64,000 nucleotides of DNA from Microbacterium sp. H1-D42 (GTDB lineage: Bacteria > Actinomycetota > Actinomycetes > Actinomycetales > Microbacteriaceae). Location of the stretch: NCBI RefSeq assembly GCF_022637555.1, contig NZ_CP093342.1, positions 1,674,001 through 1,738,000 of the forward strand, read 5' to 3'. Below are positions 1 through 64,000 of the stretch, piece by piece; the stretch's first letter is position 1, and the number at the start of each line of letters is the position of its first letter. A program made the translations under genes and the position numbers. The notes below the pieces were generated by a model that was given only the letters and a program-made list of their open reading frames with translations, was not told the origin of the DNA and did no database searches.

Positions 1-2
1 CG

Positions 3-1445
3 CGCGATACCCTGGCGCGCCGGTGGCTCGGCCTGCTGATGCGCGGTTCTGCTGTCGAAGTGGACAGCATCGTCACTGAACTGCTCAGGCGTGCTCCGGA
101 GGATCCCGAACTGCTGCTGATACGTGCGAGCGCCACTGACGCGCTCGGCGAGCACCATCTGGCGCGCGATCTGCTGCACCGTGCAGAGGTGCTCGTCCTG
201 AGATCCGACCCCTCGCCGCACGCCCTGGTGCTCGACATCGCCCGCCTCATGATCTGCGACGATCAGGAGCAGGTGGGGCGCGCCAGCGCCAGGGTGCACG
301 AGCGGATCATCGTCGCAGAAGGCGGAGTGCTCGTCGATCATGCGGCCGTGAACCATCTGCTCGGGTGGGCCGAGATCCAGTTTCCGACGAACCCGGCACT
401 TCCGGCCGAGAGATTCGCCGCGGCATCGCGCGAGCTGCGGCTCGCTGATGATGAAGAGCAGTGGATGCGCGCGGTCGGTCATCTGGCGTTCGGCCGAGTG
501 TGGGCGGGGCGGTTCCGTGAAGCGACTGCCGAGCTCGCAGAGGTCGGTGGTTCGGCCGACCCCTCTGTGAGTGCGGAGCAGGCGGGCAGCAGTGCCGTCC
601 TCGCCGCTGGTCTGATCGCCCACTGGTCGGCGGATGCTCTTGGCGCCTCCCGCGCCTTCGCGTCGATCCTGAACGGCAGCGGGTCCGACGCCTCGACCAA
701 CGCCGTGGCAAGGATGATGATCGCCTATGCGGCCGCCGAGGGCGGAGATCTCGCGGCTTGTCGTCGCGCGGCGATCGGGGTGCAGGATATGCCCGTAGAG
801 ACCATGCACGGCATCGCCTGGGGCGTGTGCCGCGAATCGGCGATCGCCGTGCTCGAAGAGGCGATCGGCAATCAGGAGCGAGCGCTGCGGATCGCCAGGA
901 AGCATCTGCATCGTGCTGATCTGCCCATCATCGCGGTGTCGCTGGCGGGCGTTCTGCGCCGCGCGGGGGAGTACAGCGAGGCACTCGTGCAGCTGAGGTC
1001 GCTTCGAGCGTTCGCAGAGGTGTCCTATGTGAAGTCGCCGACGCTGATCACAGCGGCAGTGCTTCGGCGGCATCAAGGAGACCACACCGCGGCACACGAC
1101 CTGTGTGAGGCGGCACTCGCCGTCGCCGTGCCCGAGGGCATCCGACTGCCGTTCGGACCTCGCGAGATCGCCGTGCGACGACTGCTCAGCGAGCACGTGC
1201 ATCACGGCACGCAGTTCGAGGACTTCATCGGAGAATGTCTCGCATCTGATGCGGCCGGATCGCTGGCCACGGTGCTGTCCGAGCGCGAGCAGCAGGTTTT
1301 CCGTCAGCTGCAGACGTCACGCACGCTGCCGGAGATCGCCCACGAGCTCGGTGTGTCGATCAACACGGTGAAGACTCACCAGCGCTCGATCTACCGCAAG
1401 CTCGATGTCTCCTCCCGCCGTGAGGCAGTGCGCACCACCGTGTGA
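3..1445 (+). CDS. LuxR-family transcriptional regulator, C-terminal part (5' end outside window)
   Basis: The frame is open from base 3 to the TGA at 1443-1445, so the window holds only the downstream part. An internal ATG at 39 exists, but the residues before it read as normal protein. The last ~55 residues (LSEREQQVFRQL ... IAHELGVSINTVKTHQRSIYRKL) are a clear LuxR/GerE helix-turn-helix. The preceding ~400 residues are Ala/Leu/Arg-rich helical sequence resembling TPR-like regions of large MalT/LAL regulators. It is probably the tail of such a large activator, whose N-terminal ATPase domain would lie upstream. Its target is unknown. The gene converges with the DUF6325 gene at 1479. Confidence 0.85.
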   Translation, partial: RDTLARRWLGLLMRGSAVEVDSIVTELLRRAPEDPELLLIRASATDALGEHHLARDLLHRAEVLVLRSDPSPHALVLDIARLMICDDQEQVGRASARVHERIIVAEGGVLVDHAAVNHLLGWAEIQFPTNPALPAERFAAASRELRLADDEEQWMRAVGHLAFGRVWAGRFREATAELAEVGGSADPSVSAEQAGSSAVLAAGLIAHWSADALGASRAFASILNGSGSDASTNAVARMMIAYAAAEGGDLAACRRAAIGVQDMPVETMHGIAWGVCRESAIAVLEEAIGNQERALRIARKHLHRADLPIIAVSLAGVLRRAGEYSEALVQLRSLRAFAEVSYVKSPTLITAAVLRRHQGDHTAAHDLCEAALAVAVPEGIRLPFGPREIAVRRLLSEHVHHGTQFEDFIGECLASDAAGSLATVLSEREQQVFRQLQTSRTLPEIAHELGVSINTVKTHQRSIYRKLDVSSRREAVRTTV

Positions 1446-1478
1446 CGTGTGCCGCTGCACTGTCGTGACTGTCTGTGC

Positions 1479-1967
1479 TCATGGTCGGGCGGTGTCATGA
1501 ACTGCAGGGTAGGTCATGGTGCAGCGACGTCGGATGCGGTGTGGACGTGTGACCGGCACAGCCTCTGCGGATTGCCAGATGGCATTCGCCACGGACGCGG
1601 GCACGCGGCGTACTTCGATGATGCGGTCGTGAAGCAGCGGCAGAGCCGACGCGGCGCCTGCGGCCGCACTGTGCTCGACGAGGATGATCGCGGCACTCGC
1701 GCCGATGTCGAGGTGCGCCGTGAGTCCGGCGGCATCCTCGACTCCGATCAGGCCCGGGGTGCGGAGCGTGATGCCGGCAAGTGCGAGCTCGGAGACGTCG
1801 ATCTCGGTGAGGGAACCCCGCCGCGCCGCGCGCCGCGTCACGACGATCACGTCCAGCAGCCGCACCACATTCACATCCCCGGCGGCCGGTAGAGCCTCCA
1901 ACAGCGCGGAGCCGATGCGTTCGCGGTCCAGATGCACCAGCAGCAGGCTCGCATCGCCCAGTTGCAT
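1479..1967 (-). CDS. DUF6325-like protein, first paralogue
   Basis: A 162-residue protein starting at the ATG at 1967, chosen because GGAGGT lies 6 bases upstream; the frame stays open further but is not gene-like there. It is related to the protein at 3819-4250. Shared blocks are VRLLDVIVV (here) with VRLLDFVLV, a run GASAAIILVE with GTTAAIVVLE, and RRVPASVANAI with ERVPAPVVNAM. This matches the DUF6325/DUF1269-type small actinobacterial family of unknown function. It has no signal peptide or transmembrane segment, and a basic C-terminal tail of ~25 residues absent from its paralogue. It is divergent from the SulP gene. The family name is from memory. Confidence 0.7.
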   Translation of the reverse strand: MQLGDASLLLVHLDRERIGSALLEALPAAGDVNVVRLLDVIVVTRRAARRGSLTEIDVSELALAGITLRTPGLIGVEDAAGLTAHLDIGASAAIILVEHSAAAGAASALPLLHDRIIEVRRVPASVANAIWQSAEAVPVTRPHRIRRRCTMTYPAVHDTARP

Positions 1968-2030
1968 GCCCCCACCTCCGCTCTCGGTACCGACCCGGCG
2001 ATCATGACACCGACCGCGATCGATCACACG

Positions 2031-2061
2031 CCCGCGCTCACCCGCCGCGGGTGAGCGCGGG
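2031..2061. promoter_or_regulatory. Perfect 14-bp inverted repeat in the SulP gene leader
   Basis: CCCGCGCTCACCCG (2031-2044) is repeated as its exact complement at 2048-2061, with a 3-base loop. It lies in the 121-bp divergent region, 27 bases before the SulP start and just upstream of the AGGAGAAGGA ribosome-binding site. It has no T-run, so it is not a standard terminator. It could be an operator or an RNA hairpin controlling expression. Confidence 0.6.
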
Positions 2062-2088
2062 CGTGCGCAGGAGAAGGACGGTGCAAGC

Positions 2089-3780
2089 ATGAGGACACAT
2101 CGTCCCGCAGGGGCGGCAGGAGGTGGCGAGGTGCAGAGACCTCTGGTCGGGCTCACACGACAGAATCTGGTACGCGAACTGCTGGCCGGTGTCACGCTGC
2201 TCGCGATCGCGATCCCGCTCAATATCGGCTACGCCCAGATCGCCGGGCTGCCGGCCACGGCAGGACTCTACGCACTGATCCTTCCCACTGTCGTGTACGC
2301 ACTGGTGGTGTCGTCTCGGCAGGTGGTGGCATCGCCTGACGCCGCCGCGGCGGCACTCGTGGCCGCGTCGATCGGCGGCCTCGCCGCCGCCGGATCCGAG
2401 GATTACGCCACCCTGGCGCTCGCACAGGCCATCATCTGCGGTGTCCTGTTCATCCTGCTGTCGGTGTTCAAGCTCGGCTTTCTGGCGAACTTCCTGTCGA
2501 AGCCGATCCTCATCGGATTCGTCGGCGGCCTCGCGCTGGACATCCTGGTCTCGCAAGTCGCGAAGATGCTCGGCGTCAAGATCGACTCCGGCGGAGAATT
2601 CGTGGAGAAGCTCGGCGGGCTGATCGGCGGACTGGGCACGACCAACCTGTGGTCGCTGGCGATCTCGGTCGCCTCGATCACCACCCTGCTGCTCGGCAAG
2701 CGACTGCTGGGGATGGTGCCGTGGGCGCTGGTCGTCATGGTGGCGGCCACCGTGTTCGTGCTCGTGGCCGATCTCGGCGACAGCGGCGTCGCCGTGCTCG
2801 GTGAAGTGCCGGCAGGACCCCCGCAGCTCACCTGGCCGATGCTGGACTGGCATACCTGGCTCCTCCTGATCCCCTCCGCGATCGCGCTGACCATGGTGAC
2901 GACGGCGGAGGGCCTGCTGGTCTCGCGCTCATACGGTGAGAAGCGCCACTACCCGACCAGGCCGAACCGCGACCTCCTGGCCTTCGGTGTCGCGAACATC
3001 GCGGCCGGTGCGCAGGGCAGCTTCGCAGTCGGGTCTTCGACGAGCCGCACCGCAGCCATGGACCAGGCAGGGTCCCGCACCCAGCTGCCCTCGCTCGTGC
3101 TCGCGGCGGGCACACTGCTGCTCCTGCTGTTCGGCACGGCGCTGCTGGAAGACATCCCGTCGCCTGCCATCGGCGCGATCGTCGGGGTGGCGATCCTGCC
3201 GCTGCTCGGCTTCCGCGAGTTCGCCGCCCTGTGGCGCATGGACCGGTTCGAGTTCGTCATCGGCGCGGTGTGCTTCCTGGTCACCCTTTTCGTCGGATCG
3301 ATCCCCGGCATCCTCGTCGCCTTCGTCCTGGCGCTCATCAACATCGCCAAGCGCGCGTCGACCCCTGCGATCGATGTTCTCGCCGAGAACGATCTGCCGA
3401 CCGCCTCCCTGCTGGACGAAGCACCGCAGGGCGCGATGACTGCGCCGGGCGTCGTCGTGGTGCGAATGGCGGCGCCGCTGTTCTTCGCGAACGGTGATGC
3501 GTTCGCGTCCGCCGTCCGCACCGCCGTGCGGGCCCCTGGCGCAGGCGCAGTCAAGCACGTCGTGATCGATATGGAGGCGGTGACGGATGCTGATGTCACC
3601 GCGGCCGAGTCGTTCGAGGGCCTCACCTCATGGTTGAAGACGGAGGGCGTGACGCTGTCGTTCAGCCGCCTGCGCGCGCCGGCGCGCCCACGACTCGAGC
3701 GCCTGGGGATCCTCGACGGACAGCAGGTGTTCGACACCAATCGCGCAGCCCTGGACCGACTGAGGGCAGATCACGTCTGA
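2089..3780 (+). CDS. SulP-family inorganic anion transporter with STAS domain
   Basis: A 563-residue membrane protein. The N-terminal half shows the SulP signature region (RELLAGVTLLAIAIPLNIGY ... GLPATAGLYA) and about ten hydrophobic segments between residues ~27 and ~420. A cytoplasmic STAS domain occupies ~452-560 (VVVVRMAAPLFFANGD ... VIDMEAVTDADVTA). SulP carriers move sulfate, bicarbonate or other anions by symport or exchange; the substrate cannot be read from sequence. The ATG at 2089 follows AGGAGAAGGA. It is flanked by two DUF6325 paralogues and followed after 38 bp by a co-directional DUF6325/SHOCT pair, suggesting one envelope or ion-homeostasis module. Length is normal for bacterial SulP. 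Confidence 0.93.
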   Translation: MRTHRPAGAAGGGEVQRPLVGLTRQNLVRELLAGVTLLAIAIPLNIGYAQIAGLPATAGLYALILPTVVYALVVSSRQVVASPDAAAAALVAASIGGLAAAGSEDYATLALAQAIICGVLFILLSVFKLGFLANFLSKPILIGFVGGLALDILVSQVAKMLGVKIDSGGEFVEKLGGLIGGLGTTNLWSLAISVASITTLLLGKRLLGMVPWALVVMVAATVFVLVADLGDSGVAVLGEVPAGPPQLTWPMLDWHTWLLLIPSAIALTMVTTAEGLLVSRSYGEKRHYPTRPNRDLLAFGVANIAAGAQGSFAVGSSTSRTAAMDQAGSRTQLPSLVLAAGTLLLLLFGTALLEDIPSPAIGAIVGVAILPLLGFREFAALWRMDRFEFVIGAVCFLVTLFVGSIPGILVAFVLALINIAKRASTPAIDVLAENDLPTASLLDEAPQGAMTAPGVVVVRMAAPLFFANGDAFASAVRTAVRAPGAGAVKHVVIDMEAVTDADVTAAESFEGLTSWLKTEGVTLSFSRLRAPARPRLERLGILDGQQVFDTNRAALDRLRADHV

Positions 3781-3818
3781 ACACGACACACACGGAACAG
3801 AATGAAAGGAGAAACCAC

Positions 3819-4250
3819 ATGATCGATTTTCGCTACGGGCCCGTCGAGTTCTATCTCGTCGGATTCGAAGGGGACGGTCCGGATCCCGCCACCTTCCAGG
3901 CGCTCGGTGATCTGATCGCGAACGGGACGGTGCGTCTGCTGGACTTCGTGCTCGTCTCGAGGTCCGCTGAAGGCGAGCTCGAAGTCCTCGACGTGGACCT
4001 CGAGCAGAACGGCCTCCTCGGCGATGCGGTGCCCCTCGCAGATGGCCTCGCCGGTGAGGAGGACATCGCCATGCTCGCCGAGCACGTCCCGGCAGGGACG
4101 ACGGCTGCGATCGTCGTGCTCGAACTGGCATTCGCACGCGAGCTGGCACAGAAGATGACAGCGGCGGGTGGTGAGGTGCTGCGCACGGAGCGCGTGCCTG
4201 CTCCCGTCGTGAACGCCATGATGGACATCCTTGAGCAGGAAGGTGAGTGA
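3819..4250 (+). CDS. DUF6325-like protein, second paralogue
   Basis: A 143-residue acidic soluble protein starting MIDFRYGPVEFYLVGF, preceded by AAAGGAG 9 bases upstream. It opens with the typical GPVEFYLVGF-type strand of DUF6325/DUF1269-related proteins and ends with an RVPAPVVNAMMD helix. It is homologous to the divergent gene at 1479-1967. The SHOCT gene starts 1 bp after its stop, and this pairing suggests the two act together. Function is not known; the family is often found near stress-response or SHOCT-domain proteins. Confidence 0.75.
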   Translation: MIDFRYGPVEFYLVGFEGDGPDPATFQALGDLIANGTVRLLDFVLVSRSAEGELEVLDVDLEQNGLLGDAVPLADGLAGEEDIAMLAEHVPAGTTAAIVVLELAFARELAQKMTAAGGEVLRTERVPAPVVNAMMDILEQEGE

Positions 4251-4251
4251 G

Positions 4252-4608
4252 ATGCCACTGAGGAGAATGGGTCGCCCCGGGCTGATCGGCCTGGCAGCGA
4301 GGACGGCCGTCGTGGCCGGCACCGCCAGCGCCGTGCAGGGTGGCGCTGCACGGCGGCAGCAGCAGCAGGCGCAGCAGCAGCAGTATGAGGCCGCCGCTCA
4401 GCAGGCGCAGATCGATGCCGCTGCGCAACAGGCGGCAGCGCAGTATGCACCGGCACCGGCGCAGTACGAAGCCGCGCCGGCCGCGCCTGTTGCACCGTCC
4501 TCCGGTGATGACATGATCGCGAAGCTGCAGCAGCTGAGCAGTCTGCACGACGCGGGGGTGCTCTCCGACGCGGAGTTCGCTGCCGCGAAGGCGAAGCTGC
4601 TGGGCTGA
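4252..4608 (+). CDS. SHOCT domain-containing protein
   Basis: A 118-residue protein. The N-terminus is basic and mildly hydrophobic. A low-complexity Gln/Ala stretch follows at ~32-70 (QQQQAQQQQ runs), then an Ala/Pro linker. A C-terminal SHOCT motif lies at ~88-118 (MIAKLQQLSSLHDAGVLSDAEFAAAKAKLLG, given as its pattern LxxLHDxGxLSDxEFxxxKxKLL). SHOCT is a short oligomerisation motif. The ATG at 4252 is chosen because GAAGGTGAG precedes it. It is translationally adjacent to the DUF6325 gene and followed by a strong terminator. Confidence 0.85.
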   Translation: MPLRRMGRPGLIGLAARTAVVAGTASAVQGGAARRQQQQAQQQQYEAAAQQAQIDAAAQQAAAQYAPAPAQYEAAPAAPVAPSSGDDMIAKLQQLSSLHDAGVLSDAEFAAAKAKLLG

Positions 4609-4620
4609 CGAAATGCACAC

Positions 4621-4653
4621 GAGGTCAGCCGCGGTGCTGCCGCGGCTGACCTC
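4621..4653 (+). terminator. Strong hairpin terminator after the SulP-DUF6325-SHOCT unit
   Basis: GAGGTCAGCCGCGG (4621-4634) and its exact complement (4640-4653) form a 14-bp stem with a 5-base loop, 12 bases after the SHOCT stop. It separates this unit from the next membrane protein gene. Confidence 0.85.
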
Positions 4654-4688
4654 GCCGTACTGAGCTGTTTGACCAGAGGGAAGAGCAC

Positions 4689-6050
4689 ATGGGCGAGTTG
4701 GACGATCTGAAGGCCAGAGTTGCAGAGCTCGAGCAGGAGAATCAGACGCTGCGCAAGCCGCGCCGCAGGCCCGCTGCGACGAGCGTCGTGGCGGCGATCG
4801 CGCTCGTGCTCGCGATCCTGCTCGCGCCGGTGGCGACACTGGGCACGTGGGCGCGGCTGCAGCTCGTCGACACCGATCGATTCGTCGCGACGTTCGCTCC
4901 ACTGGCATCCGACCCCGACGTGCAGGACTTCATCGCGGATCAGGTCAATGCCGCGATCGATGAACAGGTCGACCTGGACGCCGTGGTCGGCGAGCTCTTC
5001 GACGGACTCCGCAGCCTGGACCTGCCGCCACGAGCCGAATCGGCGCTCGGGCTGCTCGAAGCGCCCGCAGCGCGCGGTGCGGCCTCGCTCATCGACGGCG
5101 TCGTGCATGACCTCGTGGCATCCGATCAGTTCGCCGAGATCTGGACGCAGTCCCTGCGCTTCACGCATGAGCGTGCCACGGCGATCATCCAGGATCAGCC
5201 CGGTACGGCGCTGCAGTTGGCGGACGACGGCGTGCTGTCGGTCGATCTCGGTCTGATCGTGAAGCAGGTCAAGCAGACGCTGACGGAGCGCGGTATCGGG
5301 ATCGCCGACATGATCCCTGCGATCGAGAAGACGGTCCCGATCGCTCAGGCAGACGCTCTCGCCCTGATCCGCACCGTGTACTCGGTGGCGGTGACCGGCG
5401 GCTATTGGCTGCCCTGGGTCGTTCTCGGGCTGCTGGTGGCGGGGGTGCTGCTGGCCAAGAACCGCACGCGGGCGCTGTTCTGGAGCGGCACAGGGTTCGC
5501 GGTCGTCTTCCTGCTGGCCGCGGCCGGTGTGAGCATCGGACGGGGCTTCTTCATCAGGGCGGTGAGTCCCGAGACGATGTCGGTCGGAGCGGCCGAGGCG
5601 CTCTTCGACGGCTTGACGGTGCTTATGCGCTCGACCATCATGGCGCTGGCCTTCTTGGGCGTGATCGTCGCGATCTGGGCCTGGTTCGCCGGGTCCCGAC
5701 GGTCTGCCGTCGCCACCCGAGGGCTGTTCCGCAGCGGCTTCGACGCGGCCCGAGGATCCGCAGAACGGCATGGGCTCTCGACGGGGAGATTCGGCGCGGT
5801 CGTCGAGCGGTATCACGGGGCGATCCTCATCGCCGGGATCGTGGTGGCGCTGATCGTGCTGCTGATGACGCGTCCGATCGCGTTCAGCACCGTGCTGTGG
5901 GTGACCTTCGGCTTCGTCATCTTCGTCGTCCTCGTCGAACTGCTCCGCCGGCCTGAACCGGCAGAGCAGGGGCCAGAAGACCAGGATGAGCGCATCGAGC
6001 CCGCCTCCGAGCAGGAATCGGAGCTCGTCTCCGGCACCGACGCGCCCTGA
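4689..6050 (+). CDS. Conserved integral membrane protein with N-terminal coiled coil
   Basis: A 453-residue protein with no recognised enzymatic domain. Residues 1-22 form a short coiled coil (LDDLKARVAELEQENQTLRK). A transmembrane helix follows at ~32-55, then a ~180-residue extracytoplasmic alpha-helical region. Five more predicted helices lie at ~236-258, 262-282, 312-334, 377-394 and 398-418, before an acidic C-terminal tail. This layout resembles the large uncharacterised actinobacterial 'integral membrane protein' family. The start at 4689 has AGAGGGAAGAG upstream. The GAP-family gene starts 17 bp after its stop, so the two are probably co-transcribed. Confidence 0.85.
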   Translation: MGELDDLKARVAELEQENQTLRKPRRRPAATSVVAAIALVLAILLAPVATLGTWARLQLVDTDRFVATFAPLASDPDVQDFIADQVNAAIDEQVDLDAVVGELFDGLRSLDLPPRAESALGLLEAPAARGAASLIDGVVHDLVASDQFAEIWTQSLRFTHERATAIIQDQPGTALQLADDGVLSVDLGLIVKQVKQTLTERGIGIADMIPAIEKTVPIAQADALALIRTVYSVAVTGGYWLPWVVLGLLVAGVLLAKNRTRALFWSGTGFAVVFLLAAAGVSIGRGFFIRAVSPETMSVGAAEALFDGLTVLMRSTIMALAFLGVIVAIWAWFAGSRRSAVATRGLFRSGFDAARGSAERHGLSTGRFGAVVERYHGAILIAGIVVALIVLLMTRPIAFSTVLWVTFGFVIFVVLVELLRRPEPAEQGPEDQDERIEPASEQESELVSGTDAP

Positions 6051-6067
6051 CAACGACGGAGTGACTC

Positions 6068-6781
6068 ATGGTCGGTGCGGTGTGGCAGCTGCTGCCGGTG
6101 GCCCTCGGGGTGATGGCGAGCCCGCTGGCTGTGCTCGGGCTCGTCGGCATCCTGCTCTCCAGCCATGCCCGTCGCAACGGCACGGCCTATCTGCTCGGAT
6201 GGGTCATCGCGACGACTGCGCTGCTCGCGGCCGGCGTCGCCCTCTTCGCGGCGGCCGATGCGGTCGATGGCCGTCAGGTGGCCGCTTGGGTGCCGATCAC
6301 GCATGCGGTGATCGGGGCTGTCTGCGTCCTCGGCGCGGTCTGGATCTTCGCCAGGGCGCGCGGCGTGGCCGCTCGCGTCGCCGCCGCGCGGACGCCGGCC
6401 GAGCTCGCGGCGGCGGCCCCGCAGCTGCCTGGTCTGGTGCGCGGGGTCGCGCAGTTCACGCCGGTGCGGTCACTGTTTCTCGGGCTGGGCATCTTCATGA
6501 ACCCGATGAACATCTCGCTCGTCGTCGCCGCCGCGCTCGAGATCGCGCATGCGACAGCGTTGACCTGGGAGCGCACGTCACTCGGCGTCGGCTTCGTCGT
6601 CGCGGCAGCGGCCCCTGTGGCCATTCCCGTGCTGATCGTGCTGGTGCGCGGCAAGCGCGCCGATCCGATGCTGCGCGGGCTGAGGGCGTGGATGCTGAAG
6701 CACAATGGATCGCTGAGTGCGGGCATCCTGATGCTGGTGGGAATCCTGCAGCTCATCAAGGCCTTGCAGATCTGGTTCTGA
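6068..6781 (+). CDS. GAP/Sap-family membrane protein
   Basis: A 237-residue multi-spanning protein (about six hydrophobic segments) resembling the GAP family. That family includes the mycobacterial sulfolipid-1 and glycopeptidolipid addressing proteins (Sap/Gap) needed to export lipids to the surface. Features are an N-terminal LPVALGVMASPLAVLGLVGILL segment (pattern: P-x-A-L-G-x-M-x-S-P), a central FMNPMNISLV loop and a C-terminal SAGILMLVGILQLIKAL segment. GACGGAG lies 6 bases before the ATG. Microbacteriaceae make neither sulfolipid-1 nor mycobacterial glycopeptidolipids, so the cargo must differ. It converges with the aldo/keto reductase gene. Confidence 0.8.
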   Translation: MVGAVWQLLPVALGVMASPLAVLGLVGILLSSHARRNGTAYLLGWVIATTALLAAGVALFAAADAVDGRQVAAWVPITHAVIGAVCVLGAVWIFARARGVAARVAAARTPAELAAAAPQLPGLVRGVAQFTPVRSLFLGLGIFMNPMNISLVVAAALEIAHATALTWERTSLGVGFVVAAAAPVAIPVLIVLVRGKRADPMLRGLRAWMLKHNGSLSAGILMLVGILQLIKALQIWF

Positions 6782-6792
6782 ATCCCCGCCGC

Positions 6793-7632
6793 TCAGGACT
6801 CCTCGTGCGTCGCAGGATCCCCGTCGAAGAGCCGACCGTCAGGTCGGCCCAGAGCCGTGATCGCCTCGACCTCGGCTGGATCGAGCACGATCGACGCCGC
6901 AATGAGGTTCGCCCGCTGATGCGCGACTGACGAGGCCTTGGGGATCGACACGGTGCCGCGCGCCACGTGCCAGGCGATCACGGCCTGCACGGGGGTGATG
7001 CCGTGGGCGGCCGCGATCTCGATGATCACTGGCTCATCGAGCACCGCTCTGGCTCGGCCGAGAGGACTCCACGCCTCGGTGAGGATGCCGCGCTCGGCGT
7101 GTACTGCGATGGCCTCGGCCTGTGGGAAGTAGGGGTGCACCTCGATCTGATTGACGACGGGGCGGACGCCTGATTCGGCTTCGATGCGGTCGAGGTGCGC
7201 CGGCAGGAAGTTCGATACGCCGATCTGGCGCACGGTCCCGCGTTCCTGCGCCTCGATGAGCGCCCGCCATGCCTCGGCGTAGAGACCGACGCTCGGGTTC
7301 GGCCAGTGGATCAGGTGCAGGCCCGTGGCATCCACGCCGAGCCGGTAGCGGCTCTCTTCGATGCTGGTGCGCGCTTTGGCGCTCGCGTGATGGCGCCCAG
7401 GGAGCTTGGTGGTCACGATGATCTCACTGCGATCCACACCGGATGCGACGATCCCCGCACCGACCGCGCCCTCGTTCTCGTAGTTGAACGCGGTGTCAAC
7501 GAGCCGGTAGCCGAGTTCGATGCCTGCGGCTACCGCGGCCGCCCCCTCCTCACCGTTCAATCGGTACGTGCCGAGGCCGATCGCGGGCAGGCGGAAGCCG
7601 TTGTGCGCGGTGAGATAGGGGGTCTCTGTCAT
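6793..7632 (-). CDS. Aldo/keto reductase (AKR5-like)
   Basis: A 279-residue NADPH-dependent oxidoreductase of the aldo/keto reductase fold. Numbered from MTETPYL, the catalytic tetrad is D46, Y51, K76 and H109 (LIHWPNP). Other hallmarks are GLGTYRL near the N-terminus, the GVSNF motif and a C-terminal IPKASS cofactor segment. The ATG at 7632 is preferred because GGAGGAG sits 7 bases upstream. A TAGGCT -10-like box at 7660-7665 would give a ~25-base leader. The substrate is unknown; relatives reduce methylglyoxal and 2,5-diketo-gluconate. Confidence 0.93.
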   Translation of the reverse strand: MTETPYLTAHNGFRLPAIGLGTYRLNGEEGAAAVAAGIELGYRLVDTAFNYENEGAVGAGIVASGVDRSEIIVTTKLPGRHHASAKARTSIEESRYRLGVDATGLHLIHWPNPSVGLYAEAWRALIEAQERGTVRQIGVSNFLPAHLDRIEAESGVRPVVNQIEVHPYFPQAEAIAVHAERGILTEAWSPLGRARAVLDEPVIIEIAAAHGITPVQAVIAWHVARGTVSIPKASSVAHQRANLIAASIVLDPAEVEAITALGRPDGRLFDGDPATHEES

Positions 7633-7711
7633 GGCTGCTCCTCCGGTCGCCGTCAAACCAGCCTATGGCGCGACCGCACAGTCGGGCAGAACGGGATGCC
7701 ACGATGGTCAC

Positions 7712-8119
7712 ATGACGACATCCGTTCCGCCCGCCGACACCGCGCGCTGCCCCTGCACCAGCGGCGAGGTGTTCGGCTCGTGCTGTGGGCCGGTGATCGC
7801 CACGGGAAGAGCGCCCACTGCGGTGCGGCTGATGCGCTCCCGCTTCACGGCCTTCGCCATCGGCGACGCCGACCATCTGCTGCGCAGCTGGCATCCATCC
7901 ACCCGCCCCGTCGATCTCGACCTGGATGAGGGCGTGCACTGGTTGCGTCTGGACATCCTCGACCAACAGGGCGGCGGCCCGTTCGACGATGAGGGCGTCG
8001 TCGAGTTCGAGGCGTTCTACCGCCAGGACGGCACGCGCGGATCGATGCGGGAGCGCAGTCGGTTCGTTCGCGAGGACAAGACGTGGTTCTACGTCGACGG
8101 CACGTCTCACAGCAGATAG
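7712..8119 (+). CDS. YchJ-like (UPF0225) metal-binding protein
   Basis: A 135-residue protein. The N-terminus carries the Cys-rich SEC-C-like segment (CPCTSGEVFGSCCGP), which in this family binds zinc. The remainder is an NTF2-like fold typical of YchJ (PTAVRLMRSRFTAF ... WYVDG-type ending, here TWFYVDGT). Function of the family is not established. The start at 7712 is chosen by family alignment; the ribosome-binding site is weak. It is divergent from the aldo/keto reductase, and its stop is 9 bases before the next gene. Confidence 0.88.
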   Translation: MTTSVPPADTARCPCTSGEVFGSCCGPVIATGRAPTAVRLMRSRFTAFAIGDADHLLRSWHPSTRPVDLDLDEGVHWLRLDILDQQGGGPFDDEGVVEFEAFYRQDGTRGSMRERSRFVREDKTWFYVDGTSHSR

Positions 8120-8122
8120 GTT
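8117..8122 (+). promoter_or_regulatory. -10 box for leaderless start of zinc-ribbon gene
   Basis: TAGGTT lies exactly six bases before the GTG at 8129 and overlaps the end of the preceding gene. The spacing fits transcription starting at the start codon itself. Confidence 0.5.
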
Positions 8123-8128
8123 TGAGGT

Positions 8129-8860
8129 GTGAAGGCCACCCCCGAGAACCAGCGCACACTGCTCGACATCGCCGATCTGGATCGTCGGATCACTCAGACG
8201 GAGCGGGCGCGCACGAAGCCGGCGCAGGGGGCGCGCATCAATGAGCTCGCAGCCCTCCGCCAGCGGCAGCTCGGCGAACTGACGACGCTGACCGGCGTAC
8301 TCGATGACGCCAAGGCCGAGCTCTCCCGTCTCGAGTCCGATGTCGCCCTCGCCGCGCAGCGTCGCGATAAGGACGCCGAGCGCCTGGCCGTGGCGACAGA
8401 CCCCAAGCAGGCACAGGCCCTCGAGAACGAGATCGAGAGTCTCGGACGCCGCATCAGCATGCTCGAAGACAGTGAACTCGACGTGATGGGTGGCGTCGAA
8501 GAGGCGCAGACCGCGGTCGACGCGCAGCAGGCTCTCATTGACCAGACCCAGGCCGAAGGAGCGGGGCTCACTGCCGCCGCGAAGGCCGACATCGCCGCCG
8601 CCACCACCGAGGGCGAGCACCTCGCACGCGATCGCGCTGCGCTGGCAGCATCCGTCGCAGCCGATCTGCTGGCGGAGTACGAGCGGCGCGCGAGTCGAGG
8701 CATCGGCGTCGGACTGCTGCGTCGCGGCATCTGCGAGGGATGCCAGATGGTGCTCGCCGGAACCGACATGAACGATGTGCGCCGTGCTGCGCCGGACGAT
8801 GTGCTCTCGTGCCCGGAGTGCGGCGCGATCCTGGTGCGCACCGACGAGTCAGGGCTGTGA
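8129..8860 (+). CDS. Coiled-coil zinc-ribbon protein (CdsZ-like, C4-type)
   Basis: A 243-residue protein: a long antiparallel coiled coil over ~10-175 (many Leu/Ala/Glu/Arg heptads), then a C4 zinc ribbon at ~195-240 (C-x2-C ... CPECGAIL). This is the widespread actinobacterial 'zinc ribbon domain-containing' (formerly DUF164) family; related proteins have been linked to nucleic-acid or ribosome-associated roles. The GTG at 8129 is used, supported by the TAGGTT box six bases upstream. The polymerase gene follows closely, so the two may be co-transcribed. Confidence 0.88.
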   Translation: MKATPENQRTLLDIADLDRRITQTERARTKPAQGARINELAALRQRQLGELTTLTGVLDDAKAELSRLESDVALAAQRRDKDAERLAVATDPKQAQALENEIESLGRRISMLEDSELDVMGGVEEAQTAVDAQQALIDQTQAEGAGLTAAAKADIAAATTEGEHLARDRAALAASVAADLLAEYERRASRGIGVGLLRRGICEGCQMVLAGTDMNDVRRAAPDDVLSCPECGAILVRTDESGL

Positions 8861-8933
8861 CGACGAGAGTCGACTCGCCCGCAGCCCGGGCGTGAGAATC
8901 GCAGCGTCGGATGCTGGTGGTAGACCGGACGGT

Positions 8934-10658
8934 GTGAGCAGATCCGCGGCGCCGCCGCACGCGATCGTCGGCAGGGCTCCAGAAGGCGACGCCTGGCTGA
9001 TCGCACTCGTCGCTGCTGGTGACACCGACACCGCCGCGACCGCGGAGCCGGTTCGGGTCGCCGACGCCGATCTGATCGAGCATGTGCGCGCCGTCGAGGG
9101 CGCCCACACACCACGCTGGACCGTGCGCACTCTGCGCACCTTCTCGCCGCCGCTGCTGGCCGCGGGCATCCGACTGCGCCGAGCACACGACCTCGTGCTC
9201 TGTCATGCGATCCTCCGTGACTCGGCGGCGCTCGTGCCGCCCCTGCCGGCATCGGAGCGGTGGACCCGCGCCGACCCGCTGGAGGGCTCCGCCGAGCCTG
9301 GGCTGTTCGACATGGGCAACACAGCAGCGCACGGCGATGACTTCGACGACGTCCTCGGCCAGTGGCGAGAGCAGCTGGCAGCGCTGGAGCGCGCCCCCGA
9401 CGGCAGGCTCGCGCTGCTGTGCGCAGCGGAGTCCACCGGCGCCCTGATCGCCGAGGAGATGACGGCCGCAGGGCTGCCGTGGAGCACCGCCGCGCATCAG
9501 GCCATCCTGGTCGAGCAGCTCGGGCCCCGCCCGCTGCGAGGAGGGCGGCCCGCGCGCATGGCGCAGCTGGCGGTGCGCATCGGCGACGCGCTCGAGGACG
9601 ACACAGTGAGTCCCGACAGTCCGCCTCGACTGCTGCGTGCGCTGCACAGGGCCGGCGTGTTCGTGGAGTCCACGTCGAAGTGGGAGCTCTCCGAGATCGA
9701 TCATCCGGTCGTCGAGCCGCTGCTGGAGTACAAGCGGCTCGCGCGATTATTCACGGCGAACGGCTGGACGTGGCTGGACGACTGGGTGCGCGATGACCGG
9801 TTCCGGCCGATCTACCTGACTGGCGGCGTGGTCACCGGGCGCTGGGCGTCATCCGGCGGGGGAGCGCTGCAGATCCCGCGGCAGCTGCGCCGCGCCGTGC
9901 GCGCGGATCCGGGCTGGACGCTCGTCGACGCGGACGTCGCGCAGCTCGAGCCGCGCGTGCTCGCCGCGATGTCGCATGATTCCGCGATGGCGGACGCTGC
10001 GCGCGGGCGGGACCTGTACGAAGGCGTCGTGCGGTCCGGTGCGGTCGGATCGCGCGAAGAGGCGAAGTACGCCGTGCTCGGCGCCATGTACGGCGCCACG
10101 ACGGGGGAGAGCGGCCGGCTCGTGCCGCGGCTGCGCACCGTGTTCCCCAAGGCGATGAACCTTGTCGACGCGGCAGCGCGCACCGGCGAGCAGGGCGGTG
10201 TCGTCAGCACGCTGCTCGGACGCAGCTCACCGCGCCCCGACGATGCATGGACGCAGACGCAGTCGAGGGCGAGTGGACCGGATGCCGGCGGTGCTGATGA
10301 ATCGCGCGCACGCAGCCGTGCACGTGATCGAGGTCGCTTCACACGCAACTTCGTCGTGCAGGGGACGGCCGCGGAATGGGCGCTGCTCTGGCTCGCCGAG
10401 ATCAGACATCGGCTGATGGCCCTGCCGCCGGCATCCGAACCGGCCACCGCCTCTGGGCCGGTGTTCGCCGATCAGGCGCACCTCGCGCTCTTCCTGCATG
10501 ACGAGGTGATCGTGCACTGTCCGGCCGATCAGGCCGAAGCGGTCGCAGACGCGGTGCGGGCGGCGGCTGCTGCCGCCACGGCGCGTCTGTTCCCTGGATT
10601 CCCGATCGACGTGCCGCTGGTTGTCAACGTGAGCCAGGACGCCGGCAAGCACGCCTAG
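8934..10658 (+). CDS. PolA-type DNA polymerase (bifunctional 3'-5' exonuclease/DNA polymerase family)
   Basis: A family A DNA polymerase of ~574 residues lacking the 5' nuclease domain. Motif A is at ~331 (DADVAQLEPRVLAAM), motif B near KYAVLGAMYGATTG, motif C at ~521 (HDEVIVHC), giving the two metal-binding aspartates. No DEDD exonuclease signature is evident in the N-terminal ~200 residues, so proofreading may be lost. This shorter class exists in many actinobacteria beside the full PolA and is presumed to act in repair. The start is uncertain: the GTG at 8934 fits the family N-terminus best; the GTG at 8892 is the alternative. Confidence 0.87.
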   Translation: MSRSAAPPHAIVGRAPEGDAWLIALVAAGDTDTAATAEPVRVADADLIEHVRAVEGAHTPRWTVRTLRTFSPPLLAAGIRLRRAHDLVLCHAILRDSAALVPPLPASERWTRADPLEGSAEPGLFDMGNTAAHGDDFDDVLGQWREQLAALERAPDGRLALLCAAESTGALIAEEMTAAGLPWSTAAHQAILVEQLGPRPLRGGRPARMAQLAVRIGDALEDDTVSPDSPPRLLRALHRAGVFVESTSKWELSEIDHPVVEPLLEYKRLARLFTANGWTWLDDWVRDDRFRPIYLTGGVVTGRWASSGGGALQIPRQLRRAVRADPGWTLVDADVAQLEPRVLAAMSHDSAMADAARGRDLYEGVVRSGAVGSREEAKYAVLGAMYGATTGESGRLVPRLRTVFPKAMNLVDAAARTGEQGGVVSTLLGRSSPRPDDAWTQTQSRASGPDAGGADESRARSRARDRGRFTRNFVVQGTAAEWALLWLAEIRHRLMALPPASEPATASGPVFADQAHLALFLHDEVIVHCPADQAEAVADAVRAAAAAATARLFPGFPIDVPLVVNVSQDAGKHA

Positions 10659-10670
10659 CGCGAGCACGCG

Positions 10671-10676
10671 TAGAAT
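10671..10676 (+). promoter_or_regulatory. -10 box of the RNase P RNA gene
   Basis: TAGAAT, a near-consensus -10, lies 4 bases before the first paired base of the RNase P RNA, and immediately after the polymerase gene. The -35 region is not recognisable. Confidence 0.5.
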
Positions 10677-10679
10677 CAT

Positions 10680-11058
10680 GGGGCGAGTGGGTCGGCCGGA
10701 CGGCCGCGTGGCGCGAGAGCGCACCGAGGAACGTCCGGGCTCCACAGGGCAGGGCGGTGGGTAACACCCACCCGGAGCGATCCGCGAGAAAGTGCCACAG
10801 AGAGAAGACCGCCGTCGCCCCTCGGGGAGGCGGTAAGGGTGAAAGGGTGGTGTAAGAGACCACCGGGGGACATGGTGACATGTCCCGCCAGGTAAACCTC
10901 GCCCGGAGCAAGACCAGACAGAGGGCGTCGACGCGGCTCGCCGAGTCCTCGGGTAGGTTGCTGGAACGACACGGCAACGTGTCGTCGAGAGAGATGGCCG
11001 TCAAGGGAGCGAAGTACTCCTGAACAGAACCCGGCGTACAGGCCGGCCCACTCGCCCC
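10680..11058 (+). ncRNA. rnpB: RNase P RNA (bacterial type A)
   Basis: The catalytic RNA of ribonuclease P, which matures tRNA 5' ends. The terminal helix P1 pairs GGGGCGAGTGGG (from 10680) with CCCACTCGCCCC (to 11058). The universal P4/CRI segment is present near 10728 (GAGGAACGTCCGGGCTCC), with its partner near the 3' end (ACAGAACCCGGCGTACAGG, 11026 onward). Internal hairpins such as GGTGGGTAACACCCACC and GACATGGTGACATGTC are also visible. The ~379-base length is normal for actinobacteria. Apparent open frames on the other strand here are not genes. Confidence 0.96.
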
Positions 11059-11065
11059 TGCATAT

Positions 11066-11106
11066 GACAGAGGCCCGATCACCATCACGGTGATCGGGCC
11101 TCTGTC
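11066..11106. terminator. Bidirectional terminator between rnpB and ppgK
   Basis: An 18-bp perfect stem (11066-11083 with 11089-11106) with a 5-base loop lies between the 3' end of rnpB and the convergent ppgK gene. It can serve both. Confidence 0.9.
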
Positions 11107-11126
11107 GTAAGGATCTGGTTGGGTGC

Positions 11127-11870
11127 TCAGCCTGCGGCGAGCGAGGCCGCTCCGATGATGCCGGACGCGTTGCGGTGCACCGCTGCCACGATCGGTGTGC
11201 GCAGGTCCAGCAGCGGCAGGAACTTCTCGGGGTGCTTCGAGACGCCGCCGCCCACGACGAACAGGTCGGGGCTGAACAGGAACTCGACGTGGCGGTAGAA
11301 CTCCTGCAGACGCGCCGACCAGTCCTCCCAGGACAGGCTCTCGCGCTCCATGGCGGAGTACGCCGTCCACTTCTCGATCGACTCGCCCTCGCGGTTGAGG
11401 TGTCCGAGCTCGGTGTTCGGGATCAGCACGCCGTTGTACAGGAATGCCGAGCCGATGCCGGTGCCGAGCGTCGTCATGATCGTCAGGCCACGGGCATCCC
11501 GCGCCGCGCCGTGGTGCGCCTCGGCGACGCCGGCGGCGTCTGCGTCGTTGACGAACGTGATGTCACGGCCGAGGCCGTTCTCGAAGAACTTCTCGGCTTC
11601 GAAGTCGACCCAGTCCTTCGAGATGTTCGCGGCCGAGAGCGTCTTTCCGTACTTGACGATCGCGGGGAAGGCGACGCCGAGCGGCAGCTTGGAGTCGGTC
11701 ACACCGAGCGTGTCGAGCACCTCGCGGACGGTCTCGACGACATCGCCGGGGTGCGCACCCTGCGGGGTGGGAACCCGCACGCGGTCGGAATCCAATGTGC
11801 CGGTCTGCAGGTTGACGATGCCCGCCTTGATTCCGGTGCCGCCGATGTCTACGCCGATTGCCTGTGCCAT
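11127..11870 (-). CDS. ppgK: Polyphosphate glucokinase
   Basis: A 247-residue ROK-family kinase that phosphorylates glucose with polyphosphate (and usually ATP) to glucose 6-phosphate. Visible hallmarks are the N-terminal phosphate-binding IGVDIGGTGIKAG, the catalytic NDADAAG and the PPGK-typical TTLGTGIGSAFLYNG and NTELGHL segments. The ATG at 11870 is preferred to a TTG two codons upstream. A TAGGCT -10 box ends 7 bases before it, so the mRNA is probably leaderless. In mycobacteria ppgK sits next to sigA; here it is ~17 kb away. Confidence 0.95.
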   Translation of the reverse strand: MAQAIGVDIGGTGIKAGIVNLQTGTLDSDRVRVPTPQGAHPGDVVETVREVLDTLGVTDSKLPLGVAFPAIVKYGKTLSAANISKDWVDFEAEKFFENGLGRDITFVNDADAAGVAEAHHGAARDARGLTIMTTLGTGIGSAFLYNGVLIPNTELGHLNREGESIEKWTAYSAMERESLSWEDWSARLQEFYRHVEFLFSPDLFVVGGGVSKHPEKFLPLLDLRTPIVAAVHRNASGIIGAASLAAG

Positions 11871-11877
11871 GTCCAAT

Positions 11878-11883
11878 AGCCTA
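11878..11883 (-). promoter_or_regulatory. -10 box for leaderless ppgK
   Basis: TAGGCT on the minus strand, seven bases before the ATG; no Shine-Dalgarno sequence is present between them. Confidence 0.5.
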
Positions 11884-11939
11884 GCGATCCACTGGTCTGC
11901 GATTAGGATCGTGACAGGATTCCCGACGAAGGAGCTGGC

Positions 11940-12155
11940 ATGACCGACGGCGATGAGAAGTACTGGTACAACCTCAGGACGGGCGATGTCGAGTTCGGCA
12001 TGCAGTCGGCATCTGTCGATCGCGTCGGGCCCTTCGACACCGCGGCTGAGGCGTCGCGCGCCCCCGAGATCATGCGCGAGCGCTCCAACGCGTGGGCCGA
12101 GGAAGAAGCCGCCGAGTCGGGCTGGGACGCCTCCGGTCCCGCAGCCGGAGAGTGA
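11940..12155 (+). CDS. Small acidic conserved protein upstream of glnA2
   Basis: A 71-residue protein beginning MTDGDEKYWYNLRTGDVEFG with an excellent AAGGAG ribosome-binding site. The aromatic start (KYWYNLRTGDVE) and FDTAAEA segment resemble the short SPOR-domain-like proteins annotated before glnA2 in Microbacteriaceae. Function is unknown. Its stop precedes the glnA2 start by 2 bases, so translation is probably coupled. Confidence 0.8.
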   Translation: MTDGDEKYWYNLRTGDVEFGMQSASVDRVGPFDTAAEASRAPEIMRERSNAWAEEEAAESGWDASGPAAGE

Positions 12156-12157
12156 GC

Positions 12158-13495
12158 GTGGACAAGCAGCGTGACTTCGTCCTGCGCACCATCGAGGAGC
12201 GCGGCGTCAAGTTCGTGCGGCTGTGGTTCACCGATGTCATCGGCACGCTGAAATCCGTCGCCATCGCGCCCGCCGAGGTCGAGGGGGCGTTCGCCGAGGG
12301 CATCGGCTTCGACGGCTCGGCCATCGAGGGCCTGACCCGCACGTTCGAATCCGACCTGCTCGCGCAGCCCGATCCGGCGACGTTCCAGACCCTGCCGTGG
12401 CGGGGCGATGTCGACCCGACGGCGCGCATGTTCTGCGACCTCACCACACCGGACGGGCGACCGGCGGTGTCGGACCCGCGCAACGTGCTGCGCCGATCGC
12501 TGGCGAAGGCGGCGGATGCCGGATTCACCTTCTACACGCATCCCGAGATCGAGTTCTACCTGTTGAAGTCCTCCGAGCTGGGACCGAACGGCCCCGTTCC
12601 GGTCGACAACGCGGGCTACTTCGACAACGTCCCCGGCGGGACGGCGCACGACTTCCGTCGCAGCGCGGTGCGGATGCTGGAAGACCTCGGCATCTCGGTG
12701 GAGTACAGCCATCACGAGGGCGGGCCAGGACAGAACGAGATCGATCTGCGCTACGCGGACGCGCTGACGACCGCTGACAACATCATGACGTTCCGCACCG
12801 TGGTCAAGGAGGTGGCGATCGAGCAGGGCGTCTACGCGACGTTCATGCCGAAGCCGCTGAACGACCACCCCGGCAGCGGCATGCACACGCACCTCTCGCT
12901 GTTCGAGGGTGACGCGAATGCGTTCTACGAGCCGGGGGCCGAGTACCAGCTCTCGCTCACCGGTCGCCGCTTCATCGCGGGACTGCTGCGCCACGCGAAC
13001 GAGATCGCAGCAGTGACGAACCAGTTCGTCAACTCGTACAAGCGCCTGTGGGGCGGTGACGAAGCACCCAGCTTCGTCACCTGGGGTCACGCCAACCGCT
13101 CCGCCCTCGTGCGTGTGCCGATGTACAAGCCCAACAAGGCGCAGTCGACCCGCGTCGAGTACCGCGGCCTGGATTCTGCGGCGAACCCGTACCTCGCCTA
13201 CGCGCTGATGCTGGCCGCCGGTCTCAAGGGCATCGAAGAGGAGTACGAGCTGCCGCCGGAGGCGGAGGACAACGTCTGGTCGCTCAGCGACTCCGAGCGC
13301 CGCGCACTCGGGTACGCGCCGCTGCCGGCCAGCCTCGATCATGCGCTGGAGTACATGCAGGACTCCGAGCTGGTCGCCGAGACCCTTGGCGAGCAGGTGT
13401 TCAACTACGTGCTGCTCAACAAGCGCAAGGAGTGGGAGGCGTACCGCGGTCAGGTCACGCCGTTCGAGCTCAAGAGCAACCTCGGGCTGCTCTAG
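12158..13495 (+). CDS. glnA2: Glutamine synthetase type I, GlnA2 class
   Basis: A 445-residue ATP-dependent glutamine synthetase paralogue, clearly of the GlnA2 class by its N-terminus (VDKQRDFVLRTIEERGVKFV) and internal segments (GFDGSAIEG, NAGYFDNVPGG, HHEGGPGQNEIDLR, GSGMHTHLSLFEG). The GTG at 12158 is chosen because GGAG lies 7 bases upstream and mycobacterial GlnA2 starts at the same point; the GTG at 12152 is possible. Around Y363 the sequence EEYELPPEAED resembles the adenylylation loop of GlnA1. It is followed 8 bases later by glnE. Confidence 0.95.
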   Translation: MDKQRDFVLRTIEERGVKFVRLWFTDVIGTLKSVAIAPAEVEGAFAEGIGFDGSAIEGLTRTFESDLLAQPDPATFQTLPWRGDVDPTARMFCDLTTPDGRPAVSDPRNVLRRSLAKAADAGFTFYTHPEIEFYLLKSSELGPNGPVPVDNAGYFDNVPGGTAHDFRRSAVRMLEDLGISVEYSHHEGGPGQNEIDLRYADALTTADNIMTFRTVVKEVAIEQGVYATFMPKPLNDHPGSGMHTHLSLFEGDANAFYEPGAEYQLSLTGRRFIAGLLRHANEIAAVTNQFVNSYKRLWGGDEAPSFVTWGHANRSALVRVPMYKPNKAQSTRVEYRGLDSAANPYLAYALMLAAGLKGIEEEYELPPEAEDNVWSLSDSERRALGYAPLPASLDHALEYMQDSELVAETLGEQVFNYVLLNKRKEWEAYRGQVTPFELKSNLGLL

Positions 13496-13503
13496 GAGAG
13501 TCC

Positions 13504-16485
13504 ATGGCGCGACCTGATGCGTCCGTCTCGCTGTCGGCGCTCGCGAGGCTGGGCTTCGTCGAGCTGACGGCGGCGTCGGCCGACCTCAGCGAACTGGCCG
13601 AGCTCACCGGCATGGAGCGCGCGGAGCTGGCCGAGGGCATGTCGGCGGCGGATCCGGATGCGGCGGTGCACGGCCTGCTGCGGGTCGCCCGCCGCGATGC
13701 GGATCGTGCGCGACGGGTGCTGTCGGACGCTGACGCCAGGACCGCCGCGTGGCGATTGTTCGGCGTCTCGACCGGTCTCGCGGGATTCTTCGAGCGGCAT
13801 CCGGGCCGGCTCGACCCGGAGACGCTGCTGCGCACCGACCTTCCGACCGCTGCCGAGCTCGAGACGCGGATGCTGGCGGCGGTCGGCGCGGACGGTGACC
13901 GCTTCGCGCGCGCGAGCGATCCGACCACCCGGCTCCGAGTCGAGTACCGTCAGTGCCTCGCCGAGATCGCCGCTGCGGATCTGGCATCCGATGATCCGCT
14001 GCACGTGATCGCCGATGTGTCAGCATCCCTCGCCGACGCCGCCGGGGCCGCGCTGGAAGCGGCCATCGCCGTCGCGCGCACGACAGTGATGGATGCCGGG
14101 CATGCCGGCACAGCGGCTGAGATTGCCGCGACCCGCCTGGCGATCATCGCGATGGGCAAAGCCGGTGCGCGCGAGCTGAACTATCTCAGCGACGTCGACG
14201 TCATCTTCGTCGGCGGGACCGCCGACGAGCAGATCGTGACGGAGGCGCGCGCGGTCGACATCGCCACACGACTGGCGCAGGAGACCATGCGCGCACTGTC
14301 GGCGTTCGGCATCGAGCCGCCACTGTGGGAGGTGGATGCCGCCCTGCGCCCCGAGGGCAAGCAGGGAGCGCTGGTGCGTTCGCTGGGCTCTCATCTGGCC
14401 TACTACGACCGCTGGGCGAAGAGCTGGGAGTTCCAGGCACTCTTGAAGGCACGGGCGATCGCGGGCGACGCGGAGCTCGGCGCGGAGTACATCTCCGCCG
14501 TGCAGCCGAAGGTGTGGTCCAGCGCCGAGCGGGCGGACTTCGTCGAGAGCGTGCAGGGCATGCGCGAGCGCGTCACAGAGCACATCCCGCCCGAAGAGGT
14601 TCCGTATCAGCTGAAGCTCGGTCCTGGCGGGCTGCGCGACATCGAGTTCACCGTCCAGCTGCTGCAGCTGGTGCACGGACTGAGCGACCAGACCCTGCGC
14701 ACCCGCGGCACGCTCGAGTCACTGGACGCACTGGTCGAGGGCGGGTACATCGGGCGCGCTGAAGCTGCGGCCTTCGGCGAGGAGTACCGCGTGCTGCGAC
14801 TGCTCGAGCACCGGCTGCAGCTGCGTGAGCTGACCCGCACGCATCTGCTGCCGAGCGACGACGTCGGCATGAGACGGCTGGCTCGCGCGACCGGGCTGGC
14901 AGACAGTGCGTCCGGACTTCAGCGGGTCTGGGACGACGTGCGACGCGACGTGCGCGAGCAGCACGTGCGGCTGTTCTACCGTCCGCTGCTCGCCGCCGTC
15001 GCTTCGCTGCCGGCGGAGGAGCGGATGCTGTCGCCGGAGCAGGCGGGGTCGCGCCTTGCGGCCATCGGATTCCGCGACCCGGCCGGTGCGCTGCGCCACA
15101 TCGCCGCACTCACCGCCGGCATCAGCCGCAAGGCCGCGATTCAGAAGCACCTGATGCCCGTCATGCTGCGCTGGTTCGCCGATGGCACCGACCCGGACTA
15201 CGGGCTCGTCGCGTTCCGCCGGATCAGCGAACGGCTCGGCGACACGCACTGGTTCCTGCGGATGCTGCGGGACTCGGCCGGCGCCGCAGAGCGTCTGACG
15301 CGCGTGCTGTCATCTTCACGGTACGTCGGCGAGCTGATGGAGTGGATACCGGAGTCCGTGGCCTGGCTCGACAGCGGAGCTTCTCTGCGGCCGCGGGGCT
15401 GGACGGCGCTGGATGACGAGGCGCGGGCGATCCAGACCAGACACGCGACCACGCAGGGGGCGCTGAAATCGGTGCGTGCGCTGCGCAGACGGGAGCTGCT
15501 GCGCACGGCGATGGGGGCCGTGCTCGACCAGATCAGCATCGACGAGGTCGCCAGGGCGCTCACTGAGATCACCGAGGCGACGATCCAGGCGGCGCTGCGG
15601 GCCGTACGGCGAGAGGTCGTGCCGCCTGAGGACGACGCGATGGACTTCTCGATCATCGGGATGGGCCGGTTCGGCGGGGCGGAGCTCGGCTTCGGATCGG
15701 ATGCCGACGTGCTGTTCATCTACGAGGCGAACGGCGTCGACCCGCAGCGCGCACAGCAATACGCATCGAAGATCGTGGCGGGGCTGCGCGAGCATCTCAC
15801 CGACCACCGTCTGCCACTCGACCTGGACGCCGATCTGCGCCCGGAGGGCCGCAACGGGCCCATCGTGCGCACCTTCGACGCGTATGAGCAGTACTACCGG
15901 CGCTGGTCGCTGTCGTGGGAGGCTCAGGCGCTGCTGCGGGCCCGAGGCGTCGCCGGCAGCGCGAAGCTCATCGCCAGGTTCACGGAGCTCGCCGACAGCA
16001 TCCGATACCCGGACGAGGTCTCTGTGCAGGACCTTCGGGAGATCAAGCGGATCAAGGCGCGCGTCGAGGGCGAGCGGCTGCCGCAGGGGGCAGATCCGCG
16101 CCGGCACCTGAAACTCGGCCCCGGAACTCTGAGCGATGTGGAGTGGATGGTGCAGCTGCTGCAGCTGCAGCACGGGCACCGGGTGCCCGACCTGCGCACC
16201 ACCTCGACGCTGCAGGCACTGGACGCGGCGGTGCTCGCGGAGCTCTTCCCTGCCGCTGATGCAGAGCGTCTGCGCGAAGCGTGGGTGCTCGCCAGTCGAC
16301 TCCGCTCCGCGATGACGCTGCTCACCGGGCAGACCAGGGATGTGCTCCCAGGCGAAGTCCGCGAACTCGACGGCGTCGGCCGGATCCTGGGATATCCTGA
16401 CCGCTCCGCCACCGTGCTCGACGAGGAGTACCTGCGGGTCACCCGCAGGGCGCGGAGAGTGTTCGAGAAGCACTTCTACGGCTGA
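13504..16485 (+). CDS. glnE: Bifunctional glutamine synthetase adenylyltransferase/adenylyl-removing enzyme
   Basis: A 993-residue enzyme that adds AMP to, and removes it from, the regulatory tyrosine of glutamine synthetase. It holds two nucleotidyltransferase domains: N-terminal at ~217-235 (GKAGARELNYLSDVDVIF) and C-terminal at ~719-738 (GMGRFGGAELGFGSDADVLF), each with the GS-DxD catalytic pattern. Each is followed by a helical GlnD-UR-like region (PYQLKLGPGGLRDIEF; HLKLGPGTLSDVEW). Full length. The ATG at 13504 has AGGAGAG just upstream. It is in the same unit as glnA2, while its classical target glnA1 is ~1 kb downstream on the other strand. Confidence 0.96.
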   Translation: MARPDASVSLSALARLGFVELTAASADLSELAELTGMERAELAEGMSAADPDAAVHGLLRVARRDADRARRVLSDADARTAAWRLFGVSTGLAGFFERHPGRLDPETLLRTDLPTAAELETRMLAAVGADGDRFARASDPTTRLRVEYRQCLAEIAAADLASDDPLHVIADVSASLADAAGAALEAAIAVARTTVMDAGHAGTAAEIAATRLAIIAMGKAGARELNYLSDVDVIFVGGTADEQIVTEARAVDIATRLAQETMRALSAFGIEPPLWEVDAALRPEGKQGALVRSLGSHLAYYDRWAKSWEFQALLKARAIAGDAELGAEYISAVQPKVWSSAERADFVESVQGMRERVTEHIPPEEVPYQLKLGPGGLRDIEFTVQLLQLVHGLSDQTLRTRGTLESLDALVEGGYIGRAEAAAFGEEYRVLRLLEHRLQLRELTRTHLLPSDDVGMRRLARATGLADSASGLQRVWDDVRRDVREQHVRLFYRPLLAAVASLPAEERMLSPEQAGSRLAAIGFRDPAGALRHIAALTAGISRKAAIQKHLMPVMLRWFADGTDPDYGLVAFRRISERLGDTHWFLRMLRDSAGAAERLTRVLSSSRYVGELMEWIPESVAWLDSGASLRPRGWTALDDEARAIQTRHATTQGALKSVRALRRRELLRTAMGAVLDQISIDEVARALTEITEATIQAALRAVRREVVPPEDDAMDFSIIGMGRFGGAELGFGSDADVLFIYEANGVDPQRAQQYASKIVAGLREHLTDHRLPLDLDADLRPEGRNGPIVRTFDAYEQYYRRWSLSWEAQALLRARGVAGSAKLIARFTELADSIRYPDEVSVQDLREIKRIKARVEGERLPQGADPRRHLKLGPGTLSDVEWMVQLLQLQHGHRVPDLRTTSTLQALDAAVLAELFPAADAERLREAWVLASRLRSAMTLLTGQTRDVLPGEVRELDGVGRILGYPDRSATVLDEEYLRVTRRARRVFEKHFYG

Positions 16486-16510
16486 GCGCCGTCGGATAGA
16501 GGGGGACAGC

Positions 16511-17446
16511 ATGGCACGGCGAATGGGGATCATCTGGAATCCGACCAAGACCGCGGAGGAGGCGCTGCGCGAGGCAGTGGATGCCGCCTTCGCAGAAGAT
16601 GTCGAGGTGCGCTACTGGGAGACCAGTGCCGACGATCCGGGGCACGCGATGGCTGCCGAGGCCGTGGATGCCGGATGTGAGATCGTCATCGCGGTCGGAG
16701 GGGACGGCACGGTGCGGACCGTAGCCGAGGTGATCGCGAGGGCGGGGGAGCACGCGCCCGCGCTGGGGATCGTGCCGCAGGGCACGGGAAACCTGCTCGC
16801 CCGCAATCTCGGCATCCCCTTGGGCAGCATCCCGAAGGCGCTGGAGATGATCGCGGCCGGAGGTGAGCGCCGCATCGACATGGGGTGGACGAAGGCTGAT
16901 GAGGAGTCCACCGAGACCGGATTCCTGGTGATGGTGGGCTTCGGTCTCGACGCACACATGCTCGCCGAGACCGATGACGAGCTGAAGGACAAAGCCGGCT
17001 GGCTCGCGTACGTCGAGGCCATTGGGCGGGCCGTCTCAGCCGCCGAGACGGTCGAGTTCACGATCTCGCTCGATGGGGGCGACGAGCAGACCCTGAGCGG
17101 ACACACGCTGCTGGTCGGCAACTGCGGCGCCATCCAGGGCGGGGTGACGCTGCTGCCTGATGCGGTCCCCGACGATGGGCGCCTTGACCTGCTGCTGGTC
17201 AGCGCTGACAACGTCGCGCAATGGGCGCAGACCCTGCGCACGATCGTCTGGGACAACGGCATCCGTCGTCTGCTCGGCGGTTCCGACGACACGGTCAGCA
17301 CGGACGCCGCGCAGCACCTCACCGGCGAGAGCATCGAGGTCTCACTGCCCGAGGCCGTCGCGTTCGAGATCGACGGCGAAGAGGCCGGCGAGGTCTCGAG
17401 CCTGCACGTGCGCGTGCAGCCCGCCGCGCTGCGCGTGCTCTGCTGA
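16511..17446 (+). CDS. Diacylglycerol kinase-type lipid kinase
   Basis: A 311-residue protein of the DagK/YegS/LCB5 family. The catalytic domain shows VGGDGTVRTVAEV at ~60 and the nucleotide-binding PQGTGNLLARNL at ~95. A second beta-sandwich domain follows, ending with the family-typical VQPAALRVL. It phosphorylates a lipid hydroxyl, probably diacylglycerol, on the inner membrane face. AGAGGGGGACAGC precedes the ATG at 16511. It is 25 bp after glnE and may be in its operon. A second lipid kinase of the same family is at 54090. Confidence 0.9.
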   Translation: MARRMGIIWNPTKTAEEALREAVDAAFAEDVEVRYWETSADDPGHAMAAEAVDAGCEIVIAVGGDGTVRTVAEVIARAGEHAPALGIVPQGTGNLLARNLGIPLGSIPKALEMIAAGGERRIDMGWTKADEESTETGFLVMVGFGLDAHMLAETDDELKDKAGWLAYVEAIGRAVSAAETVEFTISLDGGDEQTLSGHTLLVGNCGAIQGGVTLLPDAVPDDGRLDLLLVSADNVAQWAQTLRTIVWDNGIRRLLGGSDDTVSTDAAQHLTGESIEVSLPEAVAFEIDGEEAGEVSSLHVRVQPAALRVLC

Positions 17447-17451
17447 AACGC

Positions 17452-17516
17452 GAGAAACCACTTCCTGCACGAGAAACACGCGCAGACGTGGATTCTCGTA
17501 CGGGAAGTGGTTTCTC
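17452..17516. repeat. Long imperfect palindrome (REP-like or bidirectional terminator) between convergent genes
   Basis: GAGAAACCACTTCC (17452-17465) is exactly complementary to 17503-17516. The arms continue inward, with two imperfect positions, through ACGAGAA/TTCTCGT to a CACG/CGTG tip, so nearly the whole 65 bases form one hairpin. It fills the gap between the lipid kinase and glnA1, which converge. It is AT-richer than its surroundings, lacks a T-run and looks like an extragenic palindromic element. Confidence 0.65.
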
Positions 17517-17528
17517 AGCGGGCGAGGG

Positions 17529-18953
17529 TCAGACCCCGTAGTACAGCTCGAACTCGTAGGGGTGCGGGCGCTGCGCCATCGGCAGGATCTCGTTGTTGTA
17601 CTTGTAGTCGATCCAGGTGTCGATGAGCTCCTTGGTGAACACGCCGCCCTCGAGCAGGAAGTCGTGGTCGCCCCGAAGAGCCTCGAGCGAGTCCAGCAGC
17701 GAGTTCGGCACCTGCGGGATGTTCGCGGCCTCCTCGGGGGGCAGCTCGTACAGGTCCTTGTCGATCGGCTCCATCGGCTCGATGCGGTTGCGGATGCCGT
17801 CAAGGCCGGCCATCAGCTGCGCAGCGAACGCGAGGTACGGGTTGCCGGAGGCGTCAGGCACGCGGAACTCGATGCGCTTGGCCTTGGGGTTCGAACCGGT
17901 CAGCGGGATGCGGATCGCGGCGGAGCGGTTGCCGGCGGAGTACGCCAGGTTCACCGGAGCCTCGAAGTGCTTCACCAGGCGGTGGTAGCTGTTCAGGGTC
18001 GGGTTGGTGAAGGCCAGCACGGCGTGCGCGTGCTTGAGCAGGCCGCCGATGTACCAGCGCGCGATGTCGCTGAGCTGCCCGTAGCCGTTCTCGTCGAAGA
18101 ACAGCGGCTTGCCGTCGAGCCACAGCGACTGGTGCGTGTGCATTCCAGAGCCGTTGTCGCCGAACAGCGGCTTCGGCATGAACGTGACCGTCTTGCCCCA
18201 CTCCTCGGCGGTGTTCTTGACGATGTACTTGAACTTCAGGATGTCGTCCGCCGAGTGCACCATGGTGTCGAAGCGGTAGTTGATCTCCTGCTGACCGGCG
18301 GTGCCGACCTCGTGGTGCGAGCGCTCCAGCTGGAAGCCGGCGTCGATCAGACGCAGCGTCATGTCGTCGCGCAGGTCCGCGGTCTTGTCGACCGGTGCGA
18401 CGGGGAAGTATCCGCCCTTGAACGGGGTCTTGTTGCCGAGGTTGCCGCCCTCTTCCTCGCGGCCGGAGTTCCACGCGGCCTCTTCGGAGTCGACCTTGTA
18501 GAAGCTCTCGCCCGAGGTGACCGAGTAGCGCACGTCGTCGAAGATGTAGAACTCGGCCTCTGGGGCGAAGAACGCGGTGTCGGCGATGCCGGTGGAGGTG
18601 AGGTACTGCTCGGCCTTCTTCGCGACCTGACGCGGGTCCTTGGCGTAGATCTCACCCGTGCGCGGGTTGTAGATGTCGAACACCATGACGAGGGTGCTCG
18701 CCTCGCGGAACGGGTCCACGTAGGCCGTCGTCACGTCGGGGATCAACTGCATGTCCGACTCGTGGATGCTGGCGAAGCCGCGGATCGAGGAGCCGTCGAA
18801 GAGCTGTCCGTCGCGGAAGAAGTCCTCATCGACCGTGGAGGCCGGAATGTTGAAGTGCTGCTGCACTCCCGGGAGGTCGGTGAAGCGGATGTCGAGGAAC
18901 TTGACGTCGTTCTCCTCGATATAGCGGATGACCTCTGCGGGTTCTGTGAACAT
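17529..18953 (-). CDS. glnA: Glutamine synthetase type I (GlnA1)
   Basis: The main ATP-dependent glutamine synthetase, 474 residues. Signature segments include FDGSSIRGF, the substrate region [21 protein letters not shown] and [10 protein letters not shown]402 in [12 protein letters not shown] is the adenylylation tyrosine modified by GlnE. It ends with the typical [19 protein letters not shown] precedes the ATG. A GlnR operator lies at 19012-19049, so expression should be raised under nitrogen limitation, with enzyme activity further controlled by the nearby glnE. Confidence 0.98.
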
Positions 18954-19011
18954 GTGCGACTCCTCGTCGGGTATCGGTCCCTTGCAACCTTACGCAGGTT
19001 ATGCGGACGGC

Positions 19012-19049
19012 GTTTCTCGGGGGTGTCTGCCGTGTTTCGAGCATGTTAC
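19012..19049 (-). promoter_or_regulatory. GlnR-type operator upstream of glnA
   Basis: Read on the glnA strand the site is GTAAC-n6-GAAAC-n6-GACAC-n6-GAAAC. This matches the actinobacterial GlnR consensus (gTnAC-n6-GaAAC twice) at all four half-boxes. It ends about 60 bases upstream of the glnA ATG, with TAACCT and TAAGGT as -10 candidates downstream. It also sits ~23 bases upstream of the divergent RDD gene. Confidence 0.8.
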
Positions 19050-19059
19050 GAGCTCTCGG

Positions 19060-19065
19060 TAGGCT
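19060..19065 (+). promoter_or_regulatory. -10 box for the RDD gene
   Basis: TAGGCT lies six bases before the GTG at 19072. A GGGAGG sequence lies between them, so either a leaderless or a very short-leader mRNA is possible. Confidence 0.4.
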
Positions 19066-19071
19066 GGGAGG

Positions 19072-19488
19072 GTGAACGAATACCCCGGCGAACGCCTTGG
19101 ACTGCCCGAAACCGGGCCCCGCAGCATTGCCCGTCTCGGACGCCGGATCGGTGCTCTGGCAATCGACTACCTGGCAGCCACGATCATCGCCGTCGGGTTC
19201 TTCGGGTACGACCAGTTCGCCCTCCCGAGCGAGGCGGGGCTCACGCAGTTCGCCCCGATGATGGTGTTCGCCGTGCTGCAGATCCTGTTCATCCCCACGG
19301 CCGGCGGCAGCCCTGGACATCGCATCCTCGGCATGCGCGTCGTGCGTCTCGGAGGCGGCTGGGTGGGGCTGTGGCGCCCGATCGTGCGCACGCTGCTGCT
19401 GGTGTTCGTCATCCCCGCCGTGATCTTCGATGCCGACCAGCGCGGCCTGCACGACAAGCTCGCCGGCACGGTGCTCATCCGAGCCTGA
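19072..19488 (+). CDS. RDD family membrane protein
   Basis: A 138-residue protein with an N-terminal RDD motif (RIGALAIDYLAA) and three hydrophobic segments. The conserved central segment is GGSPGHRILGMRVVR, and the C-terminus holds a second RDD-type motif (FDADQRGLHDKLAGT). Transport or membrane roles have been proposed for RDD proteins, but this one cannot be assigned. The glnA-RDD-DUF4191 association is conserved across actinobacteria. Confidence 0.9.
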   Translation: MNEYPGERLGLPETGPRSIARLGRRIGALAIDYLAATIIAVGFFGYDQFALPSEAGLTQFAPMMVFAVLQILFIPTAGGSPGHRILGMRVVRLGGGWVGLWRPIVRTLLLVFVIPAVIFDADQRGLHDKLAGTVLIRA

Positions 19489-19491
19489 GCT

Positions 19492-19968
19492 TCAGAGCCC
19501 GCGGTTGCGCTGGCGTGTCTCGCGTGGCGCGCGTCCGCCGAGGTAGGAGCGGGCCGGGTCCACGATGTACCCGCGCCTGAGCGCCTCGCGCCCGATCAGC
19601 ATCCGAAAACCCATCTCATCGCGATTGGTCAAAGTGACCTCGGCGTCGACATCCGCGCCCACCAGCCTCAGTCGCAGGACGACGACGACACGGTTCTCGG
19701 CGTGCCCAGATGAGCTGCGCACGGCACGCCGGTCATGCACCGGGGCTTCGTGCACGACGGCATCCGCTGCGCTCTCCTGCCACGGATGCACACTGAACCG
19801 CACCCAGTCCTCGCCATCGCGGTCGAACTCGACCACGTCGAAGGCGTGCAGCGACGACGTGCGCGCGCCTGTGTCGATCTTGGCCTTGATCCACTCGACG
19901 CCCAGATCAGGCAGGCCGACCCACTCGCGCCAGCCCGTCGTCGTGTTTGAATGAGAGGACCGTTTCAC
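19492..19968 (-). CDS. RimK-associated retropepsin-like aspartic protease (RimB/DUF785 type)
   Basis: A 158-residue protein with the retropepsin-type active-site loop DTGARTSSLHA at ~32-42 and the downstream flap/RMLIGREAL segments of the 'ATP-dependent zinc protease' (DUF785) family. In proteobacteria its relative RimB trims the poly-glutamate tails that RimK adds to ribosomal protein S6. The GTG at 19968 is chosen (AGGA 8 bases upstream; family N-terminus). It is divergent from the RimK-like ligase with only 25 bp between start codons. Confidence 0.85.
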   Translation of the reverse strand: MKRSSHSNTTTGWREWVGLPDLGVEWIKAKIDTGARTSSLHAFDVVEFDRDGEDWVRFSVHPWQESAADAVVHEAPVHDRRAVRSSSGHAENRVVVVLRLRLVGADVDAEVTLTNRDEMGFRMLIGREALRRGYIVDPARSYLGGRAPRETRQRNRGL

Positions 19969-19993
19969 CTCTACATCCTGGCAGGAAACATCC

Positions 19994-21181
19994 GTGAAGA
20001 TCGCCGTCCTCTCGCGAGCCCCGCAGTCATACTCCACGCAGCGCCTTCGGGCCGCCGCCCAACAGCGTGGACACAACGTCAAAGTGCTCAACACGCTGCG
20101 CTTCGCGATCGATCTGACGGCCGATGCCCCCGACCTGTTCTTCCGCGGCAAGCAGCTCAGCGACTACGACGCGATCCTGCCCCGCATCGGCAACTCGATC
20201 ACCTACTTCGGCACAGCCGTGGTGCGCCAGTTCGAGCAGATGGACGTCTACACGCCGAACACGGCCAACGGCATCTCGAGCGCGCGCGACAAGCTGCGGG
20301 CGAACCAGATCCTCTCAAGGCACAACATCGCCATGCCGCCCACGGCGTTCGTGCGCAATCGCGCCGACGTGCGTCCCGCCATCGAGCGCGTCGGCGGAGC
20401 CCCGGTCGTCATCAAGCTGCTGGAGGGGACGCAGGGGATCGGCGTGATCCTCGCCCCGCAGGTGAAGGTGGCCGAGGCGATCATCGAGACGCTGCACTCC
20501 ACCAAGCAGAACGTGCTGATCCAGAAGTTCATCGCAGAGAGCCGAGGCCGCGACATCCGCGCTCTCGTGGTCGGCGACCGTGTCGTCGCGGCCATGCGAC
20601 GGGTCGCGGACGGCGACGAGTTCCGCTCGAACGTGCACCGCGGCGGCCGCGTCGAGCCGGTGTCCCTCGACCCGATCTACGAGCAGACGGCCGTGCGCTC
20701 CGCCCAGATCATGGGGCTTCGCGTCGCCGGTGTCGACATGCTCGAGAGCGACGACGGCCCGCTGGTGATGGAGGTCAATTCGTCGCCGGGGCTGCAGGGC
20801 ATCGAGTCGGCCACCAACCTCGACGTCGCCGGTGCGATCATCGACTACATCGCGAACCAGGTCGCGTTCCCCGACATCGACATCCGCCAGCGGCTGAGCG
20901 TCTCGACCGGCTACGGCGTAGCAGAGCTGCTGATCCACTCCGGTGCGGAGCAGGTCGGCAAAGAGTTGGGCGACCTCGGCCTGTGGGACCGCGACATCAC
21001 CGTGCTGACCCTGCACCGCGGCGTCAGCGTCATCCCGAACCCGCGCAAGCACGTCGTGCTCGAGGCGGAGGACCGACTGCTGTGCTTCGGCAAGCTCGAG
21101 GAGATGCGCTCGATGATCCCCGAGAAGAAGCGCCGCCGACCGCGTGTGCGCCGGCTGCCGAAGGAGCCGTTGGGGGAATGA
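19994..21181 (+). CDS. rimK: RimK-type ATP-grasp ligase with C-terminal RCK_C-like extension
   Basis: A 395-residue protein. Residues 1-~295 match RimK (MKIAVLSRAPQSYSTQRL; ANGISSARDKLRANQILSRH; ATP-binding VVIKLLEGTQGIGVIL; catalytic VDMLESDDGPLVMEVNSSPGL, shown as its key EVNSSPGL). RimK adds glutamates to the C-terminus of S6 or related substrates. Residues ~305-372 (GYGVAELLIHSGAEQVGKEL ... VVLEAEDRLLCFG) look like a TrkA-C/RCK_C ligand-binding domain absent from the ~300-residue E. coli enzyme, followed by a basic tail. The GTG at 19994 has AGGAAAC upstream. Confidence 0.9.
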   Translation: MKIAVLSRAPQSYSTQRLRAAAQQRGHNVKVLNTLRFAIDLTADAPDLFFRGKQLSDYDAILPRIGNSITYFGTAVVRQFEQMDVYTPNTANGISSARDKLRANQILSRHNIAMPPTAFVRNRADVRPAIERVGGAPVVIKLLEGTQGIGVILAPQVKVAEAIIETLHSTKQNVLIQKFIAESRGRDIRALVVGDRVVAAMRRVADGDEFRSNVHRGGRVEPVSLDPIYEQTAVRSAQIMGLRVAGVDMLESDDGPLVMEVNSSPGLQGIESATNLDVAGAIIDYIANQVAFPDIDIRQRLSVSTGYGVAELLIHSGAEQVGKELGDLGLWDRDITVLTLHRGVSVIPNPRKHVVLEAEDRLLCFGKLEEMRSMIPEKKRRRPRVRRLPKEPLGE

Positions 21182-21193
21182 CGGACACAAGAG

Positions 21194-21220
21194 CGGCCCC
21201 GTGCGACATGCACGGGGCCG
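21194..21220. terminator. Bidirectional hairpin terminator
   Basis: An 11-bp stem, CGGCCCCGTGC (21194-21204) with its complement (21210-21220), followed by TTCTC, between the convergent rimK and DUF4191 genes. Confidence 0.8.
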
Positions 21221-21244
21221 TTCTCGATGTCGGATGCTGTGGAC

Positions 21245-21955
21245 TCAGCGCGGACGCTGCGACCGGACCTTCGTGGGGTCGATGCCCTTCGGGATCGGCA
21301 GCGAGGACAGCGACTGCGACACGGATTCGATGCGACGGATCACGGCGGCCATGGTGGCCTTGTCGATCGTCTTCGGGATCTTCTTGATCGTCTTCGCCAG
21401 ATCGGCGATCGCGACGTCCTCGGGGCCGTGGCCGACGTAGAGGACAGTCACCGGCACGCCGTTGGCTACGCGCTGCGACTTCTGCCGCTCGTCGTTGACC
21501 AGACGCGTGAGGCGCCCGCGGGTGCCCTCGCCGACGATGACGATGCCGCCGCGGCCGATCGCGCGGTAGACCGCTTCCTGCGTCTTGGGGTTGATGCCGA
21601 CGGGGGTGTCGGATGCCTGCCACCGGCGACCGAGGCTGGTGCTGAGCACGTGGCCGGTTGCCCCTGGCATTCCGTCGATCTTCTGGTACATCGCGCTGGT
21701 CGACAGACGCGTCATCAGGAACATCGCACCGAGGATGCCGAGCATCAGACCGGTGATGCCCCACAGCACGAGCGAGAGCACCGCGCCGCCGCCGATGAGG
21801 TAGCCGAGGATGAGGCCGATGAGCACGCCGCCGATGAGGATCGCGATCTGCGCCCAGGGAAGCCAGCCGTAGATGTCCCGAGTGAATCGGAACAGTGAAC
21901 GCATCTGGGAGAAGAAGCCCTGACGCTTCTCGGGTTCGGGAGCACGCTTTGCCAT
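21245..21955 (-). CDS. DUF4191 membrane protein
   Basis: A 236-residue protein with two transmembrane helices near ~34-75 (AQIAILIGGVLIGLILGYLI and a following VLWGITGLMLGILGAMFL), then a cytoplasmic domain. It fits the actinobacterial DUF4191 family, which is conserved beside the glutamine synthetase and lipoate genes and has no known function. Start chosen at MAKRAPEPEKR. A TAGGCT box seven bases upstream suggests a leaderless mRNA. Confidence 0.9.
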   Translation of the reverse strand: MAKRAPEPEKRQGFFSQMRSLFRFTRDIYGWLPWAQIAILIGGVLIGLILGYLIGGGAVLSLVLWGITGLMLGILGAMFLMTRLSTSAMYQKIDGMPGATGHVLSTSLGRRWQASDTPVGINPKTQEAVYRAIGRGGIVIVGEGTRGRLTRLVNDERQKSQRVANGVPVTVLYVGHGPEDVAIADLAKTIKKIPKTIDKATMAAVIRRIESVSQSLSSLPIPKGIDPTKVRSQRPR

Positions 21956-21962
21956 GAGCACC

Positions 21963-21968
21963 AGCCTA
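21963..21968 (-). promoter_or_regulatory. -10 box for leaderless DUF4191 gene
   Basis: TAGGCT on the minus strand, seven bases before the ATG at 21955, with no ribosome-binding site in between. Confidence 0.45.
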
Positions 21969-22071
21969 CCGAGTGATCGCCCTCCTGTTGTCCTGCACAG
22001 CTCGCAGATGGGTGGGAGTTCTGCACAGTTCGTGGGATCGGGCGGGGGAGGGAGAGGCCAAGTGGGGTCTC

Positions 22072-23451
22072 ATGGATGCCATGGACGACGCTGCAGGCCT
22101 GATCCCTGATGCTCACCGATCCGTGCGGTGGCTCGATGCGCAGGATTCCGCGTTCGCTGGCGAGCTCGTCACGGACGGTGCACAGCTGAGGGTGCGGGTG
22201 GATGCCGACCGGGTGTCGGACGCGCTGTGGACATTTGCGGGCGCAGGGCACGTTGCCGGCGTCCGCGACGTCGTGCGGCGAGTCGGAGGGCAGGACGCCC
22301 TGCTGCCGTGGTGCGCCGACACCGTCGATGCGTTCCTCGGCCGGCGTGCAGCCGCGGAGCGCCCGCTCGCGGCCGGCGAGATGGTCACCCTCGTCGGCAG
22401 TCTGCTGCGCGGCATCGCCGAGACCGCAGAGCACGGAGTGGCCACCGTGGCCGGACGCTGGTGGCTCGCGGACGACGGGCGTCCGCTGTTCGCGCCTGGT
22501 GAGGGCAGCGACTGCGCTGCGGCCGCGGCGGTGATCATCCAAGGCGTGCGGGAGGCGTGTGCGGATCGTGCGATGGAGCGCACGCTGGGGGAGATCCTGC
22601 GGGGAGTCCATGATCGACGGGTGGTCGTGCGCGAGATCAGCCGGTGGGAGGCGGAGCTGACCGAGCTGGCGGCCCCGCGCGCACTGGATCGCGAGATCTA
22701 CCCGCCCGAGCGCGTGAGCGCGATCCCCCTGCACCAGGCGCACTTGCCGCAGGAGGCCAGTCGGGACAGCAGGCTGCGCAGCCTGCTGCTGGCGGCGCGC
22801 GCGCACTGGGACCGGCTGCGTGACTGGCTGCGGGAGCGGTGGCCGCGGCGCGTCCCGCGATCCCCGGAGGGGACAGCTTCCGAGCGCGGCCGCGGGCGGA
22901 TGCTGCTGATCGGCGCCGCCGTCGCCGGTGTGGTCCTGCTCGGCGGGCTGCTCTGGCCCACCGGCGGCGAAGACACGTCGGCGACTGCCGCCGCGCGGCG
23001 GACCGAGCAGCCGTCGGAGCAGCCGTCGGCGCCGACTCCGACGAAGCCGGAATCATCAGCATCCGCCACGTCGACGCCTGCCACCTCTGCTCCGGCATCC
23101 GATGCTGGAGACGCACCGCGTTCCCGGGGAGCCCAGCCGAACGCCGACGCGCCGGTCGAGCAGCAGGCCACAGCGCTGCTGCGGCGAATCGCGGCATGCG
23201 CGGAGTCAGGCGACGCGCGCTGTGAGGGCGCGGTGGTGGAAGGTGCCGCGAAGAGCGTTCTGGATCGGCTGTCGGGGGCGGATGGCTCGCGTGCGGTCAC
23301 CCCGATCGAGGACTACGGCGACATCGCGGTCGTGCGGCTCGGCGCGGCAGGCGAGCTGGGCGAGCAGATGCTCGTGATCGTGCGGCAGAAAGACGGATGG
23401 CTGGTCCGCGACGTGTATGACGTCGCCGACCAGCCATCCGGTGCGGGCTGA
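22072..23451 (+). CDS. Single-pass membrane protein with degenerate kinase-like N-terminal domain
   Basis: A 459-residue protein not matched to a named family. Residues ~10-190 resemble the layout of a Ser/Thr protein kinase: a stretch like LAAGEMVTLVGSLLRGIAE then HGVATVAGRWWLADDGRPLF occupies the place of the catalytic loop and following strand (normally HGDLSPANVLFTEDGRP). The HxD, Asn and DFG-type residues are missing, which would make it a pseudokinase. A transmembrane helix lies at ~277-296, then a Ser/Thr/Pro linker of ~65 residues and an extracytoplasmic domain of ~95 residues with two cysteines. Start uncertain (22072 or 22081). Confidence 0.7.
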   Translation: MDAMDDAAGLIPDAHRSVRWLDAQDSAFAGELVTDGAQLRVRVDADRVSDALWTFAGAGHVAGVRDVVRRVGGQDALLPWCADTVDAFLGRRAAAERPLAAGEMVTLVGSLLRGIAETAEHGVATVAGRWWLADDGRPLFAPGEGSDCAAAAAVIIQGVREACADRAMERTLGEILRGVHDRRVVVREISRWEAELTELAAPRALDREIYPPERVSAIPLHQAHLPQEASRDSRLRSLLLAARAHWDRLRDWLRERWPRRVPRSPEGTASERGRGRMLLIGAAVAGVVLLGGLLWPTGGEDTSATAAARRTEQPSEQPSAPTPTKPESSASATSTPATSAPASDAGDAPRSRGAQPNADAPVEQQATALLRRIAACAESGDARCEGAVVEGAAKSVLDRLSGADGSRAVTPIEDYGDIAVVRLGAAGELGEQMLVIVRQKDGWLVRDVYDVADQPSGAG

Positions 23452-23457
23452 GTGGAC

Positions 23458-25194
23458 TCAGATCCCGAGGTTCGCGTCGAAGCTCGTGTTCTCCAGGCGG
23501 TTCTTGACCGCGCCGAGGAAGCGCGCAGCGTCTGCGCCGTCGACGATCCGGTGATCGTACGAGATCGCCAGGTACACGTACGAGCGCACGGCGATCGCGT
23601 CAACGCCGTCGACCGTCACGACGCCGGGGCGCTTGAAGACGACGCCGGTGCCGAGGATCGCGGACTGCGGCAGGAACACCAGCGGGGTGTCGAACAGCGC
23701 GCCGCGCGAGCCGGTGTTGGTGACGGTGAACGTGCCGCCGGCCAGCTCGTCGGGCTTCAGCTTGTTGTCACGAGTGCGGGCCGCGAGGTCAGCGATCTCG
23801 TGCGCCAGCTGTGCCAGGTTCTTCGTCGCCGCATCGCGCACCACGGGGGTGAGCAGACCGCGCTCGGTGTCCACGGCGATCGAGATGTTCTCGGACGCCG
23901 GGTAGACGATCTGGTCGCCGTCAACGGTCGCATTGATGATCGGGAACGCCTGCAGCGCCTCAGCCGCAGCCAGGGTGAAGAACGGCAGGAACGAGAGCTT
24001 GTCGCCCGTCTTCTGCTGGAACTCGTTCTTCTTCGCGTTGCGGTACGCGGCCAGCGCGGTCACATCGACCTCGACGAAGGTCGTCAGCTGCGCGGTCTGC
24101 TGCATCGAGGCGACAGCGCGCTCCGAGACGACCTTGCGCAGGCGCGACATCGCCTGGGTGGTGCCGCGCAGCGGCGAGACCTCGAGCGGTGCGGCAGCAG
24201 CCTGCGCGGGAGCAGCGGCCGGAGCCTGTGCCTTCGCCTCGGCGGCCTTGAGCACATCCTCCTTGCGGATGCGTCCGCCGACGCCGGTGCCGGTGACGGT
24301 CGCCAGGTCGACGCCCTGCTGGCTGGCAAGGCGGCGCACGAGCGGCGTCACGTACAGCGAGTCGGAGTCGGCAGCGGCGGGTGCGGCCGGAGCAGCGGCG
24401 GGTGCCGGAGCAGGTGCGGCGGGTGCGGCCGGAGCAGGTGCGGCGGGTGCGGCCGGAGCTGCAGCAGGTGCGGGCGCGGCAGCCGGAGCGGGCGCGGCGG
24501 GCGCGGGTGCAGCAGCCGGTGCGGGTGCGGCGGGGGCTGCAGCGGGAGCGGCCGGAGCGGCGGGGGCTGCAGCGGGAGCGGCACCGGACCCGATGCGGGC
24601 GAGCACCGCGCCGACGGCGACGGTCTCATCCTCAGAGGCGAGGATCTCCTGCAGCGTGCCGGCGACGGGAGAGGGGATCTCGGTGTCGACCTTGTCGGTC
24701 GAGATCTCCAGCAGAGCCTCGTCGACGGCGACGTCATCGCCGATCTGCTTCAGCCAGCGGGTGACGGTGCCCTCGGTGACGCTCTCGCCGAGTTCCGGCA
24801 GGACGACGTCCACAGCATCCGACGATGCCGCCGGCGCTGCTGCCTCGGCGGCAGGAGCAGCCGGAGCTTCAGCGGCGGGAGCCGGGGCTTCAGCCGCGGG
24901 CGCTGCTTCAGCCGCAGGGGCTGCCGCTGCGGGTGCGGCGGCGGAACCGGCGCCGCTGCCATCGCCGATGCGCGCGAGAATCGCGCCGACCTCGACGGTG
25001 TCGTCCTCGGCGACGAGGATCTCCTCGATCACGCCGCTGATCGGCGAGGGGATCTCGGTGTCGACCTTGTCGGTCGAGATCTCGAGCAGGCCCTCATCCG
25101 CCTGTACGGTGTCGCCCACCTGCTTCAGCCATCGGGTGACGGTACCCTCGGTGACGCTCTCCCCGAGTGCGGGAAGGACCACGGGTGTGCTCAT
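23458..25194 (-). CDS. sucB: Dihydrolipoamide acyltransferase (E2 of 2-oxo acid dehydrogenase, SucB/DlaT)
   Basis: A 578-residue E2 subunit transferring acyl groups from lipoyl arms to CoA. Two nearly identical lipoyl domains carry lipoyl-lysines K43 and K168 in ISTDKVDTE. Long Ala/Pro linkers follow; the second (~200-275) is almost pure Ala-Pro. Then come a peripheral subunit-binding domain ([17 protein letters not shown]) and the catalytic domain with H548 and D552 (DHRIVDG). Actinobacteria often share one E2 between pyruvate and 2-oxoglutarate complexes, so the exact complex is open. GAAGGAG precedes the ATG. It lies downstream of lpd and pepA on the same strand. Confidence 0.95.
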
Positions 25195-25261
25195 GACGGA
25201 GTCTCCTTCAGAAAATCTTTGACGCATCCAGCTTAGTGAACCGGACGCCTGGTTGTGTGGA

Positions 25262-26635
25262 TCAGAGGGCGTGGAGCGGTTTTCCGGCGAGGGCCAGGAA
25301 GGCCTCGCCGAGCGCTTCACTCTGTGTCGGGTGTGCGTGGATCAGGGGAGCGATGTCTTCGGGGTGCGCCTCCCACGCGACGGCCAGCTGGCCCTCGGTG
25401 ATGAGCTCGCCGACGCGGTCGCCGAGCAGGTGCACACCCAGCACGGGGCCGTCCTTCTGGCGGACGACCTTGACGGTGCCGCCGGTGCCGATGATCTCGC
25501 TCTTGCCGTTGCCGGCGAGGTTGTAGTCGTAGGCGACGACGGCGTCCTCGCCGAACTGGGCGACGGCAGCCGCCTCGGTGATGCCGACGGACGCCACCTC
25601 GGGGCTGCAGTACGTCACGCGCGGGATCTGCGATTCGGGCAGCGTCGGAACCTGCATGCCGGCGATGCGCTCGGCCACCGCGATGCCCTGCAGGAACCCG
25701 CGGTGCGCGAGCTGCAGTCCTGGCACGATGTCGCCGACCGCCCACAGTCCAGGCACGCCGGTGCGGAGCTGATCGTCGACGGTCACGAAGCCGCGGTCCA
25801 GGGTGACACCGGCCTCTTCGAACCCGAGACCCGCGGTCACGGGTCCCCGGCCGACGGCGACCAGCAGGTAGTCGGCGGTGAACGTCTTGCCGTCCTCCAG
25901 CGTCACCGTCACCTGCGCGTCGTCCTGCTCTGCCTCCTGGAACCGCGTGCCGAGCGAGTACTTGATGCCACGGCGGCGGAACGCGCGCTCCAGGCCCTTG
26001 CTGAGGGCGATGTCCTCGTTGGGAACCAGATGCGGCAGCGCTTCGACGATCGTGACCTCGGCGCCGAACGAGCGCCACACGCTCGCGAACTCGACGCCGA
26101 TGACGCCGCCGCCCAGGATCACGACGCTCGAAGGCACCTCATCGAGGGCGAGCGCCTGCTCGCTGGCGATGATGCGTCCGCCGATCTCCAGCCCTGGCAG
26201 CGAGCGGCTGTACGAGCCTGTCGCCAGCACGACATCGGCACCGACGTAGCGGTCGTCGCCGACGCGCACAGAGCGGTCGGTCTCGAGCCGCCCTTCGCCT
26301 GCGATGACGGTGATGCCGCGGGCCTTGATCAGACCCTCGAGGCCCTTGAACTTCTTCGCGACGATGCCCTCGCGGTAGGCGCGGACGCCGGCGGGGTCGA
26401 TGGCCTCGAAGGTCGCCGTGACGCCGACCGAAGCCGCCGTGCGCACGTGATCTGCGACCTCGGCCGCGTGCAGCAGCGCCTTGGTCGGGATGCAGCCGCG
26501 GTGCAGGCAGGTGCCTCCGACCTTGTCCTTCTCGATCAGGGCGACCTTCTTGCCCAGCTCACTGGCGCGCAGGGCCGCGGCGTAGCCGCCGCTGCCGCCG
26601 CCGAGGATGACCAGGTCGAACTCGTGGGTTGCCAT
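25262..26635 (-). CDS. lpdA: Dihydrolipoyl dehydrogenase (E3)
   Basis: A 457-residue flavoprotein disulfide reductase that reoxidises dihydrolipoyl groups with NAD. Visible features are the FAD-binding [10 protein letters not shown] at ~11-20, the redox pair C43/C48 ([18 protein letters not shown]), the NAD-binding [14 protein letters not shown], and the catalytic H435/E440 (HAHPTQSE). The ATG at 26635 follows AAGGAG and overlaps the pepA stop by one base (TGATG), so the two are translationally coupled. Confidence 0.97.
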
Positions 26636-28110
26636 CAGGACTCCTTGACCGATGCCTGCGCGAATGCGATGAGTGAGCGGACCGTCGCGCCGGTCGGGCC
26701 CTTCTCGGTGTAGCCGTACGCGGAGCCCTTGTGCTCGCCGGAGCCGGCGATGTCCAGGTGGACCCACGGGATGCGGGGAGCGTCGTCAGCATCCGACGTC
26801 TTGCCGATGAAGCGCTGCAGGAAGAGTCCTGCGAACAGTGATCCACCCGAGCGGTCGGCCATGTTGGCGTTGACCATGTCGGCGATCTGCGAGTCCAGCG
26901 ACTCCTCCATGAACTCCGGCAGCGGCAGCGCCCAGGCGGGCTCGCCGGTGGCATCCGACGCGGCGAGGTACTCGGCGACCGCGTCATCTGAGCCCATCAC
27001 ACCGGTGTGCCGCATGCCGAGCGCGACGATGATCGCCCCCGTCAGCGTGGCGACGTCGATGATCACGTCCGGGTTCTCGCGGCTCGCGGCGACCAGGCCG
27101 TCGGCCAGCACGAGGCGACCCTCGGCGTCGGTGTTCATCACCTCGACGGTCTGACCGTCGAGCATGCGCAGCACGTCGCCGGGGCGAGTGGCGCGGCCAG
27201 AGGGCATGTTGTCGGCGATGCACATCCAGGCGGTCACTCGCACCGGAAGCTGCAGCGCCGCGATGGCGCGGATGGCGGCGAGGATGCTGGCGGCACCGGC
27301 CATGTCGAACTTCATCCCCACCATGGCGGCCGCCGGCTTCAGCGAGAGTCCGCCCGTGTCGAACGTGATGCCCTTGCCGACCAGGGCGATGTGACGCCCG
27401 GCACCGGCGGGCGCGTAGTCCAGACGGACGAGGCGCGGCGGGCGGTCCGATCCGCGGCCGACGCCGAGGATGCCCCCGTAGCCCTGATCCTCGAGCTCGT
27501 TCTCGTCGAGAACCTGCACATCGATCGGCAGCTCGGCGACCGCGTCGACGGCGGACTGGGCCAGCTGCGCCGGGCTCTGCCATTCGGCGGGCGTGTGGAC
27601 CAGGTCCTTCACCAGGGCGACGGCCTCAGCCACGGCGCGGGCGTGCTCGAGCGCGCCTGCGGGCAGCTCGGCAGAGTGCAGCACGAGCGATTCGGCGCGC
27701 GCCGGCTTCTTCTCGGAGCGGTAGTCGTCGAAGCGGTAGCCGCCGAGCATGGCGCCCTCGGCGGCAGCGGCCGCGAACTCCTCGAGGCCAGGGGCGAAGC
27801 CGATCGAGACGGTCTCGAATCCGGTCAGACTGCGCACGGCCGTCGCGACCGCGTCGCGCACGGAGGCCGCGTCCGGGGTCGAGCCTGCGCTGACGACGGC
27901 CAGCGGCAGCGCGGTGACAGCGGGCAGGTGCACGCGCGTGTACGCGGACGCCTTGCCCTTGTAGCCGATGGCGGAAAGCGTCTCCACGAGTCCCTCGTAT
28001 CCGGTCAGCGCATCGGTGTCGGCTGCCGGATCGGGGATGACGAGCACTGCGGCGTCTGCAGCACTTCCTGGGAACGGATCGGACGTGTGCGAGATCACGG
28101 GAAGCGTCAT
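26635..28110 (-). CDS. pepA: Leucyl aminopeptidase (M17)
   Basis: A 491-residue cytosolic aminopeptidase. The N-terminal domain is variable; the C-terminal two-metal catalytic domain has VGKGITFDTGGLSLK (~243), MKFDMAGAA, and the NTDAEGRL signature (~326) with metal-binding Asp/Glu. The start is at 28110, preceded by GGAGGC. It begins the run pepA-lpdA-sucB and is divergent from the PAC2 gene. Confidence 0.97.
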   Translation of the reverse strand: MTLPVISHTSDPFPGSAADAAVLVIPDPAADTDALTGYEGLVETLSAIGYKGKASAYTRVHLPAVTALPLAVVSAGSTPDAASVRDAVATAVRSLTGFETVSIGFAPGLEEFAAAAAEGAMLGGYRFDDYRSEKKPARAESLVLHSAELPAGALEHARAVAEAVALVKDLVHTPAEWQSPAQLAQSAVDAVAELPIDVQVLDENELEDQGYGGILGVGRGSDRPPRLVRLDYAPAGAGRHIALVGKGITFDTGGLSLKPAAAMVGMKFDMAGAASILAAIRAIAALQLPVRVTAWMCIADNMPSGRATRPGDVLRMLDGQTVEVMNTDAEGRLVLADGLVAASRENPDVIIDVATLTGAIIVALGMRHTGVMGSDDAVAEYLAASDATGEPAWALPLPEFMEESLDSQIADMVNANMADRSGGSLFAGLFLQRFIGKTSDADDAPRIPWVHLDIAGSGEHKGSAYGYTEKGPTGATVRSLIAFAQASVKES

Positions 28111-28116
28111 GCCTCC

Positions 28117-28122
28117 ATCCTA
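28117..28122 (-). promoter_or_regulatory. -10 box for pepA
   Basis: TAGGAT on the minus strand, six bases before the ATG; the intervening six bases GGAGGC also resemble a ribosome-binding site. Confidence 0.4.
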
Positions 28123-28207
28123 GGGAAGCTGCCGTGTCGGCGGCCTCACGGCCGGCCGTGTTCGCTGTGAGCTTCCATTCCGCAGACCCCTTCGGTCCCC
28201 GGCCTCG

Positions 28208-28213
28208 TAGCAT
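28208..28213 (+). promoter_or_regulatory. -10 box for leaderless PAC2 gene
   Basis: TAGCAT six bases before the ATG at 28220, with no Shine-Dalgarno sequence between. Confidence 0.5.
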
Positions 28214-28219
28214 TGACAT

Positions 28220-29149
28220 ATGCCCTCTTCCGCAGACCTCTACGAGTCGATCGCCGGAGCGCCCGACGTGCCGACCGGCCTGCCGCTGGTCATCCTGCTC
28301 ACCGGGTTCACCGATGCGGGAAACGCGGTATCCGGCCTGATCGAACACCTGCAGGCCACGGTCGATCCGCAGCTCATCGTGAGCTTCGACAACGACGTGC
28401 TGCTGGACTACCGTGCCAGGCGCCCGATCGTCGTGTTCGACCAGGATCACCTCACCGAATACCGGCCGGCACGGCTCGACCTGTCGCTGGCGCATGACGC
28501 GCTGGGGCAGCCGTTCCTGCTGCTGTCCGGGTACGAGCCGGACTTCGCGTGGAACGCCTTCACCGATGCCGTGCTCGACTTCGTCGACGCCTTCCAGGTC
28601 TCGACGGTGACGTGGGTGCACTCGATCGCGATGCCGGTGCCGCACACCCGCCCTCTGGGCACCACGGTCAGTGGCAACCGCCACGACCTGATCGCTGCGC
28701 ACTCGGTATGGCGTCCGCGCACGCAGGTCCCCGGAACCGCCGCGCATCTGCTGGAGTTCCGTCTCATCGAGCACGAGCAGCGGGTCGCCGGGTTCGTGCT
28801 GCTGGTGCCGCACTACCTGGCAGACACCGACTACCCGGACACGGTGATCGCGGCCGCGGACAAGCTGATGATCGGCGCGGGGCTCGTGCTGAGCATGGAC
28901 GAAGTGCAGGAGCGGCGCGAGGAGTTCCTCACCCGAGTGGGCGAGCAGGTGGTCGGCAACGATGAGCTGACGCAGATGCTGCACACGCTCGAGCGCCGCT
29001 ACGACGCCTACATGGCCGGACGCGAGGACGACGACGGCGATGACGAGTCGTTCGACGAACGCGACCTGCCGAGTGCAGATGAGCTCGCCGCAGAGCTGGA
29101 GCGCTACCTGGCCAACCGACGGCCGGGAGACGACGAGAAACAGCGGTGA
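28220..29149 (+). CDS. PAC2 family protein (proteasome assembly chaperone-like)
   Basis: A 309-residue protein of the PAC2 family (LVILLTGFTDAGNA, GYEPDFAWNAF, GTTVSGNRHDL, VPHYLADTDYPD). Actinobacterial members are common, including in species without proteasomes, and their role is unclear. The last ~50 residues are strongly acidic (REDDDGDDESFDERD) and probably disordered. It stands immediately before the sigA promoter region. Confidence 0.88.
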   Translation: MPSSADLYESIAGAPDVPTGLPLVILLTGFTDAGNAVSGLIEHLQATVDPQLIVSFDNDVLLDYRARRPIVVFDQDHLTEYRPARLDLSLAHDALGQPFLLLSGYEPDFAWNAFTDAVLDFVDAFQVSTVTWVHSIAMPVPHTRPLGTTVSGNRHDLIAAHSVWRPRTQVPGTAAHLLEFRLIEHEQRVAGFVLLVPHYLADTDYPDTVIAAADKLMIGAGLVLSMDEVQERREEFLTRVGEQVVGNDELTQMLHTLERRYDAYMAGREDDDGDDESFDERDLPSADELAAELERYLANRRPGDDEKQR

Positions 29150-29192
29150 TCACGATTGTGCCGCAGAGGACGCACCATGCTCCGGTGTGTGT

Positions 29193-29198
29193 GATAAT
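29193..29198 (+). promoter_or_regulatory. Extended -10 element upstream of sigA
   Basis: TGTGTGATAAT ending at 29198 gives an extended -10 (TGnGATAAT) about 110 bases before the sigA start. A TTGACA at 29244-29249 is also present, but I see no matching -10 for it. The 161-bp gap before sigA holds nothing else I can name. Confidence 0.35.
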
Positions 29199-29310
29199 GG
29201 ATCTCTGACCCGTTGTCAATGGTCGTTCTCATACGGAACGCGCTTGACAAGGGTCTTACTAGTGTCCGAAACAGCTCGGAGCGCGTGCACCGCTCCGTGA
29301 AAGGCGAAAC

Positions 29311-30572
<1,262 letters not shown>

Positions 30573-30576
<4 letters not shown>

Positions 30577-31892
30577 GTCAGACGGCACCTCAGGCGCGCT
30601 CAGCCGGCCTGCGGTACGTCTTCCCCGTGCTGGCGGGTAAGCTCGCGCGTTTCGCGACCCGTCTGCGCGGGGGAGGGTCCGCCTTCCCCGGCTACCTCAC
30701 GAACCGTCTCTCGCCGACGCTGCTGCCGACCCTTGCCGGTCAGTTCCGCTACGGCGTGGTGTTCGTGCTCGGCTCCAACGGCAAGACCACCACGACGCAC
30801 ATGATCAGCGAGGTGCTGCGTGCGCACGGCCTGACCGTGTTCACCAACCCCACGGGCGCCAACCTGCCGCAGGGCGTCACCAGCGCACTGCTGGCCGATG
30901 CCACGCTCACGGGCCGGATCAAGGCCGACGTCGCGGTGCTCGAGATCGACGAGGGCTTCGCTGCCGATCTCGCCGATCGTCTGTCGCCGTCGGTGATCCT
31001 GTCGCTGAACGTGCAGGTCGACCAGCTGTACCGGTTCTACGAGACTGAGCGCGTCGCCGACATGATGCTCGAGGCATCCAAGCGCGCCTCGGCGCACGTC
31101 GTGATCAATCGCGATGACCCGTACCTGTCGAAGATCGACGTGGATGCCATGCGGGCACCGGTGTCGTTCTTCGGAGTTGCCCCCGAGATCGTCGCCGCCT
31201 CCGCACACGGACTCGCCAACGCGGCCGACACGCGCAGCGGCACCGCCGGCACGCTCGCACGCGACGCCTTCGCCGAAGTGCGCGAGGTCTCCGGTCGCGA
31301 CATCGTCGTGAACGTCGGGGGAGCGGATGCCCGTGTCACCCTTCCCGCCCGCGGGCTGCACTACGCGGCAGATGCCGCGGCGGCGCTCACGGTGGCATCG
31401 GGAGTGCTCGGCGACGAGTTCGACACCACGCGCGCCGCGGCAGGGTTCGCCACCATGGCACCGGCCTACGGTCGCGGTGAGGTCATCCCGCTGCGCCGGG
31501 ACGGCGCCGGCGAGCAGGTCGAGTTCGTCATGTTCAAGAACGCCCCCAGCATCCAGATGAACCTGGACGCGCTCGAGGGAGCGCCGGCGCGTGCGCTGAT
31601 CGCGATCGACGAGGGCACCCCTGATGTCTCGTGGCTGTACGACGTCGACTTCGCAGCGCTGCCGCGGGTAGACGTCGTCACGGGTGAGAAGGCGTACCAG
31701 CTGGCTCTCGCCCTCTCCTACGCCGGAGTCGAGATCGGCACCGTCGAACCCGACATGGAGAAGGCTGTCGCGATCATGCGCTCCTTCCCCGACACGGATG
31801 CCGGCAAGCAGACCTGGTTCGTGAACTACGAGCTGATGATGATCGGCCGCCGCATTCTCGGCCATGGCGACCAGGAGGTGGCGCGCCGATGA
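30573..31892 (+). CDS. murT: MurT-like Mur ligase lacking the zinc ribbon
   Basis: A 439-residue Mur-ligase-family protein. The P-loop is [12 protein letters not shown], and the C-terminal DUF1727 domain ends with [11 protein letters not shown], keeping the Asp that in MurT completes the GatD triad. In characterised MurT the enzyme activates the alpha-carboxyl of D-Glu in lipid II for amidation. Differences here: no cysteine anywhere, so the four-Cys zinc ribbon is gone (replaced by ~20 residues around ADTRSGTAG). The normal KNPAGFNQ-type segment reads KNAPSIQM. It overlaps sigA and gatD by ATGA. Confidence 0.88.
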
Positions 31893-32641
31893 CGCAGCTC
31901 ACGATCGCACAGCTGTACCCGGCGGAGCTCGGGATCACCGGCGACCGCGGCAACGTGCGCGCCATCGAAGAGCGCATCGCGGCGCGCGGTGCGAACCGCG
32001 TGACCGCTCGTGCCGGTGTGGGCGAGAACCTGCCGGACGACGTCGACATCATCGTCATCGGCAATGGTCCGCTCTCGGCCATGCGCGGCGTGCACGCAGA
32101 CCTGGTCTCGCGTGGCGACCAGCTGCGCTCCTTCATCGAAGCGGGTGGCGTGCTGTTCGCGGTTGGCGGCTCGGCCGAGCTGCTCGGCGCCGGCATCGAC
32201 CTCACCGACGGCACGAGGGTCGAAGGCCTTGGGCTGATGCCGTACCGGGTCGCCCGGACGCGTGACCGTCGAGTCGGATACATCACCGTGCAGACGCCTG
32301 ACGTGCGCGTGGTCGGATTCGAGGACCACGCCTCGGAATGGACGCTCGACGACACGGCGGCCGCCTACGGCGCCGTGATCGCTGGACGCGGCAGCTTCGC
32401 CCACGGCGAGGGCCGTGGCGAGTTCGTGCGTCACCACAACGCGTTCGCCGGCAACGTGCAGGGCCCCGTCCTGCCGCTGAACCCTGCGCTGGCCGACCTG
32501 CTGGTGGCCGCTGCCGGCGAGCGCCGCGGCATCGCCCTGAGTGAGCCTGTAACCGGCCCGTTCGACGAGCACGCCGAGGGCGCTCGGGCGGCGATCGACC
32601 GCTTCATCCACGAAAAGGGCTTCAAGACCATCCAGCTTTGA
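31889..32641 (+). CDS. gatD: GatD-like type 1 glutamine amidotransferase homologue without catalytic Cys and His
   Basis: A 250-residue protein homologous to GatD, the glutaminase partner of MurT (ITIAQLYPAELGITGDRGN start pattern, VEGLGLMPY, VGFEDHASEWTL, QGPVLPLNP). Characterised GatD has CGGYQ with the nucleophile Cys and LHGP with the catalytic His. Here these read VGGSA (V92 at the Cys position) and VQGP (Q191 at the His position), and the protein has no cysteine at all. It cannot hydrolyse glutamine by the known mechanism. The gene is intact and overlaps murT by ATGA. Confidence 0.88.
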   Translation: MTQLTIAQLYPAELGITGDRGNVRAIEERIAARGANRVTARAGVGENLPDDVDIIVIGNGPLSAMRGVHADLVSRGDQLRSFIEAGGVLFAVGGSAELLGAGIDLTDGTRVEGLGLMPYRVARTRDRRVGYITVQTPDVRVVGFEDHASEWTLDDTAAAYGAVIAGRGSFAHGEGRGEFVRHHNAFAGNVQGPVLPLNPALADLLVAAAGERRGIALSEPVTGPFDEHAEGARAAIDRFIHEKGFKTIQL

Positions 32642-32663
32642 GATCGCAGACCCGGAGGACGGC

Positions 32664-33353
32664 ATGAGCATCAGCAGCGCGGCACCCCGAGTGCTGCTCT
32701 CGCGTGCCGCGCTCGAGCAGAACGCGCGCACGCTGCTGACCGATGGCTGCACGGTCGATCTGCGGCACGATGCCTTCGGTCACGGTCTGGACGAGTCGGC
32801 GCGGATCTTGGCGGATGCCGGGGCCGGGGCCGTTCTGGTCGACGGGCCGGATGAGGTGGAACGGCTTGGCGCCGTCGGCATCGCAGCGCACGTGAACGGC
32901 GCAGCCGACATCGACGCGTGCGCGCTGTTCGGGATCCCGGACGCCACAGCATCCACCACCGAACCGGTGATGCGGCTGGAAGGCCGCGTGCTGTCAACCA
33001 AGCCGCTTCACGCCGGTGAGGCGGTCTCGTACGGATACACGCACCGCGCACAGCAGGACACGCGCGTGGCGCTGGTCACCGGCGGCTACGCACAGGGCAT
33101 CCTCCGCGCCCTCGGCAATCACGCCCTGGTGCAGATCGGGGAGCGCACGCATCCCATCGTCGGCCGCATCGCCATGGACGTCTGCGTCGTCGACCTCGAG
33201 GGAGCCGATGCCCCCGTCGGAGCACCGGTGGCGTACTTCGGCACCGGCGCGATGCGTGACGCGCTTGCGCACTGGGCCGACGTCACCGGGCTGACGGCTC
33301 TGGAGATGGCGGTCGTCATCGGTCGCCACGGACACCGGGAGTGGGTCGCATGA
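32664..33353 (+). CDS. Alanine-racemase-like protein, C-terminal domain with reduced barrel (no PLP lysine)
   Basis: A 229-residue protein. Residues ~7-75 match only the first two strands of the alanine racemase barrel. The PLP-lysine motif KADAYGHG reads RHDAFGHG, with R34 in place of Lys, and most of the barrel is missing. From ~103 the complete C-terminal beta-domain is present: EGRVLSTKPLHAGEAVSYG with Y123 (equivalent to the catalytic Tyr265 of Bacillus alanine racemase), GGYAQG and VGRIAMDV. The frame is intact and GGAGGACGGC precedes the ATG. Its stop overlaps the next racemase-like gene by ATGA. Probably a subunit, not a free enzyme. Confidence 0.85.
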   Translation: MSISSAAPRVLLSRAALEQNARTLLTDGCTVDLRHDAFGHGLDESARILADAGAGAVLVDGPDEVERLGAVGIAAHVNGAADIDACALFGIPDATASTTEPVMRLEGRVLSTKPLHAGEAVSYGYTHRAQQDTRVALVTGGYAQGILRALGNHALVQIGERTHPIVGRIAMDVCVVDLEGADAPVGAPVAYFGTGAMRDALAHWADVTGLTALEMAVVIGRHGHREWVA

Positions 33354-34393
33354 ACAACGAGGTCGGTCCGGTGCTGGAGATCTCGCGGGCGGCGTTCCGC
33401 CGCAACCTCGCCGCGGTGCGTGAGCACATCCGGCCGGCCGAGCTCATGCTCGTGATGAAGGACGACGCCTACGGGCATGGCCTCGACTGGTCGGTGCCCG
33501 AAGCTGCAGCGAGCGGCGTCACCTGGTTCGGCGCCTACGACATCGAGACCGCGCTGCGCATCCGCGCGCTCACCGATCAGCGCGTCTACGCGTGGGCGAC
33601 GTCGACCACTGCCGAGGTCGAACAGGCCATCGCGAGTGGCATCCACCTCGGCATCGGGTCGATGGACTACCTGAGCGACGTGATCGGTGTCGCCGGGCGC
33701 ACCGGTGTCCGCGCGGACGTGCATCTGAAGATCGACACCGGGCTGCACCGAAACGGATTCCGCCCAGAGGACTGGCCGCAGGCGGTCGCCGCCGCCCGCC
33801 GGGCGGAGCAGCGCGGCGCCGTGCGGGTGGTCGGGGTCTGGAGCCACCTGGCTGAGGCCAGTGACGCGGAGGACGACGCCGCACAGCAGGTCTTCCACGA
33901 AGCGGTGCGCATGCTGACTGATGCCGGCGGACGGCCAGAGGTGCTGCACCTCACGGCATCAGCGGCGTCGTGGTGGCGTCCGGAGCTGCGCGGGTCGCTG
34001 AGCCGGATCGGAGCGTTCTGCTACGGCATCCGATCCGCAGACGGTCCCGAATTGGACGGCATCGAGTTGATCTCGCGGCTGTCGGCGAGTGTGGATGCCG
34101 TCGACGACGATCATGTCGTGGTCGGCCTCGGCGCGTTCCATGGCCTGCCGTCCACGCTGCGTGGCGCGCTCGTCGCGACGCCGGGTGGACCACGGCGGAT
34201 CGTGCGCATCGAGGGGGACTCGACAATGGTCGAGCGCTGGGACGGCGCGCAACCCGGTCAGCGGGTGGTCGTGTTCGGTCCAGGCTCCGCCGGGGAGCCG
34301 GATGCGACCGCTCTCGCAGAGCGCATTGACACCGTCGGCGAGGAGATCATCACTCGCCTCACGCCCGCCGTGCGGCGGGTCATAATCGACTGA
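33350..34393 (+). CDS. Alanine-racemase-like protein with PLP lysine barrel but lacking the catalytic-Tyr strand
   Basis: A 347-residue fold-type III PLP protein. The barrel is complete with PLP lysine K37 (VMKDDAYGHG), DVHLKIDTGLHRNGF, GVWSHLAEAS and the cofactor-contacting LSRIGAFCYG. The C-terminal domain is shortened by about 20 residues exactly where GExVSYG should be, so the catalytic Tyr is absent, and the VGRxxMD motif is degraded to VRIEGDSTMV. It overlaps the preceding gene by ATGA. The two genes carry complementary parts of one racemase active site, suggesting a heterodimer. Its substrate could be alanine or a diamino acid. Confidence 0.88.
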   Translation: MNNEVGPVLEISRAAFRRNLAAVREHIRPAELMLVMKDDAYGHGLDWSVPEAAASGVTWFGAYDIETALRIRALTDQRVYAWATSTTAEVEQAIASGIHLGIGSMDYLSDVIGVAGRTGVRADVHLKIDTGLHRNGFRPEDWPQAVAAARRAEQRGAVRVVGVWSHLAEASDAEDDAAQQVFHEAVRMLTDAGGRPEVLHLTASAASWWRPELRGSLSRIGAFCYGIRSADGPELDGIELISRLSASVDAVDDDHVVVGLGAFHGLPSTLRGALVATPGGPRRIVRIEGDSTMVERWDGAQPGQRVVVFGPGSAGEPDATALAERIDTVGEEIITRLTPAVRRVIID

Positions 34394-34425
34394 GGGCCGA
34401 GCCCGGCGGCGGGCTCAGAACCTCA
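34391..34425. terminator. Hairpin terminator between the racemase-like gene and DUF7455 gene
   Basis: Inner stem GAGCCCG/CGGGCTC (34399-34405 with 34410-34416) with an outer TGAGG/CCTCA pair (34391-34395 with 34421-34425). It overlaps the racemase stop codon, between two convergent genes. Confidence 0.65.
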
Positions 34426-34433
34426 GGTGCGTG

Positions 34434-34643
34434 TCACGCCTCGATCAGCCGCGCTGTCTCGTCGTGCCACGTCGTGGCGATCGCGCGCAGCTTCGCCTCG
34501 TACTTGCGGCCGTGGTGGGCGCAGAACAGCAGCTCCGAGCCGTTGACCTCGGCGGCGATGTAGGCCTGTGCCCCGCAGGAATCACAGCGGTCCATCGCAG
34601 TGAGGCGGTACTCGACAGTCTCTCGCTCAGTCGTAGCGTTCAT
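34434..34643 (-). CDS. DUF7455 small zinc-ribbon protein
   Basis: A 69-residue protein with two metal-binding pairs, CDSCGAQAY near residue 20 and LFCAHHGRKYEAKL near 40. It matches the short actinobacterial family placed beside sigA/gyrase-type loci (DUF7455), function unknown. GAGGAGG lies 7 bases before the ATG at 34643. Confidence 0.85.
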   Translation of the reverse strand: MNATTERETVEYRLTAMDRCDSCGAQAYIAAEVNGSELLFCAHHGRKYEAKLRAIATTWHDETARLIEA

Positions 34644-34807
34644 CTCGGTGCCTCCTCAGGTTCGAGCATTGTGAGATCGTGCTCAATACAACCACGAGAC
34701 GCTTGAGGTAATGCCCGCCGCGCGGCGTGTTTCGCTGTGCGCGTATCCGGCCCCTGTCAGTGCGTCGCTGGGGGAGTGTCGCGGCCTGCGGCGGTCCGCG
34801 CGCGAAA

Positions 34808-34813
34808 TAGACT
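34808..34813 (+). promoter_or_regulatory. -10 box for leaderless parE
   Basis: TAGACT eight bases before the GTG at 34822; there is no ribosome-binding site. The rest of the 178-bp gap between 34643 and 34822 shows no further feature. Confidence 0.45.
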
Positions 34814-34821
34814 TGATCATT

Positions 34822-36951
34822 GTGACCGCCGAGTATTCCGCCCATCACCTTCAGGTGCTCGAAGGGCTCGAAGCCGTTCGCAAGCGCCCCGGAATGTACA
34901 TCGGGTCGAACGGCTCGCCTGGCCTCATGCACTGCCTGTGGGAGATCATCGACAACTCCGTGGACGAGGCCGTCGCAGGCAACGGCGCGAAGATCGACAT
35001 CGTGCTGTACGCCGACGGCAGCGTGCAGGTCGGTGACCGCGGCCGCGGTGTGCCCGTCGACGTGGAGCCGCGCACCGGATTGACCGGCGTCGAGGTCGTC
35101 TACACGAAGCTGCATGCCGGTGGAAAGTTCGGCGGCGGATCGTACGCCGCATCCGGAGGTCTGCACGGCGTCGGCGCCTCGGTCGTCAACGCGCTGTCGG
35201 AGCGCCTCGACGTGGAGGTGGATCGCGACGGCAAGACCTATGCGATGTCGTTCCGCCGTGGCGAGCCCGGCATCTTCGAAGACGCCGGCGAGCCGCGTCC
35301 GGATGCCCCGTTCCGGCCGTTCGAGGACCGCAGCGAGCTGCGCGTGATCGGCAAGGTGCGCAAGGGTGTCACTGGTACTCGGGTGCGCTACTGGGCAGAC
35401 CGACAGATCTTCACGAAGGACGCCGCGTTCCAGCTGGGCGACCTGGAGAACCGTGCGCGACAGACCGCGTTCCTCGTGCCTGGACTCGAGCTCGTCGTGC
35501 GCGATGAGCGTCCGCGTCCGGCATCCGCCGCCACGGCGACCGAAGACGGCGCGCCCGCCGCCCCGATCGAGACCTCGTACCTGTACGAGGGCGGCATCTC
35601 CGAGTTCGTCGAGTACCTGGCATCCGACGCGCCCGTCACCGACACCTGGCGCATTCAGGGCACCGGGTCGTTCACCGAGACGGTGCCGGTGCTGCAGCCC
35701 GACGGGCACATGAAGGCTACCGAGGTGCACCGCGAGTGCGAGGTCGACATCGCGCTGCGCTGGGGCACCGGATATGAGACGACGCTCCGCTCTTTCGTCA
35801 ACATCATCGCCACGCCCAAGGGAGGCACCCACCAGCAGGGCTTCGAGCAGGAGCTGCTGAAGACCCTGCGCGGCCAGGTCGAGCAGAACGCCAGGCGACT
35901 GAAGGCCGGCAACGACAAGCTCGAGAAGGATGACGTTCTCGCCGGTCTCACCGCCGTGCTGACCGTCACCGTGCCGGAGCCGCAGTTCGAGGGTCAGACC
36001 AAGGAGGTGCTCGGCACGCCCGCCGTGCGCGCGATCGTCGCCAAGGTGCTGCGCACCGAGCTCGGGCAGCGATTCACCTCGACCAAGCGCGACGACAAGA
36101 ACCAGGCGTCGATGCTGCTCGACAAGATCGTCTCCGAGATGAAGGCGCGCGTCTCGGCGCGCGCGCACAAGGAGACCCAGCGACGCAAGACCGCGCTCGA
36201 GTCGTCCTCGCTGCCGGCCAAGCTCGTCGACTGCCGTTCGAATGACGTCGCGCACAGCGAGCTGTTCATCGTGGAGGGCGACTCGGCTCTCGGCACCGCA
36301 CGTCACGCTCGCAACAGCGAGTTCCAGGCGCTGCTGCCGATCCGCGGCAAGATCCTCAACGTGCAGAAAGCGTCCGTCAGCGACATGCTCGGCAACGCCG
36401 AGTGCGCGGCGATCATCACCACCATCGGCGCAGGTTCTGGGCGCTCGTTCGACCTGAGCCAGGCACGCTACGGCAAGATCATCCTGATGAGCGACGCCGA
36501 CGTCGACGGTGCGCACATCCGCACCCTGCTGCTGACGCTGTTCTTCCGGTACATGCGGCCGCTGGTCGAAGCCGGACGCGTGTTCTCGGCTGTGCCGCCG
36601 CTGCACCGCGTGATCGTGATGAACCCGGGTTCGAAGCCCAACGAGACGATCTACACGTACTCAGAGGCTGAGCTGCACTCCCTGCTTTCGAAGCTGCAGA
36701 AGGCCGGCAAGCGCTGGCAGGATCCGATCCAGCGCTACAAGGGTCTCGGCGAGATGGATGCCGACCAGTTGGCGAACACCACCATGGAGAAATCAGGGCG
36801 CCTGCTGCGCCGCGTCACGATCGGCGACGCGGAGTCGGCTGACGCCGCGGTGCGCACCTTCGAGCTGCTGATGGGCAGTGAGGTCGCTCCGCGCCGCGAG
36901 TTCATCATGACCTCGAGCGACCGCCTCAGCCGCGAGTCGATCGACGCATAG
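34822..36951 (+). CDS. parE: DNA topoisomerase IV subunit B (GyrB/ParE type)
   Basis: A 709-residue type II topoisomerase ATPase subunit. Seen are the GHKL ATPase (YIGSNGSPGLMHCLWEIIDNSVDEA: Glu/Asn box, GLHGVGASVVNALS loop, conserved QTK-type region) and the TOPRIM domain (ELFIVEGDSALGTA, MSDADVDGAHI), ending with KYKGLGEMDAD-type and YRREFI-type segments. The upstream GTG at 34822 is chosen since the residues before it are not conserved. It converges with parC, which supports topoisomerase IV rather than gyrase. In many actinobacteria this pair is the second type II enzyme, acting in chromosome decatenation. Confidence 0.93.
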   Translation: MTAEYSAHHLQVLEGLEAVRKRPGMYIGSNGSPGLMHCLWEIIDNSVDEAVAGNGAKIDIVLYADGSVQVGDRGRGVPVDVEPRTGLTGVEVVYTKLHAGGKFGGGSYAASGGLHGVGASVVNALSERLDVEVDRDGKTYAMSFRRGEPGIFEDAGEPRPDAPFRPFEDRSELRVIGKVRKGVTGTRVRYWADRQIFTKDAAFQLGDLENRARQTAFLVPGLELVVRDERPRPASAATATEDGAPAAPIETSYLYEGGISEFVEYLASDAPVTDTWRIQGTGSFTETVPVLQPDGHMKATEVHRECEVDIALRWGTGYETTLRSFVNIIATPKGGTHQQGFEQELLKTLRGQVEQNARRLKAGNDKLEKDDVLAGLTAVLTVTVPEPQFEGQTKEVLGTPAVRAIVAKVLRTELGQRFTSTKRDDKNQASMLLDKIVSEMKARVSARAHKETQRRKTALESSSLPAKLVDCRSNDVAHSELFIVEGDSALGTARHARNSEFQALLPIRGKILNVQKASVSDMLGNAECAAIITTIGAGSGRSFDLSQARYGKIILMSDADVDGAHIRTLLLTLFFRYMRPLVEAGRVFSAVPPLHRVIVMNPGSKPNETIYTYSEAELHSLLSKLQKAGKRWQDPIQRYKGLGEMDADQLANTTMEKSGRLLRRVTIGDAESADAAVRTFELLMGSEVAPRREFIMTSSDRLSRESIDA

Positions 36952-36988
36952 CGGGTGCCGGCCCGCCGGCTGCGCCGGCGGGACCCGC
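36951..36988. terminator. Terminator hairpin between convergent parE and parC
   Basis: CCCGCCGGC (36962-36970) pairs with GCCGGCGGG (36974-36982) and an outer GCGGGT/ACCCGC pair (36951-36956 with 36983-36988) extends it. It fills the whole gap. Confidence 0.75.
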
Positions 36989-39427
36989 TCAGCCGATTGC
37001 GGTTCCGATGGAACCGATCATGGCATCCAGCGCCTGGCCGGATCCGTCGCGCTTCATGCCGGACTCCGGCAGCTGCCGCACGCTGCCATCGGTGCCGATC
37101 GCGCGCGGCTCGATGCCGACCCAGGCCAGGGTCAGGCGGTTCTCGCCCTTCAGGAATGCGTGACCGCGCACACCGCCGGTGGCGCGCCCCTTGCCGGGGA
37201 ACTCCGCGAACGCCGAGACCTTCGCGCGTCCTGAGTCCGCCCCCGCCAGCATCCCCTCGGAGCCCGAGACCGTCACCACGACGGCCTCCTCGGCCGAGGT
37301 GATGACGGTGAATGAGATCACCTCGGCGCCGGAGCCGAGCTTCATGCCTGCCATGCCGCCGGCAGCCGCGCCCTGCGGCCGAACATTCGCCGCCGAGAAG
37401 TGCAGCAGCTGGGCATCCGAGGTCACGAAGACGAGCTCGGCGTCGTCGGATGCCTTGGCAGCGCCGATCACGACGTCCTTCGGCTTCAGCCCGATGACCT
37501 CCACCTCGGGGCGCACGGCGAGAGCCGACGGTACGAACCGCTTGATGACGCCTTCCTTCGTTCCGAGCGCCACGGGGGTGTCATCGTCGAACCGGATCAG
37601 GGTGACTACCTGCTCCTTGCGGTCGGTGAGACCGAGGTAGTCGGCGATGCGCACGCCGGCCCCGAGGCCCACCGAGGTGGCGGGCACAGCGGGGATGTCG
37701 ACGGGGCTGAACCGCACGACGCGCCCTGTGCTGGTGACCGCGCCGATCTCGCTGCGTGTGGTGGTCTCCAGACGCGCTACGATCGCGTCGTGCTTGCTGC
37801 GGCGCGCCGGCGTGGTGATCGTGGTCCCCGGCTCGAGGTCTACGCGCACGGCGCGCCCCGTCGTCGACAGCAGCACCGTGGTGGGGGCGTCAGCCAGTTG
37901 AAGCTCGGCGACCGACTTCGTCGTGCGGGCCTTCGGGGGAGCGGCGTTCAGGAGCAGCGTGCGGCGGTGCGTGCCGAACTGCTCGGCCACGGCATCCAAC
38001 TCCTGCGCGACCTGCGCGCGGATCAGCCCTGGGTCGCCAAGCAGTCGCTCGAGCTCGGCGATCTCGGCGAGCAGCTTGTCACGCTCGGTCTCCAGCTCCA
38101 GCAGCGAGAACTTCGTCAGGCGCCGCAGGCGCAGCTCTAGGATGTACTCGGCCTGGACATCGTCGAGGTCGAAGACCTGCTTCAGCCGCTCCCGTGCGGC
38201 CTCCGAGTCGTTCGAAGAGCGGATGACCTGGATGACCTCGTCGATGTCGAGGATGGCCAGCAGCAGGCCCCGCACCAGGTGCAGGCGCTCATTGCGACGC
38301 GCGAGACGGTACTGGCTGCGCCGGGTGACGACCTCGACGCGGTGCTGCAGATAGACCCGCAGCAGCTCCTTGAGTCCGAGCGTGCGCGGCTGCCCTTCGA
38401 CGAGGGCGACGTTGTTGATCGAGAACGAGTCCTCGAGCGGTGTGTAGCGGAACAGCTGCTCGAGCACCGCGGCCGGGTCGAAGCCGGTCTTGACCGTGAC
38501 CACCAGACGCAGGCCGTGCTTGCGGTCGGTGAGATCCTGCACGTCGCTGATGCCCTGCAGCTTCTTCGCGTTGACCGCGTCCTTGAGCTTCTCGATGACG
38601 CGCTCAGGCCCCACCTGATATGGCAGCTCGGTGACGACGATGCCGGTGCGCCTGGGGCCGAGAGATTCGATCGAGGTCTTGGCGCGCAGCTTGAAGGCGC
38701 CGCGCCCGTTCTCGTAAGCGTCCTTCACGCCGTCAAGGCCCATCAAGATCCCCCCGGAGGGGAAGTCGGGGCCTGGCACGAACTCCATCAGGTCGGCGGT
38801 GGTCGCGTCCGGGTTCTCCAGCAGGTGGATGGCGGCCGCGACGACCTCGATGAGGTTGTGCGGCGCCATGTTCGTCGCCATGCCCACCGCGATGCCGCTG
38901 GCACCGTTGACGAGCAGATTGGGGAATGCGGCAGAGAGCACGGCCGGCTGCTGGAACTGCCCGTCGTAGTTCGGCACGAAGTCGACGACGTCCTCGTCGA
39001 GGCTCTCGGTCATCGCCAGAGCGGATGCTGCCAGTCGAGCCTCCGTGTACCGCGAGGCGGCAGGGCCATCATCGAGCGATCCGAAGTTGCCGTGCCCGTC
39101 GACGAGCGGCACTCGCAGCGCGAAGTCCTGAGCAAGGCGCACCAGTGCGTCGTAGATCGCGGAGTCGCCGTGCGGGTGCAGCTTTCCCATCACCTCGCCG
39201 ACGACGCGGGCGCTCTTGACATGTCCGCGATCAGGACGAAGGCCCATCTCGGCCATCTGGTAGAGGATGCGTCGCTGCACCGGCTTGAGGCCGTCACGGG
39301 CGTCCGGCAGAGCGCGCGAGTAGATCACCGAGTAGGCGTACTCGAGGAACGATCCCTGCATCTCCTGTGACAGGTCGATGTCCTGGATGCGCTCGGGGAC
39401 GGACTCGGACGGCGGGGTCTTCGGCAT
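36989..39427 (-). CDS. parC: DNA topoisomerase IV subunit A (GyrA/ParC type)
   Basis: An 812-residue breakage-reunion subunit. The active-site tyrosine is Y127 ([10 protein letters not shown]). The quinolone-determining region reads [17 protein letters not shown] with S89 and D93, the residues associated with drug sensitivity. The C-terminal half has beta-pinwheel repeats. A GyrA-box-like motif (QRRGGKG) is not evident, consistent with a ParC role. It partners parE, with which it converges. Confidence 0.93.
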
Positions 39428-39509
39428 GGACTTCCTGCTGGTCGCTCGGGGCGGGCTCGCGGCCGCTCACAGCGGACCGCGTCGGGATGCCTGTGAAAGA
39501 CTGACCCGG

Positions 39510-40631
39510 ATGCCTCTCATGCTACCGTCCGCCCTTGATTCGCCGCGAAACATCACCGGGGTGGCGCCCCACCTGCTGGCCGCGCTGCGCGGAGAATCCG
39601 ACGAGCTCGCCCGGGCGAGATCAGTCGTGCTGGTGGTCGTGGACGGACTGGGGGCGATCCCGCTGCGAGCGCACGCCGGGCATGCGCGCACGCTGAGCTC
39701 GGCGATGGCGAAGAAGGACGTCGGTGGCGCGGTCTTCCCGACCACCACGGCGGCCGCGCTGACCAGCCTGCTCACCGGCGCAGCCCCGGGCGTGCACGGG
39801 CTGGTGGGCTACCGTGTGCGGCATCCGGAGCAGGACGTACTCGTCAACCAGCTCACGGACTGGGACCGCATCGACCCGCTCACCTGGCAGGCCGCTCCCA
39901 CGGTGTTCGAGCAGGCGACGGCGGCAGGCAACGCGGCCTTCGTGATCGGCTTCGCCGGGCACGCCCGCAGCGGCTTCACCCGCGCCACGCTCCGCGGCGG
40001 CGAGTTCCACCCCGCGGGCTCACCCCCTGACCGCATCGCGCTGGCGTACGAGCTGGCGGATGCCAACGACGGCGCGATCGTGTACTGCTATCTGCCCGAG
40101 GTCGACAAGGCCGGCCACAAGCACGGCGTCGACTCACCGGAGTGGGTCGCAGCGCTGGAAGACATCGACGCGGCGCTGTCGCAGCGCGTCCCGGACGGCG
40201 TGGGGGTGCTCGTCACGGCCGATCACGGAATGGTCGATGTGCCTCCGCACCGGCAGCTGGTGCTGGACGCCGCCGGCGGCTGGCACGATGGCATCCGGCA
40301 CATCGGCGGCGAGCCGCGAATGATGCACGTCTACACCGAGCCGGACATCGACCAGGGCGCCCTGCTGGCGCGCTGGCGGCGTGATCTGGAGGGCTTCGCC
40401 GATGTGGTCAGCCGCACCGAGGCGATCGACGCAGGGCTGTTCGGCCCGCTCGTGTCGGATGCTGCGCGTGGGCGGATCGGTGACCTGATGGCCATCGCAC
40501 GGTCGAACGTCGCGTTGTACGACGGTGCGGCGGAGGATCAGCGCGGACGCGGCATGGTCGGCCAGCACGGCGCGCTCACGCCGGAGGAGTGGCGCGTGCC
40601 GTTCATCAAGCTGGGCGCCTTCCGGCGCTGA
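39510..40631 (+). CDS. Alkaline-phosphatase-superfamily nucleotide pyrophosphatase/phosphodiesterase
   Basis: A 373-residue protein of the type I phosphodiesterase/nucleotide pyrophosphatase family. Metal-binding motifs are VVVVDGLGAIPL (first Asp), nucleophile Thr in VFPTTTAAALTSLLTG, YLPEVDKAGHKHGVDS, and VLVTADHGMVDVP. No signal peptide is seen, so it is probably cytoplasmic. The substrate is unknown. The ATG at 39510 is used; 39519 is an alternative. It converges with sepH. Confidence 0.87.
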   Translation: MPLMLPSALDSPRNITGVAPHLLAALRGESDELARARSVVLVVVDGLGAIPLRAHAGHARTLSSAMAKKDVGGAVFPTTTAAALTSLLTGAAPGVHGLVGYRVRHPEQDVLVNQLTDWDRIDPLTWQAAPTVFEQATAAGNAAFVIGFAGHARSGFTRATLRGGEFHPAGSPPDRIALAYELADANDGAIVYCYLPEVDKAGHKHGVDSPEWVAALEDIDAALSQRVPDGVGVLVTADHGMVDVPPHRQLVLDAAGGWHDGIRHIGGEPRMMHVYTEPDIDQGALLARWRRDLEGFADVVSRTEAIDAGLFGPLVSDAARGRIGDLMAIARSNVALYDGAAEDQRGRGMVGQHGALTPEEWRVPFIKLGAFRR

Positions 40632-40634
40632 ACG

Positions 40635-41660
40635 TCAGTCGTCGGTGCGTGCGCCGAAGACGATCTCGTCCCAGCTCGGCATCGCGTTGCGGCGCTTGCG
40701 GCGAGCAGTGCTCGCTTCGGCCGGCTCCGCGTGGGGCTCGGGGTCCGGCTCCTCGTCGGCCGGCTCGTCGAGTGCATCGAAGAGGGCGATGGGTGAGCTC
40801 TCGTCGCCGTCCTCGTCCTCGATCACCGGTGCCGACTCGCGCTGTCCTCGACGACGGCGAAGCGCCTCGAGCAGGTCAGCGGTCTCTGCGCTGGTCTGGT
40901 GCTCGTCGGGTGCGCGCCGCGCTGCAGCCGCCTGCGCAGCAGCGCTGGAGTGTGCGGGCTCGGCGACTTCATCGCTCTGCTCCTCGGGCGGGGGGAGCAG
41001 CCGAGGGCCGAATGCGGCGGAGTCGAAGCGGCTGTCGTCCTTGTACGGCGAGACGCGCTCGGCATCCACCGCACGCAGGCGGGGGATGAGTCCGTCGGGA
41101 AGCGACCCCTGGCGGGAGAGCTGCGTGGCGTCGGCGTTGGACGGCGACAGCGTGCTGCGCCGCGGATCGAAGGTCCACCTGGCGTCGTGCGCGACCTCGT
41201 TCGCGGTGAACTCGAGCTTGACGGTCCAGCCGGACTCGTCCTTCCAGCTGGCCCAGCGCTCCTCGGTCGCGGCGAGGTCGGCAAGCTTGGCCCGCACGGC
41301 GGTGCCGAAGGTGGGCTGCGCGTCTGGCTCGACATCGCTGCCGATCAGCACGGGCACCGCAAGCGCCTGGTTCACGATGTGCTCGCGCTCAGCCAGCACT
41401 GGACCCTCGAAGCGTGCGACGTCCGATTCGCTCACGCCGAGCAGGGCGGCGACCTCGGCGGCCGAAAGACCGGCGCGGATCTGAGCTTGGATGTCGCGTG
41501 GGCTCGCAGCGAGGCGAGCGGCCGCCGGCTCTGTCTGGCGGGTCGCCCGTCGCACCTCGCGGTGCAGCACGTCGTCGATGGGAAGCGCGAAGCGCTGCCC
41601 GGACTCGGTGGCGAGGACGAGGACTCCCGCTTCTGTTCCGACGATGGTGACGTTTTCCAT
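40635..41660 (-). CDS. sepH: Septation protein SepH
   Basis: A 341-residue protein. The N-terminal DUF3071 domain (MENVTIVGTEAGVLVLATESG, shown by its start MENVTIVG) carries a helix-turn-helix (IQAQIRAGLSAAEVAALLGVS) and the ERWASWKDESGWTVKLEF segment typical of SepH. The C-terminal half is acidic and disordered, ending in RRNAMPSWDEIVFGAR, a conserved tail. In Streptomyces and mycobacteria SepH binds and stimulates FtsZ assembly at division sites. GAGGGG precedes the ATG at 41660. Confidence 0.9.
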   Translation of the reverse strand: MENVTIVGTEAGVLVLATESGQRFALPIDDVLHREVRRATRQTEPAAARLAASPRDIQAQIRAGLSAAEVAALLGVSESDVARFEGPVLAEREHIVNQALAVPVLIGSDVEPDAQPTFGTAVRAKLADLAATEERWASWKDESGWTVKLEFTANEVAHDARWTFDPRRSTLSPSNADATQLSRQGSLPDGLIPRLRAVDAERVSPYKDDSRFDSAAFGPRLLPPPEEQSDEVAEPAHSSAAAQAAAARRAPDEHQTSAETADLLEALRRRRGQRESAPVIEDEDGDESSPIALFDALDEPADEEPDPEPHAEPAEASTARRKRRNAMPSWDEIVFGARTDD

Positions 41661-41767
41661 GCCAATGCCCCTCTGATGGGTGTGCATTCATGGTGTCATG
41701 GCCACCCGTGCGGGGCCGGGAATAACGCGGGCGTGCCGCGAGTTTTCCCGTGCGAACACGACTGCAT

Positions 41768-41796
41768 TTGCGAAATGCGCCGCAGTCATGCAAACT
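41768..41796 (+). promoter_or_regulatory. Possible promoter of the DUF4193 gene
   Basis: TTGCGA (41768-41773) and CAAACT (41791-41796) with a 17-base spacer sit in the 208-bp divergent gap between sepH and the DUF4193 gene. Only a moderate match to the -35/-10 consensus. I see no other feature in this gap. Confidence 0.3.
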
Positions 41797-41868
41797 ATGG
41801 CCGCCGCTCACCCGAAAACGGCACTTCATCACCCACCCACTCGTACCACGGAAGTGGAGATCCACCGC

Positions 41869-42162
41869 ATGGCAACCGACTACGACGCCCCCCGCAAGAG
41901 CGAAGACGACTCCGAGTCGATCGAAGCACTGAAGGAGCGTGTGCCGAACACCCAGTCCGGCGCTGGCGACGTCGAGGACTCTGATAACCCCACGGGTTTC
42001 GAGCTCCCCGGTGCGGACCTTTCCGATGTGGAGCTCGACGTCGTCGTGCTCCCGGCCCAGCAGGACGAGTTCACCTGCATGAGCTGCTTCCTCGTGAAGC
42101 ACCGCTCGCAGCTCGACCACGAAGGCCCTGAAGGTCCCATCTGCAAGGAGTGCGCCGCCTGA
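41869..42162 (+). CDS. DUF4193 zinc-ribbon protein
   Basis: A 97-residue acidic protein with a C-terminal C4 zinc site (FTCMSCFLVKHRSQL ... ICKECAA). It belongs to DUF4193, conserved in nearly all actinobacteria beside DUF3093 and dut (the mycobacterial counterpart lies near sigA). Function is unknown; an RNA-polymerase- or nucleic-acid-binding role is often suspected. Start at MATDYDAPRK; the open frame extends 63 codons upstream but is not protein-like. Confidence 0.92.
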   Translation: MATDYDAPRKSEDDSESIEALKERVPNTQSGAGDVEDSDNPTGFELPGADLSDVELDVVVLPAQQDEFTCMSCFLVKHRSQLDHEGPEGPICKECAA

Positions 42163-42179
42163 CGCATCCCTGACACGTC

Positions 42180-42207
42180 CGCGCCCCGGCCTCACGGCTG
42201 GGGCGCG
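42180..42207 (+). terminator. Rho-independent terminator after DUF4193
   Basis: A 12-bp stem with one G-U pair (42180-42191 with 42196-42207), loop TCAC, followed by TTCTGTTTT, the clearest T-rich tail in the window. Confidence 0.85.
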
Positions 42208-42222
42208 TTCTGTTTTCCGGGG

Positions 42223-42708
42223 TCAGGCGGGTGCGTCGGCTGCTGCGACGCGAGCAGCGCGGATCGCCGCGGCCAGCCGGTCGGGTGTGCGCGTCGAGAT
42301 GGTCCAGCTGTTCATCGGGTCGTCCGGGTCCGTGACCGGCACGACCACGACGCCGTCAGCTCCGCCGCGCAGGAAGTTCCAGCCGTCACGGGCTATGTCG
42401 CGGGTGCGCCGATTGCGGGCATCCTCACCGGTGAAGTCCTCTGGCTCACCGAGCCAGCGCGCGTCGATGTGCGCACGACCGACGCGCAGCACGGTGCCAG
42501 CTACCCGCACGGTGGGGGAGAGCACGATGCTGAGCACGACGAGCACCAGCGACACCGCCGCTCCGATGAACAGCGCCGCGTTCGAGCTGATCGGGGTGAA
42601 CACCAGCGAGACCATGGGCCCTGCGAGGGCGATCGTCACCAGCATCCACAGACTCGGGGTCAGTCGCTCGCGGTAGATCTCACGCGCGTCGCGTTCGGTG
42701 TTCTGCAT
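42223..42708 (-). CDS. DUF3093 membrane protein
   Basis: A 161-residue protein with two adjacent transmembrane helices near residues 20-65 (PSLWMLVTIALAGPMVSLVF; ALFIGAAVSLVLVVLSIVLS), followed by a small cytoplasmic domain rich in beta strands (VRVAGTVLRVGRAHIDARWL). DUF3093 is an actinobacterial family always found beside dut. The start is MQNTERDAR at 42708, or MRLMQ at 42717. Only 12 or 3 bases separate it from the divergent dut start. Confidence 0.9.
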   Translation of the reverse strand: MQNTERDAREIYRERLTPSLWMLVTIALAGPMVSLVFTPISSNAALFIGAAVSLVLVVLSIVLSPTVRVAGTVLRVGRAHIDARWLGEPEDFTGEDARNRRTRDIARDGWNFLRGGADGVVVVPVTDPDDPMNSWTISTRTPDRLAAAIRAARVAAADAPA

Positions 42709-42714
42709 TAGCCT
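42709..42714 (+). promoter_or_regulatory. -10 box for leaderless dut
   Basis: TAGCCT six bases before the GTG at 42721; no ribosome-binding site can fit. It overlaps or abuts the divergent DUF3093 start codon. Confidence 0.5.
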
Positions 42715-42720
42715 CATGGG

Positions 42721-43170
42721 GTGACTCATTCCGTTGCCGTTCCCATTATCGCCGCGAACGTCCCGTTCTACGCACACCCAGGAGACGCCGGCGCCGACCT
42801 GGTCTCGACCGAGGCCGTGCGCCTCGAGCCAGGGGAGCGGGCGCTGATCGGCACCGGTGTGCGCATCGCGCTGCCAGAAGGACATGCCGCCTTCGTGGTG
42901 CCGCGCAGCGGCCTGGCGGCGAAGCACGGGATCACCGTGGTGAACTCGCCCGGCACGGTCGATGCCGGCTACCGCGGCGAGATCAAGGTGACCCTGCTGA
43001 ACACCGACAGCAAGGAAGCGTACGATGTGGCGGTCGGTGATCGGATCGCGCAGCTGATCGTGATGCCCGTCGTCCAGGCCCGCTTCGAACCCGTCGAGGT
43101 GCTCCCGGACAGCGTCCGCGGCGACGGCGGCTTCGGATCGACCGGCTATACCCAGGGAAAGAGCGAATGA
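42721..43170 (+). CDS. dut: dUTP diphosphatase (deoxyuridine triphosphatase)
   Basis: A 149-residue trimeric dUTPase converting dUTP to dUMP. All five motifs are visible: HPGDAGADL, PRSGLAAKHG, VNSPGTVDAGYRGEI, GDRIAQLIV and the C-terminal RGDGGFGSTG that closes over the active site. The GTG start at 42721 appears leaderless. Its stop overlaps the DUF3710 start (ATGA). Confidence 0.97.
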   Translation: MTHSVAVPIIAANVPFYAHPGDAGADLVSTEAVRLEPGERALIGTGVRIALPEGHAAFVVPRSGLAAKHGITVVNSPGTVDAGYRGEIKVTLLNTDSKEAYDVAVGDRIAQLIVMPVVQARFEPVEVLPDSVRGDGGFGSTGYTQGKSE

Positions 43171-43754
43171 CTGAAGAGATCGAACCCACGCTGAAGTCCG
43201 CACCGTCGGACCGTGCCACGGCGGGACCGTTCGACGACGCCGAGGCCAACCCGGTCCGGCCGTACATCGACCTCGGCGGCATCAAGGTGCTGCCCCGCGA
43301 GGGACTGAACCTGCGTCTCGAGGTCGAGGAGCAGAGCAAGCGCATCGTCGCGGTGGGCCTCGACTACGCAGCATCGTCGCTGCAGGTGCAGCCGTTCGCG
43401 GCGCCCCGCACGCGCGGACTGTGGGACGAGACCCGCGTGCAGCTTCGCGACCAGATCCGCACTCAGGGCGGGCGTGTCGAAGAGCGCGAGGGACCGCTCG
43501 GCAAGGAGCTGCTGGCCGAGGTGCCGGCGACTGCCGCAGAGGGATCCGGCATGCGCCTGGCGCGCTTCGTCGGCGTCGACGGCCCACGCTGGTTCCTGCG
43601 TGGCGTGATCGGCGGCGAGGCGGCGTCTGACCCGGCGGCCGCAGAGCAGGTCGAGGATCTATTCCGCTCGATCGTCGTCGTGCGAGGTGGATCGCCCATG
43701 CCGCCGCGCGACCTGATCCCGCTGAAGATGCCGTCCACGCCGGGCGCGGCGTGA
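43167..43754 (+). CDS. DUF3710 protein
   Basis: A 195-residue soluble protein of the actinobacterial DUF3710 family (PYIDLGGIKVLPREGLNLRLE; VQPFAAPRTRGLWDE; FVGVDGPRWFLRGVIGG). Conserved between dut and DUF3159 but of unknown function. Overlaps both neighbours by 4 bases, so dut-DUF3710-DUF3159 is one translationally coupled unit. Confidence 0.92.
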   Translation: MTEEIEPTLKSAPSDRATAGPFDDAEANPVRPYIDLGGIKVLPREGLNLRLEVEEQSKRIVAVGLDYAASSLQVQPFAAPRTRGLWDETRVQLRDQIRTQGGRVEEREGPLGKELLAEVPATAAEGSGMRLARFVGVDGPRWFLRGVIGGEAASDPAAAEQVEDLFRSIVVVRGGSPMPPRDLIPLKMPSTPGAA

Positions 43755-44527
43755 CCGGACACGCCCCGGAGCCGTCCGAGGGTTCCGCCCCGGAGCCGTC
43801 CGAGGGTTCCGCCCCGGAGCCCTCCGACCAGGCGACGCCGAGCGACGCCAGCGCAGCTGAGGTGTTCGGCGCGGCGCTGGGCTCGGCCGCGCGGCGCGCC
43901 GGCATCGACCCCGATGCTGAGCAGACGACTGGCCACATGGTCTGGCAGGTCATCGGCGGGTGGCGCGGCGTCATGGAGTCCGTGCTGCCGCTTCTGATCT
44001 TCATCGTCACGTACACGACCACGAACCACCTGGTGCTCTCGCTCGGGCTGTCCGTCGGCATCGCCGCGGTCTTCACGATCGTGCGCCTGGTGATGAAGTC
44101 GCCGCCGGTGGCCGCGTTCTCGGGCCTGTTCGCCGCTGTCATCGCCGCGGGGCTGCCGCTGTTCACCGGCCGAGCCGAGGACCAGTTCGTCGTCGGGTTC
44201 ATCACCAACATCGTCTACGGTTCGGCGTTCCTCATCTCAGCGCTGGTCCGATGGCCGATCATCGGCCTTGTCGTCGGCTTCCTCGTCGGAGAGGGTGTGG
44301 CGTGGCGTCAGGATGCCCGCAAGTGCCGGACCTTCACCTGGCTTTCGGTGGCCTGGGCCGCGCTGTTCCTGCTGCGGCTCGGCCTGCAGCTGCCGTTCTA
44401 CTACTCCGGCGATGTCGCCACACTCGGCACGGTGAAGCTCGTGATGGGCATCCCGCTGTTCGCCTCGCTGCTCGCGGTGACCTGGCTCGTGACACGCCGT
44501 CTCTACCCCCGCCGCGAACAACGCTGA
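43751..44527 (+). CDS. DUF3159 membrane protein
   Basis: A 258-residue protein. The N-terminal ~30 residues contain an eight-residue tandem repeat (APEPSEGS) encoded by a perfect 24-bp DNA repeat. Residues ~70-255 hold five or six hydrophobic segments matching DUF3159 (GGWRGVMESVLPLLIFIVTY pattern; YGSAFLISALVRWPIIGLVV). Family function is unknown. The GTG start overlaps the DUF3710 stop. Confidence 0.9.
   Translation: MTGHAPEPSEGSAPEPSEGSAPEPSDQATPSDASAAEVFGAALGSAARRAGIDPDAEQTTGHMVWQVIGGWRGVMESVLPLLIFIVTYTTTNHLVLSLGLSVGIAAVFTIVRLVMKSPPVAAFSGLFAAVIAAGLPLFTGRAEDQFVVGFITNIVYGSAFLISALVRWPIIGLVVGFLVGEGVAWRQDARKCRTFTWLSVAWAALFLLRLGLQLPFYYSGDVATLGTVKLVMGIPLFASLLAVTWLVTRRLYPRREQR
43763..43829 (+). 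repeat. 24-bp tandem repeat inside the DUF3159 gene
   Basis: Two exact 24-bp units (43763-43786 and 43787-43810) and a partial third with one change, encoding APEPSEGS repeats. Copy number could vary between strains without changing frame. Confidence 0.85.
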
Positions 44528-44545
44528 ACGTTCACCTTCTGATAG

Positions 44546-44569
44546 ATTTATCTTGACATCAAGATAAAT
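44546..44569. promoter_or_regulatory. 24-bp perfect palindrome upstream of aconitase (MarR/TamR-like operator)
   Basis: ATTTATCTTGA-CA-TCAAGATAAAT is an 11-bp inverted repeat with a 2-bp centre, in an otherwise GC-rich 169-bp gap before acnA. It contains a TTGACA. It resembles TCTTGA-n2-TCAAGA operators of MarR-family regulators such as Streptomyces TamR, which controls aconitase genes. The binding protein is inferred, not seen in this window. Confidence 0.7.
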
Positions 44570-44696
44570 TTCGCACTTTCGCCGAGACTCGGCGCGGCGC
44601 ACACTGGTAAGGCACACCTTGCTAGCCGCGACGCGCCCTCGGCGAGCAAGATGGATGTGCCTGTCGCTTCCATCCGAGTCAGAAGGAGACGGATTC

Positions 44697-47531
44697 GTGT
44701 CCACGGTGAACAGCTTCGGTGCCAAGAGCACCCTGACAGTCGGCAGCACCGACTATGAGATCTTCCGCATCGACACTGTCGCCGGCCACGAGACGCTCCC
44801 GTTCAGCCTGAAGGTGCTGCTCGAGAACCTGCTCCGCACCGAGGACGGCGCCAACGTCACGAAGTCGCAGATCGAGGCGCTCGGATCGTGGGATGCCACG
44901 GCCGAGCCCAACACCGAGATCCAGTTCACGCCCGCCCGCGTGCTCATGCAGGACTTCACCGGCGTGCCCTGCATCGTCGACCTCGCCACCATGCGCGAGG
45001 CGGTCACCGCCCTCGGCGGCGACCCGAGCAAGATCAACCCGCTCTCGCCGGCTGAGATGGTCATCGACCACTCGGTGATCGCCGACCTGTTCGGCACCGA
45101 GAACGCGCTGGAGCGCAACGTCGAGATCGAGTACGAGCGCAACGGCGAGCGCTACCAGTTCCTGCGCTGGGGTCAGACCGCATTCGACGACTTCAAGGTC
45201 GTTCCCCCCGGCACCGGCATCGTGCACCAGGTCAACATCGAGCACCTGGCCAAGGTCATCTATGACCGCACCGTCGACGGCGTGCTGCGCGCCTACCCCG
45301 ACACCCTCGTCGGCACCGACTCGCACACCACCATGGTCAACGGTCTCGGCGTGCTCGGCTGGGGCGTCGGCGGTATCGAGGCCGAGGCCGCGATGCTCGG
45401 CCAGCCCGTGTCGATGCTGATCCCGCGCGTGGTGGGCTTCAAGCTCACCGGCGACATCCCCGCCGGCGTCACGGCGACCGACGTCGTGCTCACGATCACC
45501 GACCTGCTGCGCAAGCACGGCGTCGTCGGCAAGTTCGTCGAGTTCTACGGCGCAGGCGTCGCATCCGTGCCGCTCGCCAACCGCGCCACCATCGGCAACA
45601 TGTCGCCGGAGTTCGGTTCGACCGCGGCGATCTTCCCTGTGGACGACGTCACCCTCGACTACCTGCGCCTGACCGGACGCTCCGACGAGGCCGTTGCTCT
45701 CGTCGAGACGTACGCCAAGGCCCAGGGCCTGTGGCACGACGCCGATCGCGAGCCCACCTACTCGGAGTACATGGAGCTCGACCTCAGCACTGTCGTGCCG
45801 TCGATCGCCGGCCCCAAGCGCCCGCAGGACCGCATCCTGCTGTCCGAGGCCAAGGAGCAGTTCGAGAAGGACATCGTCGGCTACGCCACGGCGAGCACCT
45901 CCGACGACATCGTCGACCTCGAGTCGAAGCACTCGTTCCCGGCATCCGACCCCGGTCAGGTTCCGGGGGACGAGGCACCGACCACGCGCCCAGTGCACAT
46001 CAACAGCGGCGCCCCGGCGCACGCGTCGAAGCCGGTGCCGGTCACCTCGCCCGCTGGTGACAAGTACATCCTCGACAACGGCGCCGTCACGCTGGCGGCG
46101 ATCACGTCGTGCACCAACACGTCGAACCCGTCGGTCATGGTCGCTGCGGGCCTCATCGCCCGCAACGCGCTGAAGAAGGGCCTGAAGCAGAAGCCCTGGG
46201 TCAAGACCACGCTCGCACCGGGATCCAAGGTCGTCACCGACTACTACGAGAAGTCGGGTCTGAACAAGGACCTCGAGGGCCTGGGCTTCTACACGGTCGG
46301 CTACGGCTGCACCGTCTGCATCGGAAACTCCGGTCCGCTGATCGACGAGGTCTCGGCCGCTGTCAACGAGCACGACCTGGCCGTCACCGCGGTGCTCTCC
46401 GGAAACCGCAACTTCGAGGGTCGCATCAGCCCCGACGTGAAGATGAACTACCTGGCCTCGCCGCCGCTGGTCATCGCCTACGCGCTGGCAGGGTCGATGC
46501 ACTTCGACTTCGACACCGACGCGCTCGGCCAGGACACCGACGGCAACGACGTCTTCCTGAAGGACATCTGGCCCTCGTCGTCCGAGATCGAGGCGATCAT
46601 CGGCCAGTCGATCTCGCGTGACCAGTTCATCAACCAGTACGCCACCGTCTTCGAGGGTGACGAGCGCTGGACGAGCCTGCCGACCCCGAGCGGCCCCATC
46701 TTCGAGTGGGACGAGGACTCGACCTACGTGCGCAAGGCGCCGTACTTCGATGGCATGACGATGGAGCTGACCCCGGTCGCCGACATCACCGGCGCCCGCG
46801 TCATGGCAGCGCTCGGCGACTCGGTCACCACCGACCACATCTCGCCTGCCGGCGCGATCAAGGGCGGCACCCCGGCCGCGAAGTACCTCATCGAGCACGG
46901 TGTGGCACAGAAGGACTTCAACTCCTTCGGCTCGCGCCGCGGCAACCACGAGATCATGATCCGTGGCACCTTCGCGAACATCCGCCTGAAGAACACGCTC
47001 GTCAAGGCCGTCAACGGCGGTGAGCAGATCGAGGGTGGATACACCCGCGACTTCACGCAGGAAGGCGGCCCGCAGGAGTTCATCTACGACGCGTCGATGA
47101 ACTACCAGGAGCAGGGAATCCCGCTCGTGGTGTTCGGCGGCAAGGAGTACGGCTCGGGCTCATCGCGTGACTGGGCGGCCAAGGGCACCACGCTGCTGGG
47201 CGTCAAGGCTGTCATCACCGAGAGCTTCGAGCGCATCCACCGCTCGAACCTGATCGGCATGGGCGTCGTGCCCCTGCAGTTCCCCGCCGGCGAATCCTGG
47301 GAGTCGCTGGGCCTTGACGGCACCGAGATCATCGCGATCGAAGGGCTGACCGCTCTGAACGAGGGCATCACCCCGAAGACGGTCAAGGTCACCGCGACCC
47401 CGAGCGAGTTCTCGGCGGAGGGCCGCGAGCCGATCGTGTTCGACGCGGTCGTCCGCATCGACACCCCCGGTGAGGCGGACTACTACCGCAACGGCGGCAT
47501 CCTGCAGTACGTGCTGCGTTCGCTCGTCTGA
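44697..47531 (+). CDS. acnA: Aconitate hydratase A
   Basis: A 944-residue aconitase/IRP1-type TCA-cycle enzyme interconverting citrate and isocitrate. The 4Fe-4S ligands are in [12 protein letters not shown] (~471) and [11 protein letters not shown] (~538 and ~541); other motifs are [22 protein letters not shown] and the swivel-domain [14 protein letters not shown]. It is slightly longer than the E. coli AcnA because of an insert after ~400 ([15 protein letters not shown]). The GTG at 44697 is preceded by AGAAGGAGA. Confidence 0.97.
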
Positions 47532-47544
47532 CCCATTCAGCAGA

Positions 47545-47580
47545 AAGCGCCCCGCTCGGCTTCGGCCGGGCGGGGCGCTT
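47545..47580. terminator. Terminator with UUCG tetraloop after acnA
   Basis: A 16-bp stem (47545-47560 with 47565-47580, one T-G pair) closed by a C(TTCG)G tetraloop, an exceptionally stable hairpin, ending ...CGCTT. It lies between the convergent acnA and LysM lipoprotein genes. Confidence 0.9.
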
Positions 47581-47595
47581 CGCTGTTTCTGGGCT

Positions 47596-48288
47596 TCAGG
47601 AGAACATCTGACGGAGCACGTCGATGTCGCCGGTATCGATGTGCTCCTGAATCCTCGCGACGAGCGCGGGGTCATAGAGCATGCCCGACAGCGTGTCGGT
47701 CCACATCCTGCGCACAGCAGCGATATCTCCTGCATCGGCCGCCACACCCATCGCCTCCAGTGTGCTCTGGTACGGGATCTGCTTGAACCCGGCGGGCGCG
47801 GCGGCCGGACTGTAGTAGTCGATCTGCGGGAGGGCCGGGTCACGGTAGATCCGCAGCACCTGACCCGGATGGATCGTCCTGGTGTGGTTGAGCGCCGCGA
47901 GCGTGCCCGCATCCCGGAGGCACAGGCGTGCGCCGATCGCGTCAGGCGCGTCGCCGCTCGCGACGGTGTAGGTCACGATGCGTCCCTCGGCATCGCTGCC
48001 CACCGTGCCGGCGGCGAGCTCGCGTGCGCCCTGATCGACGATCTCGTTCGTGACGTCTGGACTTGCCATGCCGACCGCGATCCAGCCGGACTTGTCGCAC
48101 GGATCGACGGGAGCAGTGTCCACCGGGGCGGCCGCATCAGCCGCCGGCTCCGCGCCGACCGGATCAGCCGAGGGATGCACTGCCTGCTCTTTCGGCACGG
48201 GTGCGAGAACAGGGGTGGGCGTGGCGCTGCACGCGGCGAGCATCGCGGTGAGCACGATCGTGGATGCTGCGGCGAGCGTGCGAGTCAT
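47596..48288 (-). CDS. LysM-like domain lipoprotein
   Basis: A 230-residue exported protein. Signal peptide with lipobox MLAAC (lipidated C20). A Pro/Ala-rich spacer follows, then a LysM-like fold at ~108-155 (VTYTVASGDAPDAIGARLCL ... ALNHTRTIHPGQVLRIY), expected to bind peptidoglycan. The C-terminal ~75 residues are helical with no known fold. The ATG at 48288 is used, with AAGGTG upstream. Divergent from dxs. Confidence 0.85.
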   Translation of the reverse strand: MTRTLAAASTIVLTAMLAACSATPTPVLAPVPKEQAVHPSADPVGAEPAADAAAPVDTAPVDPCDKSGWIAVGMASPDVTNEIVDQGARELAAGTVGSDAEGRIVTYTVASGDAPDAIGARLCLRDAGTLAALNHTRTIHPGQVLRIYRDPALPQIDYYSPAAAPAGFKQIPYQSTLEAMGVAADAGDIAAVRRMWTDTLSGMLYDPALVARIQEHIDTGDIDVLRQMFS

Positions 48289-48395
48289 GGCTGTCACCTT
48301 GGCAGGTGTCAGGGTGAAGTTCCACTCCCGCGATACACTGGGCGGATGCGCACGGGCACCCCGCCGTGCGATCGCCGAGTCGCGGAGGAGCGTCC

Positions 48396-50339
48396 ATGCC
48401 GATCCTGCCGAGTATCACCGGTCCTCGAGACCTTGATCGCCTCTCACCGGAAGAGCTCACCGCGCTTGCGGCTGAGGTCCGCACATTCCTCGTCGAGAAT
48501 GTCGCACGAACGGGCGGGCACCTCGGGCCGAATCTCGGCGTCGTCGAGCTGACGATCGCCCTGCACCGGGTGTTCTCATCGCCCGATGACCCGATCATCT
48601 TCGACACCGGTCACCAGTCGTACGTGCACAAGCTGCTCACCGGGCGGCAGGACTTCTCGCAGCTGCGCTCCCGCGGCGGGCTCGCGGGTTACCCGCAGCG
48701 CTCCGAGAGCCCGCACGACGTCGTCGAATCGTCCCATGCCTCCAGCTCGCTGAGCTGGGCCGATGGCGTCTCACGCGCGCTCACAGCGACGGGCAGAGCC
48801 GATCGGCACGTCGTGGCCGTCGTCGGCGACGGTGCCCTGACCGGCGGCATGACCTGGGAGGCGCTGAACAACATCAGCGATGACAACGACCGCAATCTCG
48901 TCATCGTCGTCAACGACAACGGCCGCTCTTACGCCCCGACGATCGGCGGCATGTCGCGCTACCTCAACCGCGTGCGCACGGCCGCCGCGTATCGCGATCT
49001 GCACCAGAAGTCCGACCGGCTGTTCCGGGCGTTCGGGCCGTTCGGGCGTGCGATGTTCCGCGGTGTGCGCGGTGGCACCCACGGGTTCCTGTCGCGCTTC
49101 ACGAACAACGTCGCCCTGTATTCCAATCTCGACATCAAGTACCTCGGTCCGGTGGACGGTCACGACATCCCCGCGCTGCTCGAGACGCTCGAACTCGCCA
49201 AGGCCTACGGCGCCCCGGTGATCGTGCATGCGATCACCGAGAAGGGTCGCGGCTACCAGCCGGCTCGCGACGACACGGCAGACCAATTCCACGCCGTCGG
49301 ACGCATCGATCCGAAGACGGGTGGAGCGCTGTCCTCGTCGTCCGGCCAGTCGTGGACCTCGGTTTTCGCCGATGCGCTCGTCGATGTCGGTGCACGCGAA
49401 GACAAGGTCATCGCGATGACGGCTGCCATGCTGCGTCCGACCGGTCTTGCCTCCTTCGCCGAGCGGTTCCCCGACCGGGTCTACGACGTCGGCATCGCGG
49501 AGCAGCACGCGGTGGCATCGGCCGCCGGCCTCGCCTTCGGCGGTCTGCACCCTGTCGTCGCCATCTACGCCACCTTCATGAACCGCGCGTTCGACCAGGT
49601 GCTGATGGATGTCGCACTGCACAAGGCCGGAGTGACGTTCGTGCTCGATCGCGCCGGCGTCACAGGGCCGGACGGCCCCAGCCACCACGGCGTCTGGGAT
49701 CTGGCGATGCTGCAGCTCGTCCCCGGCATCCGCATCGCCGCCCCGCGTGACGCGGTGCGGCTGCGTGAGCTGCTCGATGAGGCTGTCGCCGTCGACGACG
49801 CACCGACGGTGATCCGCTACCCGAAGGGCGACGCCCCACACGAGATCATCGCGGTGGAGCGTCTGGCTGACGGCACTGATGTGCTCGCCCGCCGCGGTGA
49901 CGAGGACGTGCTGATCGTGGCCATCGGCTCATTCGCCGAGATGGGTCTGGACATCGCCGAGAAGCTCGACGCGCACGGCATCGGCGCGACCGTGATCGAT
50001 CCGCGCTGGGCGGTGCCGGTGCAGCCGGCGGTCGTCGAGCTCGCACGCCGTCACCGCCTGGTGATCACCCTCGAGGACGGCATCCGCGTCGGCGGCATCG
50101 GCACGCGCGTCCGCCAGGTGCTGCGAGAGGCCGGCATCGACACGGGCGTGGACGAACTGGGACTGCCCGATGAGTTCCTCGATCACGCGACGCGCGATGA
50201 GATCCTGAAGGATGCCGGCCTCACGGCCGAGAAGATCGCGGCCGATGTCGTCGAGCAGGTCAGCGGCACGCGTCTGCCGGTCGCGAAGGCTCCGGGGCAG
50301 ACCGGTGTGATCGACCTGCCGCTGCACGGCAGTCGCTGA
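48396..50339 (+). CDS. dxs: 1-deoxy-D-xylulose-5-phosphate synthase
   Basis: A 647-residue thiamine-diphosphate enzyme, first step of the MEP isoprenoid pathway. Seen are the substrate His region FDTGHQSYVHKLLTGR, the TPP-binding GDGALTGGMTWEALNN, the central GPVDGHD, and the transketolase-like DRAGVTGPDGPSHHG and C-terminal domain. The ATG at 48396 has CGGAGGAG upstream. A TACACT box at 48334-48339 could start transcription near 48346, giving a leader of ~50 bases. Confidence 0.97.
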   Translation: MPILPSITGPRDLDRLSPEELTALAAEVRTFLVENVARTGGHLGPNLGVVELTIALHRVFSSPDDPIIFDTGHQSYVHKLLTGRQDFSQLRSRGGLAGYPQRSESPHDVVESSHASSSLSWADGVSRALTATGRADRHVVAVVGDGALTGGMTWEALNNISDDNDRNLVIVVNDNGRSYAPTIGGMSRYLNRVRTAAAYRDLHQKSDRLFRAFGPFGRAMFRGVRGGTHGFLSRFTNNVALYSNLDIKYLGPVDGHDIPALLETLELAKAYGAPVIVHAITEKGRGYQPARDDTADQFHAVGRIDPKTGGALSSSSGQSWTSVFADALVDVGAREDKVIAMTAAMLRPTGLASFAERFPDRVYDVGIAEQHAVASAAGLAFGGLHPVVAIYATFMNRAFDQVLMDVALHKAGVTFVLDRAGVTGPDGPSHHGVWDLAMLQLVPGIRIAAPRDAVRLRELLDEAVAVDDAPTVIRYPKGDAPHEIIAVERLADGTDVLARRGDEDVLIVAIGSFAEMGLDIAEKLDAHGIGATVIDPRWAVPVQPAVVELARRHRLVITLEDGIRVGGIGTRVRQVLREAGIDTGVDELGLPDEFLDHATRDEILKDAGLTAEKIAADVVEQVSGTRLPVAKAPGQTGVIDLPLHGSR

Positions 50340-50366
50340 GCCCTCGGGCCGGGCCCGTAGCGGCGG

Positions 50367-51842
50367 TCAGTCGACGAGCTCCTCGGCGATGATCCGCTCG
50401 ATGACGGGCAGGCAGCGCTCGCGATCCGCGTCGACGAGTCCGATCCGCGTGCGTCGATCGATGACGTCGTCAGTGCTCAGCGCGCCCTCGGCCTGCACCG
50501 CGAAGGCGATATCAGCGCGCGTGATGTCGATGCCCTCGGCGATGCCGGCGCCGGACCCGGCCGAAGCGGGCGCCCCCGCCACGAGGCGCAGCTCGGCGGT
50601 GCGCGATGCCGGCGCTGCGCCGCCGAGTCGCGCCCGCACCGCAAGGTCGACGGCATCCTCGGCCATCCGACGGTATGTGGTGAGCTTGCCGCCCAGCACC
50701 GCGATGGCACCCGAGTCGGATGCCGTCACCAGATGCTTCCGGGAGATGTCGGCCGTGGCGGCTGAACCGCTGTCGATGAGCGGGCGGAGACCTGCGAAGG
50801 CGCCCCGCACGCGATCGCGGCCGATCGGTGCGTCGAGCACCCGGTTGAGGCTCGCCAGCAGGAACGCGATCTCGGGTTCCGACGGCTGCGCGACCAGGGG
50901 GATCGGGCCGGGGGCTTCCTCATCCGTGAGCCCGACGATGATCCGCCCGTGCTGCTGCGGCAGCGCGAACACATATCGGCTGATCGATCCCTCATGCGGG
51001 ATCGTCAGCGCCGCCGTCGGCGACCCGAGGTCGGCGGCATCCAGCACGATGTGCGTCCCGCGACTGGGGCGCACCGTGATCGACTCGTCGAGTGTCCCCG
51101 CCCAGACGCCGGCCGCGTTGATGACGGCCCGCGCGCGGATCTCGAACTGCTCGCCCGTGAGCGCATCCGACACGGTCGCGCCGTCTGCGCGCAGCTGCAG
51201 AGCGCGAGCACGAGTGAGGATGCGAGCGCCGAAGGCAGCGGCGGTGCGAGCGACGGTGACCACCAGGCGCGCATCGTCGACGAGCTGACCGTCGTTCGAG
51301 AGCACACCGCCGCGCAGCCCATCTGGCCGCAATGCCGGCGCCAGGCGCCGTGCGGTGCGTGCCGTGACGAGTCGGGGGCCAGGCAGCACTGAGCGGGGCG
51401 TGCGGGCGCGCATGCGAAGCAGATCGCCCATGCCCATGCCGACGGCACCCGCCACCCGCTGATTCAGGGTGACGCCGGGGACGAACGGCAGCAGCTGCGC
51501 CAGGGGATGAATCAGATGCGGGGCGATGCGCGTCATCAGCAGGTGGCGCTCCTGTGCGCTCTCCTGCGCGGTCGCGAAGTCGCCGGTGGCGAGGTAGCGC
51601 AGCCCTCCATGCACGAGCTTCGAGCTGAACCGACTGGTGCCGAAACCGAGGTCCTCGGCTTCGATGAGCGTGACGCTCAGCCCGCGCGAGGCGGCATCGA
51701 GCGCGACGCCGGCGCCGGTGATGCCACCACCGATGACGAGCACGTCGGTGGTCTGGTCTGCGGCCTCGATCAGCTCGCGACGCCTCCGAGCCGCGTTGAG
51801 ATCGGCGGAGTGCGGGGCAGAGGCGGGGGAGAGGCGCGTCAT
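50367..51842 (-). CDS. glpD: Glycerol-3-phosphate dehydrogenase (FAD, GlpD)
   Basis: A 491-residue FAD enzyme oxidising glycerol 3-phosphate to dihydroxyacetone phosphate. N-terminal dinucleotide fold VLVIGGGITGAGVALDAASR, followed by the GlpD motif FGTSRFSSKLVHGGLRYL. The C-terminal domain is typical but ends shortly after the VDADRERCLPVIERI helix; the protein is on the short side for GlpD (~500-580). It overlaps the TetR gene by 4 bases, so it is downstream in one unit with that regulator. Confidence 0.93.
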   Translation of the reverse strand: MTRLSPASAPHSADLNAARRRRELIEAADQTTDVLVIGGGITGAGVALDAASRGLSVTLIEAEDLGFGTSRFSSKLVHGGLRYLATGDFATAQESAQERHLLMTRIAPHLIHPLAQLLPFVPGVTLNQRVAGAVGMGMGDLLRMRARTPRSVLPGPRLVTARTARRLAPALRPDGLRGGVLSNDGQLVDDARLVVTVARTAAAFGARILTRARALQLRADGATVSDALTGEQFEIRARAVINAAGVWAGTLDESITVRPSRGTHIVLDAADLGSPTAALTIPHEGSISRYVFALPQQHGRIIVGLTDEEAPGPIPLVAQPSEPEIAFLLASLNRVLDAPIGRDRVRGAFAGLRPLIDSGSAATADISRKHLVTASDSGAIAVLGGKLTTYRRMAEDAVDLAVRARLGGAAPASRTAELRLVAGAPASAGSGAGIAEGIDITRADIAFAVQAEGALSTDDVIDRRTRIGLVDADRERCLPVIERIIAEELVD

Positions 51843-52447
51843 GGTCGCAGATGTCCGTCGACCGCTGCGCGCAGTTCGCGAGCCCAGCCCGCCTCGTCGA
51901 TGAGTTCGGCGACGGTGCCGTGCGAGAGCACCGCAGACTGCACGATCAGCAGCAGCATCACGGCGATCTGCTGCGGATCACCACTGCGCACCGACCCACC
52001 GGACTGCGCGGATGCGATCGCGTCGGCCAGCCAGCGCAGGATCACCCGCTGGCTGGAGCCGACCCGCTGCAGCGTGTAGCGGGTGAAGCTCTCGGGCTCA
52101 TCCTCGAGCAGTCGTGCGTAGACCGGATCGGCGCGGAATCTGGTCGTGAAGGCGAGAACGTCGTCGACAAGCTCGGCGCGTGTTCCGACGGGCGAGGGGA
52201 ACGCCTCGAGGATGACCATGACCCTGCGACCCAGCGCCGAGCGCACGACGTCGTCGGCATCGCTCCACTGCCGGTAGATCGTCGGGCGGCTCAGCCCTGA
52301 CTTCCTGGCGAGCTCAGCGATCGTGACGCCGTGCACGCCGCGGCGCTGCATGAGGGCGTCAGCCGCGTCGAGGATCCGCGCCGGGGTGCTGTCCCCGGGC
52401 GAGGCGGCGTCCGCACCGGCCGTATCTGCGAGTTGACGTTCTTCCAT
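51839..52447 (-). CDS. TetR-family transcriptional regulator
   Basis: A 202-residue repressor with a TetR helix-turn-helix at ~22-66 (ARILDAADALMQRRGVHGVT; IAELARKSGLSRPTIYRQW) and a helical ligand domain. It shares only 20 bp of intergenic DNA with the divergent flavoprotein gene, so it probably controls both that operon and its own with glpD. A GTGTCACAC palindrome and TGTCAC/TGTAAC repeat lie in the gap. Confidence 0.92.
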   Translation of the reverse strand: MEERQLADTAGADAASPGDSTPARILDAADALMQRRGVHGVTIAELARKSGLSRPTIYRQWSDADDVVRSALGRRVMVILEAFPSPVGTRAELVDDVLAFTTRFRADPVYARLLEDEPESFTRYTLQRVGSSQRVILRWLADAIASAQSGGSVRSGDPQQIAVMLLLIVQSAVLSHGTVAELIDEAGWARELRAAVDGHLRP

Positions 52448-52467
52448 GATGTGTCACACTGTAACGC
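52448..52467. promoter_or_regulatory. Probable TetR operator in the 20-bp divergent gap
   Basis: The gap between the TetR and flavoprotein start codons contains GTGTCACAC and the pair TGTCAC-AC-TGTAAC. The small size forces any promoter to overlap coding sequence. Confidence 0.4.
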
Positions 52468-54093
52468 ATGGAGCAAGTGACGGACACTGCAGTCCCGCCG
52501 ATGCGATGGAACGGCTGGGGCGACCCCGCCAAGGCCAAGGATCTGCCCTTCGCGGTGCGCAGCCTCATCCCGCTGCTGCTCGGCCGCATCAAGCGCCCTG
52601 ACGCCGCAGCGATGCTCGAGGAGGTCCGCATCCCGGCATCCGCTCTCGATGCAGCCGACCTCGATGCGCTGCGAGATGCCGTCGGGGCCGACCACGTCGA
52701 CACCAGCGCCGAGGCGCGCATCCGCCACGCCGGCGGACGCTCCACACTCGACCTGCTGCGCCGCAGGCGGCATGAACAGGCCGCTCCCGATGCTGTCGTC
52801 CGACCGGCGTCGCACCTCGAGGTGCGTGCGGTCCTCGACCTGGCGGTAGCGCGTGGCATCGCCGTGATCCCGTACGGCGGCGGAACCAGTGTCGTCGGTG
52901 CGCTCGATCCGGAGCGCGGAGCGCACCGAGCTGTCATCAGCCTCGACCTGCGGCGGCTGAGCGGCCTGCTGCGCTTCGACGAAGTCAGCGCTGAGGCGGT
53001 GCTCGCGGCCGGCACGGCGGGCCCCGAAGCCGAAGCTCTGCTCACCGCACACGGATTCGAACTCGGGCACTATCCGCAGAGCTTCCGCTACGCCACCATC
53101 GGCGGGTTCGCAGCGGCACGCTCGTCCGGGCAGAACTCCGCAGGATACGGCCGCTTCGACACCATGGTCACTGGCATCCGCGTCGCCACCCCGACCGGCG
53201 ACATCGAACTCGGACGCTCGCCTGGCACCGCCGCCGGGCCCGATCTCATCCGGGTGTTCCTGGGCTCTGAAGGCGTGTTCGGCGTCATCACCGAGGTGCG
53301 GGTGCGCGTGCATCCGATCCCGCGCGAGCGGGTCTTCGAGGCCTGGACGTTCCCCGACTTCACCACCGGCGCCGACGGTCTGCGCCGCGTCGCGCAGCAG
53401 GGCGGCGGCCCGACTGTCATCCGCCTCTCTGACGAGGCAGAAACCGCCGTGAGCCTCGCGCAGGTGGGCAAGATCGGCAAGGCGCTCGCGAAGGGAGCGA
53501 GCGCGATCACGGTCTACGAGGGTGACGACATCCCCGCTCGCCGTGCACGCACGACGGCCCTGCTGCGCGCTGCCGGAGGCACCTCGTCCGGTGAGGGCGC
53601 CGCCGAAGACTGGCTGGAGGGCCGCTTCGACGGCCCGTACCTGCGCGACTCCCTGCTCGACGCCGGCGTCTTCTGCGAGACGCTCGAGACCGCCACCACC
53701 TGGTCGAACCTCGCCGAGCTGCGCGCAGCTGTCGAAGACGCCCTGCGCACCGGATTCTCGGATGCCGGGGCGAAGAGCTACGTCATGTGCCACGTCTCGC
53801 ACGTGTATCCCACCGGCGCTTCGCTGTACTTCACCGTGCTGGCCGGCGTGCGCGGCGACCAGCTGGCGGCGTGGGAGCCGGTGAAGGCGCGCGCGAACGA
53901 CGCCATCCTGGCCGCCGGCGGCACCATCAGCCACCACCACGCAGTGGGGCGTGACCACGCACCCTGGCTCGCCGAGGAGATCGGCGACACGGGCATCCGC
54001 ATCCTCACCGCCATCAAGCGCGAAATCGACCCGACCGGCATCCTCAACCCCGGCGCGATCATCCCGGTTCCGGTCGCGGAGCCGCTGGCGTGA
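52468..54093 (+). CDS. FAD-binding oxidoreductase, alkyl-dihydroxyacetonephosphate synthase-like
   Basis: A 541-residue VAO/PCMH-fold flavoprotein. Its N-terminus (RWNGWGDPAKAKDLP) is characteristic of AGPS-like enzymes, followed by VIPYGGGTSVVGAL, the FAD-binding GHYPQSFRYATIGGFAAARSS (key GxYPQS-x7-GG) and the C-terminal CHVSHVYPTGASLYFT and ISHHHAVGRDHAPWL segments. AGPS exchanges the acyl chain of acyl-DHAP for a fatty alcohol to make ether lipids; D-lactate dehydrogenase-like activity is the alternative. First gene of a three-gene operon with a lipid kinase and a GMC oxidoreductase. Confidence 0.85.
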   Translation: MEQVTDTAVPPMRWNGWGDPAKAKDLPFAVRSLIPLLLGRIKRPDAAAMLEEVRIPASALDAADLDALRDAVGADHVDTSAEARIRHAGGRSTLDLLRRRRHEQAAPDAVVRPASHLEVRAVLDLAVARGIAVIPYGGGTSVVGALDPERGAHRAVISLDLRRLSGLLRFDEVSAEAVLAAGTAGPEAEALLTAHGFELGHYPQSFRYATIGGFAAARSSGQNSAGYGRFDTMVTGIRVATPTGDIELGRSPGTAAGPDLIRVFLGSEGVFGVITEVRVRVHPIPRERVFEAWTFPDFTTGADGLRRVAQQGGGPTVIRLSDEAETAVSLAQVGKIGKALAKGASAITVYEGDDIPARRARTTALLRAAGGTSSGEGAAEDWLEGRFDGPYLRDSLLDAGVFCETLETATTWSNLAELRAAVEDALRTGFSDAGAKSYVMCHVSHVYPTGASLYFTVLAGVRGDQLAAWEPVKARANDAILAAGGTISHHHAVGRDHAPWLAEEIGDTGIRILTAIKREIDPTGILNPGAIIPVPVAEPLA

Positions 54094-55010
54094 GCGCGTC
54101 GCCTCGCGTCGCGTTGCTGGCGAATCCGCACTCCGGCAAAGGTCGTGGGCGTCGCGCCGCCGATGACGCCATCGCGACGCTGCGGGCGCGCGGCGCCGAG
54201 GTGCAGGTGTACGCGGGGGAGTCGCCTGCCGATACGCGCAGGCTCGCCGAGGTCGCTCTGGCGTCCGCACCGGACGTGATCGCGGTGGTCGGCGGTGACG
54301 GCACGCTCTCCGGGATCATCGACGTGCTGGCCGCGGGTGACGTGCCGATCGCGCTCATCCCTGCCGGGACGGGCAACGATCTCGCCCGCGCGCTCGGCCT
54401 GCCGCGCGGCGACGCCGCTGCGGCCGCAGGGCTCGCGTTGCACGGGCATCCGCGCGTCATCGACGTCGGCGAACTGCACAGCGAGGGCCGGACGACCCCG
54501 TTCCTGTCCGTGGCGGCGCTCGGCTTCGACGCGAAGGTGAGCGATCGCACGAATCGGCTGCGCTGGCCGCGCGATGCGCTGCGCTACTACCTCGCGCTCG
54601 TGATCGAGCTGATCCGCCTGACGCCGATGGACTTCCGCGTCGCCGTCGACGGCGAGCCGGCGGCGTCAGCGCCCGGCACACTCATCGCGGTCGGCAACAC
54701 CGCCAGCTATGGCGGAGGGATGCCGGTCTGCGTCGGCGCAGCGCCCGACGACGGTCTGCTCGACGTCGTGCACGTGGTGCCGCTCACGAGAATGCGTCTG
54801 CTGCGGCTGTTCCCGCTGCTGCTGCAAGGACGTCATCTGACCCGGCCTGAGGTCATCCACCGGCGAGCCCACACCGTGGAGGTCTCAGCCCCAGGGCTGG
54901 TCGTCTACGCTGACGGCGAGCGGGTCGGATCGGGCGAATGTCGGGTCACAGTGCGACCAGCCGCGCTGCGGGTGCTGGTGCCGGCGACGGGAGGAGACGC
55001 GGATGCCTGA
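54090..55010 (+). CDS. Diacylglycerol kinase-type lipid kinase (second copy)
   Basis: A 306-residue DagK/YegS-family kinase with ANPHSGKGRG, VGGDGTLSGIIDV and PAGTGNDLARALGLP. The C-terminal domain ends VRPAALRVL. The GTG overlaps the flavoprotein stop by 4 bases and its own end overlaps the next gene by 8, indicating tight coupling. It is clearly distinct from the copy at 16511. The likely substrate is a diacyl- or alkyl-acyl-glycerol. Confidence 0.92.
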   Translation: MSASPRVALLANPHSGKGRGRRAADDAIATLRARGAEVQVYAGESPADTRRLAEVALASAPDVIAVVGGDGTLSGIIDVLAAGDVPIALIPAGTGNDLARALGLPRGDAAAAAGLALHGHPRVIDVGELHSEGRTTPFLSVAALGFDAKVSDRTNRLRWPRDALRYYLALVIELIRLTPMDFRVAVDGEPAASAPGTLIAVGNTASYGGGMPVCVGAAPDDGLLDVVHVVPLTRMRLLRLFPLLLQGRHLTRPEVIHRRAHTVEVSAPGLVVYADGERVGSGECRVTVRPAALRVLVPATGGDADA

Positions 55011-56628
55011 TTTCGACGTGGACGTGGCGATCATCGGCTCCGGATTCGGTGGCTCGGTGGCCGCCCTGCGGTTGAGCGAGAAGGGCTACCGCGTGCGCGT
55101 GCTCGAGGCCGGTCGCCGCTTCGAGGACGACGACTTCGCGAAGACATCCTGGGATGTGCGCCGGTACCTGTGGGCGCCGAAGCTCGGTTGCCATGGCGTG
55201 CAGCGCATCCATCGACTGCCGCACGTGATGATCCTCGCCGGCGCAGGCGTCGGCGGCGGCTCGCTGAACTACGCCAACACGCTCTACGAGCCGGGCGATG
55301 CATTCTTCACCGACCCGCAGTGGCCCGCGGACGTGCCGTGGCAGCACGAGCTCTCGCCGCACTACGCGACGGCGAGGCGGATGCTGGGTGTCGTCGAGCA
55401 CTACCCGCACACGGGCCCCGTGGAGCGGATCATGCGCGGCGCCGCCGAGGACCTCGGCGTCGAGGAGACCTTCCGCCACGCGCCGGTCGGGGTGTTCCTG
55501 GGGATGCCGGGGGTGACGGTGCCCGATCCGTTCTTCGACGGCGAAGGTCCCTCCCGAACCGGCTGCACGCTGTGCGGCAACTGCATGGTGGGCTGCCGCG
55601 TCGGTGCGAAGAACACGCTGATGAAGAACTACCTGGCACTCGCCGAGCGACGCGGTGTGGTCATCGAGCCGCTGCGCACCGTGACCGAGGTGCGCGAGCA
55701 TCCCGACGGCGGCTACCTGGTCACCACCGAGCGCAGCGGCGCCTGGGTGCGGCGCGAACGCCGCACGATCCGCGCAGAGCAGGTCGTGTTCGCCGCCGGC
55801 ACGTGGGGCACGCAGCAGCTGCTGCATCGCATGCGGGCATCCGGTGCCCTGCCGCGCATCTCGGATGCTGTCGGCCGCCTCACCCGCACCAACTCTGAAG
55901 CCCTCGACGGGGCTGTCGCGACCCGCGTGCCCGAGACCGCGCAACTGGCGCAGGGCGTCGCGATCACGACGTCATTCCACGTCGATGAGCGCACGTACGT
56001 CGAGAACGTGCGGTACGGCCCGGGGTCCAATCTGATGGGCGCGCTCGCTACGGTGTTGGTGCCAGGGGACCGGGGGCTCGTGCGGCGCCTCGGCGCGCTC
56101 CTAGGGAGCGCTGTGCGGCATCCGATCAGACAGTTCCGGCTGGGCTCGCTGCGCCGCTGGAGCGAGCGCGGCATCATCGCGCTCGTCATGCAGACCGCCG
56201 ACAACTCGCTGACGCTGTCACTGCGGCGCCGGTTCGGGCGCGACGTGCTGACCAGCCGTCAAGGGCACGGCGAGCCCAACCCGTCGTTCCTGCCGCAGGC
56301 GCACGTGGCCGTCGAGGCCATGGCTCGTCGGATGGAGGCCGAGACGGGCGTGCCGTCGGATGCCCGCGGCTCGTGGCCCGAGGTCTTCGGCATCCCGCTG
56401 ACAGCGCACTTCCTCGGCGGAGCCGTCATCTCGGGCAGCCCAGAGACCGGTGTCATCGACCCGTACAACCGCGTCTGGGGGCACCCTGGCCTGCACGTCG
56501 TCGACGGCGCGGCCATGCCGGCGAATCCCGGAGTGAACCCCTCGCTGACGATCACGGCCATGGCCGAGCGGGCGGTGTCGCATTGGCCCGTCCGGGGTGC
56601 CGCTGACGCGCGCCCTGCCCAGGGCTGA
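55003..56628 (+). CDS. GMC/cholesterol-oxidase-like FAD oxidoreductase with CxxCxxCxxxC motif
   Basis: A 541-residue flavoprotein of the ChoD-like GMC group: FAD-binding AIIGSGFGGSVAALRL at ~9, GAGVGGGSLNYANTL, and C-terminal GLHVVDGAAMPANPGVNPSLTI. Residues C188, C191, C194 and C198 (CTLCGNCMVGC) form a ferredoxin-type 4Fe-4S spacing also seen in related actinobacterial proteins. No secretion signal is visible, so it is not a secreted cholesterol oxidase; a lipid or alcohol substrate is likelier. The ATG lies inside the end of the lipid kinase gene. Confidence 0.88.
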   Translation: MPDFDVDVAIIGSGFGGSVAALRLSEKGYRVRVLEAGRRFEDDDFAKTSWDVRRYLWAPKLGCHGVQRIHRLPHVMILAGAGVGGGSLNYANTLYEPGDAFFTDPQWPADVPWQHELSPHYATARRMLGVVEHYPHTGPVERIMRGAAEDLGVEETFRHAPVGVFLGMPGVTVPDPFFDGEGPSRTGCTLCGNCMVGCRVGAKNTLMKNYLALAERRGVVIEPLRTVTEVREHPDGGYLVTTERSGAWVRRERRTIRAEQVVFAAGTWGTQQLLHRMRASGALPRISDAVGRLTRTNSEALDGAVATRVPETAQLAQGVAITTSFHVDERTYVENVRYGPGSNLMGALATVLVPGDRGLVRRLGALLGSAVRHPIRQFRLGSLRRWSERGIIALVMQTADNSLTLSLRRRFGRDVLTSRQGHGEPNPSFLPQAHVAVEAMARRMEAETGVPSDARGSWPEVFGIPLTAHFLGGAVISGSPETGVIDPYNRVWGHPGLHVVDGAAMPANPGVNPSLTITAMAERAVSHWPVRGAADARPAQG

Positions 56629-56642
56629 ACGTCTAGAAACGG

Positions 56643-56681
56643 CGACGCCCCGCCTGACCTTCTCGGTCAGGCGGGGCGTCG
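56643..56681. terminator. Bidirectional terminator
   Basis: A 17-bp perfect stem (56643-56659 with 56665-56681) with loop TTCTC, between the convergent GMC oxidoreductase and fadB genes. Confidence 0.9.
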
Positions 56682-56711
56682 GTGTCTGCGGATCAGGCCT
56701 GCAGATCAGGC

Positions 56712-58847
56712 CTACGCGATACCGCGGATCGGCGGGTTGTGGAACGTGCCGCCGAAGGCCCGCTCGGACGCGCCCTCACGGTCGAGGTACGGCGATGCGC
56801 CGCCGTCGATGAACGGCCAGCCGGCGCCCAGGATCAGGCACAGGTCGATGTCTTCGACCTCTGGCACGACGCCCTCGTCCAGCATGATGCGGATCTCCTG
56901 CGCCAGGCCATCCTGCACTCGCGTGAGAATCGTCGACGCGTCGGCGGGCGACGAGCCCACCGCGCCCTTGAGCGCCTTCTCCGCAGCCTTGGTCCAGCCG
57001 GTCACGCGACCGCCCTTGTCCTTCTCGACGACGGAGTCCAGCGCCGCCAGGGCGTGGAAGTTCTCGTTCGCGTAGAAGCGCTCGGGGAACGCGCGCACCA
57101 TCGTGTCCTGCACGTGCGCTGCCACCTTCCAGCCGACCAGGTCGATCAGCTGGAACGGACCCATCGGCAGGCCGAGCGGACCGAAGGCCTTCTCGACGTC
57201 GGCGATCGGGGTGCCCTCGTAAACGGCACGCGCGGCCTCGCCCATGACCTTCGCCAGCAGGCGATTGACCACGAAGCCGGGGGCGTCTGCTGTGAGCACG
57301 GCGTTCTTGCCGAGGCCCTTGGCGACCACGAAGGCGGTCGACAGCGCAGCATCCGACGTCTGCGGCGTCTTCACGATCTCGATGAGCGGCATGACCGCCA
57401 CCGGGTTGAAGAAGTGGAAGCCGACCAGACGCTCGGGGTGAGCGAGCTGAGAGCCGATCTCCTCGACGGACAGCGACGAGGTGTTCGTCGCGAGAATCGC
57501 ATCCTCAGCAATGATCTTTTCGATCTCGCCGAAGACCTGCTGCTTGACGCCGACCTCTTCGAACACGGCCTCGATCACGAAGTCGCAGTCCGCGTACAGG
57601 GACTTGTCGGTGGTGCCGGTGACCAGCGAGCGCAGCTTGTTGGCGGTGTCGCCGTCGAGGCGACCCTTCGCCTCGAGCTTGCCGATCTCCTCGTGGATGT
57701 ACGCCACGCCCTTGTCGACGCGTGCCTGGTCGAGGTCCGTGATCAGCACCGGCACCTGCAGCCTGCGCACGAACAGCAGCGCGAACTGGCTGGCCATCAG
57801 GCCGGCGCCGATGATGCCGACCTTGGTGACCTTCTTCGCCAGGGCCTTGTCGGGTGCGCCGACCGGGCGCTTCGCGCGCTTCTGCACGAGATCGAACGCG
57901 TACATCGAGGCAGCGAACTGGTCGCCGGTGACGAGCTCGGCCAGTGCCTCGTCCTCACGGGCGAAGCCTTCGGCCTTGGTGCCGCTCTTGGCCTTGTCGA
58001 GCAGGTCGAGTGCGGCGTACGGCGACCGGGGAACGGTGCCGATCTTCGACTCGAGCATGTTGCGCGCCATCTTGATGGCGACCGGCCACTTCACGGTGCG
58101 CTCGATCTTGCCTGGCTGGTTCTTGCGCTCAACCTTCTTGCCGCCGAGCACCGCATCCGCCCAGGCCAACGAGTTCTCGAGGAAGTTCGATGCGGGGAAG
58201 ATCGCATCCATGAGTCCGAGCTCGAAGGCCTGCTGCGGCTTCAGCATCCGATTCTGCTTCAGCGGGTTCGAGATCACGACCTCGAGTGCGTTCTCGATGC
58301 CGATCAGGTTCGGCACCAGGTAGGCACCGCCCCAGCCGGGGATGATGCCGAGGAAAACCTCGGGCAGCGCGAGGGCGGCGGCCGAGGAGTCGACAGTGCG
58401 GTACGTGGAGTTCAGCGCGATCTCCATGCCGCCGCCGAGGGCGAGACCGTTCACGAACGCGAACGAGGGCACGCCGAGGTCGGACAGCGAGCCGATCACC
58501 TTGTGGCCGAGCTGCGCGATCAGACGGGCGTTGTCCTTCGAACCGACCTTGCTGATGTCGGAGAGGTCGGCACCAGCGGCCAGGATGTACTGCTTGCCGG
58601 TGATTCCGACCGCCTGGATCTCGCCGGCCGCAGCCCGAGCCTTCAGCCCGTCGAGGGTCTCGCCGAGCTCGGTGAGAGTCGCCGGTCCCAGTGTGTTCGG
58701 ACGGGTGTGGTCACGGCCGTTGTCGAGCGTGATGAGGGCGAGCACCTTGCCGGACGCGAGGCGCACATCGCGCACGGGGGAGTGCGTGATCACCTCGTCG
58801 TCAGTGAGGGCCATGATCGGCGAGAAGTCGATGTCGTCGTAGCTCAC
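56712..58847 (-). CDS. fadB: Fatty acid oxidation complex alpha subunit (enoyl-CoA hydratase/3-hydroxyacyl-CoA dehydrogenase)
   Basis: A 711-residue bifunctional beta-oxidation protein. The N-terminal crotonase domain (~1-270) has the oxyanion-hole segment (ILAAGADLSDISKVG) and NGLALGGGMEIAL. The dehydrogenase begins at ~325 with VGIIGAGLMASQ, then FHFFNPVAVMPLIE and VNRLLAKVMGEA. The GTG at 58847 overlaps the thiolase stop (GTGA). It works with the upstream thiolase to shorten acyl-CoA. Confidence 0.95.
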   Translation of the reverse strand: MSYDDIDFSPIMALTDDEVITHSPVRDVRLASGKVLALITLDNGRDHTRPNTLGPATLTELGETLDGLKARAAAGEIQAVGITGKQYILAAGADLSDISKVGSKDNARLIAQLGHKVIGSLSDLGVPSFAFVNGLALGGGMEIALNSTYRTVDSSAAALALPEVFLGIIPGWGGAYLVPNLIGIENALEVVISNPLKQNRMLKPQQAFELGLMDAIFPASNFLENSLAWADAVLGGKKVERKNQPGKIERTVKWPVAIKMARNMLESKIGTVPRSPYAALDLLDKAKSGTKAEGFAREDEALAELVTGDQFAASMYAFDLVQKRAKRPVGAPDKALAKKVTKVGIIGAGLMASQFALLFVRRLQVPVLITDLDQARVDKGVAYIHEEIGKLEAKGRLDGDTANKLRSLVTGTTDKSLYADCDFVIEAVFEEVGVKQQVFGEIEKIIAEDAILATNTSSLSVEEIGSQLAHPERLVGFHFFNPVAVMPLIEIVKTPQTSDAALSTAFVVAKGLGKNAVLTADAPGFVVNRLLAKVMGEAARAVYEGTPIADVEKAFGPLGLPMGPFQLIDLVGWKVAAHVQDTMVRAFPERFYANENFHALAALDSVVEKDKGGRVTGWTKAAEKALKGAVGSSPADASTILTRVQDGLAQEIRIMLDEGVVPEVEDIDLCLILGAGWPFIDGGASPYLDREGASERAFGGTFHNPPIRGIA

Positions 58848-60049
58848 TTCTTCTTCTTTCCGTCGAAGAACGGGTTCTCCCAGATGACCGAGCCGCCCTG
58901 GCCGAGGCCGACGCACATCGCGGTCAGGCCGTAGCGCACGTCTGGGCGCTCGGCGAACTGCGCGGCGAGCTGGATCATCAGACGCACCCCTGATGCCGCC
59001 AGCGGGTGACCGAGGGCGATCGCGCCGCCCCACTGGTTGACCCGAGGGTCGTCGTCTGCGATGCCGAAGTGATCGAGCAGCGAGATCACCTGGATGGCGA
59101 ACGCCTCGTTCAGCTCGAACAGGCCGATGTCGGCGATCGTGAGACCGGCCTTCTTCAGCGCCTTCTCGGTCGACGGGATGGGGCCGATGCCCATGATCTC
59201 GGGCTGCACACCGGCGAAGGCGAACGAGACCATCTTCATCTTCGGCGCGAGTCCGAACTCCTTCACAGCGCCGCCGCCGGCCAGCAGCGACATGGTCGCG
59301 CCGTCGGTGAGTGGGGAGGAGGTGCCCGCCGAGACATTGCCATGCGGACGGAACGGCGTCTTCAGCGCAGCCAGGTCCTCCATGGTGGTCTGCGGGCGGC
59401 GGCCCTCGTCCTCAGTGGCGAGGCCCCAGGCGCCGTCGGCGCCCTTGATGGCCACGGACACGAGGTCGGGCTGGATCTTGCCGGCGTCGTACGCCGCCTG
59501 CACCTTGTGCTGGCTGAGCATGCCGAAGCGGTCGGAGCGCTCCTTGGTGAGGTGCGGGAAGCGGTCGAAGATGCGCTCAGCCGTGACGCCCATGTTCAGC
59601 GCGCCGGGGTCGACCATCTTCTCGGCGACGAAGCGCGGGTTGGGATCGGCGTTGGCGCCGATCGGGTGGTGACCCATGTGCTCGACACCGCCGGCGATGG
59701 CGAAGTCGTACATCCCGATGCCGATCGATGCGCCCATCGTGGTCACACTGGTCATGGCTCCGGCGCACATGCGCTCGACAGCCAGGCCTGGCACCGACTG
59801 CGGAAGCCCGGCGAGGATGGCGACGGAGCGACCGAGGGTGAGCCCCTGGTCTCCGGTCTGCGACGTCGCGGCGATCGCCACGTCGTCGATGCGGTCGGCC
59901 GGCACTGCGGCGTTGCGCTCCATCAGGCCGATGGTCGCCTTCACGGCGAGGTCATCAGCGCGGGTGTTCCAATACATGCCCTTTTCGCCGGCGCGCCCGA
60001 ACGGGGTGCGCACTCCATCGACGAAGAAGACGTCCGAGATCTCGGCCAC
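58844..60049 (-). CDS. fadA: Acetyl-CoA acyltransferase (thiolase)
   Basis: A 401-residue thiolase with nucleophile C95 (VERMCAGAMTS), NEAFA, the catalytic His in GGAIALGHPLAASG and the second Cys in TAMCVGLGQGG. It catalyses the last beta-oxidation step. The GTG at 60049 is chosen from GGAGGCAGA and the conserved N-terminus (VAEISDVFFVDGVRTPFGR); TAGGCT at 60079-60084 is a -10 candidate. Translationally coupled to fadB. Confidence 0.95.
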   Translation of the reverse strand: MAEISDVFFVDGVRTPFGRAGEKGMYWNTRADDLAVKATIGLMERNAAVPADRIDDVAIAATSQTGDQGLTLGRSVAILAGLPQSVPGLAVERMCAGAMTSVTTMGASIGIGMYDFAIAGGVEHMGHHPIGANADPNPRFVAEKMVDPGALNMGVTAERIFDRFPHLTKERSDRFGMLSQHKVQAAYDAGKIQPDLVSVAIKGADGAWGLATEDEGRRPQTTMEDLAALKTPFRPHGNVSAGTSSPLTDGATMSLLAGGGAVKEFGLAPKMKMVSFAFAGVQPEIMGIGPIPSTEKALKKAGLTIADIGLFELNEAFAIQVISLLDHFGIADDDPRVNQWGGAIALGHPLAASGVRLMIQLAAQFAERPDVRYGLTAMCVGLGQGGSVIWENPFFDGKKKK

Positions 60050-60123
60050 TCTGCCTCCAAAGGTTGGGGATTGACCCCAGCCTAGGAGGCGGCGCGGAGC
60101 GCACGGCATCGGTTGGGTTGAAT

Positions 60124-61317
60124 CTACGAAGCCGTCTCGTCGGCATCCGACGACGTTTGCGGCCCTTCTACAAAAGCATCGGCGATCTTCTGTGCAGTAT
60201 GCGCAACCTGCCAGGGCCGCGCACCGAGGTCGGTCAGTGCCGCGCCGATGGCGTCGGCCGTGAGTGCGGGCGGATGCCACGCGACGCGTCGCAGAAAATC
60301 CGGTGTCAGCAGGTTCTCGGTCGGCATGTGCAGTTCTTCGGCCGTCGCCTCGACGAGCGGGCGCGCGGCCTTCAGCCGCAGGTCCGCCTCGGGGTTGCGA
60401 TCCGACCACGCGCGTGGCGGCGGCAGAGCATCGCTGGGCACGCGCTCGCGAGGAAGCTGCTCGGCGGTGCGACCGCTCTCGATGGCATCCCACCAGCGAT
60501 CCAGCTGGGTGCGGCTGGCACGACCGTTGAACTCCTTCAGCGCTGCCAGCGCCTGTTTGGACTGTGGGGCTGCGAGCACCGCGGCGAGCAGCGACCGATC
60601 GGGAACGAGCCTGCCCGGCGAGACGTCCATCTGCTGCGCATACTCCTCGCGCGCCGTCCACAGCGAGCGCGCCACGGCCAGCTGCCTGGCGCCGCGCACC
60701 TTGTGAAGACCGCTCAGACGTCGCCAGGGCTCGTCACGGGGCGGCTTCGGTGCGCGATGCAGGGTGGCATCGAACTCCTGATCGGCGAACTCGGTCTTCT
60801 GCGCGTCGCTCAGCTCGCCGGCGAGCACGTCGCGCACATCGATGAGGTGCAGGACGTCGAGTGCGGCGTACTCGAGCCACGGCTCGGGCAGCGGCCGGGT
60901 GGACCAGTCGGCCGCAGAGTGCGCTTTGGCGAGTGTGATGCCCAGCGCGTGCTCGACGACCGCTGCCAGCCCGAAGCCATCGCTGCCGAGCAGCCGGGAG
61001 GCCAGCTCGGTGTCGAAGATGCTGGGCGGCTCCAATTCGAGTTCGCGCAGCGAGGGCAGATCCTGACTGGCGGCGTGGAAGACCCACTCGGTGCCGCCGA
61101 TGGCGTCCTGCAGCGGCGCGAAGTCACCGATCGCCGGCGGATCGAAGAGGAACACTCCCGCGCCGCGGCGGAAGACCTGCACCAGGTACGCGCGCTGCGA
61201 GTAGCGGAACCCTGAGGCGCGCTCGACGTCGACGGCCACCGGGCCAGTGCCCTCGGCCAGGGATCGGGCGGCGTCCTCGAACTCCGTGCGGTCGCTGATC
61301 ACGGAGTATTCAGCCAC
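60124..61317 (-). CDS. rnd: Ribonuclease D-like 3'-5' exonuclease with HRDC domain
   Basis: A 397-residue DEDD-family nuclease trimming stable RNA 3' ends. Exonuclease motif I is VAVDVERASGFRYSQRAYLV (key DxE), motif II near HAASQDLPSL, motif III EYAALDVLHLIDV. An HRDC domain follows at ~205-285. The GTG at 61317 overlaps the DUF3000 stop and has AAAGGGCGG upstream. The dxs / rnd / DUF3000 neighbourhood is conserved in mycobacteria. Confidence 0.93.
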   Translation of the reverse strand: MAEYSVISDRTEFEDAARSLAEGTGPVAVDVERASGFRYSQRAYLVQVFRRGAGVFLFDPPAIGDFAPLQDAIGGTEWVFHAASQDLPSLRELELEPPSIFDTELASRLLGSDGFGLAAVVEHALGITLAKAHSAADWSTRPLPEPWLEYAALDVLHLIDVRDVLAGELSDAQKTEFADQEFDATLHRAPKPPRDEPWRRLSGLHKVRGARQLAVARSLWTAREEYAQQMDVSPGRLVPDRSLLAAVLAAPQSKQALAALKEFNGRASRTQLDRWWDAIESGRTAEQLPRERVPSDALPPPRAWSDRNPEADLRLKAARPLVEATAEELHMPTENLLTPDFLRRVAWHPPALTADAIGAALTDLGARPWQVAHTAQKIADAFVEGPQTSSDADETAS

Positions 61318-61891
61318 GTCCGCCCTTTCTCGCGCCGAACACGGCGACATCCTCTGATCCTGGCGGAAGCCCTGCCAGCATTCCCACCAACTCTGCCCAT
61401 GCTTCCACATGCGGGCGCAGTGGAGCATCCGGAGTCCACGACGCACGCAACTCGATCTGCGCTCCGTCGCCCTCGTCGGCGAGGCCGCCGAAACCCTTCG
61501 ACAGCATCTTGGTCGACGTGCCCGAGGCGGCGTGATAGATCGCGTCACGGGAATCGAGGGCATCGACCAGCCAGGACCACGCGACATCGGCGAGCAGCGG
61601 GTCCGTGCCGATCTCGGGTTCGAGCGGCGCCTGAGCGAAGGCGATGACGCGCCACGCTCCGTTCCAGGCCGACGGCTCCTCTGGGTCGTGCAGCAGCACG
61701 AACCGCCCGGTGCCGTACACCGAGTCGCCGTGGTCATCCGGTCGCACATCGGCGGCGAGCGCCAGCGAGAATGGCGCGAGCCCACTCGGAGAGGGGATCT
61801 CGCGCACGACGATATCGGCGCGGAACGGCGTCGATCGCAGTTCTGCTGCGGCCGCTTCGAAGAGGGCGGCGGCATCCGGGGGTGCGCTCAC
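61310..61891 (-). CDS. DUF3000 protein
   Basis: A 193-residue soluble protein of the actinobacterial DUF3000 family (ELRSTPFRADIVVREIPSP; GRFVLLHDPEEPSAWNG; IELRASWTP). Function unknown; typically precedes rnd, as here with an 8-bp overlap. The GTG at 61891 is likely leaderless. Confidence 0.92.
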   Translation of the reverse strand: MSAPPDAAALFEAAAAELRSTPFRADIVVREIPSPSGLAPFSLALAADVRPDDHGDSVYGTGRFVLLHDPEEPSAWNGAWRVIAFAQAPLEPEIGTDPLLADVAWSWLVDALDSRDAIYHAASGTSTKMLSKGFGGLADEGDGAQIELRASWTPDAPLRPHVEAWAELVGMLAGLPPGSEDVAVFGARKGGRG

Positions 61892-61897
61892 GTGGAC

Positions 61898-61907
61898 AGG
61901 CTAGAGT
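61898..61907. promoter_or_regulatory. Overlapping divergent -10 boxes
   Basis: AGGCTAGAGT contains TAGCCT for the minus-strand DUF3000 gene (six bases from its GTG) and TAGAGT for the plus-strand hydrolase gene (nine bases from its ATG), sharing two base pairs. The whole divergent gap is 25 bp. Confidence 0.5.
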
Positions 61908-61916
61908 CAGGAGGCG

Positions 61917-63074
61917 ATGAAGAGTCTCAGGCACGCCGTAGCCATCGCCGTCCCTGCCGTGATCGCAGCGGGTGCGGCGGTCGCCTTCGCGGTATTCGCG
62001 ACCGCCCGACGGGTGGTGACGCCGACCGCGCGTCTGAACGACGTCGAGATCCTCGCCGTCGACACCGGCGCGCAGACGATCGAACTGACGCGCACGCCTG
62101 ATACCGAGCTGCCTGGCCGCTATGGGCTCTTCACCACTGGCACGTACGGGTACGTCAAGCTCGGCGCGGTGCTGAGCGCGGATGCACGGACTGTGCGCCG
62201 CAAACTGCTGACGCAGGTCGAGCCGGGCGCGAACGTCGACCGCGCTGCCGCCTTCAGCGGCTGGTACTACGTCACGCCCAGCGAGCTGCATCTGCCATGG
62301 GAGAGCGTGCTGATCGGCTCGCCGGCAGGTCCCTGCCCTGCATGGCTCTTCCCAGCGGAGTCGTCGACCTGGGTCATCCAGGTGCACGGTCGCGGCACCA
62401 CACGGTCGGAGTGCTTGCGTGCGGTGCCCGTTCTGCATGCACTCGGCCTGCCGAACCTGGTCGTGTCGTACCGCAACGACGGCGAAGCGCCGCGGTCGCG
62501 TGGCGGCGTCTACGCGCTCGGCGCGTCGGAATGGCACGACGTGGATGCTGCGATCGGCTACGCCCTGCGACACGGTGCTGAGCGGGTGGTGCTGATGGGC
62601 TGGTCGATGGGCGGAGCGCTCGTGCTGCAGACTGCTGTCTCTTCGGTGCACCGCGACGTGATCGCCGCAGTCATCCTGGACTCGCCGGTGGTCGACTGGC
62701 GCACGGTGCTGCGGTTCCAGGCGCGCGAAGCCGGTCTGCGCGAACCGCTGCCCGCCCTGGCGATGGGAGCACTGGAGAACAGCGTCACCGCGCGCCTGAG
62801 CGGCGCCGAGGGCGCGATCCCGTTCGATCAGCTGGACATGGTGGCGCGGGCATCCGAGCTCGACGCGCCTGTGCTCATCCTGCACAGCGAGGATGACGGC
62901 TTCGTGCCGGCCGACGCATCGCACGCCCTCGCCGCGGTGCGCCCCGATCTGGTCACGATGCCGTCGTTCACGGTCGCCAGGCACACTAAGATCTGGAACT
63001 ACGACGAGACGGGCTGGACCACGGCTATCGCGGATTGGCTGCGCGCACAGGGAATCGTGGACGACGGCGTCTAG
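61917..63074 (+). CDS. Membrane-anchored alpha/beta hydrolase
   Basis: A 385-residue protein with an N-terminal signal-anchor helix at ~7-30, then an extracytoplasmic-type domain leading into an alpha/beta hydrolase: VIQVHGRGTTRSE (oxyanion loop), nucleophile elbow GWSMGGAL, catalytic Asp in HSEDDGFVP and His in VARHTKIWN. The substrate is unknown. AGGAGG sits only two bases from the ATG. Its stop overlaps the sufE stop region on the other strand by 4 bases. Confidence 0.88.
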   Translation: MKSLRHAVAIAVPAVIAAGAAVAFAVFATARRVVTPTARLNDVEILAVDTGAQTIELTRTPDTELPGRYGLFTTGTYGYVKLGAVLSADARTVRRKLLTQVEPGANVDRAAAFSGWYYVTPSELHLPWESVLIGSPAGPCPAWLFPAESSTWVIQVHGRGTTRSECLRAVPVLHALGLPNLVVSYRNDGEAPRSRGGVYALGASEWHDVDAAIGYALRHGAERVVLMGWSMGGALVLQTAVSSVHRDVIAAVILDSPVVDWRTVLRFQAREAGLREPLPALAMGALENSVTARLSGAEGAIPFDQLDMVARASELDAPVLILHSEDDGFVPADASHALAAVRPDLVTMPSFTVARHTKIWNYDETGWTTAIADWLRAQGIVDDGV

Positions 63075-63502
63075 CGCTTCTGTGCGACCTGGTTCTTCGC
63101 GCGCATCAGCATCCCCGTCATCCCACCGATCCGCAGCGGCGAGACGAGCTTGGTCAGCCCGATCGTCTGCGGGTAGTCGTTCGGGATCGCCAGCACCTCA
63201 TCAGCGGTGAGTCCGGTGATGCCCTGCGCGAGGATGCTGGCGAAGCCGCGCGTGGTCGGCGCCTCCGGCGGTGCGGTCGCGTGCATCGCCACCACACCGT
63301 CGTTCACCTCGATGTTGATGAACACGGGCGACTGGCACTCGGCGACGCGCTCGTACATCTCCGGATGATCCGCGAGATGTGCGGGCACCGCAGGCAGCTC
63401 GTTCGCGAACTCGAGCAGCAGCTCGAGCCGGTCGGTCTCGGGCGTATCGAGGAAGTCGTCGCGGAACTCGGCGAGCGTGGCGGGAACGTGCGTGTCAGTC
63501 AT
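63071..63502 (-). CDS. sufE: SufE-family sulfur acceptor
   Basis: A 143-residue SufE-like protein; C56 in VAECQSPVF is the persulfide-accepting cysteine. SufE accepts sulfur from a cysteine desulfurase for Fe-S cluster assembly. It follows a rhodanese gene, as in mycobacteria, suggesting the two exchange persulfide sulfur. No clear ribosome-binding site; a GAGAAT box 7 bases upstream suggests it may be expressed separately from the rhodanese. Confidence 0.93.
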   Translation of the reverse strand: MTDTHVPATLAEFRDDFLDTPETDRLELLLEFANELPAVPAHLADHPEMYERVAECQSPVFINIEVNDGVVAMHATAPPEAPTTRGFASILAQGITGLTADEVLAIPNDYPQTIGLTKLVSPLRIGGMTGMLMRAKNQVAQKR

Positions 63503-63514
63503 CCCTGCAATTCT

Positions 63515-63547
63515 CCCACGCCGAGCCGCAGGAGGGCTCGGCGTGGG
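63515..63547 (-). terminator. Hairpin between the rhodanese and sufE
   Basis: A 13-bp perfect stem (63515-63527 with 63535-63547), 7-base loop, followed on the minus strand by GAGAAT. It lies between two co-directional genes, so it would reduce read-through into sufE. Confidence 0.75.
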
Positions 63548-63553
63548 CGGCAG

Positions 63554-64000
63554 TCAGAGCGAGCCCGGCTCGGTGCCGGTGGCGATCGGCACGCGCACGG
63601 CGCTGCCCCATTCGCTCCACGAGCCGTCGTAGTTGCGCACGTTCTCGAAGCCGAGCAGGTGCTGCAGCACGAACCAGCTGTGACTGGAGCGCTCACCGAT
63701 CCGGCAATAGGCGATGACGTCATCGCCGGGCTTGAGGCCGGCGTCACCCAGGTAGATCGCCTCGAGCTCGGCCCGGGGCTTGAACCCGCCGTCCTCGGCG
63801 ACAGCACGCGCCCACGGCACACTCTGGGCCGTCGGGATGTGGCCGCCGCGCAGCGCGCCCTCCTCGGGGTACGCGGGCATGTGGGTGCGCTCGCCCGAGT
63901 ACTCCTCGGGGGAGCGCACGTCGATCAGCGGGCCGCGGCCGATGAACGCCAGCACGTCGTCCTTGTAGGCGCGCAGCACCGAGTCGTCGCGCTCGACGAC
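63554..64000 (-). CDS. sseA: Thiosulfate sulfurtransferase (rhodanese), C-terminal part (5' end outside window)
   Basis: The C-terminal ~149 residues of a tandem rhodanese, continuing past the window edge. The catalytic loop is [14 protein letters not shown] with the persulfide Cys. The conserved [13 protein letters not shown] and [13 protein letters not shown] segments precede it. It resembles mycobacterial SseA, also next to a sufE-like gene. Confidence 0.9.

Follow-up and report, generated by a model that had tools for sequence, protein, structure and literature searches.

A candidate two-subunit racemase of Microbacterium with a composite active site, probably derived from tandem alanine racemase genes by complementary loss

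Our analysis suggests that two adjoining genes of Microbacterium sp. H1-D42 (Microbacteriaceae) encode the obligate subunits of one PLP-dependent enzyme with the alanine racemase fold. The genes, here called A and B like their products, lie in a stretch of 64,000 nt that we term the window (assembly GCF_022637555.1, contig NZ_CP093342.1, positions 1,674,001-1,738,000, forward strand). Each resembles alanine racemase (Alr), and each lacks what the other has. We put the probability of the whole explanation, an obligate two-subunit composite racemase that arose by complementary loss and that, less certainly, acts on a diamino acid, at roughly 0.8; a two-subunit racemase with a composite site, taken alone, is slightly more probable than that. 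We infer assembly and catalysis by A and B from their complementarity, their co-occurrence, the overlap of their genes, natural fusions and complete tandem relatives. The features of the locus are as follows, with residue positions in A and B matched to Alr numbering as we assume it to apply:

30573-31892, + strand: MurT-like gene, upstream neighbour; listed as genomic context and not assigned to the enzyme
31889-32641, + strand: GatD-like gene, upstream neighbour; likewise listed as genomic context
32664-33353, + strand: gene A, Alr-like half with the C-terminal domain and a barrel remnant, 229 aa; open reading frame matching PF00842 only
32763-32765, + strand: codon of A Arg34, at the PLP-lysine position; Lys in 0/81 genus A (2 gaps) and 0/58 family A (1 gap)
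33030-33032, + strand: codon of A Tyr123; Tyr in 81/81 genus A and 58/58 family A
33350-33353, + strand: ATGA overlap of the A stop and B start; NTGA overlap in 73/78 two-gene genus loci
33350-34393, + strand: gene B, Alr-like half with a complete PLP barrel and a C-terminal domain without the Tyr strand, 347 aa; PF01168 complete, PF00842 weak
33458-33460, + strand: codon of B Lys37, the PLP lysine (Alr Lys39); Lys in 81/81 genus B and 59/59 family B
34340-34342, + strand: codon of B Glu331, at the Alr Tyr354 position, a putative reader of the substrate side-chain amine; Glu in 81/81 genus B, and Glu in 29 and Asp in 30 of 59 family B

The original prediction had described two overlapping reading frames, the first with most of the barrel missing, Arg34 and the VSYG motif (Tyr123), and the second with a complete barrel and Lys37, a missing VSYG strand and a degraded VGRxxMD motif. 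An open reading frame check located both genes as described and found the ATGA overlap, with B starting at the ATG at 33350, and Pfam searches and alignment agreed on both architectures. The sole Pfam match of A is Ala_racemase_C (97.6 bits), while B matches Ala_racemase_N over its whole length (159.3 bits) and Ala_racemase_C weakly (26.3 bits; cut-off 25). Only 92 residues of A align to the 230 barrel columns, with Arg34 at the PLP-lysine position and VSYG with Tyr123 present; B has Lys37, shows a gap at the VSYG strand and carries the degraded VGRxxMD motif. Both proteins miss the NCBI alanine racemase equivalog TIGR00492 (A 88.6 and B 119.3 bits; cut-off 168), and neither half of the pair carries both the PLP lysine and the C-terminal catalytic tyrosine.

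In Alr, the lysine comes from one chain and the tyrosine from the partner chain. The barrel residues of a fold type III PLP racemase (PLP Lys, Arg136, His166, Ser204 and Arg219; Alr numbering) are present in B, and residues equivalent to Tyr265', Met312' and Asp313' of the partner C-terminal domain are present in A, where we take Tyr123 to be Alr Tyr265', the opposite-face acid/base. B would thus contribute the PLP barrel with Lys37, Tyr41, Lys127, Arg134, His166, Ser204 and Arg219, and A would give what the partner C-terminal domain gives in Alr, namely Tyr123 as opposite-face acid/base along with Tyr142, Arg168, Met171 and Asp172. An A-B unit would then hold one working site, as against two per homodimer. 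The tyrosine that is usual, though not universal, at position 354 of Alr is absent: the window has Glu331, and the residue is Glu or Asp in 140/140 pair B proteins. Glu331, like the complete tandem genes of relatives and the natural fusions described below, goes beyond the original prediction.

Complementarity is strict across the sampled proteins. All eight barrel residues that we checked are present in every one of the 140 B rows (81 from the genus, 59 from the family), and Tyr265 is a gap; in the 139 A rows (81 and 58), Tyr265, Arg309 and Met312 are invariant and the Lys39 position is never Lys. Such complementary conservation is what a composite site predicts, and with the pairing and gene overlap described below we regard it as strong evidence that the two proteins jointly form one site, although binding is not thereby shown. 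Beyond the counted sets, Arg309 is replaced by Val in the A protein of G650, a genome that also belongs to the window's genus, and the best 120 matches to the Asp-type B of G650 include two with Thr at Ser204 and a few with a letter, none of them Tyr, in the Tyr265 column.

We found a B ortholog in 81/99 genomes of the genus (E 3.2e-60 or better; next match 4.4e-38). A lies directly upstream of B in 80/80 fetched genus loci, two of them fusions, as it does in the window, and across the 78 loci with separate genes the stop-start junction between A and B reads ATGA (41), GTGA (31), TTGA (1) or is of another kind (5). This invariable order, together with the NTGA overlap in 73/78 loci, indicates that the locus is not a product of chance. 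One gene persisting alone would have spoken against the pairing, and this was not seen in the 81 genus genomes with B, where A always adjoins. For the family we fetched 60 loci, down to about E 1.5e-44, leaving weaker matches out; the pair counts omit L208 and L209, which are complete Alr genes, and the A count also omits L199, where B stands without A at a contig end. Homoserinibacter gongjuensis (L295) has an intact A beside a B spread over two reading frames, which is either a broken gene or a sequence error. Another family genome (L183) carries two separate A-B pairs within about 8 kb.

Eighteen of the 99 genus genomes lack a B match. In one of them, G091, the A-like and ParE matches are broken, and we left it out of the pair-less group, which gives 17 or 18 genomes without the pair; G046, also without a match, is an 81% complete genome. 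In a ParE tree, 15 of the 16 included pair-less genomes group in a single branch (86/93), and G012 is placed beside the pair-bearing G017. M. paulum is the only described species among the named pair-less genomes. Outside the family, 22/22 inspected loci from the order (297 genomes, E 1e-95 or better) and the class (394 genomes, E 1e-97 or better) have both Tyr265 and Tyr354 and by sequence are ordinary Alr, among loci returned at those E values, so that a distant pair with a weaker match could escape. G650 (L386) has an Asp-type pair whose nearest named relatives are Pseudoclavibacter proteins at 61-63%, apparently as a result of transfer.

The gene order RpoD, [MurT, GatD], A-B, ParE, ParC is complete in 64/80 genus loci, and the remaining 16 have no RpoD, ParC or MurT match within the stretch. 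Several other family members have RpoD-MurT-GatD-ParE without the pair. A GatD match occurs in 16/99 genus genomes, all with the pair, and within the fetched region in 15/80 loci; these low counts rule out MurT-GatD as a required partner. The GatD-like protein of the window (31889-32641) has neither the Cys nor the His of what we take to be the glutaminase motifs, and in an alignment of Microbacteriaceae GatD proteins the Cys is missing in 11/11 and the His kept in 6/11. MurT-GatD may therefore have a role other than D-Glu amidation in group-B bacteria. Two records titled Stenotrophomonas maltophilia (L246) and Planococcus (L278) contain ParE regions like those of Microbacterium (85 and 90% to the query, respectively) and look mislabelled or contaminated.

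Complete relatives suggest how the pair could have arisen. Curtobacterium (5/5 genomes), Frondihabitans, Herbiconiux gentiana, Subtercola boreus and the L209 locus have tandem complete racemase genes, in which both copies carry Lys39 and Tyr265 and position 354 is Tyr in the upstream copy and Glu or Asp in the downstream copy. Some A proteins retain a full-length barrel without the catalytic lysine. We propose that the starting point was such a tandem of complete genes, followed by complementary loss: the upstream copy would have lost its lysine first and then its barrel, and the downstream copy would have been left without its Tyr strand, probably on two or more occasions. In our tree, Tyr-less B proteins form two groups, and each has Tyr-bearing tandem copies at its base. 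A single-clade constraint was rejected (p 0.00043) in a test on 55 rows, from which five rows that were long or uncertain had been left out and in which Conyzicola, with aligned letter G, counted as Tyr-less. The tree row labelled G650 stands for P0122, whose sequence is 97% identical to it, and some rows from the family duplicate organisms that are also present as named rows (Pseudolysinimonas, Labedella). The two groups and the rejected single clade imply that the split arose at least twice or that Tyr was regained, for example by conversion from the neighbouring copy; we consider that the Tyr strand of B was probably lost twice. The downstream complete racemases of Subtercola boreus (L357) and of L209 extend into a C-terminal stretch that we take, from its motif, to resemble the TsaE ATPase.

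Natural A-B fusions occur in several lineages, including two of the 80 genus loci, and keep the catalytic tyrosine; their recurrence argues for an interaction between A and B. One of them (P0005) passes TIGR00492 at 196.5 bits against the cut-off of 168. A natural fusion was predicted as a single confident chain (pLDDT 91.5, pTM 0.90, with the A part resting on 24 alignment rows), a model that is compatible with the lysine facing the tyrosine and does not show it. The L270 fusion, folded from its single sequence with no alignment, yielded a model of no use (pLDDT 37.4, pTM 0.31). The best solved-structure matches are alanine racemases; the single-chain structure comparison did not extend to A.

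Position 354 bears on the possible substrate. The single-copy, complete Alr genes that we read have Tyr there; the second Alr of the window's genome is an exception, with Ser at 129 and His at 354. The acidic residue is Glu in Microbacterium and Frondihabitans and Asp in Herbiconiux, Subtercola and a Rhodoluna metagenome-assembled genome. Published descriptions give D-Orn for most clades of Microbacterium and L-lysine for some (PMC10757982), D-Orn for Frondihabitans (PMC5945732), D- and L-diaminobutyrate (DAB) for Herbiconiux (PMC10011130), DAB for Subtercola (PMC5945732) and D-Ala-D-Dab for Rhodoluna lacicola (PMC4156110). Across these five genera Glu thus appears to go with ornithine walls and Asp with diaminobutyrate walls, a match that spans few genera, is confounded by descent and in three of the five concerns a complete tandem gene and not a split B. 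On this basis, the D-diamino acid in the wall bridge may be a product of the enzyme. An extension of the original prediction that we moderately favour is therefore that the substrate is a diamino acid, putatively ornithine for Microbacterium and, for relatives whose position 354 is Asp, 2,4-diaminobutyrate, and that the product would feed the D-diamino acid of the group-B peptidoglycan bridge.

Further genera fit this picture unevenly. Gulosibacter has Asp at 354, and its wall is given as DAB or D-Orn (PMC6113628); M. betulae has a Glu-type B (P0030) and ornithine in its wall (PMC11319209). M. koreense has a B protein as well (P0085), the residue in Homoserinibacter B was unreadable and was left out, and for Labedella (Glu) a search for wall chemistry found none. 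We assume D-Orn walls for Curtobacterium (Glu) and DAB walls for Leifsonia and Pseudoclavibacter (Asp). The best 120 matches of one query are all Glu and the best 120 of the G650 B query all Asp, which mostly reflects descent, both sets having been gathered by resemblance to a single query protein. Agromyces (6 genomes), Cryobacterium (7), Plantibacter (1) and Salinibacterium gave complete Alr matches only, and the first three lack a gene of the kind proposed here; position 354 reads as Tyr in all 6 Agromyces and in 2/7 Cryobacterium. Published accounts list DAB for Cryobacterium and Lys and Orn for Salinibacterium (PMC7033078), with ornithine as well in Cryobacterium strain 1639 (PMC12113805). 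These four genera count against the diamino acid reading, and group-B genera with complete Alr only rule out the pair as the sole route to the D-diamino acid of group-B walls. We give even odds to the broadest claim, that homodimers became obligate heterodimers with one composite site per pair at least twice in one family, that the resulting enzyme racemises the diamino acid of the group-B bridge and that position 354 of B helps to set an ornithine or diaminobutyrate bridge.

A composite A-B enzyme might instead be an extra, dedicated alanine racemase. Its fold and most of its residues are those of Alr, as are the best solved matches, and named B proteins are annotated 'alanine racemase'. We find this unlikely: the window's genome already has two other Alr-like genes, each with the PLP lysine and catalytic tyrosine, 17 or 18 of the 99 genus genomes do without the pair, and Glu or Asp replaces Tyr354 in all counted pair B proteins. 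Less likely again is a self-sufficient B, acting as a one-base racemase or another PLP enzyme with no need for the tyrosine, with A as a mere regulator or stabiliser. Such a B would explain why its PLP site is complete, and PLP fold type III proteins without a C-terminal domain (YggS type) do exist. It would leave unexplained why 139/139 A proteins have lost their own barrel residues yet keep Tyr, Arg309 and Met312, which in Alr complete the partner's site, and why the fusions keep the tyrosine.

That each protein is incomplete, and that Homoserinibacter offers a single case of a broken B, could suggest that the genes are pseudogenes in decay, or that a frameshift or sequencing error has cut a single Alr gene in two. 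Their architecture and residues recur unchanged in 81/99 genus genomes and many family genera, and independent lineages converge on the same split; this conserved arrangement rules the idea out for practical purposes. A composite A-B racemase remains the reading that we prefer.

If correct, the pair would be a clear example from nature of a homodimeric enzyme that became an obligate heterodimer through complementary loss; intact tandem genes, partly eroded copies, separate halves and re-joined fusions all occur in living bacteria. The D-ornithine or D-diaminobutyrate of group-B peptidoglycan, for which our literature search listed no described racemase, would then also have an identified source, and position 354 might serve as a sequence mark from which to read wall type in genomes. 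Automatic annotation meanwhile calls many B proteins 'alanine racemase' despite the missing catalytic tyrosine. The original prediction knew of no racemase built in this way, and our search of the open-access literature likewise listed no description of a split or heterodimeric alanine racemase, nor of a racemase acting on diaminobutyrate in Clavibacter or on ornithine in Microbacterium.

Among known systems, alanine racemase (Alr, TIGR00492; a fold type III PLP enzyme) has the fold of A and B and the same catalytic residues. Alr is a homodimer of complete chains with two sites, whereas here two genes each lack what the other has and Tyr354 is replaced by Glu or Asp. The Alr fold is also shared by lysine and broad-specificity amino acid racemases (4dza, 4dyj, 7agz), whose entry titles name basic or many amino acids. 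A further likeness is to the 'prozymes' of trypanosomatids, known for deoxyhypusine synthase and AdoMet decarboxylase, in which a paralog that has lost catalysis became an obligate activating subunit. Those enzymes are unrelated, and in the present pair the second catalytic acid/base would come from the partner, most of whose own barrel is gone.
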